Shown here piece after piece: positions 1 to 28,907 of a stretch of 28,907 nt of DNA. How positions within the stretch are numbered: the first letter of the stretch is position 1; each line of letters begins with the position of its first letter. The position numbers were made by a program, and so were the translations under genes. This DNA is from a virus. The DNA is taken from the IMG/VR virus record IMGVR_UViG_3300030109_000414, positions 1 to 28,907 of that record; one strand, 5' to 3'. The notes beneath the pieces were generated by a model. That model did not search any database. It saw only the letters and a program-made list of their open reading frames with translations, and was not told where the DNA came from.

Positions 1-126
1 AGAGGTCTTGAAGTCAGGTTTTCATATGGAGTTCTGAATACCAATGATTCTTGGGAGATTGAATGCTCTGGCATTATAGAAACTCAAGCAACTCCAGTTA
101 AAATGGTTAGAGCAGAAAGAATATGA
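1..126 (+). CDS. C-terminal end of a truncated virion gene
   Basis: The first 41 codons are open from base 1 and end at TGA 124-126, so only the C-terminus of a protein is present (start outside the window). The visible tail ends in VKMVRAERI and contains the segment SWEIECSGII. Its stop overlaps the next ATG as ATGA, so the two genes are translationally coupled. Being directly upstream of a tail-completion-like gene and the tail tube gene, it is probably a head-tail connector or head-closure protein, but that is position only; the fragment is too short to recognise. Confidence 0.6.
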   Translation, partial: RGLEVRFSYGVLNTNDSWEIECSGIIETQATPVKMVRAERI

Positions 127-533
127 TTGATTATACAAATCAAATGCACAAAGCGATTGACAAGGTTGCATCTGTCATCACAAAAGAAATAACTGGTGTA
201 CCTATGTCATTTGATGAGAATAAAGGAAATTCATCTTTCTATTTACAGCCATTAAATGATGATGTTGTTGAGAGGTTTGCATCAACTGTTATTAGACAAT
301 ATACATTATTGTTGGTTTATGAAATAACTACTGGAGGGCAATACTCTGAAAACGTATTTAAACAACTTTCCAATATAGCTGAAAGAGTTAAGATTATTTT
401 TTCAGGACCACAATCATCTACAGAAGATGAATATTTTAATGGTGTATGTGAATCAATCGAATATGAAAGAGATGATGACCAAACAAAAGCTAGAGCAAAC
501 ATCACATTAACAGTACAAAGGTTAGAAGTATGA
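123..533 (+). CDS. putative tail completion/terminator protein
   Basis: A 136-aa acidic, soluble protein with no membrane segment. It starts at the ATG of an ATGA overlap and ends four bases into the next ORF. The pattern of an N-terminal helix (IDYTNQMHKAIDKVASVI) followed by strands, with the sequence RQYTLLLVYEITTGG in the middle and ANITLTVQRLEV at the end, together with a length of about 135 aa and a position just before the tail tube gene, fits the tail terminator/completion proteins of siphoviruses, which cap the tail tube and join it to the head. The call rests mainly on synteny and fold-like appearance; no signature motif is diagnostic. Confidence 0.5.
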   Translation: MIDYTNQMHKAIDKVASVITKEITGVPMSFDENKGNSSFYLQPLNDDVVERFASTVIRQYTLLLVYEITTGGQYSENVFKQLSNIAERVKIIFSGPQSSTEDEYFNGVCESIEYERDDDQTKARANITLTVQRLEV

Positions 534-706
534 AAATTAAAATTAAAAAAGATTGTCAGATACCAGAGCATAGTGGATGGTGTTTTATGGCATCTGGATA
601 TGATGAAGAATTGATAAAGGATATCAATGAAGGCAAAGAGGTTAAGGTTGATAAAATTCATCCTCTTGCTCGTAAATTAGTTAAACAAATAAAAACAAAG
701 GATTAA
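530..706 (+). CDS. small conserved-looking protein between tail completion and tail tube genes
   Basis: A 58-aa ORF starting with ATG at 530-532, overlapping the previous stop, and ending TAA 704-706, two bases before the tail tube ATG. The protein is basic at both ends (MKIKIKKDCQ; LVKQIKTKD) with a central HSGWCFMASGYDEE segment. The tight fit between two tail genes, with overlap on one side and a 2-bp gap on the other, supports real translation. I recognise the type as a small accessory ORF seen next to tail tube genes but know no function for it. Confidence 0.6.
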   Translation: MKIKIKKDCQIPEHSGWCFMASGYDEELIKDINEGKEVKVDKIHPLARKLVKQIKTKD

Positions 707-708
707 AA

Positions 709-1713
709 ATGGCTATCTCTGGAACAGCATACGACCCAAAGCTATTTCAATTTCTAATTGCCGAACAAGATGCTTATGGTACTATAAATGGTGCTAGTGG
801 CAATGCTTATATCGCATTGGATGTTGATAGTATAGGTTCACCAAATTTAGGAATAAATCAAACATTAGATGTAAGAAGTGGCTCAAGAACTTTACTAGAT
901 ACTAGTTTCTTTCAAGATAACTTTTCATCTGTAAAAGAGTTTTCGGTAAGTGGCACAGCAACAACTGAAGGACTTGATTTATTATTAGCACATTTAACAT
1001 TAGATACATCTGCACCATATGAAATAGCCTCAAATATTGCTACATCATCATATAGGTCTGGAACAACAACAACATCAAATCAAGTTTTATCGGTGGTGAT
1101 GAAATCAGCCGCTACTGATTCAGATTTAACTTTCAAAGATTGTTTTGTGACATCTTTAACATTGAGTGGTGATGCTGGAACTGAAGGTGGAAGAGTTAAA
1201 TTTAGTGCAACATTTCAATCTGGAACAAAGTTAGCATCTGGTGAATTAACAGCAACAAGTATAGCGGTTGATACTGCATTTACAGCCAATGACTATTTTA
1301 TGAGTTCATGGGATGCAGATGATAGGATTATAGCTGGAGTTGCTAATGCAGTTTTATCATCATTTTCATTAACTATTGACAGCCCAATTAATTTTTCAGG
1401 AGTTGCATCAACTGGATATGAACAAGCATCTAGGAGCGGTGAAATCTCTGCGACAGCATCTTTTTCATGTTTGTATGATAATAACTTTTTAGATATGTTT
1501 GAAAGATTCAATACAACTCAAGTTTCAGGAGCAACAACAGGGCAAACATTATGTAATCATCAAGCGGCTTTGGCTGATGCAAACTTTGGTTTTAATATGC
1601 CTAAATCAATCATTACAAATGTATCTTTTAATGAAGGTGCATCAATGATGTTAGATGTTGAGGTTAAGGCATTGGGTAGTGGTTCAGCCACATTAATCGG
1701 AGTCAGTTGTTAA
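709..1713 (+). CDS. major tail tube protein
   Basis: 334 aa, preceded by AAGGA at a good distance. It starts MAISGTAYDPKLFQF and is rich in Ser, Thr, Gly and Ala with alternating hydrophobics, the look of the tail tube beta-barrel fold. It contains paired segments VSGTATTEGLDLLLAHLTLD and FTLSGDAGTEGGRVKFSATF-like strands, as in long tail tube proteins that form hexameric rings stacked along the tape measure. It is directly followed by the two chaperone ORFs and the tape measure gene, the standard siphovirus order, which makes this assignment strong even though sequence identity to a named family cannot be tested here. Confidence 0.78.
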   Translation: MAISGTAYDPKLFQFLIAEQDAYGTINGASGNAYIALDVDSIGSPNLGINQTLDVRSGSRTLLDTSFFQDNFSSVKEFSVSGTATTEGLDLLLAHLTLDTSAPYEIASNIATSSYRSGTTTTSNQVLSVVMKSAATDSDLTFKDCFVTSLTLSGDAGTEGGRVKFSATFQSGTKLASGELTATSIAVDTAFTANDYFMSSWDADDRIIAGVANAVLSSFSLTIDSPINFSGVASTGYEQASRSGEISATASFSCLYDNNFLDMFERFNTTQVSGATTGQTLCNHQAALADANFGFNMPKSIITNVSFNEGASMMLDVEVKALGSGSATLIGVSC

Positions 1714-1733
1714 AATAAAAAGGGAGCATAATA

Positions 1734-2018
1734 ATGAAAGTGGTTTTAGATGGTATTGAAATCATGGTTCGAGATATTAAATACAGAAACAAACTTGAGT
1801 TAAAAGGTGAGTTTGCAGATGTTTATAGGAATGGGATTGATAATGTTAGCCAAAAAGAATTTAATTCTCTTTTAGGTAGTGTATCAGATATTGCTTTTGC
1901 TGACCCAGAGACAGCATTAAAAGAGCATGATTATGATACCCAGTTAAAGATTCTAACAAAAACAATGATGGATTATCTTGAACTTTCTGAAGAATCAAAA
2001 AAAGAACAAGGGGATTGA
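1734..2018 (+). CDS. tail assembly chaperone, N-terminal (gpG-like) product
   Basis: 94 aa, RBS GGGAG upstream. It begins MKVVLDGIEIMVRDIKYRNK, and the acidic C-terminus is LSEESKKEQGD. Length and position between tail tube and tape measure match the G-type tail chaperones that coat the tape measure protein during tail assembly. In lambda-like and many other tails a fraction of ribosomes shift by -1 near the 3' end and make a G-T fusion. Here codons 89-90 are AAA AAA preceded by A (1997-2003), giving the slippery heptamer in the right register, and the -1 frame is open from there into the next ORF. The shifted product would be 90 residues of this protein plus 137 more (227 aa). Confidence 0.75.
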   Translation: MKVVLDGIEIMVRDIKYRNKLELKGEFADVYRNGIDNVSQKEFNSLLGSVSDIAFADPETALKEHDYDTQLKILTKTMMDYLELSEESKKEQGD

Positions 2019-2094
2019 GTTATGCTGTTTGGCATTGGGTATTTCAAAGGAAGCCACATCAGCAATTTATGCTCCCTTACATTGCTCAATCCCC
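1997..2094 (+). promoter_or_regulatory. -1 programmed ribosomal frameshift signal
   Basis: Slippery heptamer A-AAA-AAA at 1997-2003 in the frame of the upstream chaperone, a 6-nt spacer (2004-2009), then GGGGATTGAG at 2010-2019, exactly complementary to CTCAATCCCC at 2085-2094. The enclosed 65 nt can add nested helices TGCTG/CAGCA (2023-2027 with 2060-2064) and TGGC/GCCA (2030-2033 with 2053-2056). The -1 frame has a stop at 1988-1990 and the 0 frame stops at 2016-2018, so the shift must occur within a window of about 26 nt that contains the heptamer. The layout matches known tail chaperone recoding sites. Confidence 0.8.
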
Positions 2095-2416
2095 AATTAA
2101 TCGTAAGAAAAAAGAGTTTAACACAATAAATGATATATGGGATGAATTACTACTCATTGAAGAATCTGATAAATTTAGTCTTGGTCAGCAATTATTCTAT
2201 CTTGTTCCACTATTTGCAAACTATGATAATATTATTATTGATGAAGATATCCAAATGATTAATGAATATCATTATGTAACTGAATATAATATCCCTCTTG
2301 GAACTACATTAGATGAAACAGATGCTCATAAATTATCAATGTTTAATATAGTTAAAAGTGAAATGGGATTAGCATTAAAACATAAAGCAGATAAAAATGG
2401 CAACACAAAAAGTTAA
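2015..2416 (+). CDS. tail assembly chaperone, C-terminal (gpT-like) extension
   Basis: 133 codons in the -1 frame relative to the preceding chaperone. The only nearby start is TTG at 2015, overlapping the upstream TGA, and the purine run in front abuts it without a proper spacer, so independent initiation looks poor. Translation as the frameshifted extension of the 94-aa protein is the better reading: the joint would run SKK-RTRGLSYAVWHWVF. The protein carries WHWVFQRKPHQQFMLPYI near its start and an acidic middle, as in G-T type fusions that bridge tail tube and tape measure. It overlaps the tape measure start by 20 nt. Confidence 0.72.
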   Translation: MSYAVWHWVFQRKPHQQFMLPYIAQSPINRKKKEFNTINDIWDELLLIEESDKFSLGQQLFYLVPLFANYDNIIIDEDIQMINEYHYVTEYNIPLGTTLDETDAHKLSMFNIVKSEMGLALKHKADKNGNTKS

Positions 2417-3881
2417 TATAGATGTAAGAACAAAGGGTGCAAAGAAATCCAAAGATGAGATAGGTGGATTAGGTAGGTCGATTAAAAGTTTAGGAACAGC
2501 GGCTATCGGTGCTGGTGCGGCTTACTTTGGAACTAGAGGATTAATCAATGCTATTGTATCTTCTACTGAAGCATTTGGAATCCAAGAACAAGCAGAGAAA
2601 GCTTTAGAAGTTGCATTAGGCAGAACATCTACAGAATTATTAAATCAAGCAAGTGCTTTACAAAAAGTTACTACTGCTGGTGATGAAGCTATAATCGAAC
2701 AACAAGCATTTTTAGCATCATTAAAATTTACAGAAGAACAAATTAAAACAATTATTCCTGTTGCTTTAGACTTATCAGCCGCTACTGGGATATCATTAGA
2801 GTCAGCAGTAAGAAACACCTCAAAAACATTTTCTGGACTTGCTGGTGAGTTAGGTGAGTTAGTACCTCAATTAAGAGATTTAACAACAGAAGAAATGAAA
2901 GCTGGTAAAGCTGTCGAAGTTCTTGGTGAGTTATTTGAAGGACAAGCATCGGAACAAGCAAAAACCATGTCAGGTGCTTTAGACCAAGCTATGAACTCTG
3001 CTGGTGACCTTGCTGAAGCTATAGGTGAAAAACTATCTCCGTTAATTAAAGTATTAGCAGAAGATTTTACAGGAGCAACAGAATCTCTTACTAGTTTTAT
3101 TGGACCAGAAATGATTTCAAGAGAAGAGCAGTTGCAAAGTTTATTAGAGCAAAGGTCAAAATTAATTGGCGATAATACTAAAAAAACAAAAGAAGCTGTT
3201 TTAGTTAGTGATTTGTTTACAGATTCAGCTTTAGAGCAAGGAAATATTCAAAAAGATACTTTAGATTTTGGAGTAAATGCTATTGATGAACAAATTGAAA
3301 AATTTGGAGAGTTATTATTTATTAAAGAAAGTGAAAGTAATTTAGATATAAAAAGAGCATCAAATGCTATTGAATTTGGAAAAATAGAAAAGCAAGTGAT
3401 AAATGATAGCTTTTTATTAGAAGGTAAAAGAAAAAAACAAAAAGAAGAAATTTTAATTCAAGACCTCAAAAGTGCGGCTCTTTCAGGTAAGTCAGCAAAA
3501 GATGCTATGAAATCAGTTGTGAGAGCAGAAACAATGGAAGCTGTAGCTGGTTATATTGCAAGTGTTTTAAAAAATGTTCCCTTTCCTCTTAATGTAGCAC
3601 TTGCGGCTGGTGGTGGTGCATTGGTTAGTGGATTAATTGATGATGCTTTATCATCATTTGCAACTGGTGGCGATTTTGTTACTTCTGGACCACAGATGAT
3701 TATGGTAGGTGATAATCCCGGTGGTAGGGAGAGAGTTCAAGTCACTCCATTATCATCACAGAATATAAATGGTCCGCAAGGTGGAATAACATTAAATATA
3801 TCTGCTCCATTAGTTGATGAAACAGTTGTTGATAGTATAATTCCAGCTATTGAAAAAGCACAAAGGATGAATCTAGCTTGA
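2397..3881 (+). CDS. tape measure protein
   Basis: 494 aa. The N-terminus (MATQKVNIDVRTKGAKKSKDEIGGLGRSIKSL) and the Ala/Gly-rich hydrophobic stretch AAIGAGAAYFGTRGLINAIV are typical of tape measure proteins, followed by long helical segments (residues about 55-375). Near the C-terminus come a second hydrophobic Gly/Ala region (VALAAGGGALVSGLI) and the common motif FATGGDFVTSGPQMIMVGDNPGGRERVQV, here cited only as residues of the family-typical loop before the beta end. At about 0.15 nm per residue it predicts a tail of roughly 70-75 nm. It sets tail length and is ejected into the host. Starts within the end of the chaperone ORF; stop overlaps the next TTG. Confidence 0.88.
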   Translation: MATQKVNIDVRTKGAKKSKDEIGGLGRSIKSLGTAAIGAGAAYFGTRGLINAIVSSTEAFGIQEQAEKALEVALGRTSTELLNQASALQKVTTAGDEAIIEQQAFLASLKFTEEQIKTIIPVALDLSAATGISLESAVRNTSKTFSGLAGELGELVPQLRDLTTEEMKAGKAVEVLGELFEGQASEQAKTMSGALDQAMNSAGDLAEAIGEKLSPLIKVLAEDFTGATESLTSFIGPEMISREEQLQSLLEQRSKLIGDNTKKTKEAVLVSDLFTDSALEQGNIQKDTLDFGVNAIDEQIEKFGELLFIKESESNLDIKRASNAIEFGKIEKQVINDSFLLEGKRKKQKEEILIQDLKSAALSGKSAKDAMKSVVRAETMEAVAGYIASVLKNVPFPLNVALAAGGGALVSGLIDDALSSFATGGDFVTSGPQMIMVGDNPGGRERVQVTPLSSQNINGPQGGITLNISAPLVDETVVDSIIPAIEKAQRMNLA

Positions 3882-6265
3882 GTAGTATAAAAGAAAACTG
3901 GTTATTTCAATTTGGATTTTACAATGGTAAGGGCAATGGTAATGGGGATGGTGGATTTAGTGCAATCACTCAATCAAATGGAAATCCTAATCTATTAAAA
4001 GGTGCTATAACAAGTTCAACTGCGACTAGCATAGATGTAGATGATAGTGCTGTGTTTGATGCTGGTGACCATTTCAGAGTAGGTGATGAAGTTATTTTAG
4101 TTAATAGCATTACTGATGGTGATACCTTATCTGTAAAAAGAGGACGATTAGGAACTACTAAAACAACACATAGTGACAATGCTCAACTTTTTTGGAACAA
4201 TTATCTTGCGATATCCATTGATGATACAACTTATAATTCAGTTCAATATATATCTGCAATTTTAAGTAGACCTAAAATAAGAGAATCAATCAATCTATCA
4301 AATTCAACCTCTAAAACATCTAATATATCTTTATCTGTTGCAGATTATGAATATGAAGGCTCTCCAGTTTCTCAAGAGTTTTTCGGTGGTACTCATAAAT
4401 ACATTAATCAAGAGGTTAAAGTTTTTTCTCAAATTAATAGTGATACACCAACTCAAATAGGAACTTTTAGATTAACTGATATATCAACAGATGGATTCAA
4501 ATTAAATCTTTCTTTGGTAAGTCATAGACCTTGGGATTTTATAAGCATACCACAAACAAGAACAACTGGTACAAATAGACTCTTCCCGGTTGCATATGGT
4601 TCATATGATAGCACGACCACATCAACAATTTCATCTACAGATTTATGTACTAATAAAGATTTATTTCCTGTACCTATAGATAAATTTGGTTCAGGTTCAT
4701 GCATTACTTTACATCCTCATCCCAATACAGTTACAGATGCAAAAGTTTTTTATTATGAAAAAAATATGGATAAGTTTATTCCTATATACACAACAAGCTA
4801 TTTTATGGATACGATTGCTTATGAAGGTGGATTTGCTAGTAAAGTTCCATCTACTTTAACAAGAGCAATTAAATTTAGACCAGATGCTTTTGATGTAGAT
4901 AACGAATTTACAGATGCAGATAATGCTTTTGATGGTAGCACAAGCACATTTTCAACAGATACAAGTGGTGAAGCACAAATTGCATTAGGGCATCCAAGTC
5001 TATCAGATACTTTTACAGATGATAGAGAGTTAATTTTATCTATACCACAATTAGATGGAAGATGTAATACTTTTAAACAGAAAGTATATGGAAATGTAAC
5101 ATTAACTAAAAGCGGTGGTAATATTAACACATCATTGTCTACTGTTAAATTAAAGGACCAAACATACTCAAGAAATGCGGCTGTATTTACTCAAACTAAT
5201 GTAGGAAACACAACTCTAGGATATAGTAGTGTAATTGATTCTTATACAGAAAATAATAACTTACCTGAACAAATAAGATTTCAAATTGTTACAAATGTAG
5301 TCTCAAATGATTCAAATGTGGCAACTGTAGAGGGTTCTGGAAAGGTGTATGATGTAGAGTGTCAGGCTCAAATGCAAGTAGACCCAAATGCAGATAAAAA
5401 GAATTTTAATGTAAAAAACTTGTATTCAGGTGCAGATGGTCTTTCACGTTCTTGGTCTAGTGGTGCTTGTGATGAAATACAAGAGGCTCATTTAGATTTG
5501 TTAATGAGATTTGCTGGTTTAACACAAAAAGATGGAACTGCTATCACAGACCCAACAAGCGATTCACAAGTTGATGGCTGGGGAGCATTAGATTCAGCCA
5601 GAACAGATTGGGATATACGTTACTGGACATTGGAAGAAGTACCATTAAAAAAGGTATTAGATAGGATGGCTTTTGAAGGTTGTTTTATTTATAGGTATAA
5701 AAGAGATGGCACTCCTGAATATATACATATACCTAACTCACCATCAACAGAACATACTTTATCGAAAGATGATATTTCAAACATTCAAGTGAGTATAACT
5801 CCATTTTCAGAGATTATTACAAAAAGAAATATTAGTTATAAAAAACATCCAGCAGAGAATAGATATTTAGAAACTGAAACAACTATTGATTCAACTAATA
5901 ATCCACGTCAAAAATGGGGATTAAAAGACAAAGAAAATATTGAAGAAGTAAGTTTAGATATGCTTGTTAATAAAATAGGTGATACTGATAGCGATGGTAA
6001 TATTGGAGATGAAAATCCTAACAATAGTTTTGCGGCTTATTATAATAATATCTTTGGTGATGTGAAAGTAATGGTATCATGCTCAATTAGTAATAGTAAC
6101 TATTTAAGTATTGAAGTTGGTGATATAATCGAGTTCGATGAAAACAATATGCATCCACTAACCCCAATGGGACATAATTCAGCAACTTGGAACAATTTAC
6201 AAATGATGGTCATATCAACCGATAGAGGTGTTGGTTCAATGTCTATAACTGCGAGGGAAATATAA
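3878..6265 (+). CDS. tail hub / tip protein
   Basis: 795 aa, starting with TTG at 3878-3880 that overlaps the tape measure stop as TTGA; the next in-frame methionine would remove conserved-looking sequence. Residues about 30-105 contain a small beta module with the pattern SIDVDDSAVFDAGDHFRVGD and RGRLGTTKTTHSD, which I know from phage tail tip and fibre proteins. The C-terminal third (WTLEEVPLKKVLDRMAFEG, then DIIEFDENNMHPLT) resembles baseplate hub/tail-associated proteins that cap the tube distal end. Follows the tape measure and precedes a Dit-like gene. Function: end of the tail tube and platform for host contact. Exact family not assigned. Confidence 0.6.
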   Translation: MSSIKENWLFQFGFYNGKGNGNGDGGFSAITQSNGNPNLLKGAITSSTATSIDVDDSAVFDAGDHFRVGDEVILVNSITDGDTLSVKRGRLGTTKTTHSDNAQLFWNNYLAISIDDTTYNSVQYISAILSRPKIRESINLSNSTSKTSNISLSVADYEYEGSPVSQEFFGGTHKYINQEVKVFSQINSDTPTQIGTFRLTDISTDGFKLNLSLVSHRPWDFISIPQTRTTGTNRLFPVAYGSYDSTTTSTISSTDLCTNKDLFPVPIDKFGSGSCITLHPHPNTVTDAKVFYYEKNMDKFIPIYTTSYFMDTIAYEGGFASKVPSTLTRAIKFRPDAFDVDNEFTDADNAFDGSTSTFSTDTSGEAQIALGHPSLSDTFTDDRELILSIPQLDGRCNTFKQKVYGNVTLTKSGGNINTSLSTVKLKDQTYSRNAAVFTQTNVGNTTLGYSSVIDSYTENNNLPEQIRFQIVTNVVSNDSNVATVEGSGKVYDVECQAQMQVDPNADKKNFNVKNLYSGADGLSRSWSSGACDEIQEAHLDLLMRFAGLTQKDGTAITDPTSDSQVDGWGALDSARTDWDIRYWTLEEVPLKKVLDRMAFEGCFIYRYKRDGTPEYIHIPNSPSTEHTLSKDDISNIQVSITPFSEIITKRNISYKKHPAENRYLETETTIDSTNNPRQKWGLKDKENIEEVSLDMLVNKIGDTDSDGNIGDENPNNSFAAYYNNIFGDVKVMVSCSISNSNYLSIEVGDIIEFDENNMHPLTPMGHNSATWNNLQMMVISTDRGVGSMSITAREI

Positions 6266-7018
6266 ATGGCAAAAACATTCTATTATGATTCAGGTGATTT
6301 ATTAAATGCAACTCTAAATGATGGAACTTTTAGTGGCTCTAGCTTTAGTGATTCAGATAGCACAACAAATGAAGAGAGGTTAAATGACCAATCAATAGCA
6401 ACTTCTATATCAGATTATGGTAGTGGTGATGCTGTTAAAATAACTTTTTCAGGAGTTACAGCACTTGATTTTGTAGCTGTTTATTTTACATCTAGTGAAT
6501 CTGACAATCTCTCATTATATAGAGAGGCAAGTGCAAATAGTTATTCATCTATAAAAGATATGACTGCTACATTTAGTGCTGGGTGGACTGTTGGAGAGTT
6601 TGGTTCAGCATCAGCAACAAATTGGCATCTAGCATCTACATCTGGAAATGTAGCAAACCTAACTGAAGTGATTGTTGGTAGTAAGTTAGAATTTGAAATA
6701 AATCCAGATATCGGTATTTCAGAACAAGAAAATTATGGAGTTGATATTCAAACATCTTTAGGCGGTGTTGAATATGCCACTAAACTGCATAATCCTAAAT
6801 CAACTATATCAATGTCATTTTCAAACATATCAGAAACATTTAAAGACAATCTCCAATCATTTGAGGCACAAGTTACAAACTTTAAAAAATTCATCTATTC
6901 GGAGGATGGTACTACTGGACCATTTCATTATGTGCGATTGGACTCACCCATTCAATTTGCAGAAGTGGCATTTCAGAGATATTCAGCATCCTTCACTCTG
7001 CGAGAACAACTCTCGTAA
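6266..7018 (+). CDS. distal tail (Dit-like) or minor tail protein
   Basis: 250 aa starting one base after the hub stop (TAA then ATG), with GAGGG upstream. The N-terminal half (residues about 50-150) has a discoidin-like pattern, from VKITFSGVTALDFVAVYFTS to NVANLTEVIVGSKLEF, found in carbohydrate-contacting tail modules. The C-terminal half, with FKKFIYSEDGTTGPFHYVRL and ending FQRYSASFTLREQLS, looks like a tail ring domain. Last gene of the tail operon: a clear terminator follows 12 bp after its stop. Order hub then Dit-like differs from the usual Dit-then-hub, so the role could also be a receptor-binding minor tail protein. Confidence 0.5.
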   Translation: MAKTFYYDSGDLLNATLNDGTFSGSSFSDSDSTTNEERLNDQSIATSISDYGSGDAVKITFSGVTALDFVAVYFTSSESDNLSLYREASANSYSSIKDMTATFSAGWTVGEFGSASATNWHLASTSGNVANLTEVIVGSKLEFEINPDIGISEQENYGVDIQTSLGGVEYATKLHNPKSTISMSFSNISETFKDNLQSFEAQVTNFKKFIYSEDGTTGPFHYVRLDSPIQFAEVAFQRYSASFTLREQLS

Positions 7019-7030
7019 TTCCTGTCTATG

Positions 7031-7059
7031 AAAGGCGATTGAAATATATCGCCTTTTTT
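7031..7059 (+). terminator. rho-independent terminator of the tail operon
   Basis: A perfect 9-bp stem AAAGGCGAT (7031-7039) with ATCGCCTTT (7048-7056), loop TGAAATAT, followed by more T to 7059. It lies 12 bp after the stop of the last tail gene and directly upstream of the next promoter, so it separates late tail transcription from the early operon. Confidence 0.88.
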
Positions 7060-7061
7060 AC

Positions 7062-7090
7062 TTGCAACTGATTAAGTAAATGATTATAAT
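7062..7090 (+). promoter_or_regulatory. sigma70-type promoter of the early operon
   Basis: -35 TTGCAA (7062-7067; 4 of 6 consensus) and -10 TATAAT (7085-7090; 6 of 6) separated by exactly 17 bp. The predicted start is near G7097, the first base of the leader's 5' helix strand. It begins just after the terminator at 7031-7059. This is the best promoter I can see in the window. Confidence 0.82.
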
Positions 7091-7096
7091 TGCAAT

Positions 7097-7211
7097 GATG
7101 AGACAATTAAATAACATACATTTTGATACAAAAGAGGGAGCATCAGGCTGTCTAGCCGAAATTGTCTCATCCCAATTCGCTCCCTCTGTATCACAAAAGG
7201 ATGAGAATCAA
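7097..7211 (+). promoter_or_regulatory. structured 5' leader RNA with interleaved helices and possible RBS switch
   Basis: Between the predicted transcription start and the likely ATG at 7212. Helix A: GATGAGACAATT (7097-7108) with AATTGTCTCATC (7160-7171), 12 perfect pairs. Helix B: TGATACA plus GAGGGAGC (7124-7130, 7134-7141) with GCTCCCTC plus TGTATCA (7179-7193), 15 pairs with a 3-nt AAA bulge. A small hairpin GGCT/AGCC lies at 7146-7157. The order A, B, A', B' is a pseudoknot. CTCATCC (7166-7172) in strand A' is also complementary to GGATGAG (7199-7205), which overlaps the Shine-Dalgarno of the 7212 gene. Thus A-A' pairing would expose the RBS and A'-RBS pairing would hide it. No U tract follows, so control would be at translation. 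Not matched to any known riboswitch class by eye. Confidence 0.7.
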
Positions 7212-7595
7212 ATGAATTACAAACAAGCAAAAAAAGAAGGTAAAAGAGTAGATTATGTATTTGAATTTGCTAAAACTGATAAGGGCATGACTGCTAAAGA
7301 TACTGCATTATTTCATTTATGTAATCCAAATGGTAATTATACATTATGTAAGGAATGGGGAAGTGAGGCTTATGATAAAGGATATTTTATACATGGAATA
7401 ATTGCTGGAAGTTGGCATCGTGACCAGTTAAATAAATTATCAGAAATGAAAAAACCAAGATGGTGGAATGTAAGGTATCATGTTAATACCTTATATGAGG
7501 ATGCTGTAGAATGGGCAGAGAAGGTAAAAGATGTTGAAAATAGAACTGATGAAGAAAAAGAATATGTTGAAAACTTTTTAAAAGGAGGTAAGTAA
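7212..7595 (+). CDS. hypothetical protein, first gene of the early operon
   Basis: 127 aa from ATG 7212, chosen over an in-frame ATG at 7080 because 7080 lies upstream of the predicted transcription start, the intervening bases form RNA helices, and AAAAGGATGAG (7195-7205) gives a good RBS for 7212. The protein is mixed charge: MNYKQAKKEGKRVDYVFEFA at the start, a Trp-rich middle (KEWGSEAYDKGYFIHG; KPRWWNVRYH) and an acidic helix before GGK at the end. I do not recognise the family. Being the gene directly under the structured leader, its product or its dose is what that leader would control. Confidence 0.72.
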   Translation: MNYKQAKKEGKRVDYVFEFAKTDKGMTAKDTALFHLCNPNGNYTLCKEWGSEAYDKGYFIHGIIAGSWHRDQLNKLSEMKKPRWWNVRYHVNTLYEDAVEWAEKVKDVENRTDEEKEYVENFLKGGK

Positions 7596-7798
7596 TGACT
7601 AAAGAACAAAGAGATTTACTTATTGAACTTGTAAGGGTAGAAAGAAGAAGGCTTAATAATGCTAAAAGATTGACCTTTGTTTCTTATCATGAAAATGATG
7701 AATTGAACAAAGAAATAAAATTATGCAATGAAACTTATGATTTTTTGCTTGAGAGCCACATTGCTTATGTTGAACTTGTGAATGAAGGAGGTAAGTAA
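7595..7798 (+). CDS. small hypothetical helical protein
   Basis: 67 aa, starting in a TAATG overlap with the previous stop; RBS GGAGG lies inside the last codons of the upstream gene. The sequence is highly charged and probably all helix (EQRDLLIELVRVERRRLNNA, later LNKEIKLCNETYDFLLE). The last codons again encode GGK with the same GGAGGTAAGTAATG junction to the next gene. Function unknown; position suggests an early host-interaction or regulatory protein. Confidence 0.68.
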   Translation: MTKEQRDLLIELVRVERRRLNNAKRLTFVSYHENDELNKEIKLCNETYDFLLESHIAYVELVNEGGK

Positions 7799-8151
7799 TG
7801 GATAAAAGAAGAGCATATGAATGGAGCATATTATACTATTATGAAGGATATGATGATGCAGACCCAATCTTTGAAGAAAGTTTGGGAATGTTATTGGGGG
7901 GAGACTTTAATCATCCATTTTTAAAAGAAAAAAAGTTTACTAATGTCAATTTAGGTAATGAAAATGGAAAAGAGTTGTTTGGCGATTTAGAAATAAAGTT
8001 ATGGAGATGGGATTCAGGTTTAGGCGAGTGGGATAATGATTACTCTCACATAGAAGATAATTCAGGAAAAATATTACTTTCTAACAATAATGCTTGGAAA
8101 GTTCCAAAAAAGTATCAACAAGAACTAAATAAGTTTTTACAAGGAGAGTAA
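7798..8151 (+). CDS. hypothetical acidic protein
   Basis: 117 aa starting in a TAATG overlap with a strong GGAGG site. Aromatic and acidic, with YEWSILYYYEGYDDADPIFE near the start and EIKLWRWDSGLGEWDNDYSH in the middle. No membrane segment, Cys cluster or recognisable motif. It sits in the run of small early genes. The following gene begins 4 bases downstream using the RBS GGAGAG in this gene's last codons. Confidence 0.65.
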   Translation: MDKRRAYEWSILYYYEGYDDADPIFEESLGMLLGGDFNHPFLKEKKFTNVNLGNENGKELFGDLEIKLWRWDSGLGEWDNDYSHIEDNSGKILLSNNNAWKVPKKYQQELNKFLQGE

Positions 8152-8154
8152 GTA

Positions 8155-8493
8155 ATGGAGAAGAAAGAATTTATTAAAAGTAGGGTAAATAGTATTGAGT
8201 GGAGTGAAGAAAAAAGGTGGAATAAAAATAATGGGACAATGGGAGAATTTAAACTCTATGCTAAATCTTGTTATGACCAATATAAGCAACACATAGGGAC
8301 TATTGATTATGATTATATCGGATATGGAACTATTCAGCCTGTTATTCAGGGCGAGAATAAATACTACTATTACAACTGTGATAAGATGGAGTATTTCAAA
8401 ACATTTGAAGAGGCTGAAAAGTGGAGTAAGAACCAGTACATAAAATCTGTTAAACTAAAAGCAAATTGGGAATTTAAAAAAGGGATTAAATAA
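8155..8493 (+). CDS. hypothetical protein
   Basis: 112 aa, RBS AAGGAGAG. Rich in Lys, Tyr and Trp; the C-terminal part DKMEYFKTFEEAEKWSKNQY has the look of a short repeat/domain in which a Tyr-Phe strand is followed by an EEAxxW helix, as in small phage proteins with a strand-helix unit. No catalytic motif visible. It ends with a TAATG overlap into the next gene. Function unknown. Confidence 0.65.
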   Translation: MEKKEFIKSRVNSIEWSEEKRWNKNNGTMGEFKLYAKSCYDQYKQHIGTIDYDYIGYGTIQPVIQGENKYYYYNCDKMEYFKTFEEAEKWSKNQYIKSVKLKANWEFKKGIK

Positions 8494-8846
8494 TGCAAGA
8501 TAAAAAAACTAGAATGCTAATTAGTGGCATGAGTTGGGAGTCACAATCAACTATTGCTCTTAAAAACGTATTACACAATTTACAAGGCTTTTATCAGCAT
8601 ACTGAACTCAACCTCGATGATTTAGGTAAAGAGGACGTATTAGGCGAATTAAAGGCTTTATCGCACAAACTAGAAGATTTAATTGGTTATGTGATAACTA
8701 ATTTAGATGATAGCATTAAAAAAGATGCTAACCCAATTAAAAAGATATGTGGTAGTTGTGAATCAGATAAGATAATCTATTGTAATGATTGTATGATTGA
8801 AATGGAGGCTAATCATGGAAAATATGATAAAAATAATAGTATCTAA
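8493..8846 (+). CDS. hypothetical protein with a C-terminal four-cysteine cluster
   Basis: 117 aa, starting in a TAATG overlap. The first two thirds are helical (MSWESQSTIALKNVLHNLQG; LGELKALSHKLEDLIGYVI). Residues about 85-100 contain CGSC and then CNDC ten residues on, a likely zinc-binding knuckle. The next gene starts inside its 3' end. Function unknown; a small zinc protein in an early operon is often a nucleic-acid or host-protein binder, which is inference only. Confidence 0.62.
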   Translation: MQDKKTRMLISGMSWESQSTIALKNVLHNLQGFYQHTELNLDDLGKEDVLGELKALSHKLEDLIGYVITNLDDSIKKDANPIKKICGSCESDKIIYCNDCMIEMEANHGKYDKNNSI

Positions 8847-9006
8847 AAGAGAGCATCGGTTGCTCTTGGAGATGATAGATACATTCACTAAAATTTGTGC
8901 CAATGACGATAAGAACCAAGATGCAAAAGAACTACTAGAGGATTTAAGAAATGTTAAAAAAGAATATGCCATCACAGATTCGCCAGAACCAAACATCTGT
9001 GACTAG
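8815..9006 (+). CDS. small hypothetical helical protein
   Basis: 63 aa from ATG 8815, chosen because GGAGG (8804-8808) lies 6 bases upstream; an upstream in-frame TTG at 8797 has no comparable site. The sequence is charged and helical (KREHRLLLEMIDTFTKICAN; DAKELLEDLRNVKKEYA). It overlaps the genes on both sides by 32 and 56 nt in different frames, which is dense even for this phage. Function unknown. Confidence 0.55.
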   Translation: MENMIKIIVSKREHRLLLEMIDTFTKICANDDKNQDAKELLEDLRNVKKEYAITDSPEPNICD

Positions 9007-9250
9007 ATATGTACCTCATTCAATGAGGTATCATGCAGAAATCCAATATGAGGGGGAGGTGGCAATGCGAATGGTCTGTTGTGCTGGTGATAGTTTAGAT
9101 GAATTAGCAACAGACATTAGCGAACAATTACTCCGTTTATCAAAAGCACTTCTCCCTCAAATAATTCATGTAGAAGATATTTTTAATCAAGAAGTAATAA
9201 CAGATGATTTTTTAGAAGATTATAATAATGGAGTGTATAATGATAGATAA
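8951..9250 (+). CDS. hypothetical protein, start uncertain
   Basis: 99 aa from ATG 8951, with AGAGG (8937-8941) at suitable distance; an alternative ATG at 9023 would give 75 aa but has no good RBS and lies inside a 19-bp palindrome. The recognisable body starts after the second Met: MRYHAEIQYEGEVAMRMVCC, then a helix DSLDELATDISEQLLRLSKA. The strand-strand-helix pattern suggests a small alpha/beta fold. Function unknown. If the shorter form is real, the palindrome would sit on its initiation region and could regulate it. Confidence 0.58.
   Translation: MLKKNMPSQIRQNQTSVTRYVPHSMRYHAEIQYEGEVAMRMVCCAGDSLDELATDISEQLLRLSKALLPQIIHVEDIFNQEVITDDFLEDYNNGVYNDR
9012..9030. repeat. 19-bp perfect dyad, operator-like
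   Basis: TACCTCATT (9012-9020), one central C, AATGAGGTA (9022-9030). Nine perfect pairs with a 1-base centre suit a protein-binding dyad better than an RNA hairpin, because the loop would be too small. It lies in the overlap region at the start of the 8951/9023 ORF. Confidence 0.45.
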
Positions 9251-9365
9251 AATAGAATTGTATCTAGGCACTATATTTTATTACATACAAAAGTATGGTA
9301 TGATATTAGTCTGGGCAATGTGTATAAATGTTTTAATTCAGTTAATAATGAGGAGCATAATATGA
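9240..9365 (+). CDS. 41-aa single-span membrane peptide
   Basis: ATG 9240 with GGAG (9230-9233) 6 bases upstream, stop TGA 9363-9365 overlapping the next gene as ATGA. The peptide starts MIDKIELYLGTIFYYIQKYG and then has one hydrophobic stretch of about 18 residues containing MILVWAMCINVLIQLIM. RBS, size and overlap on both sides support it as a real gene although it is very short. Role unknown; a small inner-membrane early protein. Confidence 0.55.
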   Translation: MIDKIELYLGTIFYYIQKYGMILVWAMCINVLIQLIMRSII

Positions 9366-9820
9366 ACGATAAGTTGATGATAGAGAAGGGTAAGAGTGCA
9401 GTAATCACTTTATCTTTTGACCAACCAAAAGTGGGAACTAACCCCAATGGTGCATGGTATATGTATGGAGTCAAACACAATGGTGTAGATAAAGTATTCT
9501 TTGCAACAGACATCTTCCATGAGAAATTATCTAAATTTAAGAAAGGTGATTCTGTAAAGATAAGCCATGTTGATTTAGGTAATAAATCTGTTTACAATGT
9601 AGAACCATCATCAGATAATTCAAATCAATCTAGTGGAAACAATGATAAAGATATGGCAATAAAATGGGGAATGGCTTTTAATAATGCAACAAGGTTAGTT
9701 GCTCATATGGATGCTACACCAAGCGAAAAAACAACCATTATTAAAGAAGTAATGCCAATAATGTTTGATATTGCTTGTAGTATGCCCAATGAAGAAGAAG
9801 AAGTAGAACTTCCATTCTAA
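9362..9820 (+). CDS. single-stranded DNA-binding-like protein
   Basis: 152 aa from ATG 9362 (ATGA overlap, AGGAG 6 bases upstream); an earlier ATG at 9320 lacks an RBS. The N-terminal 80 residues look like an OB-fold made of strands (GKSAVITLSFDQPKVGTNPN, later FKKGDSVKISHVDLGNKSVY), followed by a flexible Ser/Asn-rich linker and a helical part. The last residues, EEEEVELPF, match the acidic tail with a hydrophobic -PF tip by which SSB proteins recruit replication partners. It heads the replication genes (nuclease, methyltransferase, initiator, exonuclease). I infer it coats single-stranded phage DNA during replication or recombination. Confidence 0.6.
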   Translation: MNDKLMIEKGKSAVITLSFDQPKVGTNPNGAWYMYGVKHNGVDKVFFATDIFHEKLSKFKKGDSVKISHVDLGNKSVYNVEPSSDNSNQSSGNNDKDMAIKWGMAFNNATRLVAHMDATPSEKTTIIKEVMPIMFDIACSMPNEEEEVELPF

Positions 9821-10212
9821 TGGCTCTTAAGCGAACTAAATACGATAGGGTTTTCTCTGACTATATAAGAACTAGGGATGGATGGACCTGTCAAAGATGT
9901 GGCAAGTATTACAACCCGGATGAGTCAAATAAGCGAATGGCTTTGCATTGTTCTCATTATTATGGAAGAGGTAGATATTCAGTTCGTTTTGAACCTGACA
10001 ATGCGGTGGCACTCTGTTATGGATGCCATCGCTTTCTAGGTAGTAATCCAGCGGACCATTTAGATTTTATTCGTGAAAGATTAGGTGAGAAAAAATTTAG
10101 ATTATTAACTAAAAAAAGAAATGAGATTGTAAAAAAATCACAAATGTTAAATGACCATTTTTACAATGAATTAAAACTGATGTTGGAAGATGCGATTGCT
10201 AGATTTATTTAG
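9820..10212 (+). CDS. HNH/NinG-like zinc endonuclease
   Basis: 130 aa, TAATG overlap with the SSB-like gene. Two zinc pairs frame the core: CQRC at residues about 24-27, and CYGC about 67-70; between them lie HCSHYYGRGRYSVRFEPDN and the final CH, that is a His-rich strand, an RF-x-x-DN segment and C-x-x-CH as in the HNH fold and in lambda NinG (Rap) recombination proteins. The C-terminus is helical and basic. Likely a structure-specific or nicking endonuclease in recombination or DNA processing. Its 3' end overlaps the methyltransferase start by 23 nt. Confidence 0.68.
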   Translation: MALKRTKYDRVFSDYIRTRDGWTCQRCGKYYNPDESNKRMALHCSHYYGRGRYSVRFEPDNAVALCYGCHRFLGSNPADHLDFIRERLGEKKFRLLTKKRNEIVKKSQMLNDHFYNELKLMLEDAIARFI

Positions 10213-11323
10213 TGGAGTTGGTGGATTTCATAAAGGATTTCAACAAGCTGGATATCAGTTTGATTGGGTTGGGTTTAGCGAAATAGATAAGTATGCAAGT
10301 GCAGTTTACAAACATAGATTTCCAAAATCGGAGGAATTAGGTGACATTACAACTATTCGACCAGAAAGAGATTTACCAAATAACATTGATGTCCTTTGTG
10401 GAGGCTTTCCATGCCAAAGTTTCAGCATTGCCGGAAAAAGAGATATTAACGATACCAGAGGTACTCTTTTTTATGAAATCGCAAGGATTTTATCCTATTA
10501 CAGAGATAAAGGAAACCCAATCCCCTATTTTCTACTCGAAAATGTTAAAGGCTTATATAGCCATGACAATTACGCCACATTTGCTAGAATCTATGAAGTT
10601 TTTACCAACCTTGATTATACCATTGAAATCGAAATGCTTAATACTCGCAACTTCGGAATCCCACAAAATAGAGAAAGAATATTCTTTGTCGGATATCTTG
10701 GAGACAGAGGTGGATCAAAAATATTTCCTATCGGAAAAAATGATAAAATTCATAACAACAAAAGTACCCGGTCAAAATCAAAAACCAAATTTGCTGGAGC
10801 AATCACTACTGGGGAGGGAAGTAGAAGAGAATCAAACTATGTTATCAGTAAAAAAGAAAACAAATTAAAACAAATTGGAAAGATTAATGAGGGAGATTCT
10901 GGTAAGGTTTATGATATTGATGGTATATCATGCACATTAAAATCTAGTGGTGGCGGCAGAGGTGCTAAAACTGGTTTATATAAGATTTCAAAATCAAAAG
11001 TAAAAGTACATACAACACATCCAAGAAGTGGTAACCCAGAACAAGGTGGAACAGGACCACTATCAAGAAATGATGGAAACACTTATTGTATAGATACTGG
11101 TAATGCTCAAGCTGTTGAAATAAAATCAAATATTAGAAGATTAACTCCTACAGAAACTTGTAGATTGCAAGGTTTTACAGATGATTGGAATGCTTATGGA
11201 AATCTTGATGGAAAACTTGTAGAAATGAGCGATACACAAAGATATAAACAAATGGGGAATGCTGTAACTGTTAAAGTTATTGAAGTAATTGCAGACAAAA
11301 TGAAGGTTTTATTTAATGAATAA
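10190..11323 (+). CDS. DNA (cytosine-5) methyltransferase
   Basis: 377 aa with all core C5-methyltransferase motifs in order: motif I DLFSGVGGF (residues 5-13), motif IV GGFPCQSFS with catalytic Cys75, motif VI ENV at 117-119, motif VIII QNRER at 159-163, a target recognition region of about 150 residues, and motif X GNAV near 356. It methylates cytosine C5 using S-adenosylmethionine. No cognate restriction enzyme is evident (the HNH neighbour is NinG-like), so it is probably an orphan used to protect phage DNA. The 5' half is richer in C-ending codons than neighbouring genes and holds the only GATC I find (10713), both consistent with recent transfer. Target site cannot be read from sequence. 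Confidence 0.93.
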   Translation: MRLLDLFSGVGGFHKGFQQAGYQFDWVGFSEIDKYASAVYKHRFPKSEELGDITTIRPERDLPNNIDVLCGGFPCQSFSIAGKRDINDTRGTLFYEIARILSYYRDKGNPIPYFLLENVKGLYSHDNYATFARIYEVFTNLDYTIEIEMLNTRNFGIPQNRERIFFVGYLGDRGGSKIFPIGKNDKIHNNKSTRSKSKTKFAGAITTGEGSRRESNYVISKKENKLKQIGKINEGDSGKVYDIDGISCTLKSSGGGRGAKTGLYKISKSKVKVHTTHPRSGNPEQGGTGPLSRNDGNTYCIDTGNAQAVEIKSNIRRLTPTETCRLQGFTDDWNAYGNLDGKLVEMSDTQRYKQMGNAVTVKVIEVIADKMKVLFNE

Positions 11324-12185
11324 TGGCTATATAAAATTACATCGCAAGATTTTAGATAATCCAATAGTGATGAAATCATCTGACCATCTAGCTGTATGGA
11401 TGTATTTATTATTAAATGCAACTCACAAAAGTTTTGATGCAATGATTGGCAGTAAAAAAGTTACTTTGAATTCAGGTCAATTAATAACTGGTAGAAAGGT
11501 TATGGCAAAGGTATTAAAAATCAATGAAAGTAAAATTCAAAGGATTCTAAAACTTTTTGAAAACGATAAGCAAATCGAACAACAAACGAACAACGTATGT
11601 CGCATAATATCAATACTTAAATGGAGTGATTATCAACAATCGAACATTCAAGTGAACAACAAGCGAACACTAAACAATAATGTAAAGAATGTTAAGAATA
11701 ATATATATACATCAGATTTTGAAATATTTTGGAAATTATATCCTAGAAAAGTTGGTAAACCAAAAGCATTTTCATCTTTTAAGAAAGCAATAAAATCAAA
11801 TGAATCTCAACTTATTATTGATTCCTTGAAAAACCATCTAACGATTTGGAGTGGTCAGGAGATTGAATACATACCTCATCCTACTACTTGGCTAAATCAA
11901 GAGAGGTACAATGACCAAGTATCAAAACCAGATAAAAAGTTATTAAATGTTGAGGTTGTTCAAATGAAAAAATATATTTGTCCAACTTGTGAGAGTATTA
12001 AAGAATTAAGTAGTCAGCCATCATCTGATGATTTGATTTGTGGATGTGGTGAAGATAATTATATAAGGGATTGGGAGTATAAACATCTTAAAAATAGTAA
12101 AAGTAATATTGAGCCAAAGATAGATGATACTAAAGAAAGATTATTTGACCTTGGTGCTAACCTCGCAAAGAACTGGAGTATATAA
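11316..12185 (+). CDS. replication initiator (gpO/DnaD-like)
   Basis: 289 aa, overlapping the methyltransferase by 8 nt. Residues 1-105 form a winged-helix-like DNA-binding domain (NNGYIKLHRKILDNPIV at the start, then SGQLITGRKVMAKVLKINES). A low-complexity Asn/Gln linker (about 106-130) follows, then the typical phage replication module with FWKLYPRKVGKPKAFSSFKK and PHPTTWLNQERYND (136-200), and a C-terminal knuckle with CPTC and CGC (221-244). This architecture matches phage O-type initiators that bind origin repeats and load the host helicase. The linker-coding DNA carries iteron-like repeats and an AT-rich tract, as in lambda O. Confidence 0.75.
   Translation: MNNGYIKLHRKILDNPIVMKSSDHLAVWMYLLLNATHKSFDAMIGSKKVTLNSGQLITGRKVMAKVLKINESKIQRILKLFENDKQIEQQTNNVCRIISILKWSDYQQSNIQVNNKRTLNNNVKNVKNNIYTSDFEIFWKLYPRKVGKPKAFSSFKKAIKSNESQLIIDSLKNHLTIWSGQEIEYIPHPTTWLNQERYNDQVSKPDKKLLNVEVVQMKKYICPTCESIKELSSQPSSDDLICGCGEDNYIRDWEYKHLKNSKSNIEPKIDDTKERLFDLGANLAKNWSI
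11575..11730 (+). other. putative replication origin inside the initiator gene
   Basis: GAACA-type repeats start at 11577, 11588, 11642, 11654 and 11665, mostly as CGAACAACAA or GTGAACAACAA. Within each cluster they are spaced 11-12 bp, one DNA turn, so the same face would be presented to a bound protein. They are followed at 11669-11730 by a strongly AT-rich tract that could melt. Position in the linker of the initiator gene copies the lambda ori-O arrangement. Confidence 0.45.
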
Positions 12186-12427
12186 TGGAAGTTTGGGAAT
12201 GGGCGGATAAAAGCCACATATTGAAAAAAAGAGATGAGAGGATTGGCATCCATGAAGGTAGATTAGCTGATGATGAAATCAAATTTTGTGATAAATGCAA
12301 TACTTGTTGGGAGCCTGATAAATATTACTCAAGAAATTCTAATCAAGATGTCATTTTGTATTATCAAGATTTTCCTAGCTATGGAAAGGAAATAAAAACC
12401 TGTAAAAGATGCGGAGGTGATAAATGA
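12185..12427 (+). CDS. small zinc-ribbon-like protein
   Basis: 80 aa, TAATG overlap with the initiator gene. CDKC at residues about 35-38 and CKRC at about 73-76 form two CxxC pairs about 37 residues apart, a zinc-ribbon pattern; an additional Cys lies at CNTCW. The rest is aromatic and charged (PDKYYSRNSNQDVILYYQDF). No enzymatic motif. It sits between the initiator and the zinc-ribbon exonuclease and ends with an ATGA-type overlap into it, so it may act on nucleic acid with them; that is inference. Confidence 0.6.
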   Translation: MEVWEWADKSHILKKRDERIGIHEGRLADDEIKFCDKCNTCWEPDKYYSRNSNQDVILYYQDFPSYGKEIKTCKRCGGDK

Positions 12428-13329
12428 TATGTCCACATTGCGGAAGTGGAGTAGTGTTAAAGAAGGGATTTTCATATACTAAAAACAAACCGATTGCTCA
12501 AAGATTTATTTGCAAAGAATGTAAAAAACAATTTAGAGCAAGATTTCAAGAGGACCATACAGATTTACCTAAAATCTTATTAATGGACATTGAAACATCA
12601 TTATATCACTTTGTCGGTTGGGGAACTTATAAGCAATACATTCAACATCATCAAGTCACTAAACATCAATACATTATAAGCTGGGCGGCTAAATGGTTAT
12701 TTGATAAGAATGTTCAAGGTGATATTATAAGTACAGAAGAGGCTTTTGAAAGAGATGATGAAAGAGTCTTAAAATCAATCTGGAAGTTAATAGATGAAGC
12801 TGAAATTATTATTGGTCACAATGTTGAAAGGTTTGACCTTCGTAAGTTAAACTGGAGATTCATTTCAATGGGATTAAATCCACCATCGCCATATAAGATT
12901 ATTGATACTTTAAAAGTATTTAGGAGGGAGTTTTTTGCACCAAGCTATAAGCAAGATTTTCTCACTAAATATTTCAAGCTGACAAATAAGTTAGAAACAG
13001 ATTTTCAATTATGGGTAGATTGTGAAGAAGGAAATCCACAAGCATTAAATAAGATGATGGATTATAATAAGCATGATGTATTAGGACTAGAGCAGTTGTA
13101 TTTAAAAGTAAGACCATATATTAAAAACCATCCAAATCTAGGAGTGCTAGTTGATGAAGATGTTTGTCCTAATTGTGCATCTCCTGACCTAATACAAACT
13201 TCAAATGTGTACTTCACAACTGCAAATAAATTTATGGTGTTAAGATGTGGAAATTGTAAAACTCCATATATCAGAGCCAAGAAAAATTCAAATTTAGTAC
13301 AGACTAATTACAGGAGTGTACCTAAATGA
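12424..13329 (+). CDS. DEDDy 3'-5' exonuclease flanked by two zinc ribbons
   Basis: 301 aa. Residues 3-33 form a transposase/InsA-like zinc ribbon (CPHC, then CKEC). Residues 50-230 are an RNase H-like exonuclease: Exo I DIET (55-58), Exo II GHNVERFD (131-138), Exo III YNKHD (214-218), giving the D-E-D-D set with the Y-x3-D form of DEDDy enzymes such as polymerase proofreading domains. Residues 248-278 hold a second CPNC/CGNC zinc ribbon. No polymerase domain is attached and none is seen nearby, so it likely acts alone in recombination or end processing, with zinc ribbons for DNA or protein contacts. Confidence 0.8.
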   Translation: MICPHCGSGVVLKKGFSYTKNKPIAQRFICKECKKQFRARFQEDHTDLPKILLMDIETSLYHFVGWGTYKQYIQHHQVTKHQYIISWAAKWLFDKNVQGDIISTEEAFERDDERVLKSIWKLIDEAEIIIGHNVERFDLRKLNWRFISMGLNPPSPYKIIDTLKVFRREFFAPSYKQDFLTKYFKLTNKLETDFQLWVDCEEGNPQALNKMMDYNKHDVLGLEQLYLKVRPYIKNHPNLGVLVDEDVCPNCASPDLIQTSNVYFTTANKFMVLRCGNCKTPYIRAKKNSNLVQTNYRSVPK

Positions 13330-13449
13330 TTGCCTCACAAAATCCTTTTTTGTATAGAAGGGATGACAAAGCAATTATCGAAGAACCAAATGGGGAGGTG
13401 TTGTAGAACTATCGACATGGTTGGCGTTATGTTGGTGGATGTGAGGCAA
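13330..13449 (+). ncRNA. candidate structured RNA within the early operon
   Basis: A 120-nt stretch closed by a perfect 10-bp helix, TTGCCTCACA (13330-13339) with TGTGAGGCAA (13440-13449). Inside: a hairpin 13342-13350/13356-13364 (9 pairs, two G-U), a helix AACCA/TGGTT (13384-13388 with 13418-13422) and directly stacked on it a hairpin 13399-13405/13410-13417 with loop GAAC and one bulged T. Only two tiny ORFs cross it: 26 codons from 13326 and 38 codons from 13363 (the latter ends in an ATGA overlap with 13476); their peptides look unconvincing, but one could be real. Confidence 0.35.
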
Positions 13450-13475
13450 AGTTTTAAAAATAAGGGAGATGTAAT

Positions 13476-13607
13476 ATGATAATGTTTGACATAGCTGAAT
13501 GGGTAGCAAATATACTTATATTGGGTATCGGAGTATTCTTTTGGGTACTTGCTATCGGAATAACTTTTTTAATAATTAATGAACTATTTAACAGATATAA
13601 GGATTAG
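13476..13607 (+). CDS. 43-aa single-span membrane protein
   Basis: ATG 13476 with GGGAG (13464-13468) 7 bases upstream; stop TAG 13605-13607. After MIMFDIAEWVANI comes one long hydrophobic segment containing LGIGVFFWVLAIGITFLII, then the charged end NRYKD. The RBS, the ATGA overlap with a tiny upstream ORF and the single base before the next ATG support it as a real gene. Role unknown: an early inner-membrane peptide, possibly host takeover or superinfection exclusion; a holin role is less likely this far from late genes. Confidence 0.6.
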   Translation: MIMFDIAEWVANILILGIGVFFWVLAIGITFLIINELFNRYKD

Positions 13608-13608
13608 A

Positions 13609-13902
13609 ATGAAGTTACCACATACCAGACCTTGTGAATTATGCGGAAAATCAGAAGATGAGTATGAACGACAGCGGCAAGAAAGAGAATTAAAAAAGAA
13701 AGAATTAATCGCATTTATTATAGGTAGAAGGTCAGTACGTCAATTTAGTACAAGAGAAAATGAAGTATTTGATGCATACTTTGATTTAGGGATTAGAGAT
13801 TTTCAACAAATTGCTGATAACTTTGGGATAAAAGCATATTCGGTTGAAACCTATTATGACAGAGCGATGGATAAATTATTAGGTATGGATTTTGAACTTT
13901 GA
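13609..13902 (+). CDS. sigma-region-4-like HTH regulator
   Basis: 97 aa from ATG 13609 (AAGGA 5 bases upstream); an in-frame ATG at 13579 would overlap the membrane gene and has no RBS. It begins with a CELC knuckle and a charged helix, then RRSVRQFSTRENEVFDAYFD and a helix-turn-helix (DFQQIADNFGIKAYSVETYY, then RAMDKLLG) in the manner of sigma factor region 4 and LuxR-type domains. As the only clear transcription regulator here, at the end of the early genes and upstream of the repeat-dense block before the head genes, it is the best candidate for a late-gene activator or small terminase-like DNA binder. Confidence 0.6.
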   Translation: MKLPHTRPCELCGKSEDEYERQRQERELKKKELIAFIIGRRSVRQFSTRENEVFDAYFDLGIRDFQQIADNFGIKAYSVETYYDRAMDKLLGMDFEL

Positions 13903-14411
13903 TTGATATTCCAATAAAGCATTCAATTAAATTAATCACTTGGAAGGAAGTTAATAAATACAACTTTGGGAAGAGAGGATTTGCAGATGGAAATAAGGAA
14001 GAACAATATACTGGAATACTTGGACAAAATGTAGTATGTGATTATTACAATCAACCATTAACAAGTGGCAAAGATGGCTTTGATGGTGGAGTTGATTTAC
14101 ATATCAAAGGTAAAAGAGTAGATGTTAAAACAATGGGAAGAAAAGGACCGGTCAAAACAGGATATACAAATAACTTCCTAGCGGCTCAAGATGGTTACAA
14201 TACAGATATATACCTATTCTGTTCAATTAATAAAACCGATTCAATACTTACGATATGTGGCTGGGTAACAAAAGAACAATTTAAAAATCGCAGAGTATTC
14301 CACAATAAAGGCTCAATACGAGTTAGAAGAGATGGTACAGCAATTAAAGTTAAATCTGATTTATATGAGATAGATAATGATATGTTAAATCCAATGTCCA
14401 TGTCCTTTTAG
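13899..14411 (+). CDS. PD-(D/E)XK-type nuclease
   Basis: 170 aa, starting at TTG 13899 that overlaps the previous stop as TTGA; no in-frame ATG occurs before the conserved part. The core is EEQYTGILGQNVVCDYY, then FDGGVDLHIKGKRVDVKTMG with Asp66 and Asp75-x-Lys77, the acidic pair and lysine of the PD-(D/E)XK fold, followed by a strand with DIYLFCSI. Family members include Holliday junction resolvases, replication-repair nucleases and restriction enzymes. In this operon a resolvase or recombination nuclease is likeliest. Its last codons include two of the four ATGTCC repeats. Confidence 0.65.
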   Translation: MIDIPIKHSIKLITWKEVNKYNFGKRGFADGNKEEQYTGILGQNVVCDYYNQPLTSGKDGFDGGVDLHIKGKRVDVKTMGRKGPVKTGYTNNFLAAQDGYNTDIYLFCSINKTDSILTICGWVTKEQFKNRRVFHNKGSIRVRRDGTAIKVKSDLYEIDNDMLNPMSMSF

Positions 14412-14577
14412 TATGTCCATATGTCCATTTCCTTTAAAAGAGGAATATATATAGTATGCACTTTCCTATTTTTATTCCTTGTATATCCTTTAAAATTTTG
14501 TAGTATATACATTTTCAATATAATTAATCACTTATAAAACAAAAAACTCTGATTTTGTAGTGGAATCCTTGTATATA
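14394..14577. repeat. cluster of short direct repeats before the packaging genes
   Basis: ATGTCC occurs at 14394, 14400, 14413 and 14421. TCCTTTAAAA occurs at 14430 and 14486; TCCTTGTATAT at 14476 and 14566; ATTTTGTAGT at 14495 and 14552. The 14476-14504 copies are fused end to end. An inverted pair AGGAATA/TATTCCT lies at 14441-14447 and 14473-14479. The rest of the non-coding gap (14412-14678) holds two small hairpins, GAGGC/GCCTC (14580-14597) and GTTGT/GCAAC (14659-14672), and a possible 28-codon ORF at 14624. Candidate roles: activator or terminase (pac/cos) binding sites, or late promoter region. Confidence 0.6.
14498..14524 (+). promoter_or_regulatory. possible late promoter
   Basis: TATAAT at 14519-14524 with TTGTAG 15 bp upstream at 14498-14503. 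The -10 is perfect but spacing is short and the -35 weak, so it may need an activator; it lies in the repeat cluster ahead of the terminase-head genes. Such TATAAT words also arise by chance in AT-rich DNA. Confidence 0.3.
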
Positions 14578-14678
14578 TAGAGGCGTGTTCAAGCCTCACT
14601 CGCATAGAAAAGACTGATAAAGGATGGAATTTAAGGGCGATAGACAGGAATTGAACTTGTTGTCCGGGCAACTAAATT

Positions 14679-14852
14679 ATGAAAACAGAAGGTACTACAT
14701 TAAATGTTGAACTTGTTGGCATTAAGAATCTCAAGACTACCCATAACTGGAGACTTGAGTTTGATGTTTATGAGATTGACTCTGAAAAAGTTAAAGAGTT
14801 ACTTGATAAATTGAACAAGGCTCTTGTAATGGCATTAGTAGACTATGAGTAA
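14679..14852 (+). CDS. small hypothetical protein ahead of small terminase
   Basis: 57 aa from ATG 14679 to TAA 14850-14852, overlapping the small terminase start by 8 nt. Sequence starts MKTEGTTLNVELVGIKNLKT and continues with an alternating strand LEFDVYEID and a helix SEKVKELLDKLNKALVMALV. A strong RBS is lacking; the nearby GTTGT/GCAAC hairpin is just upstream. The strand-strand-helix pattern is that of small phage accessory proteins. Function unknown. Confidence 0.55.
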   Translation: MKTEGTTLNVELVGIKNLKTTHNWRLEFDVYEIDSEKVKELLDKLNKALVMALVDYE

Positions 14853-15168
14853 ACAGAAGGAAAACAGAAGGTTGAATGGTCAGTTTAAAAAAGGTCATAA
14901 ACCAGCTACTATGTGGAAGAAAGGACAATCTGGAAACCCAAATGGAAGGCGTGGAGCGTTAGCCGATATCATTAATAGAGTTTGGGATGAAGAGGATGAG
15001 TCAGGTTTAACTAAAAAAGAAAAGATGGTCCGAAGAGTTTTAAGTATGGCAATGAATGGTTCAATGAGTGCAGTAACTTATTTAAGTGATAGAAGTGAAG
15101 GTAAAGCCAAAGAGACTAGGGAGATATCACATAAAACAGAACCTATTAAAATTTTAAGCATTGATTAA
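14845..15168 (+). CDS. terminase small subunit (DUF5681-like)
   Basis: 107 aa. The N-terminus is basic and contains GQFKKGHKPATMWKKGQSGN then PNGRRG, the glycine/arginine-rich signature of DUF5681 proteins, followed by helices and the segment TYLSDRSEGKAKETRE. DUF5681 proteins are commonly found in the small terminase position. It would recognise the packaging start site and regulate the large subunit. The large subunit gene lies 420 bp downstream, with two small basic genes in between. The small size fits a compact DNA-binding terminase subunit. Confidence 0.68.
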   Translation: MSKQKENRRLNGQFKKGHKPATMWKKGQSGNPNGRRGALADIINRVWDEEDESGLTKKEKMVRRVLSMAMNGSMSAVTYLSDRSEGKAKETREISHKTEPIKILSID

Positions 15169-15422
15169 TGGCAAAGGTTACAACAGCAACTAGGAAAAGA
15201 TTGACAGCACTAGCAAAGAAAAATAAACTATTACCATCATCATTAATAAAAGTATATCGCAGAGGTTTGGGAGCGGCTGTTGGTTCAGGAACAAGACCGG
15301 GACAAACTCCATCGAGTTGGGCAAGTGCTAGAGTAAATTCTTTTATTAAGATTGCTAAAGGTAGGAAAGCAATTAAACATGACCCTGACCTTGCTAGAGT
15401 AGAAAGAAAAAGAAGAAGATGA
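15168..15422 (+). CDS. small basic protein of unknown function
   Basis: 84 aa, TAATG overlap with the preceding gene. Strongly basic, starting MAKVTTATRKRLTALAKKNK, with YRRGLGAAVGSGTRPGQTPS and SSWASARVNSFIKIAKGRKA. The pattern RRGLGA, then RPG, W-A-x-ARV-x-SF, with a Lys-rich end, is one I associate with small proteins of uncultured marine phages and giant viruses encoded near terminase or structural genes. It may bind nucleic acid. No assigned function. Confidence 0.62.
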   Translation: MAKVTTATRKRLTALAKKNKLLPSSLIKVYRRGLGAAVGSGTRPGQTPSSWASARVNSFIKIAKGRKAIKHDPDLARVERKRRR

Positions 15423-15595
15423 AGATTCGTAAAGTTGCAAAAGATAAAACATTTAAAAGTGTACCAAAGAAATACCTCTCTGGAACTAAAGGGAGCAAAC
15501 GTTCACAACGAGGTAGTGACTTGGCTAGGATGCAACGATTATATAAAGCTGGTAAGAAAGTTCCCAAAAGTTTGATGAAAAGAGTATTTGGTTAA
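15419..15595 (+). CDS. small basic protein of unknown function
   Basis: 58 aa from ATG 15419 (ATGA overlap) to TAA 15593-15595, overlapping the large terminase TTG start by 8 nt. About a third of residues are Lys or Arg. The segments SVPKKYLSGTKGSKRSQRGS and LYKAGKKVPKSLMKRVFG are reminiscent of the short KKY..S...K..Q...YK.GK type found beside similar genes in marine phages. Probably nucleic-acid binding; function unknown. Confidence 0.62.
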   Translation: MKIRKVAKDKTFKSVPKKYLSGTKGSKRSQRGSDLARMQRLYKAGKKVPKSLMKRVFG

Positions 15596-16787
15596 TTGGA
15601 AAATAGATTCAAAGCGAAGAGAGATTATCGAGCATCAAGCAATTCGGAAAGTGCTAGTAGCTGGAAGAAGGTTTGGCAAATCTCATCTATCTTTGATATG
15701 GTTACTATCAAAAGAAATCAAGTCAGGCGAGAGGAGATGGATAATAACTCCTACCTATCGACAAGGAAAAGCAACTACATGGAAATTAATGCGACAGCTA
15801 TTCAGAGAATATGATTGCCAGATTAATGAATCAGAACTTACAATTAAACTTCCAAATGAATCAGAGATTGCAATTCGTGGAGCAGAGCAAGAGAATAACC
15901 TTCGAGGTGCTGGGTTAGATATGGTGGTAATGGAAGAGTATAGTTATATCAAGCCTCACGTTTGGGATGAAATCATCTATCCTATGTTAACAACAACAAA
16001 TGGAGAGGCTTTCTTTATTGGAACACCTAATGGATATGACCATTTGTATGATGCTTATTTAAGAGGACAAGGCAAGGATAAAGAGTGGAAGAGTTGGCAA
16101 TATACTACAGTTGATGGTGGCTACGTTCCAAAAGAAGAGATAGAAAAAGCAAAAAACATGATGGATGAAAGAGCATTTAAAACAGAGTTTCTAGCATCCT
16201 TTGAAACAACTGGTAATCGAGCCGCTTATAATTTCGATAGGTCTATTCATGTTAAAAAAGCAAAAGAATTATCTGACAATCTATTTTGGGGAATGGATTT
16301 CAATATACTTGGTTCAGCTTGTCTTGGAACAGAGTATTCTAATGGTGTTGTTCATTGGTTTGATGAAATTAGAATCCCTAATTCAAATACTGAATTGATG
16401 GCTTTAGCAATGAAGAAGATTGCACCTCATATCCCTGTATATCCAGATGCTACTGGTTCAGCTAGGTCTACAACAAGTAATCGTTCGGACCATATGATAT
16501 TAAAAGACCATGGCTTTCAGGTTATATCAAAGAGGGCAAATCCTCCAGTAATTGATAGATTAAATGCTTTAAATAGAATATTGAGGGATGCTAATGGAAA
16601 AGTTAGGATGACAATAGACCCTAAATGTGTAAACTTAATAAAAGACTTGGAGCAAACTCAAAGAACTAATGATGGCAGAATCGACAAAAGAGATGAATCA
16701 CTATCTCACTTTTTAGATGCTTGTTCATATTATATTGCACATAAACATTCTTTGATAAACAGAACTCCAATAAGTGTAGAGTGGTAA
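15588..16787 (+). CDS. terL: terminase large subunit
   Basis: 399 aa, TTG start at 15588 overlapping the upstream stop; no upstream alternative in frame. ATPase domain: Walker A AGRRFGKS (25-32), Walker B with acidic pair DMVVMEEYSY (111-120), coupling motif FIGTPNG (143-149). Nuclease domain of RNase H fold: D237 in FWGMDFNIL, E260, D287 in YPDATG and D377 in HFLDACSYY. It cuts concatemers and drives DNA into procapsids through the portal. Domain order is complete; about 400 aa is at the small end for TerL. Portal gene follows one base later. Confidence 0.92.
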   Translation: MVNWKIDSKRREIIEHQAIRKVLVAGRRFGKSHLSLIWLLSKEIKSGERRWIITPTYRQGKATTWKLMRQLFREYDCQINESELTIKLPNESEIAIRGAEQENNLRGAGLDMVVMEEYSYIKPHVWDEIIYPMLTTTNGEAFFIGTPNGYDHLYDAYLRGQGKDKEWKSWQYTTVDGGYVPKEEIEKAKNMMDERAFKTEFLASFETTGNRAAYNFDRSIHVKKAKELSDNLFWGMDFNILGSACLGTEYSNGVVHWFDEIRIPNSNTELMALAMKKIAPHIPVYPDATGSARSTTSNRSDHMILKDHGFQVISKRANPPVIDRLNALNRILRDANGKVRMTIDPKCVNLIKDLEQTQRTNDGRIDKRDESLSHFLDACSYYIAHKHSLINRTPISVEW

Positions 16788-16788
16788 T

Positions 16789-18129
16789 ATGGAATTTCAT
16801 GATAAAATAACTATCCCAAATTTAGGTAAGATGGCAGTAATGGATTCAGTTAGGAATGCTGAAGATATGGTTCTCAAAGATGAGTATGCTAAAAAGCAAA
16901 CTGCTTTAGATTTCTATTATAACAGGAATATAGATTCACATATTGAACCATACTTTCCCGGTCATACATTGTCACAGATTCCTACAACATTTTTAAGGAT
17001 ATTACCTAGATTTGCAAAAGCAAGAATGATGCTATATAAAGCACCTCCGAAAAGATTGATTGGTGGTGAGATGGCAGATGAGTATATGGAGTACACTTAC
17101 CATCTTGATTCTGTTTTAAGGACTGCATCAGAACTAGCATGGACTCTAGGTATGATTCATGTTCGCTCTAAATGGAATGACAGAAAGAACAGGATTGAGT
17201 ACGATATACTGCCAAATGTAAAAGAATATTATTATGATGGTGAGACATTTCCATTCGGTTATTCATATGAGATAGGTAAGGATTCACAAGGTAACAGACA
17301 ATTCTATTTCTTTTCAGAAGATAGAGATGGTGAACAAGGATTGCATTTTATATTCACATCTGACCATAAGATTAAAGCTGTTGAAGGTAATCCAGACATG
17401 ATAAATATATATGGCATTAATCCTATATCAAGAATAATGTTCCCTTATTCAGCATCGGATGTTGTAAGATGTGCAGTCAATACATCAATAGCATTTACAG
17501 AAGTTATGTTAGCTATAAGGTATCAAACTGGCTCACCAGTTATGACTGGAATTGATACAGAGATACCGAATATAAAATTTGGCATAGACCGACTAATATC
17601 ATTACCTGAAGGTGCGAACTTATCGTATATTGCTCCCCCTTCCAATATACCAGCTATGATACAAGGAATTAAAGAATACCTCACGATTACAGCACAAAAC
17701 CATTCTTTAAGTATCAATTTTTCACAAGGCACTACTCCGCCTTCAGGTATTGCATTGAAGATAATGAATTTAGAGAATGAAGAAGCAAGGGAGGCTGATA
17801 TTCCATTGTTCAAAGAGTTTGAAGAAATGAGATATGAAGTAGACCGCAGATTGATTGAGGTTCATGTTGGAAGAGTGTTTGATGAATCATATGCTGTTGA
17901 TTTTGAAGAAAGCAAAGTTCCACTAGAATGGAATCAAGAGAAAGATAAACTTCAGTTCATGCTTGATAATGGTTTGATGACTAAAAAAGATTTATACAAG
18001 TTCTTTAATTCAGATATAACTGATGAAGAATTAGAGATAAAGTTAGAAGAGATAGAAGAAGAACAGTTGGTTGAAGAAGTAACAGAACAACCTCAATCAC
18101 CATTAGTGGCGGCTTTGCAACGTGGATAA
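16789..18129 (+). CDS. portal protein
   Basis: 446 aa immediately after the large terminase. The N-terminal part contains YKKQ-like charged helices then FPGHTLSQIPTTFLRILPRF; the middle has YGINPISRIMFPYSASDVVR and the stem/crown region contains SQGTTPPSGIALKIMNLENE, the conserved segment of SPP1 gp6-type portals. The C-terminus is acidic. It forms the dodecameric DNA channel at one capsid vertex and docks the terminase. The following minor head gene overlaps its 3' end by 8 nt. Confidence 0.85.
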   Translation: MEFHDKITIPNLGKMAVMDSVRNAEDMVLKDEYAKKQTALDFYYNRNIDSHIEPYFPGHTLSQIPTTFLRILPRFAKARMMLYKAPPKRLIGGEMADEYMEYTYHLDSVLRTASELAWTLGMIHVRSKWNDRKNRIEYDILPNVKEYYYDGETFPFGYSYEIGKDSQGNRQFYFFSEDRDGEQGLHFIFTSDHKIKAVEGNPDMINIYGINPISRIMFPYSASDVVRCAVNTSIAFTEVMLAIRYQTGSPVMTGIDTEIPNIKFGIDRLISLPEGANLSYIAPPSNIPAMIQGIKEYLTITAQNHSLSINFSQGTTPPSGIALKIMNLENEEAREADIPLFKEFEEMRYEVDRRLIEVHVGRVFDESYAVDFEESKVPLEWNQEKDKLQFMLDNGLMTKKDLYKFFNSDITDEELEIKLEEIEEEQLVEEVTEQPQSPLVAALQRG

Positions 18130-18925
18130 AGAAAAAATAGCACAAGAGTTTTCAAATGCTTTGCAGAAAGCACAGGCTCAAATGATTGAAGATTTGATTG
18201 ATTTAAAAGAATCATTATCAAGGGAAGAGTTTATATCTTTGATTTCTACATTAGATGTTGATGAATATATATTTAATGAAATTGGTTTGAGAAAAGAATT
18301 AGATAAATACATATCATCTTATGAAGGTGTATTAAGTGCAATGCAATCAACCGGGCAAGTAACAGAAGAAACATTAAAAGCATTAATTAAATTAGACGAG
18401 AGAACCTTTACAGCACAAATAAGTACAATGGGCGAACAAGTAATTGATGAAGCTGTTAAAGGTGTTATCGGTGGTAAGACTGAAAGAGAGATTGCACAAA
18501 GTATTTTAAATGTTGGATTCAAAGAGCATGAGGCTCGTAGTCTTGCTAATACAGCTTTGAACACGTTTGAAAGAAATGTTACAGCAGAGATGGCTGTTAA
18601 TGACCCTCCAGATGCAACATATGTATATCAAGGACCAATAGATGATAAGACAAGAGATATTTGTTTAGAGATGATGTCTGCTGGAAGTTTAAAAAGAGAT
18701 GAGGTTGATTCTATATTCCCCGGTGCTTTCACAGATGGAGGAGGATTTAATTGCAGACATAGATGGGCAAGAGAAACATCGGTATCTAAAAAACTAACAG
18801 ACCCTAAAGAAGCAAGAAAGTTTAAAGAAGATAAAGTATTTGAAAGAAGAGCAAAGGGATTGCCTCCTAAACCTCAACCATTAACACCTCAACAATTATT
18901 TGAAAGAAATTTACAGAATGGCTAA
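18122..18925 (+). CDS. minor head/head morphogenesis protein (SPP1 gp7/Mu F-like)
   Basis: 267 aa with a GTG start at 18122 overlapping the portal stop. The helical first half is followed by the head morphogenesis domain: ARSLANTALNTFERNVTAEM, then YVYQGPIDDKTRDICLEMMS and the end FTDGGGFNCRHRWARE. The pattern D-x-x-TR-x-x-C, a spacer of about 30 residues, and a Gly-rich loop with NCRHR matches the Phage Mu F family, in which these residues resemble a zinc site. Such proteins are present in few copies on the portal and aid head assembly or early DNA ejection. Confidence 0.8.
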   Translation: MDKEKIAQEFSNALQKAQAQMIEDLIDLKESLSREEFISLISTLDVDEYIFNEIGLRKELDKYISSYEGVLSAMQSTGQVTEETLKALIKLDERTFTAQISTMGEQVIDEAVKGVIGGKTEREIAQSILNVGFKEHEARSLANTALNTFERNVTAEMAVNDPPDATYVYQGPIDDKTRDICLEMMSAGSLKRDEVDSIFPGAFTDGGGFNCRHRWARETSVSKKLTDPKEARKFKEDKVFERRAKGLPPKPQPLTPQQLFERNLQNG

Positions 18926-19382
18926 AGAGTTAAAAGATATCCCAACATTTACAAGACAATTCTGGAAGGGATTAGGCGATGAGGTTGCTGATAGGATTAG
19001 AGTTCATACTACTAAAGGTGGTAAGGATGTTGAGGGAAGAAAATTCAAAGCGTATTCAACTCAATATGCAAATAGAAAAGCAGATGGAAAATTTAGGGGT
19101 CAATCATCATATTCAAAAAGAGTGGATTTACAATTAACTGGTGACATGATGAAAAATTTGCAAACAAGAGGATTTTCAAAAGATAATGTCATAATAGGGT
19201 GGTCGGGTGCTGATGCATCTAAAGTTGAATGGAATGCTGAAATGGGTAGAACTATTACAAGTAATGTTAGACCAGTATCAAAAGGTATAGAAAGATTTAT
19301 TTTAAGTGAAGTTAGTAGGTTTATAAGAAAGAACGCTAAAGAAGCGACAAAGAAACCTATCAACATCAAAATCGGTAAATAA
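18918..19382 (+). CDS. virion morphogenesis protein (Mu gpG-like)
   Basis: 154 aa from ATG 18918; an in-frame TTG at 18900 is possible but lies deeper in the upstream gene and has no RBS. The protein is basic, with KDVEGRKFKAYSTQYANRKA then SKRVDLQLTGDMMKNLQTRG and VEWNAEMGRT, that is a G-R-x-F-x-x-Y motif, a VDLxLTGxM segment and a helix near the end, as in phage virion morphogenesis proteins at this gene position. Likely works in head-tail joining. It precedes the scaffold gene. Confidence 0.65.
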   Translation: MAKELKDIPTFTRQFWKGLGDEVADRIRVHTTKGGKDVEGRKFKAYSTQYANRKADGKFRGQSSYSKRVDLQLTGDMMKNLQTRGFSKDNVIIGWSGADASKVEWNAEMGRTITSNVRPVSKGIERFILSEVSRFIRKNAKEATKKPINIKIGK

Positions 19383-19404
19383 CAAACTCAATCAAGAGGT
19401 AAAA

Positions 19405-19974
19405 ATGGAAAACGAAAGTCAAACTCAAGACGTAAAAGAAGAGCAAACTCAAGAGCAAGAGGTTAAAGAAACTCCCATCAATGATGTACCTTATTCTCGC
19501 TTTAAGGAAGTTATTGATGAAAAAAATACAATGAAGGCTGAATTTGATGCTTTAAAACAACAAGTATTGAAAGAGTCTGAAGATAGAAAGCTAAAAGAGA
19601 TGGAGTCAAAAGGTGAATATGAATCTGCTTTGAATATGGTCAGAGATGACCTGACAAAACAGCAACAAGCAAACACCGAATTGAAATCTCAATTAGAATC
19701 GTATCAACTTGCAGAACAAACCAAGAGAGATACGTTACTAGACCAATTAAGCGATGAAGATAAGGCGATATATGGCTCATTAGATAATAATGCTTTAGAA
19801 AGTCATATAAAGCGATTAAACAAACAATCAGTTCCATCAATAGGTAATGACTCCCCGGCAGAGACACAAGGATACAAAAGTCTAGTGGATGCGGCTAGGG
19901 ATTATCAAAAAGGAAAGATAGATGAAGGAATCTACAACAGAATTAGAACTGCATTCAGGCAGAACCAAGCCTAG
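19405..19974 (+). CDS. capsid scaffolding protein
   Basis: 189 aa with AGAGGT upstream. Low-complexity acidic N-terminus rich in Glu and Gln (ESQTQDVKEEQTQEQEVKET), then long coiled-coil from about residue 30 to 115 (FKEVIDEKNTMKAEFDALKQ; LTKQQQANTELKSQLESYQL) and a helical, more basic C-terminus. Located just before the major capsid protein. This is the standard look of scaffolds that guide procapsid assembly and are then lost or degraded. No protease domain is visible, so scaffold removal would need another enzyme or exit without cleavage. Confidence 0.8.
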   Translation: MENESQTQDVKEEQTQEQEVKETPINDVPYSRFKEVIDEKNTMKAEFDALKQQVLKESEDRKLKEMESKGEYESALNMVRDDLTKQQQANTELKSQLESYQLAEQTKRDTLLDQLSDEDKAIYGSLDNNALESHIKRLNKQSVPSIGNDSPAETQGYKSLVDAARDYQKGKIDEGIYNRIRTAFRQNQA

Positions 19975-20050
19975 AAAGGCTAATAATTGTTCAGATTTTG
20001 TAGACCCTACAGGTGGCAGAGTAACAACTCAAAACACTAGGGAAGGACAA

Positions 20051-20200
20051 ATGAAGTATCAATTAGATGGCAAGGATGTCTCTTTTGAAGATGGATTTAG
20101 TTTATCAGTTGGTAGAGATAAAACACCTTCAAATATTCGTTCCTCTTTTAGTCATATAAGCCAAGAAAGATGGGATAAAATATTTAACAATAGGAGTTAA
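20051..20200 (+). CDS. 49-aa hypothetical protein before the capsid gene
   Basis: ATG 20051 preceded by AGGGAAGG (20039-20046); an in-frame ATG at 19922 lies inside the scaffold gene without an RBS, so the short form is chosen. It starts MKYQLDGKDVSFEDGFSLSV and ends in a helix with ISQERWDKIFNNRS. Ends two bases before the capsid ATG. Small charged protein of unknown function, possibly a head accessory protein. Confidence 0.55.
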   Translation: MKYQLDGKDVSFEDGFSLSVGRDKTPSNIRSSFSHISQERWDKIFNNRS

Positions 20201-20202
20201 TT

Positions 20203-21066
20203 ATGGCGGCTGGAGACAGTTCAAACTTTGCTGGGTCATTGCAAGAGGTTCTATCCGATGCAATGGTTCATTTTTCAAAAGCAAATGTGGCTTTACCTCT
20301 CGTAACAGTTGAGCAAAGAGATAAAGCAGATACAGTAACATTCCCGGTTTATAACTTGGGTTCAAACACAGTAACAAGTGGCGATGTAGGTAGTCATTCA
20401 GAGCATGACACAACTGCAATTACTGCAACACAACTAGATTCTGAAAAGAAAACAGTTACTCTTGATATGTATTCAATTAGAGTACCTATCCATGATGAAG
20501 CTGTACTTTCTAATGCTAACGATATTACAAGTGTAGCTGGGCAATTAGTTGGTAATGCTATAGCGGCAAAAGTAGACTCATTAATCGTAAGTAATTTTGG
20601 AAACTTTAGTGGAACATCAAATGATACCTCAAATGGTATTTCAGTTGATGACTTGTTTTCTGCTCTAGGTGCATTACAAGCCAATGCCGCACCAGCACCA
20701 TATAGCATGGTTCACAATCCTCGTGCAGTTTATGGTACTTATGGTTTATCTAATGACCTTGTTACTTCAAATCAGTTTGGTGGTTCACCAACCTCTCAAT
20801 CTGATATGTTGAAAACTGGGTTCATTGGTACACTTGCTGGTATGGACATCTATACATCACCTGAAGTAAGCATATCATCTAATAATGCTATCGGAGCAGT
20901 TTTCTCAAAGATGGCTATCGGATTTGCTTATGCTGATGAGTTGATGAGATTAGAAGTAGAGAGAGATGCAATTCGTCTAAAGACTGATTATGTCGGTTCT
21001 CTTTTCTGTGGTTCAGTTGAGTTAGCAGATTCTTATGGAATCGAATTAACTCACAAGGTTACTTAA
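20203..21066 (+). CDS. major capsid protein
   Basis: 287 aa, strong RBS AGGAG. Starts MAAGDSSNFAGSLQEVLSDA, and has the HK97-fold features seen in phage capsids of this size: an N-terminal helix, the E-loop strands (TVTFPVYNLGSNTVTSGDVG), a spine-helix-containing middle (SVAGQLVGNAIAAKVDSLIV) and the segment AVFSKMAIGFAYADELMRLE near the end followed by DAIRLKTDYVGSLFCGS. The IAAKVDSLI and YVGSLFC elements are common to marine-type capsid proteins. It follows the scaffold and precedes a strong hairpin. Confidence 0.85.
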   Translation: MAAGDSSNFAGSLQEVLSDAMVHFSKANVALPLVTVEQRDKADTVTFPVYNLGSNTVTSGDVGSHSEHDTTAITATQLDSEKKTVTLDMYSIRVPIHDEAVLSNANDITSVAGQLVGNAIAAKVDSLIVSNFGNFSGTSNDTSNGISVDDLFSALGALQANAAPAPYSMVHNPRAVYGTYGLSNDLVTSNQFGGSPTSQSDMLKTGFIGTLAGMDIYTSPEVSISSNNAIGAVFSKMAIGFAYADELMRLEVERDAIRLKTDYVGSLFCGSVELADSYGIELTHKVT

Positions 21067-21087
21067 TAACCTAATTAAAATGGCTAT

Positions 21088-21106
21088 GGGGAGGGTTATC
21101 CTCCCC
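21088..21106 (+). other. GC-rich hairpin after the major capsid gene
   Basis: GGGGAGG (21088-21094), loop GTTAT, CCTCCCC (21100-21106): seven G-C-rich pairs 22 bp after the capsid stop. No T tract follows, so termination by itself is unlikely; it more likely stabilises or marks the 3' end of capsid mRNA, or slows transcription. Confidence 0.6.
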
Positions 21107-21121
21107 TAGTCAATAAAAGAT

Positions 21122-21469
21122 ATGGCACTAAATAATAATACAATATTAAAAGAGTTTTTTGCAGACATGGCTGGGATAGATGCAACTGGCAAATCATGGA
21201 ATCATTGCGTAAGAGCCGGATTAGAAGAACTTGGATATTCAGGTTCGATTAGTTCGATGTTAAGAGCATGGGCGAATGCTACTGCTGGAACAAGTAATCT
21301 ATCAGTTAATTCAGCTTTAAAATTAGCTTTTGCAACAGCAGTCGGTTCAACACAAGCAAGTTTGTCTGGATTGGTTGGAGATTTTACTGGTGAATCACCA
21401 CAATGGGAGGACCAGCTACAATCATGGAATCAGGAAACTAGAAAATGGAATCTAATAGATAACCCCTAG
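21122..21469 (+). CDS. putative head-associated protein
   Basis: 115 aa. The N-terminus is helical (MALNNNTILKEFFADMAGID), followed by Ser/Ala/Gly-rich sequence and the end DQLQSWNQETRKWNLIDNP. No motif known to me. It lies between the capsid protein and the fibre gene, so it could be a decoration protein or adaptor that fixes the fibre to the capsid. RBS is weak (AAAGA). Confidence 0.5.
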   Translation: MALNNNTILKEFFADMAGIDATGKSWNHCVRAGLEELGYSGSISSMLRAWANATAGTSNLSVNSALKLAFATAVGSTQASLSGLVGDFTGESPQWEDQLQSWNQETRKWNLIDNP

Positions 21470-21509
21470 AAGTAGACTAGGAATAATTAATCATGGAAAG
21501 GATTAAATA

Positions 21510-24383
21510 ATGGCAACACTAACAGGACAATCAATAGCATCATCTTATGAGCAGTTACTTCATACAGATACAGATGGTGGTGGTAATGGTGCAACTCTAG
21601 TACCAATTAAAGATGGCGATAATGGAACTACATTCTCTTTAGAATTAGCAACAACATCAATAGCAATCGGAGCAACTCATAAATTATATCTTGATGGTGG
21701 AGGTAATACTTACATAACAGAATCATCAGCAGATACAATTCAATTAGCAACTGGTGGAACTACTGCACTTATAATAGGTTCTGACCAAAGTGCTATTTTT
21801 AGTGGAGTAACAACTGTTAAAACAGATTCATCTCCAGCTTTCATTGTCGAAGATGCGAATGGAGATAATCAATTTCAAGTAAATTTAAATGCATCAAATG
21901 GAGCAGAGATAGCAGTTAGTGATGGTGGTGGTTCAGAAAAGATAAGATTCTCTGCAAGGTCAGGAGGTGATTCATATATTAATACTGCTGGTTCTTTTGG
22001 CTTTGGAATTGGCACTACCTCACCGCAAGATGCTGTTCATATAAAAACAACAGCAGATGCAGACATTGGCTTACAAGTTCAAAATGATGACACTCAAGCG
22101 TTTTGTAAAGTTCAATCTGCTGGTTCAGCTCTTTATGGTGGAAATAATAAAGTAACATTTGTTTCAGGTGGTTCTTACACAACTGCTATGGTTATAGATA
22201 CAGCTCAAAAAGTCGGTATTGGAACTGACTCACCATCAGAATTACTGCATTTACAATCGACAGAACCAGTATTAAGATTTACAGATTCAGACGATAGTAA
22301 TTATCATCATATTTTTGCATCATCAGATGACCTTTACATAAGTGCAGATAGAGGTGAAACTGGTACTAGTGCTGGAAATTTAATTTTTAGAGTTGGTGGC
22401 ACAAATGTAAAAATGAAATTAGATGTAAACTCTCGAATATCACTTGGAAATAATGATTCTAGTGGTACTGTAAGAAATACAATATTCGGTCATCAGACTG
22501 GAAATGTTATAGCGAGTGGAGCATTAGAAAATACATTATTTGGATACCAAGCTGGATTAGCAATTAGTACAGGAGATTATAACACGGCATTAGGTTGTTT
22601 AGCTTTACAAGACGAAGAACTTGGTCAAGGTGCTGTTGCTATTGGTGGTTCTGCTTTGTTTAGTCAAAATACAGGCTCTCAAAATCTTTCGCATAATGTT
22701 GCTGTTGGTCTTAATACATCTTATTATAACGTTACTGGCATAAATAATACTGCTGTTGGTGCTTTAGCTATGCTTGGAGCATCAGGAAACAGCCACTCTA
22801 ATAATACAGCTATTGGATATGCGGCTTTACTTTCTACAACAACTGGTGATAGTAATGTTGCTATCGGTTCTATGGCTGGTAAAGATAGCACAACAGGGCA
22901 TGAAAATGTTTATATAGGTCAATCTGCTGGTGAAAATGCGACAACTCATGCAGATAATGTTATGATTGGATTTGAAGCTGGTAAAAATTTAGCACAAAAC
23001 AAATGTGTTGCTATAGGTCATAAAGCATACTTAAATGGTGCTGGAGATAGTAATTTAGCAATAGGCTATCAGACTATGGGTTCAGGTAGCGTTAGCGGAT
23101 ATTCAAATCAAGCTATTGGTAGGCAAGCTATGGAAAACTTAACTGGTGGAGACCAGAACATTGCTATTGGAGAACAAGCATTACAAAATAATACTACGGG
23201 AAATGAACAAATAGCTATAGGGAATACAGCGTTAAGAGATTGTAATGGTGGCGTTCAAAATATAGCTATTGGACATGAATCTCAACAGACCCATGATTCT
23301 GGAGATTATAATACTTCAGTCGGATATAGAACTTTGAAAGATGATACTGGTAATGGAAATGATAATACAGCTATAGGTGCATCAGCTTTAGAAAACTTTG
23401 TTGCTGGTAGTAATGGAAGCGGTCAAAATACTGCCGTAGGAAGTTATGCTGGTAATTCTATTACTAGCGGTAATGGTAATACACTAATAGGTAGAAAGGC
23501 TGGATTTCAAGGAACTAATGATTTAGTTGCTGGTGTTGCAAATACTTTAATTGGAGCAGAGGCTAGAGCAAATGCAAGTGATGCTGGTAACTGCATAGCA
23601 ATAGGCTATCAAACAGTTGGACAAGACCATAATTCAGTAACGCTTGGTAATGCAGATGTAACAGCAGTTTATATGGCTCAAGATAGTGGTGCTACAGTTC
23701 ATGCAAGACATATGAATTTAATTGATTCAGCAGACGATGCAAGTGGTGGTATTTTAAATTTAAAAAATGATAGAGCAAATCCAGCAGATAACGATGAAGC
23801 TGGTAGAATTTATATGTATGCAGATGATGATGGTGGAAATGCAACAGAAGCAATATTGATGATTGGTAGAATGACTGATGTAACTGATGGAACTGAAGAT
23901 TCAGATTTAAGAATATATACATATAATAATGGAACTGCTGTCAATACGCTACAATTATCGTCAGGAGCATTATCAAAAAATTCAGGTAGTTTTAAAATAG
24001 ACCATCCACTTGAGTCTAAAAAAGATACTCATCATTTAGTTCATAGTTTTGTTGAAGCTCCACAAGCAGATAATATTTACAGAGGTAAAGCAACTCTTTC
24101 AAGTGGTTCTGTTGAGATAAATCTAGATACAGTTTCAGGAATGTCAGAAGGCACATTTGTATTGCTAAACACAGATATACAATGTTTCACATCTAATGAA
24201 TCCGACTGGGATGCTGTAAAAGGTTCTGTAAGTGGAAACATACTTACTATATCTTGTCAAAACACAGATTCAACTGCAACTGTATCTTGGTTAGTTATAG
24301 GTGAAAGACAAGACCAGCATATGCTAGATACGAATTGGACTGATGAGAATGGTAAGGTAATAGTAGAACCATTAAAAAATTAA
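21510..24383 (+). CDS. large fibre with YadA-like head repeats
   Basis: 957 aa. Residues 1-330 are beta-rich with Gly and include NTYITESSADTIQLATGGTT and a LLHLQSTEPVLRFTDSDDSN module of phage fibres. Residues about 330-735 (DNA about 22490-23720) carry roughly 23 copies of an N-x-[AVL]-[IV]-G-x-x-A repeat (examples NTAIG, SNVAIG, QNIAIG), as in the left-handed beta-roll head of trimeric adhesins such as YadA. The last 110 residues, including MSEGTFVLLNTDIQCF and ISCQNTDSTATVSWLVIGER, form a C-terminal domain I know from marine phage fibres. Forms trimers that probably bind the host surface. Next to the capsid rather than tail genes, it may decorate the head. Confidence 0.78.
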   Translation: MATLTGQSIASSYEQLLHTDTDGGGNGATLVPIKDGDNGTTFSLELATTSIAIGATHKLYLDGGGNTYITESSADTIQLATGGTTALIIGSDQSAIFSGVTTVKTDSSPAFIVEDANGDNQFQVNLNASNGAEIAVSDGGGSEKIRFSARSGGDSYINTAGSFGFGIGTTSPQDAVHIKTTADADIGLQVQNDDTQAFCKVQSAGSALYGGNNKVTFVSGGSYTTAMVIDTAQKVGIGTDSPSELLHLQSTEPVLRFTDSDDSNYHHIFASSDDLYISADRGETGTSAGNLIFRVGGTNVKMKLDVNSRISLGNNDSSGTVRNTIFGHQTGNVIASGALENTLFGYQAGLAISTGDYNTALGCLALQDEELGQGAVAIGGSALFSQNTGSQNLSHNVAVGLNTSYYNVTGINNTAVGALAMLGASGNSHSNNTAIGYAALLSTTTGDSNVAIGSMAGKDSTTGHENVYIGQSAGENATTHADNVMIGFEAGKNLAQNKCVAIGHKAYLNGAGDSNLAIGYQTMGSGSVSGYSNQAIGRQAMENLTGGDQNIAIGEQALQNNTTGNEQIAIGNTALRDCNGGVQNIAIGHESQQTHDSGDYNTSVGYRTLKDDTGNGNDNTAIGASALENFVAGSNGSGQNTAVGSYAGNSITSGNGNTLIGRKAGFQGTNDLVAGVANTLIGAEARANASDAGNCIAIGYQTVGQDHNSVTLGNADVTAVYMAQDSGATVHARHMNLIDSADDASGGILNLKNDRANPADNDEAGRIYMYADDDGGNATEAILMIGRMTDVTDGTEDSDLRIYTYNNGTAVNTLQLSSGALSKNSGSFKIDHPLESKKDTHHLVHSFVEAPQADNIYRGKATLSSGSVEINLDTVSGMSEGTFVLLNTDIQCFTSNESDWDAVKGSVSGNILTISCQNTDSTATVSWLVIGERQDQHMLDTNWTDENGKVIVEPLKN

Positions 24384-24405
24384 TTAACTAACAAGGAGCT
24401 AAATA

Positions 24406-24657
24406 ATGGCTAAAAAAGAAAATCAATCGCCAAAGTTAATGCTTAATGATGTCGAGTATGATGTCAATGAGGACTTAAACGATGAGCAAAAGCAGATGTA
24501 TTTACATTTGAAAAATATAGACGATAAGATAAACAGTAATATGTTTATGCAAGAGCAGTTAGCAGTTAATAAAAACGCTTTTGTAAAATTGCTTGAAGAG
24601 TCGTTAGCTAAGTCTAATGACCCATCACCTCACGACCCCGGAGACGAAAACGACTAA
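24406..24657 (+). CDS. small protein, DUF6447-like
   Basis: 83 aa, RBS AAGGAG. The core LMLNDVEYDVNEDLNDEQKQ followed by a helix IDDKINSNMFMQEQLAVNKN and AFVKLLEESL matches a short helical family seen after structural genes in marine phages (a tyrosine-containing loop, LxDEQ and two long helices). The end is acidic and Pro-rich. Function unknown; possibly structural. Confidence 0.6.
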   Translation: MAKKENQSPKLMLNDVEYDVNEDLNDEQKQMYLHLKNIDDKINSNMFMQEQLAVNKNAFVKLLEESLAKSNDPSPHDPGDEND

Positions 24658-25106
24658 TGATTATAAGAAAGTCTAGTCAAGGTTACTATATTAGAATATA
24701 TAGAAACAATACCAAGGGTGCAACTCGCACTAGAACCTATGCAGATGGTACTGTTGAAACTCTTACTTATCCCTCATCTTACGACTACTTTGTGGTCGTA
24801 GATGGGGAGATACTTAAAAAAACAAATAGTTTTAAAGTGGCAGAAGAGTTTTATGTTGAAGAGTGTGCTAAGAAATATAGTAATGGACATGGTAGGTTTG
24901 TAATTGGAGAACATCATATTGTTAATGGTGTAGCAACAAGTCAAATTGACTATCCAACAATGGATAATACAAAGGCAGAGATACAAGATTTTTACGATAA
25001 AAGAAATATAAGCTATTCAAGTTCTGAAACTAAATCAGAGTTGCTTTCTAGAATAATTCCTATGATGGCTGGAGACAATGAAGTATCTAAGCATATAAAG
25101 GTATAA
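24657..25106 (+). CDS. hypothetical protein with a C-terminal HeH/SAP-like domain
   Basis: 149 aa, TAATG overlap. N-terminal half is beta-rich (YYIRIYRNNTKGATRTRTYA; YPSSYDYFVVVDGEILKK). Residues about 102-134, DNTKAEIQDFYDKRNISYSS then KSELLSRI, form a helix-extended-helix pattern of HeH/SAP/LEM type, found in phage virion and DNA-binding proteins. Starts one base after the preceding gene ends. Role unknown; perhaps virion-DNA contact. Confidence 0.58.
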   Translation: MIIRKSSQGYYIRIYRNNTKGATRTRTYADGTVETLTYPSSYDYFVVVDGEILKKTNSFKVAEEFYVEECAKKYSNGHGRFVIGEHHIVNGVATSQIDYPTMDNTKAEIQDFYDKRNISYSSSETKSELLSRIIPMMAGDNEVSKHIKV

Positions 25107-25107
25107 T

Positions 25108-25416
25108 ATGAGTTTATATAAATACACACAGAAAGAAGCCGCTAATCTACTAATAGGTCAAAATGGTTTTGACGTTATAGGTGAGCACGATACTACTGTT
25201 GTTAATCCAGACACGGGTTCTTGGGTTGCTATACAGGCATTAGGTAAAGACTCTAGTGGTACAACTGAATTTTTAAAGATAAAGGTTACATCTAATATAG
25301 GCGACAACATTAGTTCTTTTGTTAACTTAATACCCGGAGAAATACTATATGGTAATTTTAGTGGCATTGTTAATCACACAGATTCTACAGCAGTATGCAT
25401 AGCCTACAGAGGGTAA
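25108..25416 (+). CDS. hypothetical beta-rich protein
   Basis: 102 aa, one base after the upstream stop. Apparently a beta-sandwich: GFDVIGEHDTTVVNPDTGSW, then FLKIKVTSNIGDNISSFVNL and GEILYGNFSGIVNHTDSTAV. Soluble, no motif known to me. Position among late genes and its fold-like pattern suggest a capsid decoration or virion component. Confidence 0.55.
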   Translation: MSLYKYTQKEAANLLIGQNGFDVIGEHDTTVVNPDTGSWVAIQALGKDSSGTTEFLKIKVTSNIGDNISSFVNLIPGEILYGNFSGIVNHTDSTAVCIAYRG

Positions 25417-25430
25417 GAAGGACATATAGG

Positions 25431-25508
25431 ATGAAAAGAAGGTTAGGCATGAAAAAGTTATCTATGTGGCAAAAAATTAAAAACTGGTTTAAAAATAAAA
25501 TAAAATGA
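25431..25508 (+). CDS. 25-aa cationic amphipathic peptide
   Basis: ATG 25431 with AAGGA (25418-25422) upstream; stop TGA 25506-25508 . The peptide begins MKRRLGMKKL and ends MWQKIKNWFKNKIK: eleven Lys/Arg, no acidic residue and two tryptophans. On a helical wheel the W, I, F and L residues fall on one side, so it should lie on or disrupt a membrane. Found at the entry of a run of membrane-protein genes. Similar tiny MW-K-I-K-x-W-F ORFs seem common in marine phages; I cannot name a function. Confidence 0.5.
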   Translation: MKRRLGMKKLSMWQKIKNWFKNKIK

Positions 25509-25532
25509 ATAAAAGGATTATAGGGTTAAAAA

Positions 25533-25775
25533 ATGGAGACTTTAAAGTTGTTGATACGAGCTACGATGCTCATGTTAGCTATAGTTTTAATAGGGGGTTG
25601 CGGTCAGGGTTGGAGCGTGGGGGGAATACAGCTAACGCCACAAGATACGGTTACAAATACAGTCTTTATAGAAGTAATGGGAGCTGATTCGGTGATTCAT
25701 TATTATCATGGTACTGTATACTCTCAATCAAATTGGTGTTGGATTCATCATCAATTTGAAGATGTGGTTAAATGA
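25533..25775 (+). CDS. putative lipoprotein (outer spanin candidate)
   Basis: 80 aa from ATG 25533 with TAGGG upstream. Signal segment METLKLLIRATMLMLAIVLIGGC ends in the lipobox LIGGC, so Cys23 would be lipidated after signal peptidase II cleavage, leaving about 57 residues (CGQGWSVGGIQLTPQDTVTN then a beta-rich part). Stop overlaps the next gene as ATGA. Next to a one-span coiled-coil protein it could be the outer-membrane half of a spanin pair; that is inference. A 60-codon ORF in another frame (25505) overlaps it and looks spurious. Confidence 0.58.
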   Translation: METLKLLIRATMLMLAIVLIGGCGQGWSVGGIQLTPQDTVTNTVFIEVMGADSVIHYYHGTVYSQSNWCWIHHQFEDVVK

Positions 25776-26092
25776 GTGGAAAGCCAAATACAGCTAGAAG
25801 TTATCGCACTGCCATTCTTGATGATAATGCCATTGTTAGCATTAATCTTAAATGGTTGGGGCAAATTTTTATTTTGGTTGCCGCATTGGTTTATGGTTAT
25901 TGGCAAATTGAAAGTAGGATTAAGACGTTGGAAAATCAAGTGGCAACTGCGGATGAACAAATTGAAAACTTACTTAGCAAACATATTGCAGAAGAAGAAA
26001 TAGAAAGACAAGAATTGGCAGACAAAATTTCTTTTTACGAAAAAGAGTTTAACATCAATCCTTTATCTTGGGGTAAGAAAAAGCGGAAATAG
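25772..26092 (+). CDS. single-span coiled-coil membrane protein (inner spanin candidate)
   Basis: 106 aa, ATGA overlap. An N-terminal cytoplasmic part of about 27 residues precedes one membrane helix (WLGQIFILVAALVYGYWQI), then a coiled coil of about 45 residues (RIKTLENQVATADEQIENLL), and a basic end GKKKRK. Type II topology with a periplasmic coiled coil fits an inner-membrane spanin (Rz-like) but also holin-associated proteins; the preceding lipoprotein supports the former. Confidence 0.55.
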   Translation: MSGKPNTARSYRTAILDDNAIVSINLKWLGQIFILVAALVYGYWQIESRIKTLENQVATADEQIENLLSKHIAEEEIERQELADKISFYEKEFNINPLSWGKKKRK

Positions 26093-26093
26093 C

Positions 26094-26423
26094 ATGGATA
26101 CACAGACAATATTAGAAAGTTATAGCACACTTGGAGCAACTGGATTTTGTGTTGTATTTTTAGGTTACATGCTGGTAAACCTAACTAAGTCTCAGACTGC
26201 ACAAAATGAAAGTTTAGACAACTTAGCAGTTAGTCAAGCAAAAAGCGAAGAGACTATTACAAATGTAGAAGGCATTTTACTGAAGTTGTTAGACAGGATT
26301 CAAAGAGAGTCTGAGAATCAACAAGGTTCGTCTTCACGCAGGCACGAAGCACTTATGAAAGAAGTTGATGACCTTTCAGATAAGATAAGTTACATGTCAG
26401 GTAGAATTAATGGTGGGAGATAA
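26094..26423 (+). CDS. BhlA-like holin-family protein
   Basis: 109 aa. N-terminal membrane helix (residues about 10-32, GATGFCVVFLGYMLVNLTKS) followed by a Gln/Ser-rich, charged helix predicted as coiled coil (LLKLLDRIQRESENQQGSSS; ALMKEVDDLSDKISYMSGRI). One N-terminal span plus charged cytoplasmic helix matches BhlA-type holin-like proteins. It lies among other small membrane genes of a lysis-like cluster. Confidence 0.55.
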   Translation: MDTQTILESYSTLGATGFCVVFLGYMLVNLTKSQTAQNESLDNLAVSQAKSEETITNVEGILLKLLDRIQRESENQQGSSSRRHEALMKEVDDLSDKISYMSGRINGGR

Positions 26424-26635
26424 TGGAAAATAGTGAAATATATGCACTGCTTGTAAAACACGATGAAAGACTTAAAAATATTTACTCTGTTTTAAATAGG
26501 GTAGAGAAACATCTAGAAAAGTTAAATGGTAAAGTTGAGAATCACGAAAGGTCAATCGCTAAGATGCAAGTCTTAGGCACTGTGGCTGTGGTTGGCTTAC
26601 CAATAATAATAAACGTAATAATGAGGTTAGTATAA
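26423..26635 (+). CDS. XhlA-like membrane protein
   Basis: 70 aa, TAATG overlap. A coiled-coil N-terminus (YALLVKHDERLKNIYSVLNR; EKHLEKLNGKVENHERSIAK) followed by one C-terminal membrane helix (LGTVAVVGLPIIINVIMRLV). This order, a soluble coiled coil then a C-terminal anchor, is that of XhlA-type holin partners. Its function together with the upstream BhlA-like protein would be membrane permeabilisation for lysis. Confidence 0.62.
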   Translation: MENSEIYALLVKHDERLKNIYSVLNRVEKHLEKLNGKVENHERSIAKMQVLGTVAVVGLPIIINVIMRLV

Positions 26636-26886
26636 TGAGTTATAAAGCAGTGTTAATTGCTTCTGCTACTAAAATGGCAACTAAGTTAGCAGATGAAGCA
26701 AAAGAGCAATATCAAGAAGAGCTATTGGAATATATTAAAAGTGATGACGTTGAAGAAAAAATGGCAGAATGGTTAGATGAAAAGATTAATATTCCTTTTG
26801 TCAAAGACGATAAAGAAAAACCAATCTTCAAAGAAATTGCTGATGTTGTTCAAAAAGTATTAGTACTTGTAGTTGGAAATAAATGA
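26635..26886 (+). CDS. small hypothetical protein
   Basis: 83 aa, starting in an AATG overlap with the XhlA-like stop. Helical and acidic: KMATKLADEAKEQYQEELLE, then VEEKMAEWLDEKINIPFVKD, ending in the hydrophobic VVQKVLVLVVGNK. The C-terminus may be an amphipathic membrane anchor. Between putative holin genes and a secreted peptide; function unknown. Confidence 0.58.
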   Translation: MSYKAVLIASATKMATKLADEAKEQYQEELLEYIKSDDVEEKMAEWLDEKINIPFVKDDKEKPIFKEIADVVQKVLVLVVGNK

Positions 26887-26887
26887 T

Positions 26888-27073
26888 ATGAAGTCAATAT
26901 TAATTGCATTAATACTAATTGGGACTCCGGTAAACTCTGACCCTATGCAGTCAGAGGCTGTAATAGTCGCAATGGACGATGTTAAAAAGAAAAAGAAAAA
27001 GGGTAAGAAAATCTCCGGTAAAGGCAAAAAGAAGAAGAAAGGTTTTTTCTCTAAGGTGTTTGGCTCTAAGTAA
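26888..27073 (+). CDS. 61-aa exported lysine-rich peptide
   Basis: ATG 26888, chosen because the hydrophobic signal-like segment MKSILIALILIGTPVNS follows directly. After a short acidic linker (DPMQSEAVIVAMDD) comes a basic tail of about 30 residues with 18 Lys, including KKKKKKGKKISGKGKKKKKG. Signal peptide plus polycation suggests an exported protein that could touch the cell wall, LPS or DNA. Stop overlaps the ATG of the large downstream gene. Confidence 0.55.
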   Translation: MKSILIALILIGTPVNSDPMQSEAVIVAMDDVKKKKKKGKKISGKGKKKKKGFFSKVFGSK

Positions 27074-28907
27074 TGCCTAAACAGCTTTACAGGCTAAACG
27101 ACTTTAGCGGTGGTTTAAACAAACTTAAAGACGGTGCCGATATACAAGACAATGAAGTCCAAGAGGCTCAGAATGTAATGTTTAATGTTTATGGTGGTAT
27201 ACAGCCAGCATATTCATTGGCACAAACTGGCAATAAGATTTCAGCGTATCAAGCCGATGAGGTTGCAACGGTACAGCCGGGATATGGATTAGGTTTTTTT
27301 GAGACAGACTACTCTAGAGATTCTGCTACAGTTTCTTTTACAGGTACAAATGATAACACCGGAGGCAGTGAGGATGGATTTTATGTTTATCAAGAGGATG
27401 GCACTGACAGAAGTTTAAGTGCTGTAAATAATAGATTAAAATACTTGTCAAATGGGGTAGTGCAAGACCTAGGAGCTACTTTTAATATTGGAGACACCGT
27501 AAGTCTTAGTGGCAACACTGATGATGTTGGCAAGAGTTTTTCTGATGGTATGATAAAGGCAAGTGCACAGGGAATCTACACGATTGTTAATACTGCAAAT
27601 AGCGGTAAGGAATTAATACTTGATAGGGGTTTGGTTATTAAGTCTGATGGTGCCGCAAATGGTCATTTTAATTTAACTATTGTTGCCTTTACTTTAGGTG
27701 ACCAAGTTATTTTAGTAGCTAACTCTGATGACCATAATATAGATGTATTTTCTGTTGATGCTAATAGCTACACACATAATGTAATTACATTAAATTCAAC
27801 AAGTGTTGCTGGAGTCCCTTCAAAGGTAAAGTATTATAAAGCAGAAGAATCTATTCGGTGTTGTGATACAGCAGATAAAAATAGTTCTAAGATACAGTGG
27901 TATGGGTGGATTCAGAGAAGGCACTTTGATGGAACTTTAACTAGCACTGGCTCTGTTGTTTCTTATATGAATTACTTCGCAAAAGATAATGACCTTGCAA
28001 AACCTACAGAAGATGATTTAGCATCTACTACAAGCACTTCTGGTGCGGTTTCAAGCTATCCTGCCAGTGCTGGAACCGGCTTTGAGATAGCTGTAGAAAC
28101 TAGGACTGATTTATCGGGTTTAATAGAAGAAGGGGTTTACGAGCTTGCATCTACCTTTATATATGATGGCAACCAAGAGTCTCTACCAACTGCTTACGCC
28201 AATACTCATAGCGTAGCTGGTCGAAATGAACTTACAGCCCTGTCTATAAACATAGGTGCTAAAGGGCCATATGACCCTAGAATATCAGGTGGTAGGATAT
28301 ACATAAGAAAGCAGGGTGACGATTCTGAATATGTTATGCTTATTGATATTGACCTTACGAAGGGGTGTAGGACTAGACTATCTGATGACTTTACTGCTTG
28401 GCATGATGCCGGTAGCTCTACCTATAATTGCCCTACAGCAACAGCTTCTGCAAATTTTGAAGTAACAGAATTAGGATTTATAACGTATGAAGTTTTAAAT
28501 GGTTATTCTTCAAGTATATTTAGCAATGCTCTTGGTGACCAAGGAGAACATTGGAGGGATTCCGCTACTTCAAATGATAGGGTATTTATTTGCAATGTTA
28601 CAATGAAAGATGAAGGTACTGGAACTTCCAAATCTGATTCTGTTTTAAAAAATTATCCAGATAGAATAATGTATTCAATGCCAAACCGTTATGATACTTT
28701 TCCTTCTGAAAACTCTATTGAAACGGCCAAAGGAGATGCTGATATATATGTTGCTATAGATGCTTACGCTGATAGACTTCTTGCTTTTAAAAATTATAGC
28801 GTTGATATAATAAATATATCTGGAGATGACAAGAATTGGTTTTTAGAAGAAAGTAGGCAGTATCAAGGAGTTGCACATCCAGAAGCGGTAAAAAGAACTC
28901 AGTATGG
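27073..28907 (+). CDS. large virion structural protein, 3' end beyond window
   Basis: ORF open from ATG 27073 to the last base (611 codons visible, no stop). N-terminus MPKQLYRLNDFSGGLNKLKD followed by DIQDNEVQEAQNVMFNVYGG resembles the NFSGG-x-N...D-x-x-NE...NV start of phage beta-propeller/stabilisation-type structural proteins. The body is beta-rich with many short repeats such as VILVANSDDHNIDVFSVD and GRIYIRKQGDDSEYVMLIDI. It is probably a tail or connector protein, maybe of the P22 gp10 type. Function unproven; truncation is by the window edge, not by mutation. Confidence 0.68.
   Translation, partial: MPKQLYRLNDFSGGLNKLKDGADIQDNEVQEAQNVMFNVYGGIQPAYSLAQTGNKISAYQADEVATVQPGYGLGFFETDYSRDSATVSFTGTNDNTGGSEDGFYVYQEDGTDRSLSAVNNRLKYLSNGVVQDLGATFNIGDTVSLSGNTDDVGKSFSDGMIKASAQGIYTIVNTANSGKELILDRGLVIKSDGAANGHFNLTIVAFTLGDQVILVANSDDHNIDVFSVDANSYTHNVITLNSTSVAGVPSKVKYYKAEESIRCCDTADKNSSKIQWYGWIQRRHFDGTLTSTGSVVSYMNYFAKDNDLAKPTEDDLASTTSTSGAVSSYPASAGTGFEIAVETRTDLSGLIEEGVYELASTFIYDGNQESLPTAYANTHSVAGRNELTALSINIGAKGPYDPRISGGRIYIRKQGDDSEYVMLIDIDLTKGCRTRLSDDFTAWHDAGSSTYNCPTATASANFEVTELGFITYEVLNGYSSSIFSNALGDQGEHWRDSATSNDRVFICNVTMKDEGTGTSKSDSVLKNYPDRIMYSMPNRYDTFPSENSIETAKGDADIYVAIDAYADRLLAFKNYSVDIINISGDDKNWFLEESRQYQGVAHPEAVKRTQY

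Follow-up and report, generated by a model that had tools for sequence, protein, structure and literature searches.

A conserved pseudoknot-capable leader RNA of uncultured phages whose 5' end and ribosome binding site appear to compete for one strand

Several described RNAs come close to the leader discussed here. In the c4 system, a phage stem-loop precedes a phage operon and its loops are complementary to sequences near the ribosome binding site of the first gene. On the plasmid ColIb-P9, a leader reading frame is combined with a pseudoknot at the ribosome binding site; the pseudoknot activates repZ, and an antisense RNA competes. This repY/repZ pseudoknot of an IncI-alpha plasmid is cited as a molecular switch for translation in PMC10724649, and the c4 antisense RNA of phages P1 and P7 (RF01695) is among the RNAs listed in PMC2864571. 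In phage lambda, the early cIII mRNA can fold in two mutually exclusive ways, one with an open and one with a closed ribosome binding site (PMC4166951). The metA leader of Sinorhizobium, which belongs to the SAM-II class, sequesters the Shine-Dalgarno sequence and contains two in-frame AUGs (PMC9373788). Finally, E. coli mRNAs that have both a 5'-terminal AUG and a Shine-Dalgarno start can use both (PMC4965119).

The leader analysed here precedes the early operon in the window, that is, the whole 28,907-nt stretch of the IMG/VR record IMGVR_UViG_3300030109_000414. It comprises a strand A at the predicted mRNA 5' end, a stem B/B' whose loop contains a strand A', and R, which repeats the A motif at the ribosome binding site; A' is complementary to both A and R. 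As in lambda cIII, exclusive conformations of a phage early mRNA meet at the ribosome binding site. The cIII switch is not known to involve competition with the 5'-terminal start codon of the mRNA, a pseudoknot with an A'-displaying stem or a leader frame. Compared with repY/repZ, the A'/R pseudoknot would here cover the Shine-Dalgarno sequence rather than activate, and the leader frame starts at the predicted mRNA 5' end and is in frame with the gene. The SAM-II leader of metA has a conserved ligand-binding core for which no match was found here, and in our case the two starts bracket the element. The likeness to the E. coli messages lies in one mRNA being usable both leaderless and leadered, whereas the abstract of PMC4965119 reports no structure that makes the two starts exclusive.

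All three pairings are present in the window. Helix A/A' is paired at 12 of 12 positions (GATGAGACAATT, 7097-7108, with AATTGTCTCATC, 7160-7171). Stem B consists of six and nine pairs around an AAA bulge (TGATAC, 7124-7129, and AGAGGGAGC, 7133-7141, against GCTCCCTCTGTATCA, 7179-7193), and A' pairs with the ribosome binding site over eight positions (TCTCATCC, 7165-7172, with GGATGAGA, 7199-7206). An earlier note on this DNA had described these pairings: both helices were found again exactly where it had placed them (7097-7108/7160-7171 and 7124-7141/7179-7193), and the pairing of A' with the Shine-Dalgarno region proved one pair longer than it had given. Among 20,000 dinucleotide shuffles of the leader, 28 had a helix of at least 9 bp at the 5' end and 345 had some 9-bp inverted repeat, and the 12-bp A/A' pair had zero recurrences in shuffles of the window. 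A chance origin is thus already unlikely on single-sequence evidence. What settles the pairings as real is comparison, as 20 further leaders contain the same three, spelled in other letters. When six leaders are folded without pseudoknots, stem B forms, its loop holds A', and A and R lie outside. Within this loop lies an inner hairpin (Table 1) whose stem letters change in the relatives (to GCCC/GGGC in L014; to GAGC/GCTC and AGGC/GCCT in class 2). No further copies of the leader were found within the window.

Table 1. Features of the leader and its surroundings in the window
Feature	Position	Strand	Basis
Rho-independent terminator-like hairpin closing the tail operon	7031..7059 (7031-7039/7048-7056, then T-run)	+	9-nt perfect inverted repeat
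Promoter TTGCAA-17-TATAAT, 6 nt before the first base of A	7062..7090	+	10/12 consensus score
A, first 12 nt of the predicted mRNA, pairs with A'	7097..7108	+	pairing and comparison
AUG1 at +2 (G-AUG), predicted leaderless start of the leader frame	7098..7100	+	AUG in 21/21 leaders
Leader open frame, 38 codons, in frame with the first gene	7098..7211	+	stop-free in 21/21
L1, A/U-rich linker from A to B	7109..7123	+	A/U-rich in every class
B, 5' strand (AAA bulge 7130-7132)	7124..7141	+	pairing and comparison
Inner hairpin GGCT-GTCT-AGCC in the loop of stem B	7146..7157	+	changed letters in relatives
A', complementary to both A and the copy R at the ribosome binding site	7160..7172	+	pairing and comparison
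B', 3' strand of stem B	7179..7193	+	pairing and comparison
R, second A-motif copy (GGATGAGA) over the Shine-Dalgarno sequence AAGGA (7197-7201)	7199..7206	+	pairing and comparison
First early gene P0001, 127 aa, start AUG2 at 7212, no family found	7212..7595	+	aligned homologue starts

Relatives were fetched with the tail protein encoded directly upstream (6266-7018), and their tail/early-operon junctions were compared. The architecture, here called the cis type, occurs in 21 leaders, namely the window and 20 loci (L014-L017; L024-L027; L071, L085, L088; L078, L084, L090; L081, L083, L086, L092, L240; L254); 19 of them are distinct, in about seven sequence classes. Certain classes have just the GATGA core of A in common, yet the three-part pairing is present in each, and R is found in all 21. 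A strict search for the three-part layout in 4.47 Mb (both strands of all loci) returned the known leaders and a handful of chance hits. A short-pattern scan yielded mostly unrelated GC-rich contigs. In a collection of cultured phages, neither the leader region nor four of the leader classes had a match, nor did the tail protein or the 446-aa protein encoded after the terminase; terminase and exonuclease matches were distant and uninformative. Since a bacterial genome collection contained no relatives of the tail protein, no host is assigned.

Across the 21 leaders, A-A' spans 9-12 bp, the ungapped core of B-B' 8-14 bp and A'-R 8-12 bp. The strands fit their own class: duplex energies of cognate and class-swapped strands are -13.0 versus -6.1 kcal/mol for A-A', -16.4 versus -6.7 kcal/mol for B-B' and -12.5 versus -5.7 kcal/mol for A'-R. 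In A-A', each of positions 6-10 has changed on both strands, 97.5% of cells are paired and the covariation score is 0.579 against 0.149 in shuffles (0/500), and in A'-R two-sided changes occur at three positions, with 98.2% paired and a score of 0.372 against 0.120 (0/500 shuffles); the pair counts come from an alignment built element by element and hence fitted to the structure, and slid and shuffled controls lie far lower. L090 illustrates the pattern, its A' (CTCGTG) and R (GCGAGAC) having one change per side with pairing preserved. Loss of the pairings without compensation, which the earlier note held would count against it, was looked for among the homologues; they keep the pairings with compensatory changes. 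These changes strongly support its picture of a pseudoknot-capable leader, evidently conserved, in which the 5' end of the mRNA and the ribosome binding site would compete for one strand. A-A' and A'-R are two conserved helices that share a strand, one of them over the ribosome binding site, as would be expected of an exclusive translation switch of the lambda cIII kind.

The same changes bear on the idea that the repeats act as DNA, as operator or recombination sites, instead of as RNA. The element is indeed flanked by a single word in direct and inverted orientation, but from class to class the letters of all three strands change together, the element keeps a fixed position relative to +1 and the start codon, and G-U pairs are present (L078, L090 and B of class 2), which leaves this idea a negligible probability.

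How the two competing helices are balanced differs between classes. Except in class 1 and L078, A-A' and A'-R differ by at most about 1.6 kcal/mol. In the window, which belongs to class 1, the energies are -15.1 (A-A') and -11.2 kcal/mol (A'-R), and since A-A' is clearly the stronger, the two helices do not make an obvious bistable pair in this leader.

The promoter seen by the earlier note was recovered and scores 10/12, predicting a start at G7097; by chance, 2.2 promoter-like sites are expected in the promoter-bearing stretch. A promoter-like pair lies 5-7 nt before A in all 21 leaders (exactly 6 nt in 17), and the predicted +1 is the first base of A, within one nucleotide, in every one. 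In nearly all leaders this predicted +1 is the G preceding an AUG, which would put a start codon within about a nucleotide of the mRNA 5' end, as in leaderless messages. The terminator-like hairpin upstream of the promoter is absent from the output of a consensus terminator scan.

From this AUG a reading frame crosses the leader with no stop in any of the 21 cases, while the other frames contain 2-6 stops each where counted; for seven representatives the probability of such a stop-free frame in shuffles is 8.5e-8. At 17 loci the frame runs into the first gene in phase, and in the four loci of class 2 it stops on the gene's start codon (TAATG). The distances from AUG1 to AUG2 (114, 111, 108, 105 and 102 nt) remain multiples of three despite indels. 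In L090, the AUG is lost in R and retained in A at the cost of a wobble pair, a retention that favours AUG1 as a start codon. The leader is therefore not plainly non-coding, as it appears to hold an open frame from a 5'-terminal AUG, a feature absent from the earlier note. An AUG at +2 instead of +1 can weaken leaderless initiation. The encoded peptide is weakly conserved (pooled pN/pS 0.64, from pairs that are not independent), so the frame may serve the passage of ribosomes and not a product. Its conserved residues sit in the helices, and it is thus the frame and the RNA, rather than the product, that appear constrained. If translated, such a frame across the alternative helices would bring the leader near the leader-peptide control (translational attenuation) of ermC and repY.

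These features also speak to a plain timer of ribosome-binding-site occlusion in which AUG1 has no function. In such a timer, A/A' would protect the mRNA while the ribosome binding site is open, until 5' trimming or slow refolding frees A' to close it; the frame would be incidental or would keep passing ribosomes in frame. We regard this as unlikely. It would agree with A beginning at the predicted +1 in all 21 leaders, with an A'/R helix nearly isoenergetic with A/A' in most classes and with the poorly conserved peptide, but it sits badly with the stop-free frame, with lengths that change in threes, with the class 2 stop at TAATG and with the AUG that L090 kept in A and lost in R.

The features established by comparison, namely the three pairings, their covariation, the A copy at the ribosome binding site, the placement of the promoter, the open frame and the independence from the downstream gene discussed below, can be arranged into a mechanism; that the leader controls translation, and in which direction, we infer. 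Judged from these features, the leader is very likely a genuine translation switch that seems not to have been described, and we favour, as its probable form, a cis-acting pseudoknot switch with two translation starts that exclude each other. Its message would begin at G7097 as 5'-G-AUG, and the B/B' hairpin would present A' in its loop. With A' paired to A, AUG1 would be buried and the 5' end sealed, the Shine-Dalgarno sequence of the first gene would be free, and translation would start at AUG2. With A' paired to R, AUG2 would be hidden and AUG1 exposed; a ribosome starting there would translate the whole leader and then continue into the gene in frame or, in class 2, stop on its start codon. 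As A/A' would form first during transcription, before R exists, the default is presumably an open gene with a sealed 5' end and A'/R the off or low state, with both starts being used. Together with B/B', A'/R would give a classical H-type pseudoknot and A/A' an interleaved alternative that shares stem B. Candidate triggers are ribosome occupancy of the 5' AUG, processing of the 5' end, temperature, or an RNA or protein partner. Since the product of the first gene could arise from both states, the regulatory gain is not explained by a two-start switch.

About 17 different small first genes, nearly all without a family, stand behind the 21 leaders, and this variety makes the element a module of the tail/early junction and not of one gene. 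Other phages carry homologues of P0001 whose start codons align with its ATG and which follow ordinary leaders of unrelated sequence. The leader as part of P0001's own conservation was considered and ruled out, given these homologues and the occurrence of the same leader before unrelated genes. In L024, L026 and L084, the same first gene (MIHTIISLS...) is found behind two unrelated leader classes, which points to an exchange of leaders and genes.

The mutually unrelated downstream genes also argue against a metabolite riboswitch or an RNA thermometer, which we consider very improbable. A pseudoknotted leader over the ribosome binding site does recall SAM-II, and thermometers need no conserved letters, but besides the A/U-richness of L1 there are no conserved unpaired nucleotides across classes, and the invariant letters belong mostly to the A/A'/R motif. 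Moreover, none of the 4227 Rfam families (SAM-II, Downstream-peptide and C4 antisense RNA included) matched at or above its gathering threshold in the window or in 16 relatives, eight of the cis type and eight of the upstream type introduced below; the best sub-threshold matches to the window element are far below gathering. A metabolite riboswitch is made unlikely by loops that vary freely between classes. The earlier note's reading as an RNA switch is partly supported, by the conserved competing pairings, while a metabolite as its ligand, one of the options it had left, is disfavoured by the lack of a conserved unpaired core. Hammerhead, HDV-like and other ribozymes were rejected as well, the letters not fitting their cores and Rfam giving no match.

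At the same junction, 16 other relatives without the leader element (L018, L019, L022, L023, L028, L029, L033-L037, L039, L043, L075, L080, L091) have a strong stem-loop after the tail gene and ahead of the early promoter. Two sites of the early mRNA find their complement in its loop, in antiparallel order: the 5' end ((A/G)TGAATA and variants) and the Shine-Dalgarno sequence. Tested against shuffles for collinear perfect complementarity, 13 of the 16 loci stand out at 5%, and L028, L036 and L075 do not; the energies from RNAduplex do not discriminate the cognate targets of these stem-loops, only collinear perfect complementarity does. In design the stem-loops are close to c4, including the two-site complementarity, and they look like c4-like antisense RNAs or silencers of read-through transcripts. 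They differ from c4 in that the tested loci have no Rfam match, and the cis type adds the 5'-terminal decoy strand A and the leader frame. On the tree of the tail protein, the cis and upstream designs were swapped at least four times on well-supported branches. Their shared complementarity indicates that in each design the mRNA 5' end and the ribosome binding site face an antisense strand; the cis type can cover just one of these sites at once, and the upstream type would cover both.

Could the A' stem-loop, then, act mainly between molecules, repressing other copies of the mRNA as c4 does, with A as a restraining decoy? The relatives that carry an upstream antisense stem-loop against the same two sites instead, and the repeated swaps, would be in line with this. 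In the cis type, however, A, A' and R lie in one molecule and thus at high effective concentration, and neither a processing site nor a separate terminator was found, which makes such action between molecules quite improbable. Returning to the exclusive switch in cis, a wider formulation is possible, and we offer it tentatively: one loop-held antisense strand would choose between a leaderless and a Shine-Dalgarno start of an exchangeable first gene, so that the protein would exist in two forms or ribosomes would be recruited in two ways, and would be evolutionarily interchangeable with an upstream stem-loop that covers both sites.

A limited search of the open-access literature found related principles and not this design. 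The principle of exclusive helices is known; what appears to be new is that a leaderless and a Shine-Dalgarno start are pitted against each other through a loop-displayed strand, and that this arrangement interchanges with an upstream stem-loop. The leader would add to phage biology a conserved RNA family, absent from Rfam, whose members have diverged or unrelated sequences in uncultured phages. By joining leaderless and Shine-Dalgarno initiation in one exclusive structure, it would give a natural and testable system for how phages choose between them, and owing to its independence from the gene it could be transferred onto reporters. The swap between antisense within the message and upstream of it would be an uncommon instance in which related genomes have found two solutions to one control problem at the same place.

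Some further observations concern the junction and its genes. Six relatives (L031, L032, L090, L094, L251 and L261) have differing sequence downstream of the tail gene, and in L031 and L090 the junction resembles, by eye, a reverse-strand integrase gene; this integrase-like sequence suggests that the tail/early junction is an exchange site. Among the upstream-type loci, early mRNAs seemingly begin with GTG or ATG in L018, L019, L028, L029, L075, L080 and others, and 10 of the 16 have a short 5' frame that is in phase with the gene or ends at its start codon. Downstream of its tail gene, L021 has two successive hairpins. The next mRNA begins with TATGGAAACAACAAC, to which GTTGTTGTTATCCATA in the second hairpin is nearly complementary. 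Lastly, most first early genes end in ...GGK-stop (at 7590-7598 and 7795-7800 in the window, and in the first genes of the relatives), an ending by which their last codons (AAAGGAGGTAAGTAATG) form the Shine-Dalgarno sequence of the next gene.
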